Part shown: piece by piece, positions 1-64,000 of the stretch
How the letters are laid out: each line of letters begins with the position of its first letter
Position numbering within the stretch: position 1 is the stretch's first letter
NCBI RefSeq assembly: GCF_001007875.1
Contig: NZ_CP011412.1
Location: 3,596,001-3,660,000 of the forward strand
Length of the DNA stretch: 64,000 nucleotides
Direction: 5' to 3'
Source of the DNA: Sedimenticola thiotaurini
GTDB taxonomy: Bacteria > Pseudomonadota > Gammaproteobacteria > Chromatiales > Chromatiaceae
Notes under the pieces: model-generated
The model's input: only the letters and a program-made list of their open reading frames with translations
Told to the model about the DNA's origin: nothing
Database searches by the model: none
Position numbers and translations under genes: made by a program

Positions 1-1
1 T

Positions 2-874
2 GAGGCTCTCAAACAGGTCAATCTGGATATCGAGCAGGGCGAGATTCTCGCCCTGCTGGGTCCCAATGGCGCCGGAAAAACCACACTGATCTCGGTGATA
101 TGCGGGCTGGTGTCGCCCAGCTCCGGTTCGGTCTCCGTGGGCGGCTTCGATATCGTGGAGAACTATCGGCAGACCCGCAGTCAGATCGGCCTGGTACCGC
201 AGGAGCTTACCCTGGCGGCCTTTGACCGGGTATGGGATACCCTCTGTTTCAGTCGTGGCCTGTTCGGAAAAAAACCGGATGACGCCTATCTGGAACAGCT
301 GCTGAAGGATCTCTCCTTATGGGACAAGCGGAACAGCGAACTGCGTGCTCTCTCCGGGGGTATGAAGCGACGGGTGCTGATTGCCAAAGCGCTCTCCCAC
401 CAGCCGCAGATCCTGTTCCTGGATGAACCGACTGCCGGGGTGGATGTGGAACTGCGCAAGGATATGTGGCAGATCGTCAACAAGCTGCGGGACTCCGGTG
501 TCACCATCATCCTCACCACCCACTACATCGAAGAGGCGGAGCAGATCGCCGACCGGGTTGGTGTGATCAATCACGGTGAACTGTTACTGGTGGACGACAA
601 GGTGAACCTGATGCGGGAGCTGGGTCGGAAACAGTTGATCATCGATCTGAAAGAACCGATCAACAGGATCCCCGAATCGATGAGCGGTTATGCCCTGGAG
701 CTTTCTGAGGATGGCCGGCAACTGATCTACACTTACGATACCCAAGCCAACAGTACCGGTATCACGGCGCTGCTGCAGGCCATGCATGCGGCCGGGTTGT
801 CCATGAAAGATCTCAACACCACGCAAAGCTCATTGCAGGATATTTTTGTCAACCTGGTGCAGGCCGTCGAATGA
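2..874 (+). CDS. ABC transporter ATP-binding protein, 5' end outside window
   Basis: ATPase subunit of an ABC-2 type exporter; only the C-terminal 290 residues lie in the window. The open frame runs in from base 2. It carries Walker A (GPNGAGKTT, bases 62-88), the signature LSGG in ALSGGMKRR, Walker [11 protein letters not shown] and the switch His in [10 protein letters not shown]. The GTG at 95 is internal to the Walker A region and is not a real start. The stop overlaps the start of the downstream permease (ATGA), so the two are coupled. The substrate cannot be told from sequence; the DrrA/NodI-like subfamily is typical for this ATPase-permease pair. Confidence 0.9.
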
Positions 875-1632
875 ATTTGCAAGCTGTAAAAGTGATCTAC
901 AAATACGAGATGCTGCGCACCTGGCATACTTTGTTCCAGAGTATCGCATCGCCGGTCATATCCACGGCGCTCTATTTTATCGTATTCGGTTCTGCCATCG
1001 GTTCCCGTATTCAGTCGGTTGATGGAGTCTCCTACGGTTTGTTTATTGTGCCGGGCCTGGTGATGTTATCGGTTCTCACCCAGAGTGTTTCCAATGCATC
1101 CTTCGGTATCTTCTTCCCCAAATTCAGTGGCACGGTCTATGAAGTGATGTCGGCCCCGATCTCGTTTTTTGAGATCCTGCTCGGCTATGTGGGAGCGGCC
1201 GCCACCAAGTCCCTGATCATCGGCAGCATAATTCTGATTACCGCCAGCTTCTTCGTGGAACTGCGTGTCGATCACCCGGTCTGGATGGCCCTGTTCCTGG
1301 TCCTGACCTGTATCTCGTTCAGTCTGCTGGGTTTTATTATCGGTCTCTGGGCCAACAACTTCGAGAAGCTGCAGGTGGTGCCCCTCCTGATCATTACGCC
1401 GCTGGTGTTTCTTGGCGGTACCTTCTACTCGGTCAGCATGTTGCCACCCCTGTGGCAGACCATCACTTTGTTAAACCCGGTGCTCTACCTGGTGAGCGGG
1501 TTTCGCTGGAGCTTTTTTGGCGTGTCGGATGTCAATGTCGGCATCAGCCTGGGCTTTATCCTGCTGTTTCTCGGGATCTGCTCCAGTGTGGTGTGGTGGA
1601 TGTTCAAAACCGGATATCGTCTGAAACAGTAG
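871..1632 (+). CDS. ABC-2 type transporter permease
   Basis: Integral inner-membrane permease of 253 aa, partner of the ATPase just upstream with a 4-base ATGA overlap. About six hydrophobic stretches are visible, beginning near residue 30. The C-terminal part has the ABC-2 family signature around [16 protein letters not shown] followed by [13 protein letters not shown]. The family exports lipids, polysaccharides or drugs; nothing here fixes the substrate. Confidence 0.88.
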
Positions 1633-2113
1633 TTTAGCCGCGGCAACTTCCGGGACGGCCGCCTCCTCATCAGCACTCCCTGCCGGGGCTGTTAGCTAAC
1701 CCGCTTTCCCCCTCTTCAGCCCCGTCACCACGCTTCCGGTAAACCGGAGGATCAGGGCGAATCGCCCCTATTGATCTATTTCGCCATCGCATAGTCCCAT
1801 CAGGGGCCGGTCCTGCTGGTTGCTGGGGCACTGTTCAGGCAGCCGCAGTCGGCTTTTGCTGGGAAAAATAGCTGGGAAAGCTGGGTCAAACAGAGCCGGC
1901 TATTGGCTATTCCGCTGGAGGGTTGGGATGAAATACTGAAGGATTTTGTAGGGAATACGCTAACGCAGCCTAAGGAAAACCACCATGCTTTAAATTACTT
2001 TTGCTAATAGCCCTATCACTGGCTATCTGTTCCAATGCACGAACAAAAAGCAGAAATGACAAAAATCTGCAATAAGTCATCTATTTGACACAAACCACCA
2101 AAGAGCCATACAT
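1633..2113 (+). other. Intergenic stretch without a supported gene
   Basis: No open frame here has family resemblance. A short inverted repeat (AGGGCGAATCGCCC, near 1755-1768) and an AT-rich leader just before the PstS-like gene are the only visible structure. Confidence 0.4.
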
Positions 2114-2992
2114 ATGAGCAATGTATATCATCGCATAGGGTTGTTGGCTGTTCTCTTCCTATTTTCCACTATATCCAACGCAGTCACGTTAACCTGGGTA
2201 GGTTGCGGAATAACTAAAAAGGCTTTCATGCAGGAGTTGGTGATCGCCTATAAAAAGAGTACCGGTGTTGAGATTGTGCTGGAGGGTGGCGGCGCCACCA
2301 AAGGTATCAGATCCACCTCGGAGCACTCGGCGGATATGGGCGGATCCTGTCGCTACCGGATCAAAGGGGAGGCCCCCGAATCCAAAATCTCTTTCAATCC
2401 CGTCGCCTGGGATGCCCTGGTCGCCATTGTCCACCCGGATAATCCACTGAACTCCATCACCATGGAGCAGCTCCGGTCACTCTATCGTGGCGAGATCAAA
2501 AACTGGAAGCAGCTCACTGGCGAGAGCCGACCGTTGAAGCTGGCAGTCCGCCGCGGCAAGATCTCCGGAGTGGGGCTGACGATAAGACAGCTTGTGTTCA
2601 ACGATCCTGACATGGATTTCCCCCAGATCAATGTTTACAAGTCATCCGGTCCCCTGGAAGAAGCTATTGAAAATGACGTAAACGCGATCGGTATGACCGG
2701 CATCAGCAGCGCCCGGAAACGGAATGTAAAAATCCTCCAGCTGGACAACAAGGAGCCCAGCTTTGAGAACATCAAATCCGGTCACTACTTGCTGTATCGG
2801 CCGCTCTACCTGGTGATCGACAAGGAGAGTGAAAATGCCGCTGAGCTGAAAAACTTCCTCAAGTTTGCCCACTCAAAGGCCGGCAGGGATGTGATCCGCA
2901 AGAATGGTGTGGTGCCTTACCTGGAAGCGCTTGGGTTGAGCATTAAGCAGCAGATTCAGTGGAAAAATGCCCGGAACCAAGCGGGTGAGTAA
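2114..2992 (+). CDS. PstS-like phosphate/solute-binding periplasmic protein
   Basis: A 292-aa secreted protein with an N-terminal signal peptide (hydrophobic LLAVLFLFSTISNA, cut near residue 23). It has the PBP-like fold of PstS-type proteins: GGGATKGIRS near residue 58, a central VAWDALVAIVHPDNPL segment and the VAxRxGxISG region. It stands alone, without pstCAB, so it may be a phosphate or oxyanion sensor rather than part of a complete transporter. The ATG is preceded by a purine-rich leader (AAAGAGCC). A strong terminator follows at 3061. Confidence 0.72.
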   Translation: MSNVYHRIGLLAVLFLFSTISNAVTLTWVGCGITKKAFMQELVIAYKKSTGVEIVLEGGGATKGIRSTSEHSADMGGSCRYRIKGEAPESKISFNPVAWDALVAIVHPDNPLNSITMEQLRSLYRGEIKNWKQLTGESRPLKLAVRRGKISGVGLTIRQLVFNDPDMDFPQINVYKSSGPLEEAIENDVNAIGMTGISSARKRNVKILQLDNKEPSFENIKSGHYLLYRPLYLVIDKESENAAELKNFLKFAHSKAGRDVIRKNGVVPYLEALGLSIKQQIQWKNARNQAGE

Positions 2993-3060
2993 GTTCTGAT
3001 ACTCGCTGGAATCTACAGCTTCGCTGCCATCAGCCGATGTGGTGTGGAGCTTGATGGATA

Positions 3061-3095
3061 AACTCCGGTCCTGGATTACCAGGCCGGAGTTTTTC
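3061..3095 (+). terminator. Rho-independent terminator after PstS-like gene
   Basis: Inverted repeat AACTCCGG-t-CCTGG / CCAGG-CCGGAGTT with an ATTA loop, followed at once by a T run (TTTT). It lies about 70 bases past the stop of the PstS-like gene. Confidence 0.8.
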
Positions 3096-3135
3096 AGATA
3101 ATTCCGGGTCTGGCTCAATCCGCCCTCTGCATGGC

Positions 3136-3297
3136 TCAGAAGCCCTGCTCACTATCGTAGTCTGTAGCCCAGTCCCGTTTACCGTTGTTGTAGCAATCAT
3201 CGCAAGTAAACTGTTCTCTGCTGGAGCGCCAGCCGATGGCGTGCTCCACCTCGAATGATCGGCCGCAGTGTTTACACGGGGGTGTTTTGTTTGCCAT
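3136..3297 (-). CDS. Small zinc-ribbon protein (hypothetical)
   Basis: A 53-aa ORF reading leftward from ATG at 3297 to TGA at 3136. Two CxxC pairs (CKHC near residue 8 and CDDC near residue 32) resemble a zinc ribbon or an HNH-like knuckle, with GWRSSREQFTCDDCYN between and after them. No family function is claimed. It lies 20 bases downstream of the stop of the leftward TauE-like gene and in the same direction, so it could be co-transcribed. Confidence 0.5.
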   Translation of the reverse strand: MANKTPPCKHCGRSFEVEHAIGWRSSREQFTCDDCYNNGKRDWATDYDSEQGF

Positions 3298-3317
3298 CTC
3301 TCCGTAGCCGGATAAGG

Positions 3318-4058
3318 TTACACCAGTCCCGAGACGATCTTGATGGCAGTCGCCAGCAGTACCATTGCGATGATGTATTTGAGTTGTCCGCTTTTCAGTT
3401 TTTCGCTCATCAGCCAGGCTCCCAGGGCGGCGCCCAACGCTGAGGCAAGGCCGGTGACACCCACCAGGGCATAGTCCATTTCAGAGAGTGTTGCATGGGC
3501 AAAAAAGCCGGTCAGAGAGGCGAACACAACGACGAAAGAGGCGGTGGCGGAGGCCCGCTTGGGTTCAACCCCGGAACCGACCAGTGTGGGCACGATAATA
3601 CTGCCGCCGCCAACCCCCAGTAGTCCGCCGACAAAGCCCGCAACCCCGCCAAGGCCCATGCCACGAAACAGCTGGCTGCCTGGCGTGATAGTGGCCGGTG
3701 CAGGTTTTGGAGAGTAGATCAACATCATGAGACTGGCGAAAATCAGGAAACCGGAAAACATCCATAACAACAGTTGACGATCCAGGCCCTGGCTGACGCT
3801 TACGCCAACTGGTGACAGTGCCACGGCCACAATCAGTATCGGGACGGCCAGGCGCCATTCCACCAGGCGTTTGCGGATAAATGTGGTGGTGGAAACGCTG
3901 GTGGAAATGGCGTTCAGCAGCAGTGCGGTAGCCATAGCGGCATGGATCTCCACGCCCAACGCCAGAAATATTGGTACCAGGATAAATGCCGCCCCGACGC
4001 CGGCCATTGCCATGATGGCGGTGAGGCAAAATGTGGCAATGGCGGCGATGGTAAGCAT
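3318..4058 (-). CDS. TauE/SafE family sulfite/anion permease
   Basis: A 246-aa polytopic membrane protein of the TauE/SafE (DUF81) family, which exports sulfite, sulfoacetate or related anions. It has about eight hydrophobic helices and the two family repeats, each with a glycine-rich motif (GVGAAFILVPIFLALGV near residue 20 and GLLGVGGGSIIVPTLV near residue 145). In a sulfur oxidiser a sulfite export role would be plausible, but the substrate is not encoded in any visible motif. Confidence 0.85.
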   Translation of the reverse strand: MLTIAAIATFCLTAIMAMAGVGAAFILVPIFLALGVEIHAAMATALLLNAISTSVSTTTFIRKRLVEWRLAVPILIVAVALSPVGVSVSQGLDRQLLLWMFSGFLIFASLMMLIYSPKPAPATITPGSQLFRGMGLGGVAGFVGGLLGVGGGSIIVPTLVGSGVEPKRASATASFVVVFASLTGFFAHATLSEMDYALVGVTGLASALGAALGAWLMSEKLKSGQLKYIIAMVLLATAIKIVSGLV

Positions 4059-4193
4059 AATAACCGTGGCTTAAATTGGCTCCTGAAATGGCACTACAAA
4101 GGCCACGGGCCGGGTGAATTCGGCCTGAGCGATTTAGCAGCAGCCGGTGTGGAAACATCCGGAACCAGGCGATCTCCTTGAGAGCCTGGTGAG

Positions 4194-4961
4194 CTAATAT
4201 CTCACCTCGTTAACGGCTGTGTCAGGTTTTTTTGACCGGGATAACGCCGACAACAGGTTGAAGTTGCGATGGGTAGCGTGGATGGTTTGCTTCATGGTTG
4301 TTCGTCCAAGATCGATCTGCAGGTCAACCGATTGCGTGGCCCAGGTTAGCAGCAGGGTACAGAGATCGAACAGGTTGGTCTGAGCCGGCGAGACAGTGTC
4401 GGATCTCTCCTTGGGTAGGTCTGTTTCAGCAATCAGTACTTCACCATCATAGCGGGTGTCGATGATCCGGCAAACTTTACGGATCAGGGCCTGTATCTCC
4501 TGGTTGTGCGCCAGGCATTCGAACCGAAAACGGGCGATATCGCGTTCCAGCGCCGCGTCTACCAGGCGATCCAACAGGAGATGTCCGATCCCTTGGCCCT
4601 GCATGTGATCGGCCACAGTGATAGCCACTTCAGCGCATTCATCATCGTCGCGAATGCGAATTGCGCGGGCAATGCCCAGCCCGTTGCCCTCCCTGCCCGA
4701 CTCGTCGAGTTCGACCGCGGCGATGGCGAAGTGGTCGTATCCATCGGTCTCAGTGAAATAGCGTAGTTCCGCTTCTGAGAGTGAGGCCTTGGCGGCAAAG
4801 AAACGTTTATGGCGGGAGAGGGCCGAAAGCTCGGAAAAAGCCCGTTCCATTTCCTGCTTGTCGGAGGGGCGAACCAGGCGCAAACGGATTTGCCGGCCAT
4901 TATCCAGTTGGACCGAATCAGCGTAGTGTTCCGAAAAGTGGAGTTCCTGTTGCATTTGCAT
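4194..4961 (-). CDS. GNAT family N-acetyltransferase
   Basis: A 255-aa protein whose first two-thirds is a GNAT domain: RLVRPSDKQEME at the N-terminus and the acetyl-CoA binding motif QGQGIGHLLLDRLVDAA near residue 130. The last 80 residues have no recognisable domain. It resembles the acetyltransferase modules that follow Acs-like proteins, but the substrate is unknown. ATG at 4961 is preceded by a GGGAGG element on the reverse strand, which supports the start. Confidence 0.8.
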   Translation of the reverse strand: MQMQQELHFSEHYADSVQLDNGRQIRLRLVRPSDKQEMERAFSELSALSRHKRFFAAKASLSEAELRYFTETDGYDHFAIAAVELDESGREGNGLGIARAIRIRDDDECAEVAITVADHMQGQGIGHLLLDRLVDAALERDIARFRFECLAHNQEIQALIRKVCRIIDTRYDGEVLIAETDLPKERSDTVSPAQTNLFDLCTLLLTWATQSVDLQIDLGRTTMKQTIHATHRNFNLLSALSRSKKPDTAVNEVRY

Positions 4962-5448
4962 GACCTCCCGATCAGGTTGAAATAGGCCGCAATTAGTGGC
5001 CTATTGTGCGATGCAACATAAATATAAGCAATAGAAAAAGCTAAGATAGTCAATTAATTAGGGATCAGCTCATGGAACAGGTATCCGTTAACAAATGATT
5101 TGGAACGGAACGGTTTTAGAGCTGTCTGAGGCCAAATCCAGGTGTGCAGGAAAATAGATCACGCGCTATACGGCCGGATCAAACGGCTTTGCGAACAACA
5201 GGCGGCGTGTCCATCGACACCGTTATTAGGGTGAAATGAGGGTGCTTACCCTGTTCAACTGTTATTCCCCAGGTTTCACTAGGCGAACAAACCCTGGGCC
5301 AGGGTATTTGCATCAGTTGGAGAGATGCTTCCAACATCGGAGCTCAGGCTTCCACAATCTATCCGCCGTTCCACCTTCCCGTACCATCGACCCACTTACC
5401 CTACCGGGATTGGCAACAACGTAGCACTCCCGACAATTCCCCCTCTTT

Positions 5449-5546
5449 TGTCGTCTACATAACCATGCATGGCTCTTCAGAAATAATAAAAACCAAGAAT
5501 AAACAGATAGATAAGTGACTGAATTCAAGCGGGCACACTCTTTGCT
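5449..5546 (+). promoter_or_regulatory. NifA/sigma-54 promoter of nifB
   Basis: A sigma-54 -24/-12 element, GGGCAC-ACTCT-TTGCT, lies at 5531-5546, 59 bases before the nifB ATG. A NifA-type upstream activator site with one change (TGT-N10-ACC) lies at 5449-5464, about 70 bases farther up. The other 490 bases between the GNAT gene and nifB hold no supported gene. Confidence 0.8.
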
Positions 5547-5604
5547 TCTGATCAGTTCAGTGTTGTTTCAAGCCTTGATGAGGCGTTGATCAGGAGATCC
5601 GGTG

Positions 5605-7125
5605 ATGGAGTTGACGGTATTAGGTCAAACGGCAGGCCAGGTGGCAGATGAGGTTTCCGGGGGGGGTTGCAGTTCTTCCGGGTGCGGTGGCAGCAGTGAT
5701 CAGCTGTCTCATCTGCCCGAGCATATACGCGAGAAGGTGCACAACCATCCCTGTTACTCCGAGGAGGCGCATCACCACTTCGCCCGCATGCATGTGGCGG
5801 TGGCGCCGGCCTGCAATATCCAGTGTCACTACTGCAACCGGAAATATGACTGCTCCAACGAGTCCCGTCCCGGTGTGGTGTCAGAACTGCTGACGCCGGA
5901 TCAGGCGGTCAGGAAAGTGATGGCAGTGGCGGCCAATATTCCCCAGATGACGGTGTTGGGCATCGCCGGACCCGGTGATCCCCTGGCCAATCCGGAGCGC
6001 ACTTTCGAAACTTTTCGCCAGCTCACCGAAAAGGCGCCGGACATCAAGCTCTGTGTCTCCACCAACGGACTCTCCCTGCCGGAGCAGGTGGATGAGCTGT
6101 GCAAGCACAATATCGACCACGTCACCATCACCATCAACTGTGTCGATCCGGACGTGGGGGCCAAGATCTATCCCTGGATCTTCTGGAACAACCGGCGCAT
6201 CAAGGGTCGCAAGGCGGCAAAGATCCTGATCAGGCAGCAGCAGAAAGGACTGAAGATGCTCACCGAACGGGGCATTCTGGTAAAGGTCAATTCGGTGATG
6301 ATCCCCGGTGTCAATGACCAGCATCTGGAAGAGGTGAGCAAGGTGGTGAAGGCCAACGGTGCTTTCCTGCATAACGTGATGCCGCTGATTGCCGAGGCGG
6401 AGCATGGCACCTTCTACGGCGTCATGGGGCAGCGTGGTCCCACCCACAGCGAGTTGCAGGCGTTGCAGGATAAGTGTGCCGGCGACATGAACATGATGCG
6501 TCACTGCCGTCAGTGTCGTGCCGATGCAGTGGGCATGCTGGGCGAGGATCGGGGCGACGAGTTCACCATGGACAAGGTTGAGAACATGGAGGTGGATTAC
6601 GCGGCGGCCATGCAGCGACGTGCCGAGTACCAGGCCGCCGTGGAGGCCAACCGGGAGGCGCAGAAGCGCCAGAGCGGAGAGACCTTTGTGGCACTCTCAT
6701 CCATACAGGTGAAGAAGCGGGAGACCCGACCGGTGTTGATGGCGGTCGCCACCAGTGGCGGCGGAGTAATCAACCAGCACTTTGGCCATGCCAAAGAGTT
6801 CCTGGTCTACGAGGCCTCCATGACCGACGTCCGTTTTATCGGCCATCGCAAAGTGGATCTCTACTGTAGCGGTGGTGACACCTGCGGTGACGCGGAGACC
6901 ACCTTGCAGAAGATCATCCGCACCCTGGATGGGTGCGAGGCGGTGCTCTGTTCCAAGATCGGCTACGAACCCTGGGAGCAGCTGGAGTCAGCCGGAATAG
7001 AGCCAAATGGTGAACACGCCATGGAGCCGATCGAGGAGGCCGTAGCGGCAGTATACGCCGAGATGGTGAAGCGCGGCCTGGCCGATAAAAGCGCAACACC
7101 TGACCGTTTGCAGGCGGGTGCCTGA
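5605..7125 (+). CDS. nifB: NifB, FeMo-cofactor biosynthesis radical SAM protein
   Basis: Radical-SAM enzyme that builds NifB-co, the 8Fe-9S-C core of FeMo-co, from [4Fe-4S] units. The protein is 506 aa. The SAM-cluster motif CxxxCxxC is at residues 70, 74 and 77 ([12 protein letters not shown]). The C-terminal third (about residue 380 on) is a NifX/NafY-like cofactor-carrier domain, as in the long proteobacterial NifB. ATG at 5605 is preferred over GTG at 5602 because CAGGAG lies 8 bases upstream. It is the first gene of the nifB-fdxN-nifO-nifQ unit. Confidence 0.97.
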
Positions 7126-7136
7126 GGAGCAATAGC

Positions 7137-7415
7137 ATGGCTTATGAAATTATTGATAGTTGCGTCAACTGCTGGGCCTGCGAACCGCTCTGCCCCAGCC
7201 AGGCAATCTCCGAACAGCGACCCCATTTCCGGATAGATGCGAAAAAGTGCACCGAGTGCGAGGGGGACTATGCCGATCCCCAGTGCGTCAGCATCTGTCC
7301 CATCGAGGGGGCCATCCTGAATCCGTTTGGCGAGGCGGCCAACCCGCCCGGTTCGCTCACCGGTATCCAGCCGGAGCGCATGGCTCAGGTGATGGCGGAG
7401 ATCCAGGCCCGTTAA
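7137..7415 (+). CDS. fdxN: FdxN-type 2[4Fe-4S] ferredoxin
   Basis: A 92-aa bacterial ferredoxin directly after nifB. The first cluster motif is CVNCWACEPLC (Cx2Cx2Cx3C). The second is the longer CTEC-x8-CVSIC form typical of nif-linked ferredoxins. FdxN in related diazotrophs donates electrons to NifB or nitrogenase maturation; the position 11 bases after nifB supports that. The C-terminal 25 residues form a short tail beyond the clusters. Confidence 0.93.
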   Translation: MAYEIIDSCVNCWACEPLCPSQAISEQRPHFRIDAKKCTECEGDYADPQCVSICPIEGAILNPFGEAANPPGSLTGIQPERMAQVMAEIQAR

Positions 7416-7433
7416 CCACAATAGGAGCAGCCC

Positions 7434-7634
7434 GTGTCCACGATCAGCAACTTCAAGAGCACCCCATCCACCGCCCCGGTTTCAATCCGTTGTCGACGCT
7501 GGCTGCATGGGTTGCGACAACGGCCATCAGCGGGAGTCCAACCGGCCTGGACCCACTTGCCGCATCGCCTGTGGCAGCGCAACTCTGCTCTGCTGGTGCT
7601 CCTGCATGAGCGGCAACCGGACCTTGTCCCATGA
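7434..7634 (+). CDS. Small hypothetical ORF between fdxN and nifO
   Basis: A 66-aa frame from GTG at 7434, with TAGGAG six bases upstream; its TGA overlaps the nifO ATG (ATGA). Both points favour a translated gene. The product is Arg/Leu-rich and not recognised. The +1-shifted frame over 7493-7654 reads a cysteine-dense peptide (GCMGCDNG, CGSATLLCWCSC) but lacks a start with a ribosome site. A frameshifted or remodelled small gene is therefore also possible. Confidence 0.4.
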   Translation: MSTISNFKSTPSTAPVSIRCRRWLHGLRQRPSAGVQPAWTHLPHRLWQRNSALLVLLHERQPDLVP

Positions 7635-8056
7635 CCCGGTTATGGTTTTATGAAAAGCCGGGCTGTGTCGGTAACCGGGAGCAACTGGCACTGCTCCAGC
7701 GTCTGGGCTACCAGCCGGAGGTGCGGAATCTGTTGAGTCAGCCCTGGACAGTGGAGACTCTGCGGCCGTTTTTCGGCAGTAAACCGGTATCTGAATGGTT
7801 TAACAGCACCGCTCCGGCGGTCAGAAACGGGGCGATCGAGATTGCCCGGCTGGAGCCGGACCAGGCTCTTCGGCTGATGCTGGCCGAGCCGCTGCTGATC
7901 CGCCGGCCGCTGTTGCAGTACGGCTCGTTCCGGCAGTCCGGATTTGAGTCCGGCCCGGTGTTGATCGCCCTGGGTATTCCGACGGATCTGTTAACCGACC
8001 TGAACAGCTGCCCGGTAGAGGCGGACAGGGCGGCCTGTGCCGTGATCGATCTGTAG
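7631..8056 (+). CDS. nifO: NifO, nitrogenase-associated ArsC/Spx-like protein
   Basis: A 141-aa protein of the ArsC/Spx thioredoxin-like fold, in the place nifO occupies in Azotobacter (nifB-fdxN-nifO-nifQ). The N-terminus LWFYEKPGCVGNREQ keeps a single Cys instead of CxxC. The central FFGSKPVSEWFNSTAPAVR and the later RRPLLQYG are family hallmarks. NifO affects molybdenum partitioning between nitrogenase and nitrate reductase in Azotobacter; whether it does so here is inference. Confidence 0.85.
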   Translation: MTRLWFYEKPGCVGNREQLALLQRLGYQPEVRNLLSQPWTVETLRPFFGSKPVSEWFNSTAPAVRNGAIEIARLEPDQALRLMLAEPLLIRRPLLQYGSFRQSGFESGPVLIALGIPTDLLTDLNSCPVEADRAACAVIDL

Positions 8057-8105
8057 GGGCAGGAGAGTTTATCGCAGCGAGGTTTTACACCACAGGTGAG
8101 CAGCA

Positions 8106-8390
8106 ATGGCGAAAGCAAACATTACCTTTGAAGATATTGATCGCACTGTCAGCGTGCCGGCCGGTACCCGGGTCATAGAGGTTTCCGAGCAGGTTGGCGC
8201 CGGTATTGTCTACGGCTGCCGGGAGGGCGATTGTGGTACCTGCATCATGCATGTTCAGGAGGGTTGGCATAACCTCACCGAGCCCAGTGTTCTGGAGGAG
8301 AAGGTGCTAAAGGAGAACATGGCGGGACGGCATGACCGACTCGCCTGCCAGGCACAGATCATTGGTGACTGCCGTATCAAACCGACCTGA
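8106..8390 (+). CDS. [2Fe-2S] plant-type ferredoxin
   Basis: A 94-aa beta-grasp ferredoxin. Cluster ligands are CREGDCGTC (Cx4Cx2C, residues 38-46) plus a distal Cys in RLACQAQI near residue 80. It sits in the nifB-nifQ unit between nifO and nifQ. It is not the FeSII protective protein, which is longer and has other loops. A role as electron donor for nitrogenase or cofactor assembly is inferred from position. Confidence 0.85.
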   Translation: MAKANITFEDIDRTVSVPAGTRVIEVSEQVGAGIVYGCREGDCGTCIMHVQEGWHNLTEPSVLEEKVLKENMAGRHDRLACQAQIIGDCRIKPT

Positions 8391-8407
8391 TCGAAACGGA
8401 GTTCCGC

Positions 8408-9085
8408 ATGGCGCTGATTAAATGCCGATACATATTCCAGGCTGGACCGCTGGTCCCCGGCTTCGTGGGTGTTACCCTGTTGCGCTGTCTGCGCCGGGAC
8501 GGGAACCGAACAATGCTGAGCGCAGTCAAGGCGGATGAATCGCTGGCATCAATATATACCGCCCTGATGGCCCAGCGTCGCGGGGAACCGGCTGAAGAGA
8601 ACCTGGCCCGCATGCTCGCCTCCTGGTCGCTGGGTCGGGGCGTGCTGCCCGACTGGTTGGGGCTGGGTGAGCTGCGTTACCGGCAGTTGATGGCACGCCA
8701 TTTCCCCGGCATCGATCCCGACCGATTGGCCCACTTTGGCCGGCCATTGGCGCCCGATCGTGACGACGAGCAAGCGGAGCTGCTGAGTCTGCTGCTGGCC
8801 CATCGCAGTGGTATCACCTCCTCGGAGAAATGGATTGCCGGCATTGTCACTGCCGGCTGCCTGGGGAGCGATCACCTGTGGCAGGACCTGGGGTTGTGGA
8901 GCCGCCCCGATCTGACCCGGCTGATGCTGGACCACTTTGCACCGCTTGCCCGGCGCAACGACAGGAACATGAAATGGAAACGCTTCCTCTACAAGCAGTT
9001 GTGCGAGTCCGAGGGGATCTATGTCTGCCGCTCACCCAGTTGCGAGGTCTGTATTGATTACGCCAACTGCTTTGAGCAGGAGTAG
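8408..9085 (+). CDS. nifQ: NifQ, molybdenum donor for FeMo-co
   Basis: A 225-aa protein ending in the NifQ metal motif Cx4Cx2Cx5C (CRSPSCEVCIDYANC, last 20 residues), which holds a [Mo-Fe-S] precursor for NifEN. The upstream RRNDRNMKWKRFLYKQLCE block is the conserved NifQ core. It is 17 bases after the [2Fe-2S] ferredoxin and is the last obvious member of the nifB unit. Confidence 0.95.
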   Translation: MALIKCRYIFQAGPLVPGFVGVTLLRCLRRDGNRTMLSAVKADESLASIYTALMAQRRGEPAEENLARMLASWSLGRGVLPDWLGLGELRYRQLMARHFPGIDPDRLAHFGRPLAPDRDDEQAELLSLLLAHRSGITSSEKWIAGIVTAGCLGSDHLWQDLGLWSRPDLTRLMLDHFAPLARRNDRNMKWKRFLYKQLCESEGIYVCRSPSCEVCIDYANCFEQE

Positions 9086-9174
9086 GACGACAGCAGGTTG
9101 CCGGGGATGGACGAGCAGATCGGCGGCAGTGATGGTTGCCGGGGTGGACACAACCCACGGGGGAGTGAAGGACG

Positions 9175-10101
9175 ATGAACAGATCACTCTCCATTGAACA
9201 GCGGGCCATCGGTGCCTACCTGGGGCTGGCGGTCGGGGATGCCCTCGGTGCCACCACCGAGTTTCTCACCCCCAATGAAATCCGTGACCGTTACGGTGTG
9301 CATGACAGCATCATCGGTGGCGGTTGGTTGCATCTCAAACCCGGCCAGGTGACCGATGATACCGGCATGAGTCTGGCCCTGGGGAAGGCGATACTGGCGC
9401 AGGGGGGCGTCCAGGCGGTACCGGTGGCGCGGGCATTCAGTGACTGGATGCGCAGCAAGCCGGTGGATATCGGCCACACGGTACGGCGCGGCATTGTGCA
9501 CTTCCGGGACAGCGGTGTGCCCGCCGTGCCCGAGAACGAGTTCGATGCCGGAAACGGTGCCTGTATGCGTTCCCTGCCGGTCGCTATCGCCTACTGGAAC
9601 GCCCCGCCTGAGCTGCTGCTGGAGGCGTCCCGTATCCAGTCCCACATCACTCACAACAATCCCCAGGCCGATGCGGGTACCGAGGCGGTACTGCACATGC
9701 TGGTCGCCGCCTTTCGGGGCGAACCCTTATCGACCCTTCAACAGATTGCCGGACAACTGGTAGCGCAACAGCCCGCGTACCGTTTTGACAGGCGGCCGGT
9801 GCAGAATCCCGGTGGCTGGATCGTGGAGACCCTGCAGGCGGTGTTTCAGTCCCTGTTCAACCAGGGTACGTTGGAAGCGATATTGATCGACGTAGTGAAC
9901 CGCGGGGGCGATGCGGATACCACCGGCGCCATCGCCGGCATGCTGGCGGGTGCCTGTCAGGGCGTCGAAGCCATTCCGAGACGCTGGCTGCGGGCGCTGG
10001 ATCGGGACGTGCGCAGCGCCTGCGAACAACAGGCGCTGGCGTTGTTGGAGTTGGCGGCAACCGCCCGGTGGGCCGGGCCGGAATCCGCAGTGTCGAATTA
10101 A
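9175..10101 (+). CDS. draG: DraG, dinitrogenase reductase activating glycohydrolase
   Basis: A 308-aa ADP-ribosylglycohydrolase that removes ADP-ribose from the NifH arginine and so reactivates nitrogenase. Dinuclear Mn-binding motifs are visible: TDDTGMS near residue 60 and GGDADTTGAIAGMLAGA near residue 245. An AGTGAAGGA ribosome site precedes ATG 9175. DraT lies 2.5 kb away on the other strand, unlike the usual draTG operon. Confidence 0.93.
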   Translation: MNRSLSIEQRAIGAYLGLAVGDALGATTEFLTPNEIRDRYGVHDSIIGGGWLHLKPGQVTDDTGMSLALGKAILAQGGVQAVPVARAFSDWMRSKPVDIGHTVRRGIVHFRDSGVPAVPENEFDAGNGACMRSLPVAIAYWNAPPELLLEASRIQSHITHNNPQADAGTEAVLHMLVAAFRGEPLSTLQQIAGQLVAQQPAYRFDRRPVQNPGGWIVETLQAVFQSLFNQGTLEAILIDVVNRGGDADTTGAIAGMLAGACQGVEAIPRRWLRALDRDVRSACEQQALALLELAATARWAGPESAVSN

Positions 10102-10140
10102 TACAATTTCTGTCCTTCTGTGTAACGTCCACCCTACGGG

Positions 10141-10303
10141 GGAGTGCGGCTGTTGTCCATCCAACCCGGGTGGGCATGTTTTCTATGCCCACGGGGGAAG
10201 CGCGGTACGGATTGCAGCGTGGGCACCATGTACCCATCCTACAGGAGTGCGGCTGTTGTCTATCCAGCCCGGTAGGGTGGGCATGTTTTTTATGCCCACG
10301 GGG
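10141..10303 (+). repeat. Two direct copies of a GTGGGCAT hairpin repeat
   Basis: Two near-identical units, 10141-10197 and 10244-10303, each reading GGAGTGCGGCTGTTGTC ... CCCGG and then the hairpin GTGGGCAT-N7-ATGCCCAC (10170-10192 and 10277-10299). A third, inverted copy of the hairpin lies at 21657-21679. They look like REP-type extragenic palindromes between converging draG and the hemerythrin gene. Confidence 0.8.
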
Positions 10304-10310
10304 CACCTGG

Positions 10311-10712
10311 CTACCGGTTACCGTGCAGTTTAAGATGCGCCGCCAGGGCGCTGTCCATGGTGCGGGCATGCAGATCGAACCAGCCAGGCAGGTGGTTTGT
10401 TACATAGTCCCGGCCCATGGCGAGGGAACCCCGGGCGACTTTCTCAGCAAAGCGATCCAGCTCCCCCAGCACCCGCTGATGTTCATCCATGTGTTCACGA
10501 ATGGCGGGGAACCGGTACAGCTCCATCAGTTGCCCTTCCGATTCAAAATGGGCATGGGTGTGTCGAACCAGTTGTTCAAACAGCCTGATAAAATTGTCCC
10601 GCTCCGATTCGGCAAGCTGATTGACCAGGGAGATGAACTCGTTGTGGGTCTGGTCCATGATCTTTACGCCGAGTCGGTAGCAGGGGTTATCGGGTTTGAT
10701 AATCGGCTGCAC
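10311..10712 (-). CDS. Bacteriohemerythrin
   Basis: A 133-aa single-domain hemerythrin, an O2-binding diiron protein of the cytoplasm. The ligand pattern is complete: His23, His51/55, Glu59, His74-x3-His78 and His115-x4-Asp120. GTG start at 10712 with GGAGCG about 7 bases upstream. It lies at the 3' end of the leftward draT/SIR2 block, so an oxygen-buffering or sensing role beside the NifH switch is attractive but inferred. Confidence 0.88.
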   Translation of the reverse strand: MQPIIKPDNPCYRLGVKIMDQTHNEFISLVNQLAESERDNFIRLFEQLVRHTHAHFESEGQLMELYRFPAIREHMDEHQRVLGELDRFAEKVARGSLAMGRDYVTNHLPGWFDLHARTMDSALAAHLKLHGNR

Positions 10713-10834
10713 GGACAGCGCTCCGGTGTTGGTCGGTATGCCAGGGTGACGGTGTGCGCCTGGGGTGTGGTGTGGATCGGGGACAGGGAGATCGGTCCGG
10801 CGGATAGCCGGTCAGTCTCCCGCCCGGTTCTGGT

Positions 10835-11728
10835 TCAGATCCGCTGTTCATTCCGTAACGGCAACGTTGCGCAGTGCTGCGCCGACATCCCGGCAGCGGC
10901 CATCAACTCGCCCACCTCGGCTTCGATGATGTGGATATTCATCCGCTTGCAGAAACGGCGCTCCTTGTCGTTGGGTTCGGCAATCAGCGCCCAGCCGGCC
11001 GGTTGGGCCGCATCGTAGATCATGTCCGACAAAACCATCCGTTCCGTATCCCGGGTCATGCGCAGACCGATGAACAGGTACTGTTTTCCGCGCCGGTACT
11101 GCTTGACGAAACCGGGAATGGCGAAGCCACCCATCAACTCGGTGATGTAATCCACATAGTCGGCATCCGAGGCGATATAGGTGGCGTCCGGCAGCGGGCT
11201 GCCCATCGGTTTGAACAGGATCGGCAGCGATGGATCCACCGCTTCCTGGGGGATCTCCCCGGCGGAGTAAGTGGTACCGTCGTAGTGATGGATACGAAAC
11301 CGGTAGTCGGTGCCGGCAACACGGGAGATGCCGCGAATCAGGGTATGGGGACGATCAGCGTAGTGCTGCTGCAGCTGGCTGTCCCGGTTGATGTCGATCA
11401 CATAGGGGGTGTGGATATCCGCCAGCCACTTATGCAGTGGTGAAGGACTCCAGCGGGTATCGCCATACAGGGTGTCGAGGAACCGGTTGACGGCGCTGCG
11501 TCCCCGTTTCAGTTCGATATCCATGGCGGCCCGGGGGAATTCATACATCAACCGCGGTGCCATGGGATTGCCGTTGTTCATGGCCAGGATCAGGCTGTCA
11601 CTGTCGGCCGGGATCGGTTCGCCCGTGTCCAGGTGAGTCACGCCTTCCAGTGCACCGGGTCCCAGGTAAGGCACAATATCGCCGCTGGTGATGCCCTCGA
11701 TGAGCGTCAGCATAGTTGTCTCTGCCAT
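10835..11728 (-). CDS. SIR2-like (SIR2_2) protein beside draT
   Basis: A 297-aa protein resembling the SIR2_2 NAD-binding family. The N-terminal IVPYLGPGAL matches the glycine-rich NAD loop (residues 18-27). IDINRD (residues 111-116) matches the TNYD motif, and LFKPMGSPLP near residue 175 sits where the family has the catalytic His of a KLHGS motif, here Met175. An AAGGAG site precedes the ATG. Placed between draT and hemerythrin, it is probably linked to NAD-dependent control of nitrogenase. Catalysis is doubtful without that His. Confidence 0.6.
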   Translation of the reverse strand: MAETTMLTLIEGITSGDIVPYLGPGALEGVTHLDTGEPIPADSDSLILAMNNGNPMAPRLMYEFPRAAMDIELKRGRSAVNRFLDTLYGDTRWSPSPLHKWLADIHTPYVIDINRDSQLQQHYADRPHTLIRGISRVAGTDYRFRIHHYDGTTYSAGEIPQEAVDPSLPILFKPMGSPLPDATYIASDADYVDYITELMGGFAIPGFVKQYRRGKQYLFIGLRMTRDTERMVLSDMIYDAAQPAGWALIAEPNDKERRFCKRMNIHIIEAEVGELMAAAGMSAQHCATLPLRNEQRI

Positions 11729-11871
11729 GTTTGGTACTCCTTGACTAGTGGGTATTAGCTGTCAGGAGCAAGAGCCGGGCCAAATGGGGTGTTGGCTGTT
11801 GGAACAGTAACTTAGCTGTTTTTCTGTATGGCGGGGCAGGGACAATTGTCGGGTTTCCTACACCGTTTCTG

Positions 11872-12717
11872 CTAGAAAGCGCTCAGGTTCACCTCGTACA
11901 CGCCGCCGATCACCAGGTACTCATCTTCGCCACTCAGGCGGCCCGGCAGCAGGCCCGGCAGGTAGGCCAGCTTGCTCAGGGGTATGGCGGCTTCCAGGAT
12001 ATAGTCACCAAACTCGTCGGCCCGTTCCCGGTTGCCGGTAAAGGAGTTGATGTTATTCAGTACCAGAATGTAACGATGTCGGCCCGGTTGATGCAGCACT
12101 TCGTGTTCATTGATTCGATTAATGCCACGGTACAGGGTGAGATGGGTCTGTCCGGGAAACTGCCGGGCTATCTCGTACTGGCAGTAGGTGTAGAGCAGAT
12201 CGAGCTGGGACTCCAGCGCGTTGGTGTTGTACAGCCCCTGGGTGCGGGCCGCCAGGTAAGCCTGGTAGGGGAGCGAGTTGATATCCCCCACCGGTCCCTG
12301 GTGGTTGCGTGGCAGGAGGCCGAAGCGGGACTCCACCCAACCTTTTAATACAGCCGCCTCTTTACTGTCGGGATCGAACAACCAGCCGCGCAGAATGCGC
12401 AGGTAATCGGCCCGGCCCCGGTGCTTCTTGCCGGGGCGTTCGGGCAGGCCGGCCTCTTCCGGGTGATCCAGTAGAAACCCGGAGCGCATGTAATCCTGAA
12501 AATTTTCCGCTCGCCGGGTGGCATCGTCGATCCCATCCAGGCTCTGGAACAGGGCGTCGTGCAACTCCGCCACGCCGTCCAGGGAGAGCGGCGCCGGGTG
12601 GTGCTGGAAAGTAAGGCTGCCAAGGATCACCGGCGGCAGATTGCAGTGGTTGAGAGAGCTTCTGGCGTGGGCCGGGAGCGAGGCGTCAGCCGCTGTGGTT
12701 TGTCTGTATTCATCCAT
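11872..12717 (-). CDS. draT: DraT, NAD+-dinitrogenase-reductase ADP-ribosyltransferase
   Basis: A 281-aa ADP-ribosyltransferase that modifies the NifH arginine (Arg101 here) when ammonium or darkness/energy limitation signals. The R-S-E type active-site parts are visible: LTLYRGINRI, LNNINSFTGNRE and the C-terminal GEDEYLVIGG. It is divergent from nifH and shares the 188-base intergenic region that holds the NifA site, so expression may be tied to nif induction. Confidence 0.93.
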   Translation of the reverse strand: MDEYRQTTAADASLPAHARSSLNHCNLPPVILGSLTFQHHPAPLSLDGVAELHDALFQSLDGIDDATRRAENFQDYMRSGFLLDHPEEAGLPERPGKKHRGRADYLRILRGWLFDPDSKEAAVLKGWVESRFGLLPRNHQGPVGDINSLPYQAYLAARTQGLYNTNALESQLDLLYTYCQYEIARQFPGQTHLTLYRGINRINEHEVLHQPGRHRYILVLNNINSFTGNRERADEFGDYILEAAIPLSKLAYLPGLLPGRLSGEDEYLVIGGVYEVNLSAF

Positions 12718-12732
12718 ACATTTTATTGGGTT

Positions 12733-13780
<1,048 letters not shown>

Positions 13781-13822
13781 GGTGGATGACCCCTTCAGGG
13801 GGGTGAGCATCGCTGTCGGTTG

Positions 13823-13849
13823 GGCTGTGAATGCCCACAGCCGGTTTTT
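13823..13849 (+). other. Stem-loop between nifH and nifD
   Basis: GGCTGTG (13823-13829) pairs with CACAGCC (13836-13842), followed by GGTTTTT. A smaller ACCCCTTCAGGGG hairpin lies just before it. Such nifH-nifD stem-loops in other diazotrophs stabilise nifH mRNA or attenuate read-through, giving excess Fe protein. Confidence 0.6.
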
Positions 13850-13916
13850 GAAAACGACCCGGCGTGTCGGGGTTGCCCCCCGGCCCAACTGACGGCTTCT
13901 TTCACGACCCCGCGTA

Positions 13917-13931
13917 TCCACGGATTAGTGG
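13917..13931 (+). repeat. 15-nt element before nifD
   Basis: TCCACGGATTAGTGG, whose ends CCAC/GTGG can pair around a GGATTA loop, stands 22 bases before the nifD ATG. The same 15 bases recur before nifK. Confidence 0.75.
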
Positions 13932-13953
13932 TGCCGGGAGAAGGAGACAAACT

Positions 13954-15435
13954 ATGTCAACAATGACACGCGAAGAGACAGCAGCCCTGATCCAGGAGGT
14001 GCTGGAGGTTTACCCAGAGAGTGCACGGGAAGAGCGTGCCAAACATCTCACGGTCAATGACCAGTCGGTGGAACAGTCGAAAAAGTGCATAACCTCCAAC
14101 CGTAAATCCCAGCCGGGTGTGATGACTATCCGGGGTTGCGCCTATGCCGGCTCCAAGGGTGTGGTGTGGGGACCGATCAAAGACATGATCCACATCTCCC
14201 ACGGTCCGGTTGGCTGTGGACAGTATTCCCGCGCCGGGCGGCGTAACTACTATGTCGGCACCACCGGTATCAACACCTTCGGCACCATGAACTTCACCTC
14301 GGATTTCCAGGAGAAGGATATTGTCTTCGGCGGCGACAAGAAGCTGTCCAAGATCATGACTGAGATCGAGCAGCTGTTTCCGCTCAACAAGGGTATTACC
14401 ATCCAGTCAGAGTGTCCCATCGGCCTGATCGGTGACGACATCGAAGCGGTCGCCAAAAAGGCCACCACCGAGATCAGCAAACCGGTGGTGCCGGTGCGCT
14501 GTGAAGGTTTCCGGGGTGTCTCCCAGTCCCTGGGACATCACATCGCCAATGACGCGGTACGTGACTGGGTGCTGGGCAACCGGGACGACGACACCAGTTT
14601 TGAGAGCACGCCTTACGACGTGACCATTCTGGGTGACTACAACATCGGCGGTGACGCCTGGGCCTCCCGTACCCTGCTGGAAGAGATGGGCCTGCGGGTG
14701 ATCGCCCAGTGGTCCGGCGACGGCACCCTGGCGGAGATGGAGAACACGCCCAAGGCGAAGCTCAACCTGCTGCACTGCTACCGTTCCATGAACTACATCT
14801 CGCGGCATATGGAAGAGAAGTACGGCATCCCCTGGATGGAGTACAACTTCTTCGGCCCCACCAAGATTGCCGAATCCCTGCGCCAGATCGCCTCTTTCTT
14901 TGACGAGACCATCCAGGCCAATGCGGAGAAGGTGATAGAGAAGTACAAGGCCGAGTACGAGGCGGTAATCGCCAAGTACCGTCCACGCCTGGAAGGCAAA
15001 CGGGTGATGCTCTACGTGGGTGGCCTGCGGCCGCGTCACATTATCGGCGCCTATGAAGACCTGGGCATGGAAGTGGTCGGTACCGGTTACGAGTTCGGCC
15101 ATAACGATGACTACGACCGCACCATCAAGGAGATGGGTAACGCCACCCTGATCTATGACGATGTCACCGGCTACGAGTTCGAGGAGTTCGTCAAGCGGGT
15201 TAAGCCGGACCTGATCGGTTCCGGTATCAAGGAGAAATACATCTTCCAGAAAATGGGTATCCCGTTCCGCCAGATGCACTCCTGGGATTACTCCGGTCCC
15301 TATCACGGCTATGACGGTTTCGCCATCTTTGCCCGGGATATGGATATGACCCTGAACAACCCCTGCTGGAGCAAGATCAAGGCACCCTGGGAAACCCATG
15401 GTGAGACAGCAGAGGCGGCCGTGGCCGGCGCCTGA
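13954..15435 (+). CDS. nifD: NifD, MoFe protein alpha subunit
   Basis: Alpha subunit of dinitrogenase, 493 aa, binding FeMo-co and half of the P-cluster. P-cluster Cys62 and Cys88 keep the Azotobacter numbering; the third is in [11 protein letters not shown]. FeMo-co ligands are the Cys of [11 protein letters not shown] and the His of QMHSWDYSG. The frame opens at 13864, but ATG 13954 is preceded by AGAAGGAGA and gives the family N-terminus. Confidence 0.99.
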
Positions 15436-15447
15436 CAGCCCGTTAAA

Positions 15448-15503
15448 GCAGATTGGGCCGTTACTCACTCACTGCCTGGTCTGGCAGTAGCAGCCCAATC
15501 TGC
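15448..15503 (+). other. Large stem-loop between nifD and nifK
   Basis: GCAGATTGGGC (15448-15458) is perfectly complementary to GCCCAATCTGC (15493-15503). An inner hairpin ACTGCC/GGCAGT lies at 15471-15488. No T run follows, so it is more likely an mRNA-stability or processing structure than a terminator. Confidence 0.7.
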
Positions 15504-15542
15504 AACCGAGGCGTAGCAAGTTTATTTTCATCTGACCCGTTG

Positions 15543-15557
15543 TCCACGGATTAGTGG
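15543..15557 (+). repeat. 15-nt element before nifK
   Basis: A second exact copy of TCCACGGATTAGTGG, 18 bases before the nifK ATG and followed, as before nifD, by a GC-rich GGGAG ribosome-site block. Confidence 0.75.
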
Positions 15558-15575
15558 CGCGGGAGGAGAGCGATC

Positions 15576-17147
15576 ATGAGTCAAGCAGTCGAAGATATCA
15601 AAGCGAGTTATCCCCTGTTCCGTCAGGACGAGTACAAGGATACCCTGTCCAACAAGCAGGAGCTGTTCGAAGAGAAAGTGCCCCAGGAGAAGATTGAAGA
15701 GGTATTCCAGTGGTCCACCACCGAGGAGTACAAGGAGCTCAACTTCAATCGTGAAGCCCTGACCGTCAACCCGGCCAAGGCGTGCCAGCCCCTCGGTGCC
15801 GTGCTGTGTGCCCTGGGGTTTGAAAAGACCCTGCCCTATGTGCACGGTTCACAGGGTTGTGTGGCCTACTTCCGCACCTACTTCAATCGTCACTTCAAGG
15901 AGCCGATCGCCTGTGTCTCCGACTCCATGACCGAAGATGCGGCAGTATTCGGCGGCCAGAAGAACATGTTTGCCGGGCTGGAGAATGCCAAGGCACTCTA
16001 CAAGCCGGAGATGATCGCGGTCTCCACCACCTGTATGGCAGAGGTGATCGGTGACGACCTGAACGCCTTTATCGGCAACGCCAAGAAAGAGGGCAGCGTG
16101 GCGGAGGATTTCCCCACCCCGTTCGCCCACACCCCCAGTTTTGTCGGCTCCCACACCACCGGCTGGGACAACATGTTCGAGGGTATCCAGCGCTATTTCA
16201 CCCTCAACCACATGGAAGACAAGGTGGTCGGCAGCAACGGCAAGATCAACATCGTGCCGGGCTTCGAGACCTACCTGGGTAACTTCCGGGTGATCAAGCG
16301 CATGATGGCGGAGATGGATGTGGATTGCAGCCTGCTGTCCGATCCCAGCGATGTACTGGACACCCCGGCGGACGGCGAGTATCGCATGTACGACGGCGGC
16401 ACCTCCCTGGAGGAGATCAAGGATGCGCCGAACGCTATCGACACCCTCTACCTGCAGCCCTGGCAGTCGGTAAAGAGTCGCAAGTTCACCAAGGGAACCT
16501 GGAAGCACCCGGTCACCGACATCGCCATTCCGATGGGGCTGGAGGCCACCGACGAGTTCCTCATGAAGATATCCGAACTGACCGGCAAGCCGATCCCCGA
16601 ATCCCTGACCCGGGAGCGCGGCATCCTGGTGGACATGATGACCGACAGCCACGCCTGGCTGCACGGCAAGCAGTTTGGTCTCTACGGCGATGCGGACTTT
16701 GTCATGGGTATGACCCGCTTCCTGCTGGAGCTGGGCGCCGAGCCGACCCAGATCCTCTGCAGCCACGCCAACAAACGCTGGAAGAAGAGCCTGGAGAAGA
16801 TGCTGGCGGACTCCCCCTATGGTCAGAACAGTGAAGTGCATATCGGCAAGGATCTGTGGCACTTCCGTTCCCTGATGTTCACCAACAAGCCGGACTTTAT
16901 GATCGGTAACTCCTACGGCAAGTTCATCCAGCGCGACACCCTGCACAAGGGCAAGGAGCACGAAGTGCCGCTGATTCGTATCGGCTTCCCGATCTTTGAC
17001 CGGCACCATATGCACCGGGATACCACCCTGGGTTACGAAGGCGCCATGTACATGCTCAAGACCCTGGTCAACGCGGTGCTGGAACGGCTTGACGAAGAGA
17101 CCCGCGGCATGGGTACCACCGACTACAACTACGACCTGATCCGCTAA
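15576..17147 (+). CDS. nifK: NifK, MoFe protein beta subunit
   Basis: Beta subunit of dinitrogenase, 523 aa, completing the P-cluster. Cys70 (KACQPLG) and Cys95 (HGSQGCVAY) are in the family positions, and the third Cys is in STTCMAEVIGDDL. The long N-terminal extension that wraps NifD is present, as in Azotobacter NifK. GGAGGAGAG precedes the ATG. Confidence 0.99.
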   Translation: MSQAVEDIKASYPLFRQDEYKDTLSNKQELFEEKVPQEKIEEVFQWSTTEEYKELNFNREALTVNPAKACQPLGAVLCALGFEKTLPYVHGSQGCVAYFRTYFNRHFKEPIACVSDSMTEDAAVFGGQKNMFAGLENAKALYKPEMIAVSTTCMAEVIGDDLNAFIGNAKKEGSVAEDFPTPFAHTPSFVGSHTTGWDNMFEGIQRYFTLNHMEDKVVGSNGKINIVPGFETYLGNFRVIKRMMAEMDVDCSLLSDPSDVLDTPADGEYRMYDGGTSLEEIKDAPNAIDTLYLQPWQSVKSRKFTKGTWKHPVTDIAIPMGLEATDEFLMKISELTGKPIPESLTRERGILVDMMTDSHAWLHGKQFGLYGDADFVMGMTRFLLELGAEPTQILCSHANKRWKKSLEKMLADSPYGQNSEVHIGKDLWHFRSLMFTNKPDFMIGNSYGKFIQRDTLHKGKEHEVPLIRIGFPIFDRHHMHRDTTLGYEGAMYMLKTLVNAVLERLDEETRGMGTTDYNYDLIR

Positions 17148-17270
17148 CCGACAACGGGACGGGGTCACTGCTCACCACACTGTGCAGTGACTCCGCCACC
17201 GTTGCCGGTGCGATTGGTTAACCGGGGGCGAAACCTGTCCCGGGACCGGGTTCGGAAACGAGGTGACAAA

Positions 17271-17483
17271 ATGCCCAGTGTAATGATTCGAGTGAAAGAC
17301 AATGGCGCGCTTCTGTTCTACATCGCCAAGAAAGATCAGGAAGACGAAATCGCCAGCGTGGAGCTGGATACCGAGGAGAGTTGGGGGGGTGAAGTGGAAC
17401 TGACCGATGGTTCGCGCTACTACATCGACCCGATCACGCCCCGGCCCAGCTTTCCCACCACGCTGCGTTTTAAACGCGTTTGA
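17271..17483 (+). CDS. nifT: NifT
   Basis: A 70-aa protein of the NifT/FixU family, of unknown but nif-restricted function, always after nifK. MPSVMIRVKDNGALLFYIAK is the typical start and DPITPRPSFPTTLRFKR the typical end. ATG 17271 with GAGGTGA upstream is chosen over the frame opening at 17187. Confidence 0.95.
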   Translation: MPSVMIRVKDNGALLFYIAKKDQEDEIASVELDTEESWGGEVELTDGSRYYIDPITPRPSFPTTLRFKRV

Positions 17484-17508
17484 AACCTGTAATTGAAGGA
17501 GAACTATC

Positions 17509-17703
17509 ATGGCCCTAACCATAGTGAGAGACCTCTGTACCGCCTGCGGTGACTGTGAACCGGTCTGTCCCACCCAATCTATCTCCCCGTTCAAGGGGCT
17601 GTACAAGATCGACACCGACAGCTGCACCGAGTGCGAAGGTGAGTTCGATGTTCCCCAGTGCCTGGATGTCTGCATGGAAGACGACTGCATTATCGCGGCG
17701 TGA
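17509..17703 (+). CDS. nif-linked 2[4Fe-4S] ferredoxin
   Basis: A 64-aa ferredoxin 25 bases after nifT. Motifs CTACGDCEPVC (Cx2Cx2Cx3C) and CTEC-x8-CLDVC match the FdxN-like ferredoxin after nifB, so the cluster carries two paralogues of this type. AAGGAG precedes the ATG. Likely an electron carrier for nitrogenase or its assembly. Confidence 0.92.
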   Translation: MALTIVRDLCTACGDCEPVCPTQSISPFKGLYKIDTDSCTECEGEFDVPQCLDVCMEDDCIIAA

Positions 17704-17767
17704 GCAGCCCCCTATCCAACACCGGCCTTCGCCAGGAAGGCCGGTTATCTCAAGTCAGGAGACAGCA

Positions 17768-18481
17768 ATGAACAGCCCAGCCCTCGATAAAGAGATTGCG
17801 TTGCGTATCGGACTGGCGGCGCGTGAACTACCGGAAACCGACATCCCGCGCCTGCTGCGGGTGCTGGATGATGCGGTGGGACTGCCACCGGATAAAAAAC
17901 AGCTCGCCGGCCTGACAGTGAAACAGCTCAAGTCGGCGGCTGATGGGGAACTGGCCGACCTGGACAGCGGCTCGATCAGGGCGGCGCTGGCCTGCCTCAA
18001 GGGTGATATACCGGTGTTCGAGGAGCCGCTGCCCGAGGTGGTTCCCTATCAGGATGGAGAGATGCCGAACAGCATCCGGGTCGCCTGCGCGTCGAACCGG
18101 GGCGATCTGCTGGACGGCCATTTTGGATCCTGCCGCCGTTTCCTGATCTACCAGGTGGGAGCGGCGGAGCAGCGCCTGATCGATATCCGGGAGATCGGCA
18201 GCGTACCGAAGGGGGAAGACAAAAACCTGTATCGCGTAGCGCAGATTGCGGATTGCCAGATACTGTTTGTCGCCTCCATCGGGGGAACGCCGGCGGCCAA
18301 GGTTATCCGGGCCGGTATCCATCCGGTGAAGAAACCCCAGGCCGGGTCGGCGGCAATTGAGATAGCTGAGCTCGGTGCCGTGATCGGCAGGAGCGCACCG
18401 CCCTGGTTGGCCAAGATCATGGGTCAACCACCGGAGCAGCGAGTGCGCTTTGTCCCCTCCACCCTGGAGAGCACGGCATGA
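17768..18481 (+). CDS. nifY: NifY/NafY-like cofactor-binding protein
   Basis: A 237-aa protein in the nifHDKTY order. The C-terminal half is a NifX-type domain (VACASNRGDLLDGHFGSCRR near residue 105) that holds NifB-co or FeMo-co and helps insert it into apo-NifDK. The N-terminal 90 residues look like the helical apo-dinitrogenase binding domain of NafY. ATG 17768 follows TCAGGAGACAG. Confidence 0.9.
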   Translation: MNSPALDKEIALRIGLAARELPETDIPRLLRVLDDAVGLPPDKKQLAGLTVKQLKSAADGELADLDSGSIRAALACLKGDIPVFEEPLPEVVPYQDGEMPNSIRVACASNRGDLLDGHFGSCRRFLIYQVGAAEQRLIDIREIGSVPKGEDKNLYRVAQIADCQILFVASIGGTPAAKVIRAGIHPVKKPQAGSAAIEIAELGAVIGRSAPPWLAKIMGQPPEQRVRFVPSTLESTA

Positions 18482-18744
18482 TTACCCGGGAGCAGCTCAA
18501 CGCGATCAACTGGCTGGTGGCTGACAAGCCGTTGTCGGAGAGTGTGGTGGGACTGTTGCGTAACCACTTTCCCGATATCCATTTCACCTACTGCATGGAT
18601 GACGATGTAATGGCGGCCCGTCCGGTACTGGAAGCCAGCGGGTTCAATCTGTACCTGATTGACAGTAGCCAGCACTGTCTCAGTTTCACCCAGGACATGG
18701 AGCTGGCGACCGGCGTGGTGGTGGCCGAAATCGAGCCCGAATGA
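18478..18744 (+). CDS. DUF6129-like nif-associated protein
   Basis: An 88-aa protein, coupled to nifY by a 4-base ATGA overlap and to the next gene the same way. HFPDIHFTYCMDDDV and FNLYLIDSSQHCLSFT resemble the small orf found after nifY in Azotobacter-type clusters. The function is unknown; restriction to nif clusters suggests a maturation role. Confidence 0.75.
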   Translation: MITREQLNAINWLVADKPLSESVVGLLRNHFPDIHFTYCMDDDVMAARPVLEASGFNLYLIDSSQHCLSFTQDMELATGVVVAEIEPE

Positions 18745-19493
18745 ACACTGCCACCATGTCCCGTGAAGATGATGCCACTCCGCGCGCCGATTGCCGCAAC
18801 TGTCCACACCGGGATGACCGGCTGCAAAAGGGCCGTTGTCACCCGGGGGATGCCTGTGTCGGTGCCCCGAGTGGACGGCAGATTGCGCGCTTTTTCAAAA
18901 TCAATCCGGACCTGGCGGAGCAGTATGCCGGCGACCCGTTCTGGGAGCGCCGCGCCATTGCCGCCCGCTATCTGTCGATACAGCGTCTGTTACGGATGCT
19001 GGATGATCCCGATGAGGTAGTCAGGCGGGTGCTGGCTTATCGCCTGCCGGTGGAGTCCCTGGGCACCCTGGTCAATGACCCGGATCGGGAGGTGCGGGTA
19101 ACGGTGGCGGACCGTCTGCCGCCGGAGCAGCTGGAACAGCTGGCCCAGGACGAGGATTACCTGGTGCGGCAGTACGTGGCCCGGCGGCTCAAGACCGGAC
19201 GACTGTTCCGTCTGCTGCGGGATCCGGAGCGCGAAGTGCGCAAGACCGTGGCCAGCCGGCTGCCGGTGGAGAGTCTGGGACTGATGCGGGATGACAGCTC
19301 GTCCGAGATACGCCGTATCGTGGCCGCCCGGATCGAAGTCGACGCCCTGGGTCCCTTTTTGCAGGACAGTGACTGGCGGGTACGGCTGGTGGCCAGCCAA
19401 CGGGCACCGCTGGAACAGCTGGAAGCGCTGCGTGATGACCCCGATGAGGATGTACGGGCGGCGGTCAGAAAACGGTTCGAACAGTCCCGGTAA
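18741..19493 (+). CDS. lrv: LRV (leucine-rich repeat variant) FeS protein
   Basis: A 250-aa protein with an N-terminal cysteine cluster (CRNCPHR ... CHPGDAC, residues 17-39) of the LRV [4Fe-4S] type. After it come about eight 24-residue repeats with the pattern LxxLxxDPDxxVRxxVAxRL. The Azotobacter lrv gene sits at the same point, and that protein defined the LRV fold. A protein-interaction scaffold for nitrogenase assembly is a reasonable inference; no function is proven. Confidence 0.9.
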   Translation: MNTATMSREDDATPRADCRNCPHRDDRLQKGRCHPGDACVGAPSGRQIARFFKINPDLAEQYAGDPFWERRAIAARYLSIQRLLRMLDDPDEVVRRVLAYRLPVESLGTLVNDPDREVRVTVADRLPPEQLEQLAQDEDYLVRQYVARRLKTGRLFRLLRDPEREVRKTVASRLPVESLGLMRDDSSSEIRRIVAARIEVDALGPFLQDSDWRVRLVASQRAPLEQLEALRDDPDEDVRAAVRKRFEQSR

Positions 19494-19597
19494 CCTGGAC
19501 GTACCGGAAAAAAACTGCGCCTGGTCTACGGCGAATGACAATGGTCAGCGTCTCCGCAGGACCGGCTTGAACAAAACGAGTAAAGGTGGAAACCCTC

Positions 19598-20656
19598 ATG
19601 CATCCATTTGCACGCTTTATCCAGATTCTCGGCAAAGGACGCCAGGGCATGCGCGGACTGAGCCGCACGGAGGCCTACGAGGCGATGCGGATGATCGCCT
19701 GCTATGACGTGGAGCCGGAACAGCTGGGTGCCTTTCTGATGCTGATGCGGATCAAGGAGGAGAGTGCCGAAGAGGTGGCCGGTTTTACCCAGGCCCTGCG
19801 GGAAAGTTTTCACGTGGCGGAGTCGGCCTTCCAGCCCGCTATCGACTGGGCCGCCTATGCCGGTAAGAAACGGCAACTGCCCTGGTTCCTGCTGGCGGCC
19901 CTGATCCTGGCCGGTCGCGGCTACCCGGTGCTGATGCACGGGCTGCGGCGCGATGATGAACGGCTCTATGTGCCGGAGGCGCTGGAGGCGCTGGAGATTG
20001 AAACGGCCCGTTCCCTGGTGGATGCCCAGGAGCAGCTCCGGCTGCGGGGCTTCGCCTATCTGCCGATCAGCAAGTTCTCGCCACTCACCGCCGAGCTGAT
20101 CGAGACCCGTAACCTGTTTGGCCTGCGGCCGCCCCTGCATACCGTGGCGCGCATGCTCAATCCGCTCTCCGCACCGCTGTCGGTCATGGGGGTGTTCCAT
20201 CCCAACTTTGCCCCGATTCATCAACAGGCCGCCCTGCTGCTGGAGCAGCCCGCTGCCCTGATCTGCAAGGGTGACGGCGGCGAGTTGGAACGTATCCCGG
20301 ACCGTTCCGTGGAGCTGTTCGGAGTCAGTGACGGCGCAGCCTGGACCACCAGCTGGGAGCGGCTGATGCGTCCCGGTCAACTGGTGAAGCCGGAGCGCCT
20401 CAACCTCTATCACTTTATCCAGGTGTGGGAAGGTGAAACAGAGGACAGCTACGGGGAGCAGGCGGTGATCGGCACGCTGGCACTGCTGATCCGGGCACTG
20501 GGTCTGGAACTCACGCCGCTTGCGGCACACCAACTGGCGGAGAGCTGGTGGGTGCAGCGCCAGCAGCATCCGCTGCAGGTTCTGGAACGCCCGGCCGCAA
20601 CCTGCGCCTGTGCGCAGGCGGACAGCCCCCCGGCGGCAACCCCCTTGAGCGGCTGA
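19598..20656 (+). CDS. TrpD/YbiB-like glycosyltransferase-family protein
   Basis: A 352-aa protein of the anthranilate-phosphoribosyltransferase-like fold (YbiB/TrpD2 group): helical N-domain GLSRTEAYEAMRMI, then ALILAGRGYPVLMHGL and RNLFGLRPPLHTVARMLNPL. It is not part of a trp operon and the usual PRPP loop is poorly kept. TrpD2 proteins bind nucleic acid in some bacteria. ATG 19598 with AAAGGTGGA upstream is preferred to GTG 19586. Confidence 0.7.
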   Translation: MHPFARFIQILGKGRQGMRGLSRTEAYEAMRMIACYDVEPEQLGAFLMLMRIKEESAEEVAGFTQALRESFHVAESAFQPAIDWAAYAGKKRQLPWFLLAALILAGRGYPVLMHGLRRDDERLYVPEALEALEIETARSLVDAQEQLRLRGFAYLPISKFSPLTAELIETRNLFGLRPPLHTVARMLNPLSAPLSVMGVFHPNFAPIHQQAALLLEQPAALICKGDGGELERIPDRSVELFGVSDGAAWTTSWERLMRPGQLVKPERLNLYHFIQVWEGETEDSYGEQAVIGTLALLIRALGLELTPLAAHQLAESWWVQRQQHPLQVLERPAATCACAQADSPPAATPLSG

Positions 20657-20690
20657 GTTTCCATGCCAACAAAAAATTAAGGAATCTATC

Positions 20691-21638
20691 GTGAATACTC
20701 TGCTTAACCGCCCCGAACTGCTGGCGGAAATCTGTAGCGCGACGGACGCCGAACAGGGCGTGCCGACCCTGGAACAGAGCCTGCAACGCATTGAACCGAA
20801 AATCGGATTGCGACATGTGTTGACCCGGGGCAGCTGGCATCGACCCGGTGGGGTGGTGGATAAGGGATTGACCTCCATCAGCAGCAACCTGCGTCGCTGG
20901 GCCGAGCAGGAGTCGGCGGATGATGTGGATACCCTGATCGCCAATTATGCCGATGCCGACTATCTGGTCACCCGTCTGGCCGGCAAGACACACTACTTTA
21001 CAGCGGTTACCGGTGAGCGACCGGCGGACTTCATCCAGCTGGAGATCGAGCAGTTGCAGGAGGTGGTGGAGCGCCCGCTGGTGATTCCCGACTGGTATCC
21101 GGACAGTCTTGAAGAGTTCCTGGAGCCGGTTGATTATCCGCGCCTCAGCCCAACCCCGGTGGGGCCGCCCTTCTATCGATTCCGGCGCGTGACGCCCATC
21201 GCCCGACTGCTGGATGAGACAGCTGGCGAGCCGGGTTCATTTACCGCGCTGCGCCGTTTTCTTGATGACTGGGCACAAAGCAGCGCGGTGGAGGGTGGAC
21301 ACTTCTGCCGTCACTGGATACTGGCGTTGCGTGAATACATGGATCGGGACGGTGAGGTGCGCCAGACCGCCACCCCGGTCACCACCTTTAGCGGCAGCCT
21401 GCCGGATCTGCCCCCGGGTGAGCGCCTGGGTGGGGCCGAGCTGGCCAATGCCATTCACGCCTATGACCGGGTTGTCGGTTATCCCTTCGCCTGGTTCTTC
21501 CATATGCTCAGTCGTCAGGCGGAGAACTATCAGTTGGCCAGGGCGGTGCTACGGGATCTGATGGGAGCGTATGACTACTTGCCGGCACGGGACCTGAAAG
21601 TGCTGCGGCAGTGGGAGGCGCGCTCCTACGCCGTGTGA
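20691..21638 (+). CDS. Conserved nif-region protein of unknown function
   Basis: A 315-aa soluble protein that I do not match to a named domain. It is rich in Trp and acidic residues; blocks such as GLRHVLTRGSWHRPGG, VIPDWYPDSLEEFLEP and PTPVGPPFYRFRRV look conserved rather than random. There is no signal peptide or clear membrane helix. It follows the TrpD-like gene by 34 bases and ends the nifHDK unit, before the sigma-54 promoter of nifE. Confidence 0.65.
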   Translation: MNTLLNRPELLAEICSATDAEQGVPTLEQSLQRIEPKIGLRHVLTRGSWHRPGGVVDKGLTSISSNLRRWAEQESADDVDTLIANYADADYLVTRLAGKTHYFTAVTGERPADFIQLEIEQLQEVVERPLVIPDWYPDSLEEFLEPVDYPRLSPTPVGPPFYRFRRVTPIARLLDETAGEPGSFTALRRFLDDWAQSSAVEGGHFCRHWILALREYMDRDGEVRQTATPVTTFSGSLPDLPPGERLGGAELANAIHAYDRVVGYPFAWFFHMLSRQAENYQLARAVLRDLMGAYDYLPARDLKVLRQWEARSYAV

Positions 21639-21656
21639 TCCGTGGGCGGTTGCCGC

Positions 21657-21679
21657 GTGGGCATAAACACCATGCCCAC
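21657..21679 (+). repeat. Third copy of GTGGGCAT hairpin
   Basis: GTGGGCAT-N7-ATGCCCAC followed by CCTACCGGGG. This is the inverted form of the GGTAGGGTGGGCAT repeat seen twice near 10.2 kb. It lies just past the preceding CDS and could act as a 3' end stabiliser. Confidence 0.7.
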
Positions 21680-21744
21680 CCTACCGGGGAGTTGGGGAAT
21701 CTGTATGGGTGCCTTGGTCGCAGAACCGCCAATCGTTTTCTGAT

Positions 21745-21821
21745 TGTCGTGTTTGCGACAAAGACAAAATGACGGAAAATCCTTATAAAACAATAAAATA
21801 ACGAATGGCATGTCGCTTGCA
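21745..21821 (+). promoter_or_regulatory. NifA/sigma-54 promoter of nifENX
   Basis: A perfect NifA site TGT-N10-ACA (21745-21760, within TGTCGTGTTTGCGACA) and a -24/-12 element TGGCAT-GTCGC-TTGCA (21806-21821), 41 bases before the nifE ATG. Because the element overlaps an upstream in-frame ATG, that ATG cannot be the start. Confidence 0.9.
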
Positions 21822-21861
21822 ATGGTCTCTGGCAGGGAAGCATAGAGAGCCGTATCAGACC

Positions 21862-23295
21862 ATGAAACAGAAAGATATCGCTGCGCTGCTGGACGAACCG
21901 GCCTGCGCCCACAACAAGAAATCCAAATCGGGTTGTGCCAAGCCGAAACCGGGCGCCACTGCTGGTGGTTGTGCCTTTGACGGCGCCCAGATCGCCCTGC
22001 TGCCGATCGCCGACGTGGCCCACATCGTCCACGGCTCCATCGCCTGTGCCGGTAGCTCCTGGGATAACCGGGGCACCCGCTCCAGCGGCTCGCGGCTGTT
22101 CCGTATCGGTATGACCACGGACCTGACCGAGCAGGATGTGATCATGGGACGGGGTGAAAAGCGCCTGTTCCACTCCATCAAGCAGGCAATCGAGAGCTAC
22201 CAGCCGGCGGCGGTGTTCGTCTACAACACCTGTGTGCCGGCCCTGATCGGCGATGATGTGGAGGCGGTCTGCAAGGCGGCCACCGAACGCTGGGGCACCC
22301 CGGTGGTGCCGGTGGATGCGGCCGGCTTCTATGGCACCAAGAACCTGGGTAACCGGATCGCCGGCGAGACCATGGTGAAATATGTCTGTGGTACCCGTGA
22401 ACCGGATCCCCTGCCGGCGGCGCAGCAGCGTCCCGGTATTCAGGTGCACGATATCTGCCTGGTCGGCGAATACAACATCGCCGGTGAACTGTGGCATATC
22501 CTGCCGCTGCTGGATGAGCTGGGGCTGCGGGTGCTCTGCACCCTGTCCGGCGATGCCCGTTACCGGGAGGTGCAGACCATGCACCGGTCCGAGGTCAATA
22601 TGATGGTCTGCTCCAAGGCGATGATCAATGTCGCCCGCAAACTGCAGGAGGCCTACGGTACTCCCTGGTTCGAAGGGAGTTTCTACGGTGTGCAGGATGT
22701 CTCTCAAGCCCTGCGCGATTTTGCCCGGCGGATTCCGGACCCGGATCTGTACGCCCGAACCGAATTATTGATCGAGCGGGAAGAGGCGCGCATCAGCCGT
22801 CAGCTGGCCCCCTGGCGGGAGAAGCTGAAGGGCAAGAAGGTGCTGCTCTATACCGGCGGGGTCAAATCCTGGTCAGTGGTGGCGGCACTGCAGGATCTGG
22901 GCATGCAGGTGGTCGCTACCGGCACCAAGAAATCCACTGAAGAGGACAAGGCGCGCATCCGTGAACTGATGGGTGGCGAAGCGCTGATGCTGGAGGACGG
23001 CAATCCCCGGGCGCTGCTCGATATTGTGCGGGACCAGCAGGTGGATGTGCTGATCGCCGGTGGACGCAACATGTATACCGCCCTGAAGGCGCGGGTTCCC
23101 TTCCTGGATATCAACCAGGAACGGGACTTCGGTTATGCCGGCTATGAGGGGATGCTGGAGCTGGCCCGTCAGCTGGTGGTCACGATCAACAGCCCGATCT
23201 GGCAGGCGGTGCGCCGACCCGCGCCCTGGGTGAGCCGGGACCCTTTGTCCAGCGGACAAAGAAAGCCTGTCGAACAAGGAGTCACCCATGGTTGA
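21862..23295 (+). CDS. nifE: NifE, FeMo-co scaffold alpha subunit
   Basis: A 477-aa paralogue of NifD that, with NifN, forms the scaffold on which NifB-co is converted to FeMo-co. Cluster-ligand cysteines are Cys37 (GGCAFDGAQ) and Cys62 (SIACAGSSW), with a third in [11 protein letters not shown]. Start ATG 21862 lies downstream of the -12 box. The stop overlaps nifN by 8 bases. Confidence 0.97.
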
Positions 23296-24691
23296 GATCA
23301 TCAAACGCAACAAGGCCCTGTCGGTCAGCCCGCTCAAGGCGAGTCAGACCATCGGCGCGGCACTGGCCTTTCTCGGCTTTCGCCGCGCCATTCCCATGCT
23401 GCACGGCTCCCAGGGTTGCACCGCGTTCGGCAAGGTGTTCTTCGTGCGCCACTTCCGGGAGCCGATTCCCTTGCAGACCACGGCCATGGACCAGGTAACC
23501 ACGGTGATGGGTTCCGAGGATAGTGTGGTGGAGGGTCTGCGCACCATCGCCGAGAAGCAGCGGCCCGCACTGATCGGGGTGCCGAGCACCGGGCTGTCGG
23601 AGACCCAGGGCAGCGATGTACCGATGGCGGTCAGGCAGTTTCGGCAGCAATATCCCGAGTTCGGGGATACCGCGGTGGTGGCGGTCTCCACCCCCGACTA
23701 CAGCGGTTGTCTGGAGAGCGGTTTCAGCAAGGCGGTGGAGGCGATTATCCGGGAGTTGGTGCCCGCAGCGGAGGACGCCGGTACTCAACCGGGTCGACGC
23801 CGCCACCAGGTCAACGTACTGGTGGGCGCCAGCCTGACCCCCGGTGACCTGGAGGAGTTGAAGGAGATAATCGAGGCGTTTGGCCTGCGTCCGGTGGTGC
23901 TGCCGGATCTCTCTGACTCCCTGGATGGACACCTGGATGCAGCCGATTTTTCGCCCCTGACCATCGGTGGCAGCGAGCTTTCCGAGTTGCAGACCCTGGG
24001 GGATGGGGTGGCCACCCTGGTGATCGGTCGTTCGATGGAGAAGGCGGCCGACCTGCTGCAGCAGCGCACGGGAGTGCCCGATTACCGGTTTGATCATCTG
24101 ATGGGACTGGAGGCGGTGGACGCCCTGGTGGACACCCTGCAAACCATCTCCGCCGAGCCGGTCCCGCCAAAGCTGGAGCGCCAGCGCGCCCAGTTGCAGG
24201 ACGCCATGCTCGACTGCCATTTCATGCTCGGACTGTCCCGCTTTGCGGTGGCGGCCGATCCTGATCTGTTGACCGCCTTCAGCCAGTTACTGGCCGGGGT
24301 CGGTGCGGAAATCGTGGCGGCGGTTTCACCGGTCAATGCACCGGTACTGAAACAGGTGACGGCCTCCACGGTGAAGATCGGTGATCTGGAGGATCTGGAA
24401 CAGCTGGCGCGCAGCGGTGCTGCCGAAGTGCTGATCTGTAACTCCCACGGTGCGGAGAGCGCCGCCCGGTTGGGCATTCCCCTGTTGCGGGCCGGCTTCC
24501 CCCAATACGACACTCTGGGTGGCTACCAGAAGACCTGGATCGGCTATCGCGGCACGCGGCAGAGCCTGTTTGACCTGGCCAATATGCTGTTGTCCCTGGA
24601 GAAAGGGGAGATCCATCCCTATCACTCCATCTATTCACAAAAACCGGAGGTGGCCCATGACGCTACAGCGGCGACTGCAGCTGGTGGGTAA
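23288..24691 (+). CDS. nifN: NifN, FeMo-co scaffold beta subunit
   Basis: A 467-aa NifK paralogue, partner of NifE in a NifE2N2 scaffold. [20 protein letters not shown] corresponds to the NifK Cys95 region, and the N-terminal extension is short, as usual in NifN. ATG 23288 follows an AAGGAG site inside the end of nifE. It overlaps nifX by 35 bases. Confidence 0.96.
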
Positions 24692-25142
24692 CAACAGCGA
24701 TACCCAGTGGATTGACACGGCCCTGAAAGTGGCCTTTGCCACCGGCGACATGAGTCATGTTGACCAGCACTTCGGGGCGGCCCGGTCGTTTGCCATCTAT
24801 GCGGTGAATCAGCAGCACGCCTGCCTGGTGTCGGCCTGTGAATTCGGTGAACTGGACATGGACGGGAACGAGGACAAGCTGGCGGAGAAGATAGCGGCGC
24901 TGGATGGCTGTATCGCCGTCTACAGCCAGGCGGTCGGTGCCTCGGCCATCGGTCAACTCAAGGCCCGGGGCATCCAGCCGGTCAAGGTATCCCCCGGTGC
25001 GGTGATCAGTGAGCTGGTGGAATCCCTGCAGGAGGAGTTGCGTCAGGGGCCGGGCAGTTGGCTGGCCAAGGCTATCGCCAGCACCCTGCCGGCGGACCCG
25101 AACCGGTTTGATGTGATGGAGAACGAGGGCTGGGAGGAGTAG
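24657..25142 (+). CDS. nifX: NifX, FeMo-co precursor carrier
   Basis: A 161-aa NifX that shuttles NifB-co or the VK cluster between NifB and NifEN. The core [19 protein letters not shown] near residue 25 and [19 protein letters not shown] near residue 105 are family hallmarks. The correct start is ATG 24657, inside the 3' end of nifN, with a CGGAGG site. Confidence 0.94.
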
Positions 25143-25161
25143 ACCGGCCCCGGGACAAGTG

Positions 25162-25659
25162 ATGACGATGATAGAGCAGACCGGCATTGTGATAGATACG
25201 GACGCGACCAGTCTGTGGGTGGAGACCCGCGCCGTCAGTGGCTGTTCCAGCTGCAGCAGTGCTGCCGGCAGTTGCAGTACCGCGGCGGTGTCGAAACTGT
25301 TTGCCGAACGGCGGGTCCGTTTGCGGCTGCCCAACAGCCTGGCCGCCCGAACCGGCGACCGGGTGGTAGTTGGGGTGCCGGAGGCGGTACTGGTGCGGGC
25401 CGCCCTGTGGGCCTATCTGCTGCCCCTGCTGCTGTTAATCGGTGCCGCCTGGACTGCACAGCAGCTGGGTGGCAGCGAGTTGATACAGGGCTCGGCGGCA
25501 TTGGTCGGGCTGGTGGCCGGTTTTATCTGGCTGCGCAGGATCAATCGGGGGACGGGCGGCCAGGACCCGATCCAGCCCCGACTGTTACGTTTTGCGGGTC
25601 AGGTAACGGCATTGAGCGTGCCGGCGCCATCCCGTCCGGACAGCAGCACAACGGTTTGA
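25162..25659 (+). CDS. RseC/SoxR-reducing system family membrane protein
   Basis: A 165-aa RseC-like protein with four N-terminal cysteines in CSSCSSAAGSC and two adjacent membrane helices (LLPLLLLIGAAWTA and ALVGLVAGFIWL). RseC proteins accompany Rnf/Rsx electron-transport complexes. Here one stands alone inside the nifENX unit with no rnf gene in view, which suggests membrane redox input to nitrogenase. The start could be ATG 25162 or 25168. Confidence 0.8.
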   Translation: MTMIEQTGIVIDTDATSLWVETRAVSGCSSCSSAAGSCSTAAVSKLFAERRVRLRLPNSLAARTGDRVVVGVPEAVLVRAALWAYLLPLLLLIGAAWTAQQLGGSELIQGSAALVGLVAGFIWLRRINRGTGGQDPIQPRLLRFAGQVTALSVPAPSRPDSSTTV

Positions 25660-25695
25660 ATCACAGATAAATCTTGAATGACAGGAGCAGAGAAA

Positions 25696-26169
25696 ATGAG
25701 CGAAGCGGTATTGGCTATCAGTAGCGAGGATCCGGTCCTGGAGACCGACTTTGCCAAGGAGATGGTGCGCCAGATGCGTGCCATCGACACCTACGGCACC
25801 TACGACAACTGGCCGGTGGAAAAAATTCTTGAGCCTTTTGTTCTGACCAAGGAGAAGAAGCGGGAGATCCCGGTGGTGGGTGATCCGGACGAAATTGTTA
25901 TGGCCCGGGTGCGGGCATTTTACAACGCCATCTCGGCCCTGATTGAGAAAGAGTGCGGCCTGATGGCAGTACCCATGCTTAACCTGACCCACGAAGGGTT
26001 CGGTCGCGCCGTGATCACCGTCGGCAAGCTGGTGGTGATGGACAAGACACTGCGGGATGTACACCGGTTCGGTTTTCCCTCTTTGTCGAAAATGAAAGAC
26101 GAGGGCGACAAGCTGCTGGCGGTGGCCCTGGAGATTATCGGCCTGTACCCGAAAGTGGCCGGCCTTTAG
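25696..26169 (+). CDS. NifX-associated protein (DUF269)
   Basis: A 157-aa DUF269 protein (Azotobacter orf5 position). EMVRQMRAIDTYGTYDNW near residue 25 and the C-terminal FGRAVITVGKLVVMDKTLRD match the family. The function is unknown but it always travels with nifX. ATG 25696 is chosen because ACAGGAG lies 8 bases upstream; an upstream ATG at 25678 lacks such a site. Confidence 0.92.
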   Translation: MSEAVLAISSEDPVLETDFAKEMVRQMRAIDTYGTYDNWPVEKILEPFVLTKEKKREIPVVGDPDEIVMARVRAFYNAISALIEKECGLMAVPMLNLTHEGFGRAVITVGKLVVMDKTLRDVHRFGFPSLSKMKDEGDKLLAVALEIIGLYPKVAGL

Positions 26170-26222
26170 TGGCGCAGGGCCGGGATTGCCCTCCCGGCCA
26201 TGAAGATCAGAGGAGAAATCGG

Positions 26223-26438
26223 ATGAGTCCGGAAGAGTTGAAAGGTATGCAGAAAGCCGTCCGAAGGGCGAAACGCATTGCCACCGAGCGGGCCGGGGAA
26301 TTGCACGATCTGGTGGAGGATCGGCTGCCCGCCGCCTACCAGGATATACCGGCCCTGGCCCAGGCGACTTACGATGCCTGCAAGGCCTGGGACGAGGCGA
26401 ATGCCGCCCTGGCGGCGCTGGAAGCGGAATCGAGTTGA
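26223..26438 (+). CDS. CCE_0567-family (DUF683) nif protein
   Basis: A 71-aa all-helical protein of the DUF683/CCE_0567 family, which forms small metal-binding helical bundles (Azotobacter orf6 position). MSPEELKGMQKAVRRAK is the typical N-terminus. AGAGGAG precedes the ATG. It is tightly packed between DUF269 and fdxB, the standard nif order. Confidence 0.9.
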   Translation: MSPEELKGMQKAVRRAKRIATERAGELHDLVEDRLPAAYQDIPALAQATYDACKAWDEANAALAALEAESS

Positions 26439-26448
26439 GGAGTTCACG

Positions 26449-26781
26449 ATGCAACTGATAACTGGAGTTACCCGGGGTGGGGAGCCCTACACCCCGGCTT
26501 TCGTGATGGCGATCGAGCAGGCCAACTGTATCGGCTGCGGACGCTGCTTCAAAGTGTGCCCCCGGGAGGTGTTCGACCTGGTGGAACGGGAAGCGCTGGA
26601 TGGCCTGGAGGCGGACGATTACGACGACGATGATTATGGGGATGACGATGACGGCTTCTCCGATGATACGGCCATGGTGATGAGTCTGAAAAACAGCCTG
26701 GATTGCATCGGCTGCGGCTCCTGTGCCCGGATCTGCCCGAAGAACTGTTTCACCCATGAGGCGCAGCCCCTGCAGGCTTGA
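26449..26781 (+). CDS. fdxB: FdxB, ferredoxin III
   Basis: A 110-aa nif-specific 2[4Fe-4S] ferredoxin: CIGCGRCFKVC near residue 27 and CIGCGSCARIC near residue 84. Between the two motifs lies a strikingly acidic loop (EADDYDDDDYGDDDDGF), longer than in ordinary ferredoxins. It probably feeds electrons to FeMo-co synthesis or nitrogenase. TTGAGGAG precedes the ATG. Confidence 0.94.
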   Translation: MQLITGVTRGGEPYTPAFVMAIEQANCIGCGRCFKVCPREVFDLVEREALDGLEADDYDDDDYGDDDDGFSDDTAMVMSLKNSLDCIGCGSCARICPKNCFTHEAQPLQA

Positions 26782-26791
26782 GGAAAAGAGC

Positions 26792-27118
26792 ATGGCAAAA
26801 CCGGAAAAGCATGTATTCATCTGTACCCAGAACCGCCCCCTGGGCCATCCCCGGCCCGCCTGTGGCCAGAAAAACTGCGGCGAGGTGGCGGATGAGTTTT
26901 TCTGGCATCTGCAGCAGCGGCAGTTGTTCGACAAGGTCCGGGTGACTACCGCTGGCTGTCTTGGCCCCTGCGGTGAAGGCCCGTCGGTACTGGTCTATCC
27001 GGAAGGTGTGATGTATGGCGGCGTACGCAAGGAGGACGTGGCGGTGATTTTCGATGAGCACCTGGAGAACGATCAGCCGGTTGATCGTCTGCGGGTCCCA
27101 GCGGAGTTCTGGGGATAG
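26792..27118 (+). CDS. FeSI-type thioredoxin-like [2Fe-2S] ferredoxin
   Basis: A 108-aa thioredoxin-fold [2Fe-2S] ferredoxin resembling Azotobacter FeSI (Shethna protein I). The N-terminal FICTQNRPLGHPRPAC and the later TTAGCLGPCGEGP supply the cluster cysteines. It is in the same position as in the Azotobacter major nif cluster. TGAGGAAAAGAG precedes the ATG. Confidence 0.9.
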   Translation: MAKPEKHVFICTQNRPLGHPRPACGQKNCGEVADEFFWHLQQRQLFDKVRVTTAGCLGPCGEGPSVLVYPEGVMYGGVRKEDVAVIFDEHLENDQPVDRLRVPAEFWG

Positions 27119-27124
27119 GGCAAG

Positions 27125-27547
27125 GTGTCCAACTCATCCTCTAAATTGCCGGAACTGGCGCCGGTGGGCGGCATGAGCGCGGCTGTTTCATCCCGTTATG
27201 AGGCACTGCGTGAACTGTCCGGGCAGATCCATGATCGGTTGGGGGATGAACTGTGGCGCCACGGTTTCGCCTCCGACCAGATCACCCTGCTGCCGCCGCC
27301 GCTGGCCAACTACGGCCTGGATAGGGACAGCTTCACGGGTGCCCCGGCGCTGGTGGGGCGCTGGCTGGACAGCCAGGGTCGCCGCCGGGGCAGCCTGGTT
27401 TTTCATGCCGACGGCAGTTTCTTCGTGGAGCAGGACATCCTCCAGCCCCATCCCCGCAGACCGGGCTGGTTCGTGGAGGCCATTACCGCCTGGGGACGGG
27501 AGTTGACCATCCAGACCGAACTCCGACTGCTGCCCATGCCGGAGTAG
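27125..27547 (+). CDS. Hypothetical protein at end of nifENX unit
   Basis: A 140-aa soluble protein, six bases after the FeSI-like gene, starting at GTG 27125 with a poor ribosome site and thus probably coupled. No known domain is recognised. The C-terminal half (GSLVFHADGSFFVEQDI) looks like a small beta-rich fold. It closes the unit before the next NifA promoter. Confidence 0.6.
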   Translation: MSNSSSKLPELAPVGGMSAAVSSRYEALRELSGQIHDRLGDELWRHGFASDQITLLPPPLANYGLDRDSFTGAPALVGRWLDSQGRRRGSLVFHADGSFFVEQDILQPHPRRPGWFVEAITAWGRELTIQTELRLLPMPE

Positions 27548-27654
27548 TCTCTCCCCCGCTGGAGGCCGCACATCCTGTGCGCCCCATGTTAAAAGTTTCC
27601 CCCTGTCAGCCCGGTTCATCCAGCCTTTCCGACACCCTTCAATCCCCGCTGCAT

Positions 27655-27752
27655 TGTCGTGATTGCGACAATCCCTACAGTCCGCAGAATCTGAAAATAA
27701 CTATAAAAATCAATGGCTAATGTTTTTTTATTGGCGTGGCACAGCCCTTGCA
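27655..27752 (+). promoter_or_regulatory. NifA/sigma-54 promoter of iscA-nifUS
   Basis: A perfect NifA site TGT-N10-ACA at 27655-27670 within the 18-nt near-palindrome TTGTCGTGATTGCGACAA, and a -24/-12 element TGGCAC-AGCCC-TTGCA at 27737-27752. The ATG of the IscA gene is 50 bases past the -12 box. Confidence 0.92.
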
Positions 27753-27801
27753 ACCGCTCTTTCTGAAGCGAAACCAAACACATTTGTCACGGGAGTTTGC
27801 C

Positions 27802-28125
27802 ATGTTGACACTGACGGAAAGTGCCCAGAAGGCCATAGGCCGTTTTATCAAAGGTTCCGATAGTCCGGTAGCGGGATTGCGCATCGCGGTTACCGGGGGT
27901 GGTTGTTCGGGGATGCAGTACGGCATGACCCTGGAAGCGTCCCGGAGTCCTGAGGACACCGTGGTGGAGTCGGGCGGGCTGAAGATCTTTGTCGATCCCT
28001 ACAGTGCGCCCCTGTTGCAGGGTGTGACGGTGGATTTCGTCGACAGCATGGAGGGTAGCGGCTTCCGCTTCGACAACCCCAACGCCAGTGCCAGCTGCGG
28101 TTGTGGCAACTCATTTTCAGCCTGA
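27802..28125 (+). CDS. IscA-nif, A-type Fe-S carrier
   Basis: A 107-aa A-type carrier with the three conserved cysteines (GGGCSGMQYG near residue 36 and the C-terminal SCGCGNSF). It delivers Fe-S clusters made by NifU/NifS to nitrogenase proteins. ATG 27802 with GGGAG upstream is chosen; the frame opens earlier at 27736, across the -24/-12 box, so that start is excluded. Confidence 0.94.
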   Translation: MLTLTESAQKAIGRFIKGSDSPVAGLRIAVTGGGCSGMQYGMTLEASRSPEDTVVESGGLKIFVDPYSAPLLQGVTVDFVDSMEGSGFRFDNPNASASCGCGNSFSA

Positions 28126-28143
28126 TGCATCGGGAGAACAGTC

Positions 28144-29034
28144 ATGTGGGATTATTCAGAAACAGTTCAGGAACATTTCTTCAATCCGCGTAATGCCGGT
28201 GCCGTGGAAGAGGCCAACGCGGTGGGTGATGTGGGCTCCCTCTCCTGCGGTGACGCCCTGCGCCTGACCCTGCGGGTCGATCCGGAGACCGAGACCATTC
28301 TGGATGCCGGCTTTCAGACCTTTGGTTGTGGTTCGGCCATCGCTTCCAGCTCGGCACTGACCGAGATCATCAAGGGGATGAGCCTGGAGGAGGCCCTCAA
28401 GGTCAGCAACCAGGATATTGCCGACTATCTGGACGGCTTGCCGCCGGAGAAGATGCACTGCTCGGTGATGGGCCGCGAGGCGTTGCAGGCGGCGGTGGCC
28501 AACTATCGGGGTGAAGAGTGGTCGGACGACCACGAAGAGGGCGCCCTGATCTGTAAGTGTTTCGCCATCGACGCAGTGATGATCGAAGAGACGGTGCGGG
28601 CCAACGGGCTGCGCACCGTGGAAGAGGTGACCAACTACACCAAGGCGGGGGGCGGCTGCTCCTCCTGCCATGAGGGTATCGAGGAGATACTGGGCCGGGT
28701 GCTGGCCGAACAGGGCGAACAGTTCGATGTCAACGCGGTGGCCCCGAAGCGTCAGCCCTCCGGCAGCGGACTGACCAACCTGCAGCGTATCCGTCGTATC
28801 GAGGAGCTGCTGGAGGAGATTCGCCCCAACCTGCAGCGGGATCATGGCGATGTAGAGCTGGTGGAAGTGGATGGTCGTCACATCTACGTGAAGATGACCG
28901 GCGCCTGCGCCGGCTGCCAGATGGCGGCCACCACCCTGGGGGGGATTCAGCAGCACCTGGCCGAGGGACTCAGTGAATTTATCCTGGTGCTACCGGCTGA
29001 AGAGCTGGCCCGCCGGGCAAGCGTGGGGGCCTGA
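28144..29034 (+). CDS. nifU: NifU, Fe-S scaffold
   Basis: A 296-aa three-domain scaffold. The IscU-like N-domain carries [18 protein letters not shown] and KMHCSVMG. The central [2Fe-2S] domain carries LICKCFAID and [10 protein letters not shown]. The C-terminal Nfu domain carries GACAGCQMA. It assembles [4Fe-4S] clusters for NifH and NifB with NifS. Confidence 0.98.
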
Positions 29035-29037
29035 ATC

Positions 29038-30249
29038 ATGGAAAAGGGAATCTATCTGGATAACAACGCCACCACCCAGGTGGCACCCGAGGTGGTTGAG
29101 GCGATGCTGCCCTATTTCACCGAGCAGTTCGGTAATCCCTCCTCGTTGCACCAGTTCGGCAACCAGGTTGGACGGGCGCTGAAAAAGGCGCGCCGGCAGG
29201 TGCAAGCGCTGCTGGGTGCGGAGCATGACTCGGAGATCATCTTCACCTCCTGCGGTACCGAATCGGACTCCACTGCCATCCTCTCCGCGTTGCGGGCGCA
29301 GCCGGAGCGGCGCGAGATCATCACCACCGTGGTGGAGCATCCAGCGGTACTGACGCTCTGCAACTACCTGGAGAAAGATGGTTACAAGGTCCACTACCTG
29401 GAGGTGGACAAGCGCGGCCGGCTGGATATGCAGACCTACGCCAGGCTGCTGTCAGACAAGGTGGCGGTGGTCTCGGTGATGTGGGCCAACAACGAGAGCG
29501 GCACCCTGTTCCCGGTGCTGGAGATGGCGGAGATGGCCCGGGCCGCCGGGGTGATGTTCCATACCGACGCGGTGCAGGCGGTGGGGAAACTGCCCATCAA
29601 TCTGAAAGAGAGCGCCATCGACATGCTCTCCCTGTCGGGGCACAAGCTGCACGCCCCCAAGGGGATTGGCGTGTTGTACCTGCGCCGTGGCGTACGCTTT
29701 CGGCCATTGCTGCGGGGTGGTCATCAGGAGCGGGGCAGACGCGCCGGTACGGAAAACGCTGCCTCCATCGTGGCACTCGGCAAGGCGTGTGAAATGGCCG
29801 CCGAGTCGCTGGATTACGAGAAGCGTTACGTCAAGGCGATGCGGGATCGTCTGGAGCAGGGCATTCTGGAGCAGGTGCCGTACTGCTTTGTTACCGGCGA
29901 TCCCAACAACCGGTTGCCCAATACCTGCAATATCGCCTTTGAATATATCGAGGGCGAGGCGATTCTGCTGCTGCTGAACAAGCTGGGTATCGCCGCCTCC
30001 AGCGGCTCTGCCTGCACCTCCGGCTCACTGGAACCCTCCCATGTGATGCGGGCCATGGATATACCCTTCACTGCGGCCCACGGCTCGGTACGTTTCTCCC
30101 TCTCCCGCTACAACACCATGGAGGAGGTGGAGCGGGTCATCGCGGCGGTACCGCCGATTGTGGAGCGGCTGCGTAAACTGTCGCCCTACTGGAATGGTGA
30201 CGCCCCGGCGGAAGGGCCGGAGCTGGCCTTTGCCCCGAGCTATGGCTGA
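29038..30249 (+). CDS. nifS: NifS, cysteine desulfurase
   Basis: A 403-aa PLP enzyme that supplies sulfur from cysteine to NifU. The PLP lysine is in SLSGHKLHAPKG and the persulfide Cys in SSGSACTSGS. It starts three bases after nifU and is followed by a terminator at 30310, closing the iscA-nifUS unit. Confidence 0.98.
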   Translation: MEKGIYLDNNATTQVAPEVVEAMLPYFTEQFGNPSSLHQFGNQVGRALKKARRQVQALLGAEHDSEIIFTSCGTESDSTAILSALRAQPERREIITTVVEHPAVLTLCNYLEKDGYKVHYLEVDKRGRLDMQTYARLLSDKVAVVSVMWANNESGTLFPVLEMAEMARAAGVMFHTDAVQAVGKLPINLKESAIDMLSLSGHKLHAPKGIGVLYLRRGVRFRPLLRGGHQERGRRAGTENAASIVALGKACEMAAESLDYEKRYVKAMRDRLEQGILEQVPYCFVTGDPNNRLPNTCNIAFEYIEGEAILLLLNKLGIAASSGSACTSGSLEPSHVMRAMDIPFTAAHGSVRFSLSRYNTMEEVERVIAAVPPIVERLRKLSPYWNGDAPAEGPELAFAPSYG

Positions 30250-30309
30250 ATATTCCGGTATCCGACCGTTGCCCATGGTCGGATAACCGGTCCCGAATGG
30301 GTCCTCCTT

Positions 30310-30337
30310 GCCGCAATCTGATTGCGGCTTTTTTTTT
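30310..30337 (+). terminator. Terminator after nifS
   Basis: GCCGCAAT-CTG-ATTGCGGC followed by nine T residues: a strong rho-independent terminator. A weaker hairpin CCGACCgttgcccatGGTCGG stands just before it. Confidence 0.9.
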
Positions 30338-30397
30338 GCCACATCGGCCGGCTGCTTGGCGGGGCAGTGGGGGGATTGACTAACACCTATTCCCCTT

Positions 30398-30502
30398 TGT
30401 CCGGTTTGCGACAATCGCCCGTAACGCGACATTCAATTTTTCCGACCGGGAAAGCTATCTTATTGAAAATCAGCGATTATTCCTGCTGGCACACAGTTTG
30501 CT
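30398..30502 (+). promoter_or_regulatory. NifA/sigma-54 promoter of nifV
   Basis: A perfect NifA site TGT-N10-ACA (30398-30413) and a -24/-12 element TGGCAC-ACAGT-TTGCT (30487-30502), 45 bases before the nifV ATG. Confidence 0.92.
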
Positions 30503-30546
30503 CCAGTCTTTGACAGAAACGGTTATTCAGCAACAGGCGGAGCGCA

Positions 30547-31695
30547 ATGATCACCATTAACGACACCACCCTGCGCGACGGCGAACAGTCTGCCGGCGTC
30601 GCCTTCACCCTGGAGGAGAAACTGGCCATCGCCTGTGCGTTGGATGGACTCGGGGTGCCGGAACTGGAAGTGGGTATACCGGCCATGGGGGTGGAGGAGC
30701 GTGAATCGATCCGTGTGGTGGCCGGCGCGATGCAGCAGGCGCAGCTGATGGTCTGGTGTCGCATGCAGAGCCGGGACATCGCCCGCTGCCGGGACCTGGG
30801 CGTCCAGCGGGTCGATCTCTCCATTCCGGTTTCCGATCAGCAGATCTACCACAAGCTCAATCGCAGCCGTGACTGGTTATTGAAGCAGATCGAACGCTGT
30901 GTCGGCGAGGCGCTGGAACTGGGCCTGGAGGTGTGCGTGGGTGGCGAGGACGCTTCGCGGGCCGATCCGGAGTTTCTCTGGCAGGTGGTGGAGATGGCCG
31001 AACAGGCCGGCGCGGCCCGGTTCCGCTTTGCCGACACCGTCGGCATCATGGAGCCGTTCCGGGTGCATGAGAGCATCGGCGACTTGCGCCGTATCTGCGA
31101 CCTGGAGATCGAGATGCACGCCCACGACGACCTGGGTCTGGCCACCGCCAATACCCTGGCGGCGATCCGGGCCGGTGCCACCCACGTTAACACCACCGTA
31201 CATGGACTGGGTGAACGGGCCGGTAACGCCCCGCTGGAGGAGGTGTTGATGGGACTGCGGCGCTTCTTCGGCCAGGGTCTGGAGATCGACATGACCCATT
31301 TCCCCGCTGTCTCCGAGCTGGTGGAGCAGGCCTCCGGTCGCAGCGTCGGCTGGCACAAGAGTCTGGTGGGGGCCGGGGTATTCACCCATGAGGCGGGTAT
31401 CCACGTGGATGGCTTGATGAAGGACCGGCTCAATTACCAGGGCGTTGATCCGGCGGAACTGGGCCGTGAACACCGGATTGTGCTGGGCAAGCACTCCGGC
31501 AGTCATGCCGTGATCCAGGCCTATGCCGATATGAATATACAGCTGACCCGCCAGCAGGCCGGATTCCTGCTGCAGCGGGTCAGGCACTACACCACCCTGC
31601 ATAAGCGCCCCCCCGCCGACCAGGAGCTGCGTCAGTTCTATCTGGAGGTCAACCTGGATCTTAACCGGCCCGAACGGGTAGGGAGACCGCAATGA
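30547..31695 (+). CDS. nifV: NifV, homocitrate synthase
   Basis: A 382-aa acetyl-CoA/2-oxoglutarate condensing enzyme that makes the homocitrate ligand of FeMo-co. The N-terminal [15 protein letters not shown] and the metal site [17 protein letters not shown] are diagnostic of the HCS/IPMS family, and HVDGLMKD is typical of NifV. The stop overlaps the cysE start by 4 bases. Confidence 0.97.
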
Positions 31696-32483
31696 ACGGT
31701 GGCACGGAACTGATCCACCCAGCGCTTGGTCAGCGGTCGGAAGCGTCGCTCTGGCGCACTATCCGGGAGGATATCGGCTGCACCTTTGACCGGGACCCGG
31801 CCGCCCGCACCCGGCTGGAGGTCATCACCACCTATCCGGGCATTCACGCCATTCTGCTCTATCGCGTGGCCCATCGGCTGTGGCGGCGTGGCTGGCGCTA
31901 CCTGCCCCGGCTGATCAGTTACCTGGGGCGGATCTGGACCGGTATCGATATCCATCCGGGGGCCCGGATCGGTCGGCGCTTCTTTATCGATCACGGGGCC
32001 GGGGTGGTGATCGGCGAGACCGCCGAAGTGGGGGATGATGTGACCCTCTATCACGGCGTCACCCTGGGCGGGGTCTCCTGGAACCGGGGTAAGCGTCACC
32101 CCACCCTGGGTAACCAGGTGGTGGTGGGGGCCGGGGCCAAGATTCTCGGACCCATCCAGATCGGCAACCAGGCCCGGGTCGGCGCCAACTCGGTGGTGAT
32201 CGCCTCGGTGCCGGATGGCCGGACCGTGGTGGGGATTCCGGGCAAGCTGGTGAATCCGACCCGGGTGTCCGATGCACCAACCGGCGCCATCGACCTGAAC
32301 CATCACCTGATTCCCGATCCGTTGGCGGATGCGGTCAATTGCCTGCTGGAACGGATCCGCAATCTGGAGCAGCAGGTAGGTACCCACGATGCCCTGTTGA
32401 GCGGCAGCCAGCCGGACTACGAATGCCTGGTGTGCAACGCAAAACAGGTTTGTGAAACCTCGGGCGCTGACTCAAGGAGATGA
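31692..32483 (+). CDS. cysE: Serine O-acetyltransferase, nif-linked CysE (NifP)
   Basis: A 263-aa serine acetyltransferase with hexapeptide repeats ([38 protein letters not shown]). It makes O-acetylserine and raises cysteine supply for NifS. The position after nifV matches cysE1/nifP of Azotobacter. The C-terminal 50 residues end in a small cysteine pair ([10 protein letters not shown]), not usual in housekeeping CysE. Confidence 0.94.
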
Positions 32484-33013
32484 TCATGGATATGCAGGAT
32501 TTTGAAGCGGGAGACCTCTATTTCGACGAACCCTTGTCGGGTGAGGTGCAGCAGTGCCTGGCCAGCGCTGCCGAACAGTATACCGAGGGCGCCGCCGAAC
32601 GCTCCCTGATGCGGGCCTACTTTCTGGAGCCGGAGCATCCGGTGGTGCTGGTGGCCCTGTACCGCTATTTCTACTACCAGCACCGGCTGGAGGAGGCCCT
32701 GATGGTGGCGGAACGGGTCATCGGGGTTTTCGCCCGGCGGCTCAAGTTGCCAGAGAACTGGCGGGAGATCAACGAGATGTGTATCGGCGGTGGGGTGATG
32801 ATCTCCATGGTGCTGATCCGTTTTTACCTGCTGGCACTGAAGGCTGCCGGCTATCTTGAACTGCGGCTGGGTTACTACGATTCGGCCATCGAACGGCTGG
32901 GCAAGGTGGCGGAGATCGACAGCCGGGACCGCCTGGGCGCCAGAAGCCTGCTCAATATCGCCCGTGATGTGCTGGGGGAGCGGATGCAGCAATCCCGCCT
33001 CGGTGCCATCTGA
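32480..33013 (+). CDS. TPR-like nif-associated protein
   Basis: A 177-aa helical protein, coupled to cysE by ATGA overlap. Tetratricopeptide-like pairs are visible: [21 protein letters not shown] near residue 58 and [22 protein letters not shown] near residue 120. No enzymatic motif is seen. It lies between cysE and nifW, so an adaptor or chaperone role in nitrogenase maturation is inferred. Confidence 0.7.
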
Positions 33014-33059
33014 TCGGCATTTGGCAATCGGTTTTCAATTTCAGTCGGGAGACTAAGCA

Positions 33060-33407
33060 ATGAGTGACAGCGAATTTGATCTGGACCTGGATGAACTCAG
33101 CAGTGCCGAGGATTTCCTGGAGTATTTCGGGGTCGCTTACGACCCGGCGGTGGTGCACGTGAACCGGCTGCATATTCTGCAACGGTTCCACGACTACCTG
33201 GATGGGGTGGCAGAGATGCCGCTGGATGATGAAGCGCGACGCGCCCTGTATGCGCAGCAACTGAGTCGCGCCTACGACGATTTTGTGGCGTCCGATGCCC
33301 GCACGGAAAAGGTGTTCAAGGTGTTCCGCCAGCTTGAACCCTTCAGCGTGGAAGTGCCGCTGACTGAGCTGTTCAAGGATGGAGTACAACATGCGACCGA
33401 GATTTGA
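33060..33407 (+). CDS. nifW: NifW, nitrogenase stabilising protein
   Basis: A 115-aa NifW, which protects or helps mature the MoFe protein. The core AEDFLEYFGVAYDPAVV and LHILQRFHDYL are typical. GGGAGACTAAGC precedes ATG 33060. Its end overlaps nifZ by 17 bases. Confidence 0.94.
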   Translation: MSDSEFDLDLDELSSAEDFLEYFGVAYDPAVVHVNRLHILQRFHDYLDGVAEMPLDDEARRALYAQQLSRAYDDFVASDARTEKVFKVFRQLEPFSVEVPLTELFKDGVQHATEI

Positions 33408-33849
33408 ATATGGCCAGGCGGTGCGGGTGGTGCGCAACCTGCGCAACGATGGCACCTATCCCGGCGAACCGACCGGCCGCCTGCTGGTGCGCCGGGGTAG
33501 CATCGGCTACGTGCGCGACGTGGGTACTTTTCTGCAGGACCAGATCGTCTACTCGGTGGACTTTATCGACAGTCAGCGCATGGTGGGGTGCCGGGAGCCG
33601 GAGCTGCAGCTGGCCAGTGATCCCTGGGTGGAGACCCGTTACGAGTTCAGGGACAAGGTGACGCCCCGCATACCCCTGGCCCTGCGGGGTGAAGTGATCG
33701 CCGAGCCGGGCGATCCCGGTGAAGTGGAGAAGGTGCTGCGCGACCACGCCGACGGGCCTGCCTACCATGTGCGTTTCAGCGGACGCACCCTGCAGGTGCC
33801 GGAGAGTGCACTCGATTTTCTGGCCGGCAATGTCGGGGAGGCGGGATGA
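33391..33849 (+). CDS. nifZ: NifZ
   Basis: A 152-aa NifZ, required for maturing the second P-cluster of NifDK. It starts with the family hallmark MRPRFEYGQAVRVVRNLRN; a second block with GDPGEVEKVL follows in the C-terminal half. ATG 33391 with GGATGGAG upstream is preferred to ATG 33379. It ends in a 4-base overlap with nifM. Confidence 0.94.
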   Translation: MRPRFEYGQAVRVVRNLRNDGTYPGEPTGRLLVRRGSIGYVRDVGTFLQDQIVYSVDFIDSQRMVGCREPELQLASDPWVETRYEFRDKVTPRIPLALRGEVIAEPGDPGEVEKVLRDHADGPAYHVRFSGRTLQVPESALDFLAGNVGEAG

Positions 33850-34709
33850 ACGGTCCCGCATTCAACTACCACCTGTTGCGCAGCGCGTTGAGCCTGTTCA
33901 GCAAGAACCTGGCCGAGCTGGATCGGGCAGAGTATCGCCAGGTCCGTGACCAGGCGCTGAAGAGTTTTGAACTGGAGACGCGGGTACTGGCTACTGACGA
34001 GGCCCGGGATCTGGTAATCCCCGAGAAACTGCTGGATGCATCGCTGCAACGGTTGTCGTCACGCTACGCTGACCGGGACGAGTTTCTCCAGGACCTGAAG
34101 ATAAACAGCCTGGACGAGGCCGGGCTGCGGGTGGCCCTGCATCGGGAGTTGCTGTTCGACGCCGTCCTGCAACGGGTCGCGGCAGACTGTCCACCGGTAA
34201 GCGATGTGGATATCGGCCTGTTCTACGAGATGCATCGTGATCGATTCGAAACGCCGGAGCTGCGGGTGGCCCGCCATATCCTGATCACCGTGAATCCCGA
34301 TTTTCCGGACAACACCCGCACCGCCGCCAAGGCGCGGATGGAGCAGGTGGTGGAAAAACTAGCCGGCCGGGTGAACCGGTTTGCCGATTTTGCCAAGCGC
34401 TTCTCCGAGTGCCCGACCGCCATGGAGGGCGGGGCGTTGGGTGATGTGAAGCCGGGACAGCTGTACGCGGAACTGGACGCCCTGCTGTTCAGCATGCAGG
34501 CCGGCGAGATCAGCCCGATTGTGGAGTCGGAGATGGGGTTTCATATTCTCCTGTGTGAACGGATCAAGCCGGGTAAACGCATGTCGTTGACCAAGGCAAC
34601 ACCGCGCATCCGCAGCCTGTTGCAGGAGCGCCAGCAGCGTAATCGCCAGAAAGCCTGGCTGGAGACCTTGCCGCAGCGAACCGAACTGCTGCTGACAGAT
34701 TGCGGCTGA
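33846..34709 (+). CDS. nifM: NifM, peptidyl-prolyl isomerase for NifH
   Basis: A 287-aa protein with a C-terminal PpiC-type rotamase domain (ELRVARHILITV, GGALGDVKPGQLYAELD, SEMGFHILLCE) after a helical N-domain. NifM is needed to fold NifH. It is coupled to nifZ. Confidence 0.95.
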   Translation: MNGPAFNYHLLRSALSLFSKNLAELDRAEYRQVRDQALKSFELETRVLATDEARDLVIPEKLLDASLQRLSSRYADRDEFLQDLKINSLDEAGLRVALHRELLFDAVLQRVAADCPPVSDVDIGLFYEMHRDRFETPELRVARHILITVNPDFPDNTRTAAKARMEQVVEKLAGRVNRFADFAKRFSECPTAMEGGALGDVKPGQLYAELDALLFSMQAGEISPIVESEMGFHILLCERIKPGKRMSLTKATPRIRSLLQERQQRNRQKAWLETLPQRTELLLTDCG

Positions 34710-34813
34710 GACCGGCAGCGGACGCTACATCGGCACACTTCCGGCGACCTGCAATCCGGTTGCGGTCGTCCAAAACCACGGCAGTGCCGGCACTGCCCAG
34801 CGAGGGGATTCCC

Positions 34814-36088
34814 GTGAGTCAGAAGAAAGCACACTGCTCGTTTTGTGGTCAGGAACAGAGTCCGGACCTGCCCCTGATTGCCGGTGAAGAGGGGCATATC
34901 TGTGAAGAGTGTGTGCGCCTGGCCTCCCAGGTGGTGGGCAGTTGGGGACGCAAGCGGGCGGCTGCCAAGCCGCTGCAGAATCTGCTCAAACCGGTTGAAC
35001 TGAAGGCGCAACTGGATCGTTATATCATCGGTCAGGATCATGCCAAGGAGACCCTGGCGGTGGCGGTCTACAACCACTTCAAACGGTTGAGCATGGATCA
35101 GGCCAATCCCAAGATGCAGCTCTGCACGCAGGAGGTGGAGATCGAGAAATCCAACATCCTGCTGCTGGGGCCTTCCGGTACCGGCAAGACCCTGCTTGCC
35201 AGCACCCTGGCCCGGATCGTGGGCGTGCCCATCGTGATTGCAGATGCCACCACCCTGACCCAGGCCGGTTACGTGGGAGACGACGTGGAGAGTATTCTGG
35301 CTCGGCTGGTGGACAGTGCCGAGGGCAACCTGGAGCTGGCGGAGTGGGGTATTGTTTATATTGACGAAATCGACAAGCTGGCCCGTGTGGGTGAATCGTC
35401 CCACGGAACCCGGGACGTGTCGGGTGAAGGGGTGCAACAGGCACTGTTGAAGCTGGTGGAAGGGGCGCGGGTCAAACTGAGTGCCAAGGGTGCCAAGGGG
35501 CAGGGCAACGATCTGCTGCTGGATACCCGTAATATCCTGTTCATTGCCGGCGGCGCCTTCGCCGGCATGGAAGGGTTGCTGGAGAAACGGCTGGCCGTCG
35601 GTGCCGGTGGGATCGGCTTCCACGCCGAACCGGTAGTGCCGGGCAGCGATCACGATCCCCTACGACTGTTCGAGCAGGTGGAGCCGGACGACCTGCGCCA
35701 TTTCGGACTGATACCCGAATTTATCGGCCGCTTTCCCATCATCACCGCGCTGCATGCCCTGGATGAGGAGGCGCTGTTGCGCATTCTTACCGAACCCCGC
35801 AACGCCCTGGTCCGCCAGTACCAGCGGCTGTTCCAACTTGAAGGGGTGGAGCTGACCATTACCGAGGAGGCGCTGCGTCAGATCGCACGCCAGGCTATCG
35901 AGCGGGGTACCGGTGCCCGGGGACTGCGGGCGGTACTGGAGGGGTTGTTGCGCAGAACCATGTATGAGATCCCTTCCATTGAAGGGGCTACCGGTTGTGT
36001 GTTGGATGCGGATGTGGTGCTGGGGACCGGGACTGTAACCATCCTACCGGAGGGGGAGGCGAGCAAGATGAATGAGGCCAGTGGTTAA
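34814..36088 (+). CDS. clpX: ClpX-type unfoldase, nif-linked paralogue
   Basis: A 424-aa ClpX. N-terminal zinc finger Cys8, Cys11, Cys30 and Cys33; Walker A GPSGTGKT; Walker B IVYIDEIDKLA; pore motif GYVGDD; sensor region IPEFIGRFP. Azotobacter carries a second clpX at the same position after nifM, there tied to turnover of NifB/NifEN. GTG 34814 with GAGGGGA upstream is the start. No clpP or lon neighbours, so this is not the housekeeping locus. Confidence 0.93.
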   Translation: MSQKKAHCSFCGQEQSPDLPLIAGEEGHICEECVRLASQVVGSWGRKRAAAKPLQNLLKPVELKAQLDRYIIGQDHAKETLAVAVYNHFKRLSMDQANPKMQLCTQEVEIEKSNILLLGPSGTGKTLLASTLARIVGVPIVIADATTLTQAGYVGDDVESILARLVDSAEGNLELAEWGIVYIDEIDKLARVGESSHGTRDVSGEGVQQALLKLVEGARVKLSAKGAKGQGNDLLLDTRNILFIAGGAFAGMEGLLEKRLAVGAGGIGFHAEPVVPGSDHDPLRLFEQVEPDDLRHFGLIPEFIGRFPIITALHALDEEALLRILTEPRNALVRQYQRLFQLEGVELTITEEALRQIARQAIERGTGARGLRAVLEGLLRRTMYEIPSIEGATGCVLDADVVLGTGTVTILPEGEASKMNEASG

Positions 36089-36163
36089 TCGTTAAAGCGC
36101 TTACCCGGTTGCCTGAGCACGTTGGATGCGCTTATCGGTCAAATTCACCCTGCCTCCCAGGGG

Positions 36164-36187
36164 CCATGACTCTGATCCCATTGATCC
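36164..36187 (+). repeat. Degenerate copy of the ATTGATC repeat end
   Basis: CCATGACTCTGATCCCATTGATCC is the first of the island's palindromic repeat ends, just past clpX. Confidence 0.6.
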
Positions 36188-36223
36188 TCTGTGCCCAGTT
36201 CAACCGGTTCCTGCTTCTCCCTT

Positions 36224-36886
36224 TTAATGCTGGTTTTTAAGCCAATTAGCCACGGCTTCAACCAACGCATCCTCGCGGTTTTCGAATTTGTGATTTGCGC
36301 CAGAAATACTCACCTGGGCATAAGTATCTGAAACCATGTCCTCTCTTTGGGATGCGGCCTTGGAGTCTTTTCCATTTTTGCCACCCCATATGTCCAACAC
36401 AGGCAGATCGACCTTTTTCAGGGTTTGTTTGCAGGCTAATGGATACCCACCATTGTTTCTACAGCCAGCGACCATTAAACCAGCCAGGTCAGAATTTTGA
36501 TTTTCCGCAACAAAAGCACTTGCCATTCGGGCGCCCATGCTGTGACCAAACAGGTAAATTTGCGTCACACCTTTCTCTTTCAGAAATTGGATCGCCTCTT
36601 TGATTGTGTTGTAAGCCTTGGGAAAGCCATCCGCATACTCTTTCCAGTCGCCATACCCTGTTGGCATTTGAAGTGAAATGGTGTGATAGCCAAGTTCCTC
36701 GTGTATCCCTTTACGCACGGGATCAACCACAAGCCATGTTGGGTGTTGTCCTTTGCCGTGGGCAAGAATCAATCCGAATGTGCTGCTTTTACCGTCCAGG
36801 TACACTGAACCATCTGGCTGGCCGGCGAAGGTGCCGGACGCAATGAACAGCCAAAAACAAAACAGCAGCAACGAGTATTTTTTCAT
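36224..36886 (-). CDS. Secreted alpha/beta hydrolase
   Basis: A 220-aa hydrolase with a signal peptide (MKKYSLLLFCFWLFIASGTF). The nucleophile elbow GHSMGA (near residue 110) and a final His in GANHKFE are present, with LILAHGKG as the oxyanion strand. It resembles dienelactone-hydrolase-like or DUF3530-like enzymes; the substrate is unknown. ATG 36886 with AGAGGAAAA upstream is chosen over the longer frame to 36955. Codon use is more AT-rich than in the nif genes, a sign of transfer. Confidence 0.75.
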   Translation of the reverse strand: MKKYSLLLFCFWLFIASGTFAGQPDGSVYLDGKSSTFGLILAHGKGQHPTWLVVDPVRKGIHEELGYHTISLQMPTGYGDWKEYADGFPKAYNTIKEAIQFLKEKGVTQIYLFGHSMGARMASAFVAENQNSDLAGLMVAGCRNNGGYPLACKQTLKKVDLPVLDIWGGKNGKDSKAASQREDMVSDTYAQVSISGANHKFENREDALVEAVANWLKNQH

Positions 36887-37383
36887 TATTTTTCCTCTGG
36901 TGGTAAGAAACAGGCTATTCGAGTTTAACGCATCAATTAGCCGATGCGTTAGCACTCAAAAGGGCTCTGACCCCTTTTCTTTGAAGCGTTCAACCTGGAT
37001 TACGTACTGCATATCTTCCAAGATCAATGACTCTGACCCTATTGATCCCGACCATTCATGCCTGACCGTCAGGTTGGATCGGTGGGAAGGTTGGCCTGCT
37101 ATGGCTAACAGGTTTCACTGAACCCGAATGGGTGATAGGCCACAATCAATGGCATCGAGTCATTAATTCGACAATAAAGCGTGCTCACCCCTTGTTGACT
37201 GTTTCTCTCACAGGGGCATCGGAGCGTTTATCTCGGATTAGCGCCTGCATGCCTTCAATGGCCAGGACCATGACCCCATTGATGCGCGCGAACGGCCTTG
37301 ATATGCGTAAGACTAAGTATCAGTAGCACAAAAAAGTCCGCCAGCCGAAGCTGGCGGACACACAATAAACGTTCCCTTAGATG
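36887..37383. other. Intergenic repeats, no gene
   Basis: Contains repeat ends at 37023-37046 (ATCAATGACTCTGACCCTATTGAT) and a diverged one near 37258-37283, each preceded by the GAAGCGTT...GGATTA...CTGCAT body. No convincing ORF. Confidence 0.6.
37330..37359 (-). terminator. Terminator of the leftward secreted-protein gene
   Basis: GTCCGCCAGC-CGAA-GCTGGCGGAC, with six A on the + strand at the left end, i.e. a U run in the leftward transcript. It lies 25 bases past the stop of the gene ending at 37384. Confidence 0.9.
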
Positions 37384-37929
37384 TTATTGGCGATAAAATG
37401 GCACGCCACCGATATTCAAAACATTCTCGGCAAAACTACAGGCTACGGTGCCACTGGCCGGTTTCGCCTTGTAGGTGACTTTACCTGTTTCCTGGTGGGT
37501 GTACTCCAGGTCACTGGTGTAATTGAAAGTGATATTTCTACCCGATGCACTCCAATTATATTTAACACGGGAGGTATAGGCCTCCCCACCTACAGACTTT
37601 TGCACGAAGTTACCTGTACCGTTGGAGTTTAATATCACGGTTTGATCGCGCCCACTGCTTACCCAGGTGCCAGAAATATCTTGTGAACAGCTAAGGTTTG
37701 CTGGTTTACCACTCTTCTTCCCCTCTTTTGACTCAATTTTCTCAAGCTGCTTCACCATATCATACATGCTTTGTGGGACCTGCCCGCCCATTTGCTCTAT
37801 CTGGCGAATCTGATCTTTCATCATGGTCAACTGGGCGCTGTCTGCAACTGCTTGTCCTATAGATACCAGCCCCAAAATTAGCGATGCTGATATTCCCCGT
37901 GTGTAGACAAACAAATTATTATTTTTCAT
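37384..37929 (-). CDS. Secreted hypothetical protein
   Basis: A 181-aa protein with a signal peptide (SASLILGLVSIGQAVADS) and then a helical stretch (MKDQIRQIEQMGGQVPQSM). The beta-rich C-terminal domain has two cysteines (LSCSQDISGTW, TVACSFAEN), possibly disulfide-linked. The domain looks like a small lipocalin or DUF3617-like barrel but is not assigned. GGAGGAGAA precedes the ATG; its own terminator follows. AT-rich. Confidence 0.7.
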   Translation of the reverse strand: MKNNNLFVYTRGISASLILGLVSIGQAVADSAQLTMMKDQIRQIEQMGGQVPQSMYDMVKQLEKIESKEGKKSGKPANLSCSQDISGTWVSSGRDQTVILNSNGTGNFVQKSVGGEAYTSRVKYNWSASGRNITFNYTSDLEYTHQETGKVTYKAKPASGTVACSFAENVLNIGGVPFYRQ

Positions 37930-38305
37930 TTTCTCCTCCAGTTAGAAGATTCCAGAAACTAAAACCACTAACTTTTTGTTATTTTTAGAGTGCTTTTATG
38001 CTCTAAATATGTGGCAAAAAAATTATCCATATCTGCAACTAACTGTAAATATGTTCTCCAGTATGGAGCTCGACTTTTTTGTGTAATTCCAGGTTAAGTA
38101 AAGTACTGAACATCGGAAAAACAGTGGGGTGTGACGAATGGTTAAACAGCTTTGGGGGAGTGTTATTTCTATCTGCTTTTTAACATTACCGAAGCGTTTA
38201 GTCCGAATTATGTCCTGCGTACCCGATAAGACCAATGACTCTGATCCCATTGATCCTCGAAACGCCAGAGTGATCGTCTTGTTGTACAGGGCACCTTTCG
38301 CTTTG
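37930..38305. other. Intergenic, with one repeat copy
   Basis: Holds a repeat copy with its end at 38231-38254 (ACCAATGACTCTGATCCCATTGAT) and body from about 38115. No supported gene. Confidence 0.6.
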
Positions 38306-38752
38306 TTAACTCCAATCTGCCGGGTCCGTATTGAAACCTGATTCGCGTACTTTTCGCAGCTCGCTGAAAATGTGTGGTAATCTTGCAAATACCATTTGCG
38401 TCAAATGGGCAAACAGCGGCAACGTCAAATTTATTTTCATGCCTTCCTGCCATTCCTGCCATGTGGACTTACGGATGCGCTTTTGTTTGCGAAGATAGAT
38501 CTGCTGATTGCTGAAATCTAGGTAGTTGTAGATGGCCTCTTTCGCCATCTCCTTCTCGTGTTTGGTAACGTCCTCACCGATCAGCGCCTTCAGTGGGATT
38601 GATCGCATTAATTCCCGATACTCCCTGTTTAAGGAATCTTCGAAGGAAGTCTTTGTTTGCTCAGCATTACGACGGATCTGCCAAGCAGCAATGCCTACGC
38701 CGATCGCAGTGGCTACAGAGGCAATGATTCTTGCGTATTCGTATATTTCCAT
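38306..38752 (-). CDS. Membrane-anchored hypothetical protein
   Basis: A 148-aa protein with one N-terminal membrane helix (ARIIASVATAIGVGIAAWQI) and a charged helical cytoplasmic part. It resembles DUF4760-like orphans, often phage- or island-borne, but no function is assigned. ATG 38752 is chosen; the open frame runs on to 38800, into the repeat array, where a start is unlikely. Confidence 0.6.
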   Translation of the reverse strand: MEIYEYARIIASVATAIGVGIAAWQIRRNAEQTKTSFEDSLNREYRELMRSIPLKALIGEDVTKHEKEMAKEAIYNYLDFSNQQIYLRKQKRIRKSTWQEWQEGMKINLTLPLFAHLTQMVFARLPHIFSELRKVRESGFNTDPADWS

Positions 38753-38765
38753 TTTTGCTCGGTTA

Positions 38766-38860
38766 ATCAACGGTGTCGGAATAATTGATGTTACAAACAA
38801 GGGAGCTGTATTGGTGGTTGACTATTTCTTTGACGACTCCATCGAAGCATTCACCTTGAA
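38766..38860 (+). repeat. Truncated copy of the 142-bp repeat
   Basis: Starts with the left end ATCAACGGTGTCGGAATAATTGAT (38766-38789) and continues through the body (TTGGTGGTTGACT ... GAAGCATTCACC). It stops where the next complete copy begins. Confidence 0.7.
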
Positions 38861-38861
38861 A

Positions 38862-39003
38862 ATCAATGGGGTCGGAGTCATTGATTTCACAAATAAGGGT
38901 ACTGCACCAGTGGTTCACTAGTCCTTTGACAGCGTCACAGAAGCGTTCAACCCGGATTACCTCCTGCATACCCTCCAAGATCAATGATTCTGACCCCATT
39001 GAT
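38862..39003 (+). mobile_element. MITE-like element, complete copy 1
   Basis: 142 bp bounded by inverted 24-mers: left ATCAATGGGGTCGGAGTCATTGAT (38862-38885) and right ATCAATGATTCTGACCCCATTGAT (38980-39003). Each end is itself nearly palindromic (ATCAATG...CATTGAT). It encodes nothing, so any movement would depend on a transposase elsewhere. Confidence 0.65.
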
Positions 39004-39068
39004 CTATGCTGCCGCAAAAATAGGTGGCGGGTCAAACGATCCCTGCAGCGATTTATTCGGCGCCATCT

Positions 39069-39977
39069 TCACTGCGCCTCCCGAAACGACTGGTACCGCT
39101 GCTCAAGAGCGTCCTTATCGGGCCGCAAGTGCTCCCTGCGGGGCACATTGATCTTACTCCCATGCATTTCCTGCAGCCCAAACCGGAGCATCGGGCCATC
39201 CACCTCCTCGAGAATATCCTGTCGAATCTCAACGACGTAGTCGGGCCGTATGCCGAGGATGTTCTGATCGAACGCGGCATGGTGCAACTTGCAGAGGGAG
39301 ACGCCGTTTGTGACCACTGGCTCACTGTCCGGATCGGAGTCAGGCGTGATGTGTGCCGCCTCAAGCAAGGTGACATGTCGGAGCCGACACAGTGCGCACT
39401 GCTCCCGATATGCTGCCAGGACTCGCTCCCGGAACAGGCGTTGATGTAGACGTACCTTTACTGCAGAAGTGATGTACCGGCGCCGAGCATCCGAACCGTC
39501 ATCCGCGGCCCAGTTCTCCATCGGCACTGACAGAGATGCCTTGTCGTCTACTGCAACGGTTACATGGAGCCCTTGAGGGTCATCACCAACGATGTATGCG
39601 GGCCAAGCAGCTACATATCGCCCAGGTACGACACCATGGAAGTACACCAACGGCTTTCTCTGTATCATCGCTGCACGAAGCCGCACATTGTCGTGGTGCT
39701 GAGGATCGGTCCCACGATATCGATACCGCACCATGCCTTCGGATGTGAATGAATCGTCGTATGGGCTATTCGGTGCGGTAGTTATAGAAAGTGGTAGCTC
39801 CAAAATCCTTGGCTTGAATATTCCCTGAGGCCCAAGAAGTGGAACCCGTTCGCCACGAAACTGAATTCCTTCCCGAAGAGGACCAATCGGCAAGACATCG
39901 CCATGTCGATCTGTCAGCTCGCCGAGGAACTCGAACACTTGATTCCTGATAAGATAATCCAGATCCGACGAAATCAA
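39069..39977 (-). CDS. HNH endonuclease (restriction-like)
   Basis: A 302-aa protein with a C-terminal HNH nuclease domain: CALCRLRHVTLLEAAHITPD then NGVSLCKLHHAAFDQNILG. The N-terminal 190 residues (TSEGMVRYRYRGTDPQHHDN) resemble the specificity part of putative type IV-like restriction nucleases (COG3440 type). TTG start at 39977 with GGAG nine bases upstream; an in-frame TAG just before rules out a longer start. No methyltransferase partner is present, consistent with a modification-dependent nuclease. Confidence 0.8.
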   Translation of the reverse strand: MISSDLDYLIRNQVFEFLGELTDRHGDVLPIGPLREGIQFRGERVPLLGPQGIFKPRILELPLSITTAPNSPYDDSFTSEGMVRYRYRGTDPQHHDNVRLRAAMIQRKPLVYFHGVVPGRYVAAWPAYIVGDDPQGLHVTVAVDDKASLSVPMENWAADDGSDARRRYITSAVKVRLHQRLFRERVLAAYREQCALCRLRHVTLLEAAHITPDSDPDSEPVVTNGVSLCKLHHAAFDQNILGIRPDYVVEIRQDILEEVDGPMLRFGLQEMHGSKINVPRREHLRPDKDALEQRYQSFREAQ

Positions 39978-40040
39978 TGCTTCAATCTCCTACAACCGCT
40001 CGGTAGGCGCCGAACGCCTTGCTCACCGGAAAATTTGGAA

Positions 40041-40183
40041 ATCAATGGGGTCGGAGTCATTGATTATTACAAATAAGAGCGCTGCACCAGTAGTTGACTG
40101 TTCCTTTGACAGCGTCATTGAAGCGTTCTATCTGGATTACGTCCTGCATATTTTCCAAGATCAATGACTCTGACCCCATTGAA
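40041..40183 (+). mobile_element. MITE-like element, complete copy 2
   Basis: 143 bp with the left 24-mer identical to copy 1 (40041-40064) and the right end ATCAATGACTCTGACCCCATTGA (40160-40182). The body shares the CTGCACCAGT ... CCTTTGACAGCGTCA stretch with copy 1. Confidence 0.65.
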
Positions 40184-40189
40184 TCCGTT

Positions 40190-40389
40190 AACTGTTCTTT
40201 TGACAGGATCATCGAAACGTTTTACCTGAATTATGTCCCGCATAGCCGACTAGACCAATGACTCTGACCCTATTGATCCAGAGAGCTGTGCGAGCGGTGA
40301 ACTGTTCTTTTGACAGGATCATCGAAGCGTTTTACCTGAATTATGTCCAGCATAGCCGACTAGACCAATGACTCTGACCCTATTGATCC
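40190..40389 (+). repeat. Two 90-bp direct repeats
   Basis: 40190-40279 and 40300-40389 differ at only two visible positions. Both are right-half versions of the island repeat, starting AACTGTTCTTTTGACAGG and ending ACCCTATTGATCC, so they look recently duplicated. The rest of 39978-40458 holds no gene. Confidence 0.85.
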
Positions 40390-40458
40390 TTCAGATTGCC
40401 CATCTCCATGCTTAACGATTTTTCTGACATCCTTTCGAGTCTCCGTTCTTTATTTAAA

Positions 40459-40554
40459 ACCTAACGCCGCCAACACAGGTCAACCGACAGCGAGATACAG
40501 CCCAATGCGGTTTTTTGCATTGGGCGATTGTGCTTGGCCTTATTATATTTAGGG
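40459..40554 (-). other. attC-like recombination site 2 (candidate)
   Basis: Read leftward, CCCTAAA overlaps the yidD stop and the far end is GTTAGGT (GTTRRRY consensus). Inner GGCCAA/TTGGC arms and a central hairpin GCCCAATGC/GCATTGGGC lie between. Size and architecture fit an integron attC site, though the left core is imperfect. Confidence 0.45.
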
Positions 40555-40755
40555 ATAATCTACGCCACCATTTGGCTGTTTACAGCTAGTAATGCGCTTG
40601 AATGAAAGCGACCACCCTTTAATAAAACCATACTTTTTTAATGCGAGGATACTGTACTCTGAGCACGTTGGTTCATATAAGCATGAATCACGCAACCTCT
40701 GAGGCGCGATTACCCGATAAAGAAGAATCAACTTTATAGACAACCAAACCAACAT
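40549..40755 (-). CDS. yidD: YidD, membrane insertion efficiency factor
   Basis: A 68-aa YidD family protein: a hydrophobic N-terminus, then the family block CLYEPTCSEYSILALKKYG and a final CKQPNGGVDYP. The housekeeping yidD lies between rnpA and yidC; here it is coupled (TAATG) behind a DUF4177 gene in the island, so it is probably an accessory copy carried on a cassette. Confidence 0.88.
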   Translation of the reverse strand: MLVWLSIKLILLYRVIAPQRLRDSCLYEPTCSEYSILALKKYGFIKGWSLSFKRITSCKQPNGGVDYP

Positions 40756-40997
40756 TACTTTTCCTTTCGGAAAGTGATGACGTAGTAACTGCTATTTTCT
40801 GCTTTCTTGCCGCTTAGGGCATCCATGCAGCCGGGCTGAACTTGAACACCAATACTATCTACACGCTGAAACTCCCAACCTTCGGATGCGTACTTATTGA
40901 CCACATTCTCTAAGTACGCGGCAGCTTCGTTTCCTTTATGGGTTTTCATTTGAACAGCGATATTTGGTGGGATTTGGACCATTTTGTATTCGAACAT
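40755..40997 (-). CDS. DUF4177 small protein
   Basis: An 80-aa protein of the DUF4177 type (MFEYKMVQIPPN near the start, EGWEFQRVDSIG in the middle, YYVITFRKEK at the end). ATG 40997 with ATGGAGATAA upstream. Its stop shares one base with the yidD start. Function unknown. Confidence 0.75.
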   Translation of the reverse strand: MFEYKMVQIPPNIAVQMKTHKGNEAAAYLENVVNKYASEGWEFQRVDSIGVQVQPGCMDALSGKKAENSSYYVITFRKEK

Positions 40998-41029
40998 CAA
41001 TTTATCTCCATGTGATGATGCTTAGTGAA

Positions 41030-41104
41030 ATATAACGCCTCAATAACCGGCGCAGCTTTGCTGCGTCCGGCGCCGAAGGCGCGTAGTTAATTGACTTGTT
41101 GAGC
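41030..41104 (-). other. attC-like recombination site 1 (candidate)
   Basis: Read leftward: GCTCAAC (RYYYAAC consensus), then AAGTCAATTAACT, a GC-rich imperfect palindrome (GCGCCTTCGGCGCCGGACGC...), and finally GGCGTTATAT. It begins five bases after the stop of the gene ending at 41109 and ends 33 bases before the DUF4177 ATG, just as an attC would in a cassette array. One base of the terminal core deviates from GTTRRRY. Confidence 0.55.
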
Positions 41105-41108
41105 GAAT

Positions 41109-41711
41109 TCACGGTGCCAACTCGAATGCAGATGCTTCAATTGCACGCAGATTGCCAACCTGATATTCCTCGATATTGCTTTGATTTAGGCGATTTGCGT
41201 GGACAACGCAGTACCGTTCATAAAACTCATCGAATCCATCTTCTCTGGCTATTACATGGACATCTCTGACGTATTCGAGATAGTTTTCGATATTCGACAT
41301 GTCATAGTTGCCGTTGGGCAAGCCTCTGAACGCTTGTATTTTGCTATCCCAGATTGGGAATACATTTGGGTTTATGAAATGGAGGAACTTTGACGCACCG
41401 ACCATTGAATGCAAGCAATCTGCAATGTGTTGAATTGGGATGATTTCAAAACCTTCGGCTGTTGCCTCTTTAGCGGTATTGGCCGCTTGTAAGGCAGCCG
41501 GCAAATGTGCGCTGTCTATTCTCAACACTCTTGGCATCCAGCCATACACCATTAGTGCCAACTGCTTGAACTGTGCCGCTTGAATTTCAGTTTCCTGACC
41601 AAGCGCGATAATATCTGGATACGTTGATAGATACGTGTGGCTACGAAGTTCGGTAACCACAGGATTATTTTGAATAAGAGCTATTGCTGGTTGAATGTCT
41701 TGTAGTCGCAT
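41109..41711 (-). CDS. Hypothetical cassette-like protein
   Basis: A 200-aa soluble protein with no recognised domain. Blocks HSMVGASKFLHFINPNVFPI and DSKIQAFRGLPNGNYDMSN recall proteins that test a DNA or nucleotide target in orphan defence genes, but no function is claimed. ATG 41711 with AAAGGAA upstream; a GTG at 41789 would add 26 residues. AT-rich and followed by an attC-like structure. Confidence 0.65.
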   Translation of the reverse strand: MRLQDIQPAIALIQNNPVVTELRSHTYLSTYPDIIALGQETEIQAAQFKQLALMVYGWMPRVLRIDSAHLPAALQAANTAKEATAEGFEIIPIQHIADCLHSMVGASKFLHFINPNVFPIWDSKIQAFRGLPNGNYDMSNIENYLEYVRDVHVIAREDGFDEFYERYCVVHANRLNQSNIEEYQVGNLRAIEASAFELAP

Positions 41712-41789
41712 GAACCACCGTTCCTTTTTACGCTTAACAGAAGATTCTGCGTCTTCCTTGCTCGTGTAAGTGAATATTGCAGCACGCAC

Positions 41790-42360
41790 GCACGAATAAT
41801 CGAATATTGCGACTTAATGTTTTGTCTCGATTTTGCATCTTCTGGGCAAGGAGCGACGAGCCCCGATGCCTCAAGGCTGATGACACCGAATCCGCTGATC
41901 TGAATGAAAAGTTTGTACCCGGTCTGCGCAATCCGTTTTTCTTTTTATATAAATCGCCGGGCCAATCTTTCGCCGGGAAAATTGGGAGACCTGGATAGTC
42001 CTTGGTGATGCTATCCATTGCTAACTGATTTTTAGAGATGTGCCTTGTTGTCATCGTTTTCGTGGCTGACATCTGCTAGTCGGGTTTGCGGTTAAGTAAT
42101 TACTTGTTACCCGCTTATTTATTGTAATTATCGACCTTTAGAGCCCCGCCTATCTGCCAAAATTCGGCGGCTTATCCCCGGGCAGGTCGCTATAGATCAT
42201 CCAAGACTATCAAATAAACGGTCGCTAATGAACCCGTTTCCAGGGAATTAATAGGCCTCCGGGCAGAGTGGGGCCGATCTGGCAGGTCGATCTTCCTGGG
42301 TGGGCGGCCCTGCCCGTCGTCATTACCCCGGTGGCGGGCCGACGCAGCGCCCATCCAGCC
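41790..42360. other. Intergenic stretch without a supported gene
   Basis: An open frame on the minus strand (41734-42072) lacks coding character. The region joins the AT-rich island to GC-rich DNA at about 42250 and may mark the island edge. No promoter or riboswitch is recognised for the next gene. Confidence 0.4.
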
Positions 42361-42897
42361 CTAGAACTCCACCCCCTGTTGCGCCTTGATGCCCTGGCTG
42401 TAGGCGTGTTTGACCATCTTCATCTCGGTGACCGTATCCGCCACTTCGATCACCGCTTCCTGGGCGTTGCGGCCAGTCAGGATCAGGTGCATCCAGGCCG
42501 GTTTCTGTTCCCGGATAAAGTCGGCGATCTCCGCGCCGCTGATCCAGCCGTAACCGCAGCAGTAGTTGATCTCGTCCAGTACCACCAGGTCGTAATCCTG
42601 GGTCAGGATCTTCTGCTTGCTGAACTCCCAGATCTCCCGGCTGGTCTTGCGGTCCTGTTCCGGGTTCTGGGTGTCCCAGGTGAAGCCATCGCCCAGGCTG
42701 TGCCATTCGATGTTGTCGAATTTTTCCGCCGCCTGGGCCTCGCCGGTTTTCCACTTGCCCTTGATGTACTGGATCACCAGCACCTTGAAGCCCGATCCCG
42801 CCGCCCGGAAGGCGACGCCGAAGGCGCTGGAGGATTTGCCTTTGCCATCGCCGGTGTGGACCAGGGTGATGCCCTGGCGTTTGTCTCGCTGTTTCAT
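42361..42897 (-). CDS. cobO: Cob(I)yrinic acid a,c-diamide adenosyltransferase
   Basis: A 178-aa CobO/BtuR-type corrinoid adenosyltransferase, which makes adenosylcobalamin from cob(I)alamin and ATP. P-loop GDGKGKSSSAFG near residue 17; family blocks VLVIQYIKGKW and VVLDEINYCCGYGW. ATG 42897 is chosen; the frame opens farther up without a ribosome site. It stands alone, without other cob genes in the window. Confidence 0.93.
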   Translation of the reverse strand: MKQRDKRQGITLVHTGDGKGKSSSAFGVAFRAAGSGFKVLVIQYIKGKWKTGEAQAAEKFDNIEWHSLGDGFTWDTQNPEQDRKTSREIWEFSKQKILTQDYDLVVLDEINYCCGYGWISGAEIADFIREQKPAWMHLILTGRNAQEAVIEVADTVTEMKMVKHAYSQGIKAQQGVEF

Positions 42898-43124
42898 GGT
42901 CGCTCTCTCTTGTTGGATGATCTGGCCACCGGTAGCCGGCGGATCAAAATGTGTGAAATAACCCATCAGGGCGGGTGAAATGGGCGAAATAACCCGCTTT
43001 AAACCGCGCTGGCCATCGTGGTGCGTGGAATGGAAAGCTGTTGATGGTTATCAATGTGTCAGGTCCGTTGCAACCAGTAGATTAGCCCCGTCATCCATCC
43101 TAGCGTCTGGTGAAGTTCCGGTTT

Positions 43125-43415
43125 ATGCGTAAGTCAGATCGTCTGTTTTTACTCTATGTGCTGTTGTCCGGGCTGTTTCTCTGGTCCCTGCTGGATAGCG
43201 CCAGATCGCCCGAAGATCAAATTGTCAGAATCGAGCAGACCCGGCAACTGGTCGGCGAACTGGGCCTGACCGATCCGGCCCTGTTTACCGAGGCCCGCTA
43301 TACCCGGCATCTTTCCCAGGCCGATCTGCACTCCGCCTTTCAGGACCACCCGATGGCGCTGGAGCATTTTCCCAGCGGCTCGCTACTGTTGCCACCCCAA
43401 AGGAGTCTGCCGTAA
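43125..43415 (+). CDS. Small membrane-anchored protein of NosL/ABC operon
   Basis: A 96-aa protein with one N-terminal membrane helix (LFLLYVLLSGLFLWSLL) and a soluble periplasmic part. Not recognised. Its stop overlaps the permease start (TAATG), so it is part of the operon. The start may be ATG 43125 or GTG 43110; neither has a strong ribosome site. Confidence 0.55.
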   Translation: MRKSDRLFLLYVLLSGLFLWSLLDSARSPEDQIVRIEQTRQLVGELGLTDPALFTEARYTRHLSQADLHSAFQDHPMALEHFPSGSLLLPPQRSLP

Positions 43416-44545
43416 TGGCATGGTTACGTCGCCAGCGTTATCTGATCGACTTCATTCTCTCATCCCTGCTGCGCCGCAAGGGCAAGAATTTTGGCCTGCT
43501 GCTGGTCTACACCCTGGTGGTCTTCATGCTGGCCTCGGTGATGCTGTTCACCCATGCGCTGAAGCAGGAGGTGGGCAACGTGCTGCAGTCGTCACCGGAG
43601 ATCATTCTGCAGCGCATCGTGGCGGGGCGCCACGCCCTGATGCCGGAAGCCTATCTGGAGAAGATCGGCCGTTTGCGGGGAGTGACCGAACGCAAGGGCC
43701 GCCTGTGGGGTTACTTTTATGACGCCACGGTGAAGGCTAACTACACCCTGATGGTGTCCGAAGAACGGCAACTGGCGGATACCGAGGTGATTGTTGGCAG
43801 CGCCATTGCCCGGGCCCGGGGTATCGGGCCGGGCGACTACATCACCTTTCGCTCACAGGACGGTGAGGCCTACAGCTTCCAGATCCGCTCCCTGCTGGAT
43901 ACCGACACCGAGCTGTTCAGTGCCGACCTGGTGCTGATGTCCGAGCGCGCCTTTCGGGTCACCCAGGGCATGACTGAAGGGGGCTTCACCGACATCGTGT
44001 TGTCGGTGAGGAACGAGCGTGAGTTGCCGAAAATCGCGGAAAAACTGACCCAGCGCCTGCCCGATACCCGGCCGATTCTGAAGCAGGAGATCCTGCGCAC
44101 CTACGATGCCATCTTCGCCTGGCGCCAGGGGATTCTGTTTGTGCTGCTGGCCGGAGCGGTGATGGCGTTTGTGATCTTTGCCTGGGACAAGGCGTCCGGT
44201 CTGAGCGCCGAAGAGAAGCGGGAGATCGGCATCCTCAAGGCGATCGGCTGGGAGACCGGCGACGTGTTGCAGATGAAGTTCTGGGAGGGGGCGATTCTCT
44301 CCCTCACGGCCTTCCTGGTTGGCTATCTGCTGGCCTATCTGCATGTGTTCTATGCCAATGCCAGCCTGTTTGAGCCGGTGCTGAAGGGGTGGGCGGTGCT
44401 CTATCCGGCGTTCCGGCTGACACCAGTGGTGGATGGCCTGCAGATCGCCACCCTGTTCTTCTTTACCGTGTTCCCCTACGTGGTGGCGACCATTATCCCG
44501 ATCTGGCAGGCCTCGGTAACTGATCCCGACGCGGTGATGAGGTGA
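43415..44545 (+). CDS. FtsX/MacB-like ABC permease
   Basis: A 376-aa permease with one N-terminal helix, a large periplasmic domain (residues about 45-230) and three C-terminal helices, the MacB/LolC topology. The C-terminal block EEKREIGILKAIGWETGDVL is the FtsX signature. It pairs with the ATPase eight bases downstream. The cargo may be a lipoprotein or a copper-site factor, given the NosL-like neighbours; this is inference. Confidence 0.87.
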   Translation: MAWLRRQRYLIDFILSSLLRRKGKNFGLLLVYTLVVFMLASVMLFTHALKQEVGNVLQSSPEIILQRIVAGRHALMPEAYLEKIGRLRGVTERKGRLWGYFYDATVKANYTLMVSEERQLADTEVIVGSAIARARGIGPGDYITFRSQDGEAYSFQIRSLLDTDTELFSADLVLMSERAFRVTQGMTEGGFTDIVLSVRNERELPKIAEKLTQRLPDTRPILKQEILRTYDAIFAWRQGILFVLLAGAVMAFVIFAWDKASGLSAEEKREIGILKAIGWETGDVLQMKFWEGAILSLTAFLVGYLLAYLHVFYANASLFEPVLKGWAVLYPAFRLTPVVDGLQIATLFFFTVFPYVVATIIPIWQASVTDPDAVMR

Positions 44546-44552
44546 CGACCCC

Positions 44553-45230
44553 GTGCAAATAAAACTGGACGATGTACACAAGGTATTCAACCAGGGGCGG
44601 CCCAACGCCCACGCCGCTATCCGTGGCGTCAGCCTGACCATCGAACCCAACCAGGTGACCTGTCTCAAGGGGGCCAGCGGTTCGGGCAAGAGCACGCTGC
44701 TGTCGATGATCGGCTGCCTCTCCCGTCCCACTTCGGGACGTATTCACCTGGGGGATCGCATGCTCTCCAGCCTGCCGGAGCGGTTTCTGACCGATATCCG
44801 GCGCCACACCTTCGGGTTTATTTTTCAGCAGTTCAACCTGATCAGTGGCCTGTCGGTGCTGGAGAACATCATGCTGCCCGCCTATCCGCTGGCCCCGGAG
44901 TACAAGACGTTGAAGCAGACCGCCCATGGGCTGTTGGGCCGGTTTGACCTGGAGCACAAGGCGCAGAACCCGGTGCAGTGGCTCTCCGGTGGCGAGGCGC
45001 AGCGGGTCGCCATCTGTCGTGCCCTGATCAACGATCCGCAGATCCTGATTGCCGATGAACCCACCGCCAACCTGGATACCCGGCTCTCCCACGCCTTCAT
45101 GGGGCAGATCCGCCAACTGCGGGAGATCGGCAAGACGATTCTGATCACCAGCCACGACCCGGTGGTGTTCGAGTCGCCGGTGGTGGATCGGGTGATCGAA
45201 CTGTGTGACGGCCAGGTGGTCGGGGGCTGA
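44553..45230 (+). CDS. ABC transporter ATP-binding protein (LolD/MacB type)
   Basis: A 225-aa ATPase with Walker A GASGSGKST, Q-loop FIFQQFNLI, signature LSGGEAQRVA, Walker B LIADEPTANLD and switch His ITSHDPV. It starts at GTG 44553. Partner of the FtsX-like permease. Confidence 0.93.
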   Translation: MQIKLDDVHKVFNQGRPNAHAAIRGVSLTIEPNQVTCLKGASGSGKSTLLSMIGCLSRPTSGRIHLGDRMLSSLPERFLTDIRRHTFGFIFQQFNLISGLSVLENIMLPAYPLAPEYKTLKQTAHGLLGRFDLEHKAQNPVQWLSGGEAQRVAICRALINDPQILIADEPTANLDTRLSHAFMGQIRQLREIGKTILITSHDPVVFESPVVDRVIELCDGQVVGG

Positions 45231-45232
45231 CG

Positions 45233-46240
45233 GTGCTGCTCAATCCCGCCATCATGGCCCTGATCCTGGTCTCCTTCGTGGTGCTGCTGATGCTGCTGAT
45301 CGCGGCCGGTTTCGCCATCCAGCTGCTGCGCCACTGGGATATGAGCAGCGGTAGTGAGCGACAACTGCGCCTGGAGCGGCGCACCTACCTGATCTCCACC
45401 CTGCTGGCCTGGGCGTTCTCCGCCGAACTGGTCTCCCTGCTGCTCTATGTGTACAACGCCGAATCGATGTCCGGCCAGTTTGTCGGCGCCATGTGCGCTA
45501 TCGGGGTGCTGAATGTCAACGAGTGGGGTTGGCCGACCCTGTTTCTGAAGATGGGCATCTTTTTCAGCGGGGCCGCCTGGTTGATCCTCAATGCGTTGGA
45601 CAACCGGGGCTACGACTATCCCTTGATACGGATTAAATACTGGCTGCTGCTGTTACTGGTGCCCCTGGTGGCAGCCGAGACCTGGTTGCAACTGCTCTAT
45701 TTTCTGGATCTGCAACCGGACATCATCACCTCCTGTTGTGGCTCCCTGTTCTCCGCCGACGAGAGTGGCGTGGCGGGCGATATGTCAGCGGTTTCGCCCA
45801 GCCTGGCCATGTGGGGCCTGTATATCTCCGGGGCGCTGGTGCTGCTGATCGGGCTGTTTTTCCACCGCACCGGCAAGGGCGGTCTGCTGTTTGGCCTGTT
45901 CGCCATCGCGGCCTTTGTGATCGCACTGGTGGCAATTGTTTCGGTGATCTCCCCCTATATCTATGCCCACCCCGAGCATCACTGCCCGTTCTGCATTCTC
46001 AAGTCCGGCCATGGGTTTGCCGGCTACCTGCTCTACATCCCCCTGTTTGCCGCCACCGCCTGGGCGCTGGGGGTGGCGGTGGTGTCGCCCTGGCGGCACG
46101 TCGCGAGCCTGCGGGAGGCGGTGGCGACCGGCGGAAACCGGCTGGTGCGCCGCTCCCTGGTGATGTTTTTTCTCTTCTACCTGGCGTGCGCCCTGTATGT
46201 CTACAACTCGGAACTGGTGATGCAGGGGGTGTGGTGGTGA
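45233..46240 (+). CDS. Polytopic membrane protein of NosL/ABC operon
   Basis: A 335-aa protein with about eight membrane helices and two cysteine-bearing loops (ITSCCGSLFSADE and EHHCPFCILKSG). The HCPFC motif could bind copper or take part in thiol exchange with the TlpA-like protein that follows. Not assigned to a named family. GTG 45233 is two bases after the ATPase stop. Confidence 0.75.
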   Translation: MLLNPAIMALILVSFVVLLMLLIAAGFAIQLLRHWDMSSGSERQLRLERRTYLISTLLAWAFSAELVSLLLYVYNAESMSGQFVGAMCAIGVLNVNEWGWPTLFLKMGIFFSGAAWLILNALDNRGYDYPLIRIKYWLLLLLVPLVAAETWLQLLYFLDLQPDIITSCCGSLFSADESGVAGDMSAVSPSLAMWGLYISGALVLLIGLFFHRTGKGGLLFGLFAIAAFVIALVAIVSVISPYIYAHPEHHCPFCILKSGHGFAGYLLYIPLFAATAWALGVAVVSPWRHVASLREAVATGGNRLVRRSLVMFFLFYLACALYVYNSELVMQGVWW

Positions 46241-46728
46241 GACGCTGGTTATGGAGCTGGTTACTGCCGCTGCTGTTGCTGACCGCTTGTGATTCGGCTC
46301 AGGCACCCCTGACGATTGGTCAGCCGGTACCGGCGGTGCAACTGGAGCGCTTTGCCGGCGGGCAGTTGCAGTTTCCCGATGCCTACCAGGGGCGGGTGGT
46401 ACTGATCCATTTCTGGGCCGATTGGTGCGCGCTCTGCCGGGATGAACTGCAGGAGTCGGAACCGCTCCACCGGCGCTATCACGATCAGGGACTGGCAGTG
46501 CTGGCCATCAACATGCAGCAGAGTCGTGACACGGTGGCCGACTATCTGTCCCGCCTGGCGATCAGCTATCCGGTGCTGCTGGATGGGGAGGGGGAGATGG
46601 CGCAACGTTACGGCGTCTCGGCCCTGCCCCTGGTCTATCTGCTGGATCGGCAGGGCCGGCTGCACACCCGCATGCTGGGTGGCGCATCGGCAACCCAGCT
46701 GGAGCAGATCGTGAAACAGTTGCTGTAA
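46237..46728 (+). CDS. TlpA-family thioredoxin-like lipoprotein
   Basis: A 163-aa periplasmic lipoprotein: lipobox LLLLTACDS at residues 11-19, then a TlpA/ResA domain with the redox CxxC in WADWCALC and cis-Pro loop VSALPLVYLLD. It probably keeps copper-ligand cysteines of the NosL-like partners reduced. GTG 46237 overlaps the previous stop by four bases. Confidence 0.9.
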   Translation: MRRWLWSWLLPLLLLTACDSAQAPLTIGQPVPAVQLERFAGGQLQFPDAYQGRVVLIHFWADWCALCRDELQESEPLHRRYHDQGLAVLAINMQQSRDTVADYLSRLAISYPVLLDGEGEMAQRYGVSALPLVYLLDRQGRLHTRMLGGASATQLEQIVKQLL

Positions 46729-46813
46729 CCCTATTTCAAGCCGGTCCGATCTGCGGTAGAGGTCCGGTGTCGTCTGATTACACCGCAGAGTGTCATTGAT
46801 TGGGAGAGACGTT

Positions 46814-47497
46814 ATGAGTGAAGCAAAGACAATGGATCGACGTGGCATGCTGAAGATGCTGGCCGTGGCAGGACTCGGCAGTCTGGCGGGCCCGGTCGTG
46901 GCAGGTCCCGGCGCGGGTGCCATGGTGCCCGGCAAGGGCTGGGTGAAGGCTTCCGGTGAGTCCTGCCAGGGCGACGGTACACCGCTGCAGTTTATTCCGA
47001 AAACGGCACCGGATGGCAATCCGCTGGAGAACGAGCTGGAGAAGTATCCGGTCTGTCCCTACTGCGGCATGAACCGCACCAAGTGGAACCACAGCCGCCA
47101 TCTGGTGCAGTATGACGATGACCTGGTGGACGGCACCTGTTCCATCCACTGTCTGGCGATCAGCCTGTCGTTGAATCTGGATCGTGGACCCAAGGCGATC
47201 TATGCGCCAGATTTCTCCTCCGCAGAGAAGATCAAGCCCCTGGTGAAGGTGGACGAGGCGACCTACCTGGTCGGCTCCAAGCTGAAGGGGACCATGACCG
47301 CCAACAGCAAGATGGCGTTTGCATCAGAGGCGGCGGCCAAGGCGGCCCAGGCGGAGCAGGGCGGTAAACTGGCCTCCTTCGACGAGGCGCTGGAGGCGGT
47401 CTATCTGGACATGGCGAAAGACACCATGATGATCCGCAAACGGCGCGCCGAGATGGTCAAGAAGATGCAGAAAATGAAGATGAAAAAGAGCAGTTAA
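46814..47497 (+). CDS. NosL-like copper protein 1 (Tat-type N-terminus)
   Basis: A 227-aa NosL-family protein with an N-terminal twin-Arg-like export signal (MDRRGMLKMLAVAGLGSLA) and the NosL copper site YPVCPYCGMNRTKW near residue 80. The C-terminal part is helical and lysine-rich (MKMKKSS end). NosL binds Cu(I) for nitrous oxide reductase; here no nosZ is near, so the target may be another copper enzyme. Confidence 0.87.
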   Translation: MSEAKTMDRRGMLKMLAVAGLGSLAGPVVAGPGAGAMVPGKGWVKASGESCQGDGTPLQFIPKTAPDGNPLENELEKYPVCPYCGMNRTKWNHSRHLVQYDDDLVDGTCSIHCLAISLSLNLDRGPKAIYAPDFSSAEKIKPLVKVDEATYLVGSKLKGTMTANSKMAFASEAAAKAAQAEQGGKLASFDEALEAVYLDMAKDTMMIRKRRAEMVKKMQKMKMKKSS

Positions 47498-47572
47498 TAA
47501 CGGCTTGAAGCGGTGGGTCAGCCTGGACTGGCCAACCGCTTTGGCTCAGGTTTTACGGAGGATGGGAAAGCT

Positions 47573-48070
47573 GTGACTCTGATAAGAAAATACGCTGTGG
47601 CGTTGTGCCTGTCGTTCGGTCTGGTGGCGGGCGCGGTGTCGGAGCCGGTCGATCTGCCGGCACCGAAGGATGATGATACCTGCCCGGTGTGCGGCATGTT
47701 TGTCGCCAAGTATCCCGCTTGGGTGGCGACAGTGCGATACAAGGATGGCCATCTGCACCATTTTGATGGGGCCAAGGATCTGTTCAAGTACCTGCTGGAT
47801 CTGCCGCGCTGGGCACCTGGTCATCAGCGGGAGAATATCCAAACCATCGGTGTGACCGAGTATTACACCCTGACCCGCATCGACGCCCAGCAGGCCTGGT
47901 ACGTGATCGGTTCCGACGTGCTTGGCCCCATGGGGCACGAGTTGATCCCCCTGGAGACCCCGGAAGATGCCGAGGAGTTCATGCAGGATCACCAGGGTGT
48001 GCGCATACTACGTGCAGACGAGGTGTCACTGGATCTGCTAGAGAAGCTGGACCGGGGTGAATTCGAATAG
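47573..48070 (+). CDS. nosL: NosL-like copper protein 2
   Basis: A 165-aa NosL with a signal peptide (YAVALCLSFGLVAGAVS) and the copper motif DDTCPVCGMFVAKYP. Residues HHFDGAKDLFKYLLD are conserved in the family. GTG 47573 with ACGGAGGATGGGAAAG upstream. The tandem with the preceding paralogue suggests a relay. Confidence 0.9.
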   Translation: MTLIRKYAVALCLSFGLVAGAVSEPVDLPAPKDDDTCPVCGMFVAKYPAWVATVRYKDGHLHHFDGAKDLFKYLLDLPRWAPGHQRENIQTIGVTEYYTLTRIDAQQAWYVIGSDVLGPMGHELIPLETPEDAEEFMQDHQGVRILRADEVSLDLLEKLDRGEFE

Positions 48071-48210
48071 CTAACGGCCACGCTAAAGGCCGCCCTCCTG
48101 TCCCCCAGGGCGGCACTGCCACGATGCCGTCATGCGCTAGGGTGGGTAGTATCGGGATGGCTGTCGGCGACTGCCCATAGAGTAAAATCCGAGCGGAAGA
48201 TTGAATTAAC

Positions 48211-48225
48211 TATACGATCGGTCTA
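48211..48225 (+). promoter_or_regulatory. TetR operator upstream of acuR-like gene
   Basis: TATACGATCGGTCTA, 12 of 15 bases identical to the box before the AcuI-like gene. It lies 12 bases before the regulator ATG and points to autoregulation. Confidence 0.7.
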
Positions 48226-48236
48226 TTATTCGTCCC

Positions 48237-48872
48237 ATGACCACAGGGACCCCTGCTAAGAGAGGTCGAGGGCGGCCCCGAAAACAGATCGATGGCCGGC
48301 ACGAGACCCGTGCCGCATTGCTGCGCACCGGGGTCGAAATACTGACCGAAAAGGGTTTTGCCGCCACCGGAATCGAACAGATTCTGCGTCGTGTCGGAGT
48401 GCCCAAAGGCTCCTTTTATTACTATTTCGACAGCAAGGAGGCCTTCGGCCTGGAGCTGATCGACAGCTATGCCCATTACTTTGCACGCAAGTTGGATAGG
48501 TGGCTGCTGGACGAGTCAGTCCCGGCGCTGGCGCGCATCGCCAATTTTGTTGCCGATGCCCGTGCCGGCATGGAGCGGCATGGATTTCGTCGCGGTTGCG
48601 TAATCGGCAACCTGGGACAGGAGATGGGCGCGCTCCCCGAGGTGTATCGGACACGCCTGCAAGCGGTCTTCGCCGACTGGGAGTCGCGCCTGGCTCGCTG
48701 CCTGGAAGATGCGCGTAACGAGGGGACAATCGCCGCAACCGCCGATTGCGTGGGTTTGGCCCGGTTTTTCTGGATCGGCTGGGAGGGGGCGGTACTGCGT
48801 GCGAAGCTGGAGCTCAGTGCGACGCCGCTGGAGATTTTTGCCGATGGATTTTTTGCCAGCCTGGAGCGGTAA
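48237..48872 (+). CDS. TetR/AcrR family regulator (AcuR-like)
   Basis: A 211-aa TetR regulator. The HTH is in EILTEKGFAATGIEQILRRV followed by GVPKGSFYYYFDSKE; the C-terminal ligand domain includes RRGCVIGNLGQEMG, typical of the TetR_C group that includes AcuR. It is upstream of an acrylyl-CoA reductase, the same pairing as acuR-acuI, and matching palindromes precede both genes. Confidence 0.9.
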   Translation: MTTGTPAKRGRGRPRKQIDGRHETRAALLRTGVEILTEKGFAATGIEQILRRVGVPKGSFYYYFDSKEAFGLELIDSYAHYFARKLDRWLLDESVPALARIANFVADARAGMERHGFRRGCVIGNLGQEMGALPEVYRTRLQAVFADWESRLARCLEDARNEGTIAATADCVGLARFFWIGWEGAVLRAKLELSATPLEIFADGFFASLER

Positions 48873-48890
48873 ATTTTTTTCGCTATTTAA

Positions 48891-48905
48891 TAGACAAACG
48901 GTCTA
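48891..48905 (+). promoter_or_regulatory. TetR operator upstream of acuI-like gene
   Basis: The inverted repeat TAGAC-AAACG-GTCTA lies 21 bases before the reductase ATG and matches the box before the regulator gene. Confidence 0.75.
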
Positions 48906-48926
48906 AAATTATTGGAGAGGCATGAT

Positions 48927-49913
48927 ATGTTTAAAGGCATACTGATTGAGAAGGACGATGATGCGGGTTATCGCGCGGCACTGAAGGAGATCGACGAGGC
49001 CGTTTTGCATGACGGCGATGTCACCATTCGGGTGGCCTACTCAACCCTGAATTACAAGGATGGATTGGCAATCACCGGCAAGGGGCCGGTGGTGCGGCGC
49101 TTTCCGATGATTCCGGGAATCGACCTGGTCGGTACGGTTGAACAGAGCGACAGCCCGGATTACCAGGTTGGGGAAACCGTGGTCCATACGGGCTGGGGCG
49201 TGGGCGAGGTGCACCCCGGTGGGCTGGCCGAGAAGGCACGCCTGAAAAGTGACTGGTTGGTACCGCTGCCCGAGGCGTTCACTCCCCGGCAGGCGATGGC
49301 GATCGGCACAGCCGGCTTTACCGCCATGTTGTGTGTGATGGCCCTTGAGCGTCATGGGGTGACCCCGGACGATGGTGAGATACTGGTTACCGGTGCGGCG
49401 GGCGGTGTGGGTGGTGTGGCTGTATCCCTGCTTGCCAGGCTGGGTTACACCGTTGTGGGCGTCAGTGGTCGTCCGGAAGAGAGTGATTACATCAAGAGTC
49501 TTGGTGCGTCCGAGGTGCTGGATCGGGCCGACTTCACATCCCCTGCCAAACCGATCGCCAGGGAGCGCTGGGCCGGTGCCATTGATGTTGTCGGCAGTCA
49601 TACCCTGGCCAACGTCTGCTCCATGATGAAATACCGCGGTGTGGTTGCCGCCTGTGGTCTCGCCGGAGGCATGGATTTTCCCGCGACGGTGGCGCCGTTC
49701 ATTCTGCGTGGCGTGACGCTGGCGGGTATCGACAGCGTGATGTGTCCCCGGCCGGAGCGGCTTGCAGCCTGGCAGCGACTGGCGCGTGATCTGGATGCCT
49801 CCAAGCTGGAGATGCTGAGCAGTGAAATCGATCTCAGCGAGGCGATATCGGTGGCTGCCGACCTGCTGGAGGGCAAGGTACGGGGACGGGTTTTGGTCGA
49901 TGTGAGTCGCTGA
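48927..49913 (+). CDS. acuI: Acrylyl-CoA reductase, AcuI/YhdH type
   Basis: A 328-aa medium-chain reductase of the YhdH/AcuI group, which reduces acrylyl-CoA with NADPH and detoxifies acrylate, e.g. from dimethylsulfoniopropionate. The cofactor motif [19 protein letters not shown] is near residue 150 and the N-terminus [15 protein letters not shown] is typical. GGAGAGG precedes ATG 48927. Confidence 0.88.
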
Positions 49914-49957
49914 CAGCTGTTGATGCAGGACCACCGGTGCTGTCCGCTGGTGGTGGC

Positions 49958-50209
49958 CTAGCCGGAACCTGCGCGCAGCCGTACCAGTTTCGGCCATAGT
50001 AGATTGCGCAGTACCCAGGCGAGCGGCAGGGCGAACGGATAGAGACTCAACCAACGTGCCAGAAATCCTTCCCCAATACCGGTGGTGAGCGCGGTGATGG
50101 TCGACGAAACCAGCGCCGATACCAGGGCGGCAACCAGGATCGAGCGGATCAGGGTTTTCCGGGTGACGCGGCCATCTTTGGGCGGGTCGGTTTCGGGTTC
50201 GCTGTTCAT
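49958..50209 (-). CDS. DUF2798 membrane protein
   Basis: An 83-aa protein with two helices (SILVAALVSALVSSTITAL and LYPFALPLAWVLRNLLWP), the DUF2798 arrangement. It stands between converging acuI and the leftward CMD gene. Function unknown. Confidence 0.75.
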   Translation of the reverse strand: MNSEPETDPPKDGRVTRKTLIRSILVAALVSALVSSTITALTTGIGEGFLARWLSLYPFALPLAWVLRNLLWPKLVRLRAGSG

Positions 50210-50340
50210 GATGATCTGAACCAGGTTTCCCCTGAAATGGTTAAGTCGACCGGACCGCCAGGCGTAGCGTGTGGATATTTTTACCGGGGTGACAGGGCTG
50301 GCTGGAAAACGGTCCCGTTTCCCGGCCAGCCGTTGGCGCT

Positions 50341-50889
50341 TTAACTCTGCCAGGCAAACTCGTTGAACACTTCATCGACCGGGGTTCTGGCGATACGGTT
50401 CACATAGTTGCTGATCACCTTCTGTGACAGTCCCAGGATGATTTCCAGTAACTGACGTTTGTTGTAACCAGCCGCGTAAAACACGGATAACTCGTCATCG
50501 GTCAGACGGCCACGACTGCGTACCATGGCCAGGGTGGTGTCGTGCAGTACCTGCAGTTTCGCTGTGGGCATGGCACCGCCGGTGCGCAGCGCTTCGGTCA
50601 GGGCCGGATCCACTTTCATCCTGTTGGCGATGGCGGTATGGGCCGGAACACAGTAGTGGCACTCATGCTCCACGTTGATGGTTTGCCAGACGACCGTCAG
50701 TTCGTCCTTATCGAAGGAGGAGTCCATGAACAGCTGGTGCAGGTGACGATAACCCTCCAGCAGGCCGGGTGCCTCCGCCATGACGCCGTGCAGATTGGCA
50801 ATCATGCCGGTGGTTTTGAGGGCATCTTCCAGCATCGGCTGGCTCTCAGCCGGGGCGGAATCCACGTTATGGATGGTGAAGTTTCTCAT
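50341..50889 (-). CDS. Carboxymuconolactone decarboxylase/AhpD-like protein
   Basis: A 182-aa CMD-family protein with the AhpD-like redox pair HECHYCVPAH near residue 77, probably a peroxidase-like or thiol-exchange protein. It is divergent from a TetR gene; three TTGAAC palindromes in between suggest it is the regulator's target. Reverse-strand GGAGAGATC precedes the ATG. Confidence 0.85.
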   Translation of the reverse strand: MRNFTIHNVDSAPAESQPMLEDALKTTGMIANLHGVMAEAPGLLEGYRHLHQLFMDSSFDKDELTVVWQTINVEHECHYCVPAHTAIANRMKVDPALTEALRTGGAMPTAKLQVLHDTTLAMVRSRGRLTDDELSVFYAAGYNKRQLLEIILGLSQKVISNYVNRIARTPVDEVFNEFAWQS

Positions 50890-50963
50890 GATCTCTCCTG
50901 ATCAATGGGTTAAGTAGTCTGTTTTAGGATTAGGCGTGGGTGCAGCTAAACCTTGAATTAGAA

Positions 50964-51038
50964 TTGAACGTTCGTTCAATTCCGCTATCCTACCTGGACT
51001 GGAACAGTCGTTCAAGTTAAAATTGAACAAATGTTCAA
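50964..51038. promoter_or_regulatory. Triple TTGAAC operator in divergent promoter
   Basis: TTGAAC-GTTC-GTTCAA (50964-50979) and TTGAAC-AAAT-GTTCAA (51023-51038) are perfect inverted repeats. An imperfect third box, GGAAC-AGTC-GTTCAA, lies at 51001-51015. Together they fill the space between the CMD-like gene and the TetR gene. Confidence 0.85.
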
Positions 51039-51059
51039 GTTGGTCTTCGAGGTGCCTTT

Positions 51060-51641
51060 ATGACCAAAGCTATCAAGCACGACCGCCAGGCAGCGATACA
51101 AAAAGCCACCTACCTGTTCTGGGAAAAGGGTTTTCACGCCACCTCCATGCGTAATCTGCATGATGTGACCGATATGCACCCGGGCAGTATCTACGCCAGC
51201 TTTGGCAGTAAGGAGGGGCTGTTCAAGGCCTCCCTGCACTGTTACGCCGATGCCAGTCGGCAGCTGTTGGCAAGCTGTGTGGAAGAGTCCTCGTCACCGC
51301 TGGAAGCCTTGAAAACCTTCGTGAATCGGGTGGTGGTGGAGTATCGTGAATCCTCCCCCAGCGGTATGTGCATGCTGGTCAAAACTGTTGCGGAGCTGAC
51401 CGAGGAGAACGCCGAACTGCTGGCCGAGGCGAAACAGCTACTGAGTCAGGTTGAAGATCTGTTTGCGGATCTGCTGGCCCAGGCCCAGGCCTGCGGCGAG
51501 ATCGACCCGTCCCGGGATCCGCGCCGCCTGGCCCGTGTTTTACAGATGCAACTGATGGGACTGCGCGCCTATACCCGGGCCAATGACAATATGGAACAGG
51601 TAAATGAGCTGATCGGTGATGTTTTCGCCGGTCTGCATTAA
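51060..51641 (+). CDS. TetR family regulator
   Basis: A 193-aa TetR protein. HTH: TYLFWEKGFHATSMRNLHDVTDMHPGSIYASFGSKEGLF is spread over residues 16-55; the C-terminal domain belongs to the TetR_C_16-like group with a Cys in GMCMLVKT. Probably represses the divergent CMD-like gene via the TTGAAC boxes, perhaps sensing electrophiles. Confidence 0.9.
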   Translation: MTKAIKHDRQAAIQKATYLFWEKGFHATSMRNLHDVTDMHPGSIYASFGSKEGLFKASLHCYADASRQLLASCVEESSSPLEALKTFVNRVVVEYRESSPSGMCMLVKTVAELTEENAELLAEAKQLLSQVEDLFADLLAQAQACGEIDPSRDPRRLARVLQMQLMGLRAYTRANDNMEQVNELIGDVFAGLH

Positions 51642-51701
51642 ACCACAGGGCTGTCAGGTGACCCTGTGCCGACCCCAATGCCGGGCATGGCGGAAGCTGT
51701 C

Positions 51702-52406
51702 ATGACGCTTGATCTCTACTCCGGCGCCATGGACTGGGAGCGAGTCTACCGCACCTTCCACGATCCCGCCCGGGTGGCGGTTGAAATAGACCGGGCGCTG
51801 TGTGGCGGGAACGGGCCGGTCATCTTTGCCGGTTTTCAGGAGACCGCGTCCCATTTGGCTGATGCCTATCCGGTCACTTTCATCGACTATTCGCCGGCTA
51901 TTACCGCCCACGCCCGGCAACAGTACCCCGATCTGGAGGCGGTATTGACGGGGGACGTCACCCGGCTGGTCGGCACCCTTGCCCACCCCCATGTGGTCAT
52001 CGCCTGTCGCCTGTCCGCCTACTGGGATTCACAGACCGATCTTGAACGGCTTGCCGATTCGCTACGTACCGCGCCCCGGGACACGGTGTTGATCGACTTT
52101 TTCGATCTCGATCAGATTGAACCGGGGCAACGCTTCCTGTTTGACGCCGCAGACGGTCGGGGGGAGTGGGAGGTTCTTGAGCTGGCGCCACCAGCCGGAA
52201 AGGAGCCCGACTTCAACCGGGTAAAGATGAGAGTCTCCTACAGATTCGATGACCATAGCTTCAGCTATGTGGGCGCCCGCTCTTTTTTTCGACAGCAGGC
52301 GATATGGCGCTGGAGTGAATCCAACTTTCCCGACTATACGCTGGCACTCGGGCCACCTTTGCTGGACCGGGATCCGGGCTTTTCACTCAGGCTGACCCGG
52401 AAATAG
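51702..52406 (+). CDS. Methyltransferase-like protein
   Basis: A 234-aa protein with a weak class I SAM-methyltransferase pattern (VIFAGFQETASHLADAYPV then VTFIDYSPAITAHARQQY, residues 40-75). The C-terminal half is not typical, so a methyltransferase activity is uncertain. Start uncertain: ATG 51702 with GGAAG upstream is used; ATG 51687, ATG 51678 or GTG 51666 are alternatives, the last lying inside a CACAGGG/CCCTGTG hairpin. Confidence 0.55.
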   Translation: MTLDLYSGAMDWERVYRTFHDPARVAVEIDRALCGGNGPVIFAGFQETASHLADAYPVTFIDYSPAITAHARQQYPDLEAVLTGDVTRLVGTLAHPHVVIACRLSAYWDSQTDLERLADSLRTAPRDTVLIDFFDLDQIEPGQRFLFDAADGRGEWEVLELAPPAGKEPDFNRVKMRVSYRFDDHSFSYVGARSFFRQQAIWRWSESNFPDYTLALGPPLLDRDPGFSLRLTRK

Positions 52407-52445
52407 GAGCGTTAAGGGTTAGCTTGATGAGCGGCGCAAAGCTTC

Positions 52446-52473
52446 GGGGTACTTTTGGCCACAAAAGTACCCC
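52446..52473 (+). repeat. 12-bp-stem hairpin repeat
   Basis: GGGGTACTTTTG-GCCA-CAAAAGTACCCC is a perfect hairpin, followed at once by a second one (GCCC-AA-GGCC-GTGA-GGCC-GGGC). It lies between converging genes; it may serve as a bidirectional 3' structure or a REP. Confidence 0.65.
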
Positions 52474-52601
52474 GCCCAAGGCCGTGAGGCCGGGCGAAGT
52501 TCCCTTAGTCGATTAATCCTCTCTTCCCTGGTTAATCTGCGCGGAGTCTCACTGCCTTGGGAGCGCTGCCAGCCGGATTCGGTGACCGGCCGCTTTTTCC
52601 C

Positions 52602-53384
52602 TTACGGCAGGGCGGCGTACAGTGCAGTGATCTGGTTCATCTGGATCAGAATTCTGTCCAGCTGACGTGCCACCAGCCCCGGAATAAACTGGCCGTTTTC
52701 CATCTGGTCGCTGAGCTTGTACATGTTCCAGTTGAGCTCTACCTGATGCAACATCTCGTTGATCTTGGGGGTGTTCTCATTGGAATTGAACAGCTCCTGC
52801 AGCGCCTCTTCAAACTCCCGCTTGGCGGTTTTATAGTCCTGGCGGTAGACCTCATTGTCGAACTTCCAGCTCATCATCATGTAGAGGCCGCCCATGCGTT
52901 GACTCAGCATGCGCTGACGACTCGATATGTTGACCACCTGTCCCAGGTTGGTGCCGGACTGCTCGGTAAGCAACAGCACGACCTGGTGTGCCGCCGCCAG
53001 CAGCTTTTCCGACTGCTCCCGAAGCTCCTCGGCCTTCTCCCGCTGGACCGGGCCGGTGGCGATCTGCTTCACCGGCACCCATAGCTGCTCCATCAGTTCC
53101 AGGGTGCGGGTGGTTTCCGGGTCGCTGGCAAATCCTTTTAGTACCCGAAGCTGCTGCTCGAACAGCACAATGGAGCTTCGCAGATGTCTGCTCGCCAGGC
53201 GGTAGCGAACATCCTGTCCCATCTGTAAGTAAGACTTGACGATGCGTTGACTGAGCATGCGTTGTCGGCCGGCCATGTTGATCGCTTCCTCAATATCGAT
53301 ATTGGAAGCGGCCTGGGCAACGGGTAGCTGGCATAGCAGGATAAGCAGACCGCACATTACGGCTTGAATGCTTTTTTGGATCAT
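52602..53384 (-). CDS. Secreted protein with tandem PilJ-type domains
   Basis: A 260-aa protein with a signal peptide (VMCGLLILLCQLPVAQAAS) and two PilJ_N-like sensor domains, each starting AGRQRMLSQRI or SSRQRMLSQRM (near residues 38 and 155). Such domains occur in the periplasmic parts of type IV pilus chemotaxis receptors and NarX-like sensors. Here there is no membrane anchor or signalling domain, so it may be a free periplasmic ligand binder. Confidence 0.85.
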   Translation of the reverse strand: MIQKSIQAVMCGLLILLCQLPVAQAASNIDIEEAINMAGRQRMLSQRIVKSYLQMGQDVRYRLASRHLRSSIVLFEQQLRVLKGFASDPETTRTLELMEQLWVPVKQIATGPVQREKAEELREQSEKLLAAAHQVVLLLTEQSGTNLGQVVNISSRQRMLSQRMGGLYMMMSWKFDNEVYRQDYKTAKREFEEALQELFNSNENTPKINEMLHQVELNWNMYKLSDQMENGQFIPGLVARQLDRILIQMNQITALYAALP

Positions 53385-53850
53385 GGCGCTGGTTCCCCGG
53401 TTCTCTCTACTTATATGGTTTCAAGTGTATAGTTATTACCCCGATCAGAACAAGGAATTATGATCCGAATTCTCATCGAGGTTGATCTGGTGCATCTGGT
53501 TATCACGACCCAGGTATTGCGGATATGACCCGGAAGCCGGTTCGGTGGGTCGATGCCAGGGGTTGGTTGCCCCGCTCTTGCTGCGGTTGAAACCGGCGGG
53601 TTGCGTTTTCAATCGGAGCGCCAGCCCAACTCAGCGGCATGGGGCTGCAGGCGGCATGGGTGAACATCCCCGTTTGGTCTCCCTGGTGGTGAAGTCTCCC
53701 ACGGGTTAGCGTCCGATTGCTTCGCTTTATAAGCACTAATTTCTCGGAAATTGATTTTTGATCCGTTTGGCCGGTTTATCTCCACAGATATGGCGACGCT
53801 ATCGCGGCTTGGTGTTAAAATACTCTATTTTCCCGGCGGAGATGGCTGTC
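53385..53850. other. Long leader region of glyA, no gene
   Basis: The 466 bases between the PilJ-domain gene and glyA contain no supported ORF. A frame open from 53758 runs into glyA but its first residues have no family match. No glycine or SAM riboswitch core was recognised. Confidence 0.4.
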
Positions 53851-55104
53851 ATGTTCAGTAAAGATATGCAGATCAGTGGTTATGATGATGAGCTCTGGGA
53901 GGCGATCCAATCGGAGGAGATCCGGCAGGAGGAGCATATTGAGCTGATCGCTTCGGAAAACTACACCAGCCCACGGGTGATGCAGGCCCAGGGTAGCGTG
54001 CTGACCAACAAGTATGCCGAAGGCTATCCCGGCAAGCGCTACTATGGCGGTTGCGAGTTTGTGGATATCGCCGAGCAACTGGCCATCGACCGGGCCAAGC
54101 AGCTGTTCGGTGCCGACTACGCCAATGTCCAGCCACACTCCGGTTCCCAGGCTAACGCAGCAGTCTACATGGCCCTCTGTCAACCGGGTGACACCGTGCT
54201 TGGCATGAGCCTGGCTGACGGTGGACACCTGACCCACGGCGCCAAGCCCAACTTCTCCGGCAAAATCTATAACGCGGTCCAGTACGGCCTCGATCCCGCC
54301 ACCGGCGAGATCGACTACGCCCAGGTGGAAAGTCTGGCCCGAGAGCACAAGCCGAAGATGATCGTGGCCGGTTTCTCCGCCTACTCCCGGGTGGTCGACT
54401 GGCAGCGTTTCCGCGCCATCGCCGACGAGGTGGGTGCCTATCTGTTTGTCGACATGGCCCACGTGGCCGGTCTGATCGCCGCCGGTCTCTACCCGAGCCC
54501 GGTGCAGATCGCCGATGTCACCACCACAACGACCCACAAGACCCTGCGTGGCCCCCGTGGTGGACTGATCCTGGCCAAGGCCAATCCCGAGATCGAGAAG
54601 AAGCTCAACTCGCTGGTGTTCCCCGGTACCCAGGGCGGCCCGCTGATGCACGTGATTGCCGCCAAGGCAGTGGCTTTCAAAGAGGCGATGGAGCCGGAGT
54701 TCAAGACCTATCAGCAGCAGGTGATGACCAACGCCCAGGCCATGGCCAGCGTCTTTATTGAACGCGGTTATGATGTGGTCTCCGGCGGCACTAATGACCA
54801 CCTGTTCCTGGTCAGCTTCATCCAGGCCGGTCTCACCGGTAAGGATGTGGATGCCTGGCTGGGGGCGGCCAACATCACGGTCAACATGAACGCGGTGCCA
54901 AATGATCCCCAGTCCCCCTTCATCACCAGTGGCATCCGGGTTGGTACACCGGCCCTGACCACCCGCGGTATCGGTGAAGCAGAGGCGAAAGAGCTGGCCG
55001 GCTGGATGTGTGATGTGATCGACGCCCGGGGTGACCAGGCGGCTATCGACCAGGTCAAGGCCAAGGTGCTGGATCTGTGTAAGCGCCATCCCGTCTATAA
55101 GTAA
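53851..55104 (+). CDS. glyA: Serine hydroxymethyltransferase
   Basis: A 417-aa PLP enzyme interconverting serine and glycine with tetrahydrofolate, the length of the E. coli enzyme. The PLP lysine is in [17 protein letters not shown]; the N-terminus has [18 protein letters not shown] 53851 with GGCGGAGATGG upstream is the start. It heads the conserved glyA-nrdR-rib series. Confidence 0.98.
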
Positions 55105-55154
55105 GTGTACCGTCGGGGTCGGCCAGGCCGGCCCCGATCGTCAGGTTCCAGATC

Positions 55155-55670
55155 ATGCGATGTCCTTTCTGCGGTGCCCAGGATACCAAGGTGGTGGATT
55201 CCCGGCTGTTCGGGGATGGGGACCAGGTGCGCCGTCGCCGGGAATGCGCTATCTGCAAGGAGCGCTTCACCACCTACGAAACCGCTGAACTGACCCTGCC
55301 ACTGCTGATCAAGCAGGATGGCAGCCGGGTGCCGTTTGATGGTCGTAAACTGGCCTCCGGCATGTCCCGCGCCCTGGAGAAACGCCCGGTCAGTGCCGAG
55401 CAGGTGGACGAGGCGATCAGCCATATCCGCCGCAAGCTGTTGGCCTACGGTGAACGGGAAGTGCCGTCCAGGCAGATCGGCGAGTGGGTTATGGAGGAGT
55501 TGCGGGCACTGGACCAGGTGGCCTACGTGCGGTTTGCTTCGGTCTATCGCAGTTTCGAGGATGTGAACGCCTTCCGCGAAGAGATCGAGCGGTTGGAGAA
55601 ACAGCTGCCACCGGATGTGCGTCGTCATCAGCTGGATCTGCTCAATGGCGACAAAGACGATGACGGCTGA
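55155..55670 (+). CDS. nrdR: NrdR transcriptional repressor
   Basis: A 171-aa NrdR, which represses ribonucleotide reductase genes in response to dATP. The zinc ribbon [17 protein letters not shown] pairs with [12 protein letters not shown], followed by an ATP-cone. It overlaps the start of ribD. Confidence 0.97.
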
Positions 55671-56793
55671 CGACTACCGTTACATGGCCCGGGCCATCCG
55701 CCTGGCCGAACAGGGACTCTACACCACCCACCCCAATCCCCGCGTCGGCTGTGTACTGGTGCGGGATGGCGAGATTGTGGGGGAGGGTTTCCATCGCCGA
55801 GCCGGTGAGCCCCATGCGGAACGCAATGCGCTGGCGGAGGCTGGGGAGCGGGCACGTGGTGCGACCGCCTATGTGACCCTGGAACCCTGCTGCCACCACG
55901 GCAGAACACCGCCCTGCAGCGATGGCCTGATCGAGGCCGGTGTGGCGCGGGTGGTGGTGGCCATGACCGATCCCAATCCACGGGTGGCCGGCCAGGGTAT
56001 GGCCCAGCTGGAAGCGGCCGGCATCCGGGTCGAGCAGGGGCTGATGAGGGCCCAGGCGGAGGCCCTGAATCCCGGTTTTATCGTCCGGATGACCCGTGGT
56101 CGTCCCTACGTGCGCTGCAAGCTGGCCATGAGTCTGGATGGGCGCACCGCCATGGCCAGCGGTGAGAGTAAGTGGATTACCGGTCCCGAGGCCCGTCGCG
56201 ATGTGCAGCGACTGCGGGCCCGCAGCGACGCCATTGTCACCGGCATCGGCACAGTGCTGGCGGATGATCCCTCCATGAATGTGCGTCTGACCGCCGCCGA
56301 TCTGCCGGGGGTGGCGACCGATGCCTACCTGCTGCAACCACTGCGGGTGGTGCTGGACCCCGATCTGCAGATTTCCCCCAGCGCCCGGTTGTTGAACCTG
56401 CCGGGTGAGACGCTGATTGTGACCGCGTCCGATGACCAGGAGCGTTGCCAGGCGCTGCAGGCGGTGGGGGCTGAAGTGATCCGGTTGCCGCGGGCCGGTC
56501 TGGGGATCGACCTGGAAGCGCTTCTGATACAACTGGCGGAGCGGGGCATCAACGAGGTGTTGATCGAAACCGGCCCGACCCTGGCCGGGGCAGCGGTGGC
56601 GGCGAATCTGGTGGATGAGCTGGTGATCTATGCGGCCCCCATCCTGATGGGCGGTGATGCCCGGGGGCTGCTGCATCTGCCGGGGGTGACGGAGATGAAA
56701 GAGCGTATTGATCTGCAGATACTGGAGCTGCGCTCAGTCGGCAATGACCTGCGGGTCAGGGCGCGGCCAAAACGTATTAACCGAGATGGATAG
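55660..56793 (+). CDS. ribD: RibD, pyrimidine deaminase/reductase
   Basis: A 377-aa bifunctional riboflavin enzyme. The deaminase zinc site is HAERNAL and [12 protein letters not shown]; the C-terminal reductase begins near residue 150 ([15 protein letters not shown]). ATG 55660 lies inside the end of nrdR; ATG 55645 is an alternative. Confidence 0.96.
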
Positions 56794-56796
56794 CCC

Positions 56797-57462
56797 ATGT
56801 TCACAGGCATAATTCAGGCGGTCGGCAGTGTAGCCGGCCGGGAACTCCGGGGCGGCGATCTGCGCCTGACGATTCGCAGCAACCAGCTGCCCCTGGCGGA
56901 TGTGCAGCTGGGGGACAGCATCGCCACCAACGGTGTCTGTCTGACGGTGGTCGAGCTGACCGGTGACGGTTATGTGGCGGACGTCTCCCGTGAAACCCTG
57001 GCGCTCAGTACCCTGTCTGACCTGGCAGTGGGCAGCCGGGTCAATCTGGAGAAGGCATTGACCCTCAGCACGCCGCTGGGCGGGCATCTGGTCAGTGGTC
57101 ACGTGGATGGGGTCGGTACCATTCTGGAGCGTCGGGAAGAGGCCCGTTCGATCCGCTTCCTGGTGGAGGCGCCCAAGACGCTGGCGCGCTATATTGCCCA
57201 TAAGGGATCGATCTGCGTGGATGGGGCCAGCCTGACAGTGAACGGGGTGGATGGCAATCGGTTTGATCTGAACATAGTTCCCCATACCCAGCAGGAGACC
57301 ATCACGGCCGATTATCGACCCGGCAGCCGGGTCAACCTGGAGGTGGATCTGCTGGCCCGCTACCTGGAGCGTCTGCTGCTGGGGGAACAGGCGGCGGAAC
57401 CGGCCCAGCCGGCATCCGGCGTAACCATGGCGCTGCTGGCGGAGCGGGGTTTTCTGCGCTGA
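56797..57462 (+). CDS. ribE: Riboflavin synthase alpha chain
   Basis: A 221-aa enzyme that dismutates two 6,7-dimethyl-8-ribityllumazine to riboflavin. The N-terminus MFTGIIQAVG and the two lumazine-binding repeats (VCLTVVELTGDGYVADVS and the second from about residue 98) are diagnostic. It starts three bases after ribD. Confidence 0.97.
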   Translation: MFTGIIQAVGSVAGRELRGGDLRLTIRSNQLPLADVQLGDSIATNGVCLTVVELTGDGYVADVSRETLALSTLSDLAVGSRVNLEKALTLSTPLGGHLVSGHVDGVGTILERREEARSIRFLVEAPKTLARYIAHKGSICVDGASLTVNGVDGNRFDLNIVPHTQQETITADYRPGSRVNLEVDLLARYLERLLLGEQAAEPAQPASGVTMALLAERGFLR

Positions 57463-57621
57463 CCGATTATCTGTCGCGGTGGGACGCAGTCTGCGCCTCG
57501 CCGGGTGCGGCCGGTCAATCCGGCTCCATTTATCCGGCAACTTTTTAATGGCTTGGGTGTTTCCCCCGGCTTTGTTACACTTTTCTGCTATTTTCCGGTG
57601 CTTCGAGGCACAGTAGTAACT

Positions 57622-58734
57622 ATGGCTTTCAATACAACAGAAGAGATTATCGAGGATCTTCGTCAGGGCCGGATGGTGATCATCATGGATGACGAGGATC
57701 GCGAGAACGAAGGGGATCTGCTGATGGCCGCCGAAGCGGTGACCCCCGAAGCGATCAACTTCATGGCCCGATACGGGCGCGGCCTGATCTGTCTGACCCT
57801 GACCAAGGAGCGCTGCCAGCAACTGCGCCTGCCCCTGATGGTGGGGGTCAATGAATCCCAGTACGCCACCAACTTCACCGTTTCCATCGAGGCGGCTGAA
57901 GGGGTTACTACCGGTATCTCGGCGGCGGATCGCGCCACCACGGTGCTGGCGGCGGTGAAGGAGGATGCGGTACCCCAGGATCTGGTGCAGCCGGGGCACA
58001 TCTTTCCGCTCATGGCCCAGCCGGGTGGGGTACTGGTGCGGGCCGGCCATACCGAAGCAGGCTGTGACCTCGCGCGACTGGCCGGATTCAGCGCCGCTGC
58101 CGCCATCGTGGAGATCCTCAATGAGGATGGCAGCATGGCCCGCCGGGCCGATCTGGAGCGGTTCGCCCAGGAGCACAATCTGAAGATCGGCACCATTGCG
58201 GATCTGATTCACTACCGGGTCAGTAACGAGAAGACCATCGAGCGGGTCAGCGAGTGTGTCCTGCCGACCGAGTATGGCGATTTCCGTCTGCTGGCCTACC
58301 AGGACAGTATCGACCCGGAGCTGCACCTGGCGCTGGTGATCGGCGATGTGGATACCAGCCAACCGGTGCTGGTGCGGGTGCATATGCAGAACACCCTGTG
58401 CGATCTTTTCTCCTCCAGCCATCCCGGCTGCAGCTGGCCGTTGAAAAACGCCATGAAACAGATTGCCGAGGCGGGCTCCGGGATCATCGTGGTGCTGCGT
58501 AATCATGACACCACCCGGGACATCATCCAGCGGATGCGTGATTTCCAGCATCTGGGTCAGGAGCAGAAACCCACCGCCAACGACTCCAAGCGGCACCTGC
58601 GCACCTACGGTATCGGTGCCCAGATCCTGTGTGACCTGGGAGTGCAGAAGATGCGGGTGCTGAGCGCGCCGAAAAGTCTGCACGCCATCTCCGGTTTCGA
58701 CCTGGAGATTGTCGAGTACGTGGCTTGTGAGTAA
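57622..58734 (+). CDS. ribBA: RibB with GTP cyclohydrolase II-like domain (RibBA)
   Basis: A 370-aa protein. The N-domain is 3,4-dihydroxy-2-butanone-4-phosphate synthase ([12 protein letters not shown] and AARYGRG-type motifs, [12 protein letters not shown]). The C-domain, from about residue 208, has the GTP cyclohydrolase II fold but lacks the zinc cysteines: the CxTGD...RCDC motif reads NTLCDLF...HPGCSW. Only the RibB activity is therefore expected, and a RibA must exist elsewhere. ATG 57622 is the start. Confidence 0.93.
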
Positions 58735-58824
58735 CGGCCCGATAACGCGCCGGCTTCCGAATACGGTTGCTCTATTGAATAATCCAATCGGGAATATTCC
58801 CGCACTATAAGGTTGTATGAAGAG

Positions 58825-59295
58825 ATGGCTATAAAAACCATAGAGGGTTCACTGACAGTACAAAATGCACGCTTCTGCCTGGTGGTGGCGCGCTTCAACA
58901 GTTTTGTGGTGGAGAGCCTGCTGGACGGGGCGATCGATGCCCTGAAACGGCACGGTGCCGGCGACGCCGATATCACGGTGGTACGGGTGCCGGGCGCCTT
59001 CGAGATGCCCCTGGTGCTGGAGAAGCTGGCGGCCAAGGGTGGTTATGACGCCATTGTCGCCCTGGGTGCGGTGATTCGTGGCGGTACGCCCCACTTTGAT
59101 TTCGTGGCCGGCGAGTGTGTCAAGGGCATGGCCCAGGTGACCCTCAAGCACCAGGTACCGATCGCCTTTGGCGTGTTGACGGTGGATACCATCGAGCAGG
59201 CCATTGAACGGGCCGGTACCAAGGCCGGTAACAAGGGAGCGGAAGCAGCCATGTCCGCTATTGAGATGGTTAACGTCCTGCGTCAGATCGACTGA
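58825..59295 (+). CDS. ribH: RibH, lumazine synthase
   Basis: A 156-aa enzyme forming 6,7-dimethyl-8-ribityllumazine. Motifs [29 protein letters not shown] and [16 protein letters not shown] are all intact. ATG 58825 with AAGAG upstream. nusB begins right after its stop. Confidence 0.97.
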
Positions 59296-59718
59296 ATGAG
59301 CAAAAAACGAAGCCAGGCCAGGCACTATGCGGTGCAGGCCATCTACCAGTGGCAGGTCGCCGGGCAGGATATCAAGGATATTCGTAACCAGTTTGTCGCG
59401 GATCTGGAAGCGGACAGTTTTGAACTGGCCTATTTCGAGGCCCTGCTGCACGGCGTACCGGCCCATCTCGACGAGTTGGACAAACTCCTGGAGCCCTATC
59501 TGGATCGCTCCATCGAGAGTGTCGATCCGGTCGAGCGGGCTATTCTGCGTCTTGCCGCTTTCGAACTGCAGTATCAGCTTGAAGTCCCCTACAAAGTGGT
59601 CATTAACGAGTCGATCGAGCTCTCCAAGGTGTTTGGCGCCGAACAGGGCCACAAGTATGTCAATGGGGTACTGGACAAGCTGGCCCGCCAGGTGCGCAAA
59701 GGCGAGCTGAAACGGTAG
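59296..59718 (+). CDS. nusB: NusB, transcription antitermination factor
   Basis: A 140-aa all-helical NusB, part of the rRNA antitermination complex. ARHYAVQAIYQWQVAG and YKVVINESIELSKVFG are family hallmarks. Directly follows ribH, the standard order. Confidence 0.97.
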   Translation: MSKKRSQARHYAVQAIYQWQVAGQDIKDIRNQFVADLEADSFELAYFEALLHGVPAHLDELDKLLEPYLDRSIESVDPVERAILRLAAFELQYQLEVPYKVVINESIELSKVFGAEQGHKYVNGVLDKLARQVRKGELKR

Positions 59719-59791
59719 TCAGCGGGTCGACGCCCTGCCATTGCCGGGCGCCCCGTGCATGCCGATTAAACACGGGGTATTGTCTAACATC

Positions 59792-60763
59792 ATGCCGGCC
59801 TCGGAATTCCAACTGATCGAACGCTACTTCGCCCGTCTCGGCACGACCCGGGCGGATGTGGTGCTGGGTGTGGGGGATGACTGCGCCCTGTTGCAGGTGC
59901 CGGCGGACCGGCAACTGGCGGTCAGTATGGATACCCTGGTGGAGGGAATCCACTTTTTCCCCGATGTGGACCCGGAATCCCTGGGCCACAAGGCGCTGGC
60001 GGTCAATCTCAGCGACCTGGCGGCGATGGGGGCCGATCCGGCCTGGGTTACCCTGGCCCTGACGCTGCCCAAAGTGGACGAGGCCTGGCTGGCGGGATTC
60101 TGTCGCGGTTTTGCCCGCCTGGCTGCCCGTTACCAGGTGCAGTTGGTAGGGGGGGACACCACCCGCGGTCCCCTGAGTATCTCGGTTCAAGTACACGGCT
60201 TTGTGGAGCCGGGCCGGGCGTTGCGGCGTGACCAGGCCCGACCGGGTGACCAGATCTATGTCACCGGCAGCCTGGGGGATGCGGGACTGGCCTTGCTGGC
60301 CGCTGGCGGGGGTTATGACGCCGGGGAGCGACTGGCGGTTCTGCAACAGCAGCTGGATTGGCCGGAACCCCGGGTCGCGGCAAGCCAGGCACTGCGCCAT
60401 CTGTGCCGCTGTGCCATTGATATCTCCGACGGATTGCTGGCCGACCTGGGGCATATCTGCGAAAAGAGCGGGCTCGGGGCCACTATCCGGCAGGCGGCCA
60501 TTCCCCTTTCCGAAGCGGTGGCGGACTATGTCCATACCACCGGCGACTGGTCCATGCCGCTCGCCGCCGGGGATGATTATGAACTCTGCCTGGTCATTCC
60601 GGCCGGGCAGCAGGCCCAGGTCGAACGCATCGCCCGGACGCTGGCTGTTCCGTTGACGCTGATCGGGCAGATGGAGAGTGGCGCTGGCATCCACTGTGTC
60701 GATGCGGCAGGCAATAAGGTTGCCGATCTGCAGGGAGGGTACGACCATTTCCGCAACGCCTGA
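59792..60763 (+). CDS. thiL: ThiL, thiamine-monophosphate kinase
   Basis: A 323-aa kinase making thiamine diphosphate. VVLGVGDDCALLQVP, VEGIHFFPDV and CAIDISDGLLADLGHI are diagnostic. ATG 59792 is preferred to ATG 59741 by family length. Its end overlaps pgpA. Confidence 0.96.
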   Translation: MPASEFQLIERYFARLGTTRADVVLGVGDDCALLQVPADRQLAVSMDTLVEGIHFFPDVDPESLGHKALAVNLSDLAAMGADPAWVTLALTLPKVDEAWLAGFCRGFARLAARYQVQLVGGDTTRGPLSISVQVHGFVEPGRALRRDQARPGDQIYVTGSLGDAGLALLAAGGGYDAGERLAVLQQQLDWPEPRVAASQALRHLCRCAIDISDGLLADLGHICEKSGLGATIRQAAIPLSEAVADYVHTTGDWSMPLAAGDDYELCLVIPAGQQAQVERIARTLAVPLTLIGQMESGAGIHCVDAAGNKVADLQGGYDHFRNA

Positions 60764-61229
60764 CGCGCGCCCGGACTGGCGCAATCCGATCCACCTGCTC
60801 GCCTTCGGCCTCGGTTCCGGTGCGGCCCCCAAAGCGCCCGGTACCTTCGGCACCCTGGCGGCAGTGCCCCTCTATCTGCTGGTGCGGCCACTGAGCGATC
60901 TGCACTACCTGCTCCTGGTAGTGCTGCTGTTTCTGCTCGGCATCTGGCTCTGTGAACGCACCTCCCGCGATCTGGGGGTACACGACCACGGCGGCATCGT
61001 CTGGGACGAATGGGTGGGCTTTCTGATCACCCTGTGGATGGCGCCGCCCGGCTGGTACTGGCTGCTGGCCGGCTTCTGTCTGTTTCGTCTGTTCGATATT
61101 CTCAAACCCTGGCCGATCGGCTGGCTGGATCGCCGGGTCTCCGGTGGACTGGGGATCATGCTGGATGACGTGCTGGCCGGAATATTTGGTTTCGTTATCA
61201 TTCAACTGGGCCGGTATCTGATAGGCTAG
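60702..61229 (+). CDS. pgpA: PgpA, phosphatidylglycerophosphatase A
   Basis: A membrane phosphatase of phosphatidylglycerol synthesis. The active-site motifs are GSGAAPKAPGTFGTLAAVP, DEWVGF and FDILKPWP, with four helices. The start is unclear: ATG 60702 lacks a ribosome site and lies deep in thiL. A perfect GGGAGGG (60733-60739) stands 7 bases before an in-frame ATT at 60747, which could be a rare ATT start giving about 160 aa. Confidence 0.9.
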   Translation: MRQAIRLPICREGTTISATPDARPDWRNPIHLLAFGLGSGAAPKAPGTFGTLAAVPLYLLVRPLSDLHYLLLVVLLFLLGIWLCERTSRDLGVHDHGGIVWDEWVGFLITLWMAPPGWYWLLAGFCLFRLFDILKPWPIGWLDRRVSGGLGIMLDDVLAGIFGFVIIQLGRYLIG

Positions 61230-61264
61230 GAAGATAGTGCTGAATCGACGGAGTTGAACTGCCC

Positions 61265-61933
61265 ATGACCTGCTTACCCGCCGCGCCCCGTTTATCCCTT
61301 CTGTTGCTCCTGCTGACCTGCCTCTGTTGGGCAACGCCGTCTCTGGCGGTTGAACGGGTGCGGGTGATGGCTCTGTTTGCCGACAAGGCGATGTTACAGA
61401 TCGATGGAAAGCAGCGGTTGCTGAAGGCGGGCCAGCGCAGTCCCGAGGGCGTGTTGCTGGTCTCTGCCGATGCCAGGGGCGCCGTGATCGAGGTGAACGG
61501 CAAGCGGGACAAGTACGCGCTGGGTTCCCAGGTGGGAGGTCACTTTGCCAAGCGCAAGGTGGTTGAGGTGCAGATCTGGGCGGACAGCCGGGGGGCCTAC
61601 AGGACCACCGGCAGCATCAATGGTCGCATGGTCGACATGCTGGTGGATACCGGTGCCACTTCCATTGCCATGAGCGAGGTGGAGGCGAAGCGCCTGGGGA
61701 TCGCCTATCGTGTCAATGGGGACAAGACCGCCGTTCGCACTGCATCGGGCATCGCCCGGGCTTACGCTGTGAAGCTGGACCAGGTGCGGGTGGGTGAGCT
61801 GGTTCTGCACCAGGTTAATGCGGTGGTGGTGGAGGGTAGCAGCCCGCACCAGGTGTTGCTTGGTATGAGTTTTCTGAGCCGGGTGAAGATGGAGCACAAG
61901 GGCAATCTGATGGTCCTGCAGAGCAAGTTCTGA
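61265..61933 (+). CDS. Retropepsin-like aspartic protease (TIGR02281 type)
   Basis: A 222-aa secreted protein with a signal peptide (LSLLLLLLTCLCWATPSLAV) and a clan AA aspartic protease domain: VDTGATSIAMSE near residue 125 and HQVLLGMSFLSRVKME near residue 198. Substrate unknown; such proteins are periplasmic single-domain retropepsins. Confidence 0.87.
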   Translation: MTCLPAAPRLSLLLLLLTCLCWATPSLAVERVRVMALFADKAMLQIDGKQRLLKAGQRSPEGVLLVSADARGAVIEVNGKRDKYALGSQVGGHFAKRKVVEVQIWADSRGAYRTTGSINGRMVDMLVDTGATSIAMSEVEAKRLGIAYRVNGDKTAVRTASGIARAYAVKLDQVRVGELVLHQVNAVVVEGSSPHQVLLGMSFLSRVKMEHKGNLMVLQSKF

Positions 61934-62081
61934 TCGGCCCCTGTTGCACCGCCCTATCCGCCTGCTGATCTGTTCTGATACCGGACCGCTCTGCGCCGTT
62001 TGTGGCAGGCGGGAGGCCGGTCAGATGGTGACTCCAAATATGATACAGATGGACTTGCATCATGGAGTCGATTTAGATAAC

Positions 62082-62126
62082 TTACGTTTACGTAAACGTA
62101 ATCAGGTTAGTTGACGTTAACGTAAG
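62082..62126 (+). promoter_or_regulatory. Palindromic operator pair before acyl-CoA synthetase
   Basis: TTACGTTTACGTAAACGTAA (62082-62101) is a perfect 20-bp palindrome. A second, shorter one, TTGACGTTAACGTAA, lies at 62111-62125. They resemble sites of LiuR, the MerR-type regulator of branched-chain acyl-CoA catabolism; this match is from memory and is an inference. Confidence 0.75.
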
Positions 62127-62178
62127 TAGTGTTACTCCGTAATGATCCATCAGTCTCAAACGAAAACCAGGAGCCCCC

Positions 62179-63870
62179 ATGTCGACTGCTACAGAGCGAT
62201 TTCTCGCCGCCCGTGATTTTCTGATCCAGCATCGGGAAGACTACGACACCGCCTACCGTGAGTTTCAATGGCCGCAGTTGGACAAGTTCAACTGGGCGCT
62301 TGAGTACTTCGATGAGGTGGCCAAAGACAATAATCAGACCGCGCTGTGGGTTGTGCAGGAGGGGGGCGACGAGACCAGGATCAGTTATGCGGAGATGTCC
62401 GCCCGCTCCAACCAGGTGGCCAACTACCTGCGTGCCCAGGGCGTGCAGCGTGGCGAACACATTCTGCTTATGTTGAACAACGTGGTGCCCCTGTGGGAAA
62501 CCATGCTGGCGGCCATCAAACTGGGAGCGGTGGTTATCCCGGCCACCACCCTGCTCGGTTATGACGATCTGCTCGATCGCATTGAGCGTGGCAAGGTTTC
62601 CCATGCGGTGGTTGGAGCGGAGTTTACCGCCAAGTTTGACGACATGCCGGGCGACTTCACTCGCATCAGCGTGAACGGTGAAGTGGCCGGCTGGCAGAAT
62701 TACGCGGACGCCTATCAGCAATCGGACGAGTTCACACCCGAGGGTGAGACCCTGGCCAGTGATCCGCTGCTGCTCTATTTCACCTCCGGTACCACCGCCA
62801 AGCCGAAACTGGTGGAGCACAGTCACCAGAGCTACCCGGTCGGCCATCTCTCCACCATGTACTGGATCGGGCTGCAGCCGGGGGATATCCACCTGAATAT
62901 CAGTTCACCGGGTTGGGCCAAGCACGCCTGGAGTAACTTCTTCGCTCCCTGGAATGCCGGTGCCACCGTGTTTGTCTACAACTACGACCGTTTCGACGCC
63001 AAGGCGATGCTGAACACCATCTGCCGTTGTGAACTGACCACCCTGTGTGCGCCGCCAACGGTCTGGCGCATGATGATTCAGCAGGATCTGAAATCGTTCC
63101 CGGTCAAGCTGCGCGAGGTGATCGGGGCCGGCGAGCCGCTCAACCCGGAGATCATCGCCCAGGTTGAGTCCGCCTGGGGATTGACCCTGCGGGACGGCTT
63201 CGGCCAGACCGAGACCACCGCCCAGATCGGCAACACCCCGGGCCAGAAGCTGAAGAGCGGCTCCATGGGTCGGCCACTGCCCGGTTACAAGGTGCAGTTG
63301 CTCGATGCGGCCAGTCAGCCCTGTGAAGAGGGTGAGATCAGCCTGGATCTCTCCGAGCGTCCCATGGGGCTGATGATCGGCTACAAGAACGATGCGGAAA
63401 AGACCGCCGAGATCATGCGTGACGGCTTCTACCGTACCGGTGACGTGGCGATGGTGGACGAGGATGGCTACTACACCTACGTCGGCCGTGCCGACGATGT
63501 GTTCAAGGCCTCCGATTACCGTATCAGCCCGTTTGAGCTGGAGAGCGTGCTGATCGAACACGATCTGGTTGCCGAAGCGGCGGTGGTACCAAGCCCCGAT
63601 CCGGTACGCCTGGCGGTCCCCAAGGCCTTCGTTATGCTGGTTGATGGTCATCAGCCGAGTGAGGAGGTGGCACTCTCCATCCTGCAGCACTGCCGCAAGC
63701 ACCTGGCGCCGTTCAAGCGGATTCGCCGGCTGGAGTTTACCGATCTGCCAAAGACCGTTTCCGGCAAGATCCGGCGGGTGCAACTGCGTAAGGAGGAGGA
63801 GAATCGCAGCCTCGATAGCCGTCGGCCGAACGAGTATTGGGAGTCGGACTTCCCGTCCCTGAAATCCTGA
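62179..63870 (+). CDS. AMP-forming acyl-CoA synthetase
   Basis: A 563-aa adenylate-forming ligase. The ATP loop is TSGTTAKPKLVEHS near residue 205, the A5 region DGFGQTETTAQIG near residue 335, the hinge YRTGDVAMVDEDGYY, and the catalytic Lys in LPKTVSGKIRR near residue 527. It is closest in look to medium-chain or aromatic acyl-CoA ligases; the exact substrate is not known. A LiuR-like palindrome precedes it. Confidence 0.92.
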   Translation: MSTATERFLAARDFLIQHREDYDTAYREFQWPQLDKFNWALEYFDEVAKDNNQTALWVVQEGGDETRISYAEMSARSNQVANYLRAQGVQRGEHILLMLNNVVPLWETMLAAIKLGAVVIPATTLLGYDDLLDRIERGKVSHAVVGAEFTAKFDDMPGDFTRISVNGEVAGWQNYADAYQQSDEFTPEGETLASDPLLLYFTSGTTAKPKLVEHSHQSYPVGHLSTMYWIGLQPGDIHLNISSPGWAKHAWSNFFAPWNAGATVFVYNYDRFDAKAMLNTICRCELTTLCAPPTVWRMMIQQDLKSFPVKLREVIGAGEPLNPEIIAQVESAWGLTLRDGFGQTETTAQIGNTPGQKLKSGSMGRPLPGYKVQLLDAASQPCEEGEISLDLSERPMGLMIGYKNDAEKTAEIMRDGFYRTGDVAMVDEDGYYTYVGRADDVFKASDYRISPFELESVLIEHDLVAEAAVVPSPDPVRLAVPKAFVMLVDGHQPSEEVALSILQHCRKHLAPFKRIRRLEFTDLPKTVSGKIRRVQLRKEEENRSLDSRRPNEYWESDFPSLKS

Positions 63871-63941
63871 GCAGTACTCAGGCGATGGAAACAGAGATGG
63901 CCAGCGGGAGATGAATCCCGCCAGGCATCGACTCTGAATAG

Positions 63942-63977
63942 AAACCACCGGCTGGCACGGCCGGTGGTTTTTTTGCC
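63942..63977 (+). terminator. Terminator of acyl-CoA synthetase gene
   Basis: AAACCACCGGC-tggcacg-GCCGGTGGTTT followed by TTTTTT: a strong rho-independent terminator. Confidence 0.9.
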
Positions 63978-64000
63978 TGGGCACTCCGGGAACCCTCCTG

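Follow-up and report, generated by a model that had tools for sequence, protein, structure and literature searches.

A SIR2_2-fold gene beside draT in Sedimenticola thiotaurini as a variant member of a nif-associated, probably accessory family

In the window, a stretch of 64,000 nucleotides of the Sedimenticola thiotaurini genome that was analysed as a whole, a gene for a SIR2-like protein lies between draT and a hemerythrin gene. NifH is the target of DraT. The locus thus raises the question of whether the SIR2-like protein takes part in the DraT/DraG switch, as the preliminary description of this DNA had proposed, or is tied to nitrogen fixation in another way.

The SIR2 locus and its family

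The reading frame of the SIR2 gene starts with an ATG preceded by AGGAGT, and its reported arrangement with draT and the hemerythrin gene, all in one direction, proved correct (Table 1). The nifHDK genes run on the opposite strand away from draT, and draT is probably a transcription unit separate from the SIR2 gene. The window protein matched PF13289 (SIR2_2) with 32.3 bits against a curated cut-off of 24.5, and the same profile was matched by 14/14 and 17/17 aligned sequences at the E-value limits used. Structure comparison revealed a Rossmann-type SIR2 domain fold, with ThsA, KomC and DSR2 as the closest solved folds; the structure alignment (A2) comprised 69 of the 77 usable relatives and the window protein. 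Both the family and the fold named in the preliminary description were therefore recovered, and the SIR2_2 match together with the SIR2 fold rules out a chance reading frame. No match to the window protein was found in NCBIfam or among the PADLOC models at E ≤ 1, or in a viral structure search at E ≤ 0.001. The gene is the single family match in a genome-wide search of the window genome, and each listed genome of the order and phylum samples described below holds at most one full-length match. The best reading is that the window protein is a gamma/beta ("window-type") member of a proteobacterial SIR2_2-fold nif accessory family. SIR2 proteins of nif clusters have been noticed before and left unexplained, and the window gene adds a variant to them.

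Table 1. Features around the SIR2 gene of the window
Feature	Position	Strand	Basis
nif-associated SIR2_2-fold protein, 297 aa	10835..11728	-	ORF, PF13289, fold, conservation, ThsA residue match
draT, dinitrogenase reductase ADP-ribosyltransferase	11872..12717	-	PF07357
bacteriohemerythrin-like gene, downstream of SIR2, gap 122 nt	10311..10712	-	PF01814
draG, ADP-ribosyl-dinitrogenase reductase hydrolase; convergent with hemerythrin	9175..10101	+	TIGR02662 above cut-off
nifH	12905..13780	+	own sequence and place before nifD (TIGR01282)
promoter-like sequence of the sigma-54 (-24/-12) kind, TGGCCCGGCTCTTGCT, 54 nt before the SIR2 start	11767..11782	-	
palindromic TGT-N10-ACA site resembling a NifA upstream activator sequence, 134 nt before the SIR2 start	11847..11862	-	
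positive control: sigma-54 site TGGCACAGGCTTTGCT in front of nifH	12818..12833	+	

Between draG and the hemerythrin gene, a 34-nt unit occurs twice within positions 10141-10303, and behind each copy comes a palindrome-like unit, GTGGGCATGTTTTNTATGCCCAC. The arms of GTGGGCATGTTTTNTATGCCCAC were judged by eye, and the repeat listing shows no inverted pair of at least 14 nt. No instance of this pattern other than these two exists in the genome, and they are possibly a bidirectional terminator pair.

Residues of the catalytic dyad

Alignment with ThsA placed Met175 of the window protein over His152 and N114 over Asn112, which bears out the earlier remark that the catalytic His is replaced by Met. 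In the second group of the family, the nifT-linked ("nifT-type") members, the Trp of a WYD motif lies over Asn112 and the residue preceding the Gly of YKPxG over His152. The 8bto chain carries Ala at ThsA position 112, and the 8BTP protein is described as ThsA N112A in the available part of PMC11263360. The ThsA positions were transferred to N114 and M175 through a family alignment of 118 unique sequences including the window protein, uncorrected for kinship, from which L066, L023, L106, L142 (in-frame stop) and L145 (a 199-aa fragment) were left out; the loci L002-L030 in part repeat genomes of L064-L143.

Window-type members keep the Asn of the dyad (100/100), whereas nifT-type members have Trp at this position (18/18). 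Position 175 is Met in 60, Leu in 35, Thr in 3 and His in 2 of the 100 window-type sequences; in the 18 nifT-type sequences it is His in 9, Leu in 4, Ile in 2, and Tyr, Trp and Ser in one each. The dyad of Asn and His is therefore complete in 2/118 sequences and incomplete in 116/118. Judged from these residues, canonical SIR2 catalysis has probably been lost in the family, and the deacylation of NifH or DraT that had been suggested becomes unlikely. The two complete sequences, L120 and L134, both come from Marinobacterium and offer natural test cases for residual activity.

In the part of PMC7272460 available, ThsA N112A and H152A are each reported to abolish NAD cleavage and to lose NAD+ binding in the assay used, with the authors' caution that H152A disturbs oligomerisation too. 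NAD binding by a dyad-deficient pocket is thus disfavoured. For the DSR2 catalytic pocket, the available part of PMC11263360 gives a description that matches that of ThsA. Beyond the dyad, the blocks SDxDYV and a Pro at position 205 are conserved, as is EIDIQTPIP in nifT-type members, and these conserved blocks may be where a ligand or a partner is contacted.

An active enzyme with altered chemistry, whether an NAD-dependent deacylase, an NADase or an ADP-ribosyltransferase, that acts on nitrogenase or NifA is unlikely in our view. Four residues are invariant in 100/100 window-type sequences, N114, D116, H99 and H128, of which the two His could supply a base; the invariant N114 together with the His kept in 2 window-type and 9/18 nifT-type sequences could mean such chemistry. 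In addition, Zymomonas mobilis ZMO1821, which is up under N2 fixation, is termed a likely deacetylase (PMC8600466; PMC8594446, available parts), and acetylation of NifA, NifH and NifK is reported in the available part of PMC8600466. Since the dyad is so rarely complete, the deacetylase reading of a nif SIR2 protein, made in one paper, needs testing.

Association with nif genes, draT and hemerythrin

In a phylum sample of 396 genomes, from which the window genome was left out, the family was found in 21, one of which (G515) holds a family fragment. NifD scored above cut-off in 19 carriers, and the other two, G214 and G355, had NifE-like matches alone (TIGR01282 below cut-off, above 300 bits). 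The expected nif association was therefore present in 21/21 carriers, counting NifD- and NifE-like matches (Fisher p about 2e-18, ignoring kinship). Because 25 of the 44 nifD-positive genomes of this sample are without the family, it is nonessential for fixation.

Among 147 genomes of the window's order, the family was found in 66, draT in 72 and NifD above cut-off in 74. The match in G072 was dropped from the order counts, as it is weak (27%, in a long ORF) and has no nif gene within 11 kb around it (L144); the edge of the family is thus imperfectly sharp. After this, NifD stood above cut-off in 63/65 carriers. The remaining two are G128, with a partial nifD, and G010, with a decayed nif locus and a fragmented SIR2 gene. 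In G010 all nifD matches are below cut-off and no draT match was found; at L145 (G010:C1:164000-180000) the SIR2 gene is split in two, with a nifQ match and a partial draG match next to it, so that SIR2 appears to decay along with nif.

The preliminary description held the protein to be a third component of the DraT/DraG switch, which would sense NAD or ADP-ribose and tune DraT or DraG. In nifD-positive genomes of the order, draT was found in 63/63 carriers versus 9/11 non-carriers (p 0.02), and therefore the order sample alone cannot part a tie to nif from a tie to draT. The phylum sample speaks against the switch, with draT in 8/21 carriers versus 19/25 nifD-positive genomes without the family and none found in the other 13 carriers; as this sample ignores kinship, the counts read as no positive tie rather than as exclusion. 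A whole-assembly search of 20 genomes with a window-type protein found no draT in 13, these 20 having been chosen among loci without draT nearby and some being metagenome-assembled with completeness not stated. Likewise, the available parts of PMC8594446 and PMC8600466 identify no draT or draG in Z. mobilis, which has ZMO1821.

Adjacency to draT turned out to be a minority arrangement. In the 63 order genomes with both genes, draT lies within 0.6 kb of the SIR2 gene in 9 (the window and 8 others), which favours the switch, and at 0.6-10 kb in 8; against it, 9 genomes have the two genes on one contig at a distance of 27 kb to 2.9 Mb, and in 37, many of them fragmented assemblies, the genes fall on separate contigs. 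The distance list has no rows for G072 and G010. A contig scan found at least 570 relatives among 594 candidates, and 80 named loci were kept. Among the matches listed, the 70 loci with 1.5 kb upstream had a same-strand draT in 15, a divergent nifH without draT in 11 and neither in 44. Of the 51 listed loci with flanks of 5 kb each way, 43 had a nif or dra gene near the SIR2 gene. As the genomes are related, neither these context counts nor the promoter counts that follow are made up of independent cases.

For the promoters we used the sigma-54 (-24/-12) and NifA (TGT-N10-ACA) consensus sequences; the counts were computed over 200 nt upstream, scoring sigma-54 sites from a match of 9 upwards and taking the expectation from dinucleotide shuffles. 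Window-type SIR2 genes had their own sigma-54 site in 54/74 dereplicated loci (1.04 expected; none at this score in the other 20), in 49 of the 74 at 45-70 nt before the gene (0.18 expected), and an exact NifA motif within 200 nt in 35/74 (3.24 expected). The controls gave 35/35 for nifH and 19/19 for nifB. No sigma-54 site was found upstream of draT (0/23), draG (0/23) or hemerythrin (0/37), zeros that mean no enrichment, since chance alone gives 0.3 to 1 hits; the NifA motif alone preceded 3/23 draT and 1/37 hemerythrin genes. The conserved site of the window-type genes is, on its pattern, promoter-like, and its type is not common to SIR2 and draT/draG. Among the matches listed, 8 loci have no nif or dra gene in their flanks, and 6 of them (L072, L082, L084, L096, L099 and L103) retain a sigma-54 site at 53-59 nt.

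On draT co-occurrence, adjacency and promoter counts together, we reject a component of the DraT/DraG switch as the main reading and consider it quite unlikely. A part in the switch is not supported as the general role; a lineage-specific link to DraT may exist where the genes adjoin.

Equally doubtful is the proposal that a single NifA-driven unit made up of SIR2 and hemerythrin provides nitrogenase with oxygen or redox protection. It agrees with the lack of an own sigma-54 site before hemerythrin and with a same-strand hemerythrin downstream within 1.5 kb in 31/71 loci among the matches listed, 19 of which have upstream sequence available and no draT there. However, hemerythrin is missing in 40/71 of the listed loci and none appears in the incomplete gene tables of six plasmid nifT-type neighbourhoods; moreover, joint transcription is something we only infer.

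The nifT-type members have a context of their own. In the 6/6 plasmid neighbourhoods examined, out of 72 plasmid records, the SIR2 gene lies within 2.1 kb downstream of nifT, with nifB and nifZ farther upstream in 5/6. Similarly, nifT is within 2.1 kb of the family gene in 15/21 phylum carriers, where 13 of the 15 neighbourhoods were inspected. An own sigma-54 match of at least 9 was found for 3/19 nifT-type genes, as expected if the operon is read from farther upstream. In several of the clusters L032, L033, L147-L151 and L156 a DegT-type aminotransferase gene recurs between or beside nifT and SIR2, often joined by a gene for a 2Fe-2S protein and by short uncharacterised genes.

In Thiocapsa (L084, L096 and L122) the SIR2 gene has no nif or dra gene in up to 10 kb on each side, and in L084 and L122 it lies beside a DEAD-box helicase gene. 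The sigma-54 match scores are 9 in L084 and L096 and 8 in L122.

That a phage-defence SIR2 NADase sits by chance in the nif region is next to impossible and was rejected, despite the resemblance in fold to ThsA, KomC and DSR2, on the absent PADLOC match and the genomic context, with an incomplete dyad, a tie to nif genomes and a nif-type promoter site.

Proposed role and comparison with known systems

Of the preliminary description, the SIR2_2 likeness, the fold, the nif association and the replaced His thus stand, and the role as third component of DraT/DraG is not supported. In its place we propose, with high probability, that the window-type SIR2 protein is a nif accessory independent of DraT; that this holds jointly with the loss of canonical catalysis is on balance favoured. 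In the mechanism that we propose, the SIR2 protein would be made together with nitrogenase under NifA/sigma-54 control and would serve nitrogenase rather than the DraT/DraG switch. NAD hydrolysis of the ThsA/DSR2 kind would be absent; instead, the remodelled pocket may bind a dinucleotide or a similar phosphate-bearing ligand non-hydrolytically. The ligand-bound state might then control docking on a nif partner, either an assembly factor or the Fe protein. Such ligand-gated docking is the least certain step and is put forward tentatively. The full picture, a pseudo-sirtuin, co-induced with nif, whose reading of the NAD(H)/ADP-ribose state decides whether nitrogenase assembly or Fe-protein function goes ahead, is improbable in all its parts at once. 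If true, it would give diazotrophs a second NAD-linked control point, with or without DraT. Setting the SIR2 gene apart from DraT/DraG shifts the question to fixation itself, in strains without draT, and the nif-linked SIR2 gene, being conserved, becomes a candidate accessory component when nif clusters are engineered.

Likely relatives have been reported, as far as the available parts of the papers go. In Rhodobacter capsulatus, Rcc03262, a "SIR2 family protein", is present in the wild-type proteome and went undetected in the nifA1-A2 double mutant; its gene is the last in the operon nifB1-rcc03265-nifZT-rcc03262 (PMC6925177). This dependence on NifA was measured in R. capsulatus alone, for a nifT-linked protein not aligned here. 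Wild-type amounts were 6.6-7.3 fmol for Rcc03262, 325-405 for NifH and 2-5 for NifE/NifN (PMC6925177), and these values from one table would be easier to reconcile with a role in assembly or control than with a stoichiometric partnership with NifH. Rhodovulum nif operons contain nifZ, nifT and a "SIR2-like protein" in this order (PMC9412634), and Pseudomonas stutzeri PST_1325, a "SIR2 family protein", is numbered beside nifH, PST_1326 (PMC11332353). From name and place, Rcc03262, ZMO1821 and PST_1325 would be members of the family. A SIR2-family gene is also reported in nodules, with no tie to nif drawn in the available part of PMC11227200, and the term "SIR2-like" was not found in the main text of PMC7860042. 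The open-licence literature searched, in its available parts, yielded no functional test, mutant or biochemistry for Rcc03262, ZMO1821, PST_1325 or the family.

The six plasmid nifT-linked relatives match SIR2_2 and, within the SIR2 domain, share 24-29% identity with the window protein. In contrast to them, the window-type genes often lie at the side of nifH, draT or hemerythrin, or away from nif genes, and most have a sigma-54 site of their own. Compared with ThsA of Thoeris, KomC and DSR2, the window protein has Met in place of the catalytic His, GPG as its glycine-rich loop and GLR instead of the GFS/GYS motif. Unlike ThsA and DSR2, it is a single-domain protein without their extra parts and without a defence context. 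The classical sirtuins (SIRT1, SIRT3 and archaeal Sir2) are a weaker structural match to the window protein than the SIR2 NADases, and the window protein also differs from them in having no His at the position of ThsA His152.
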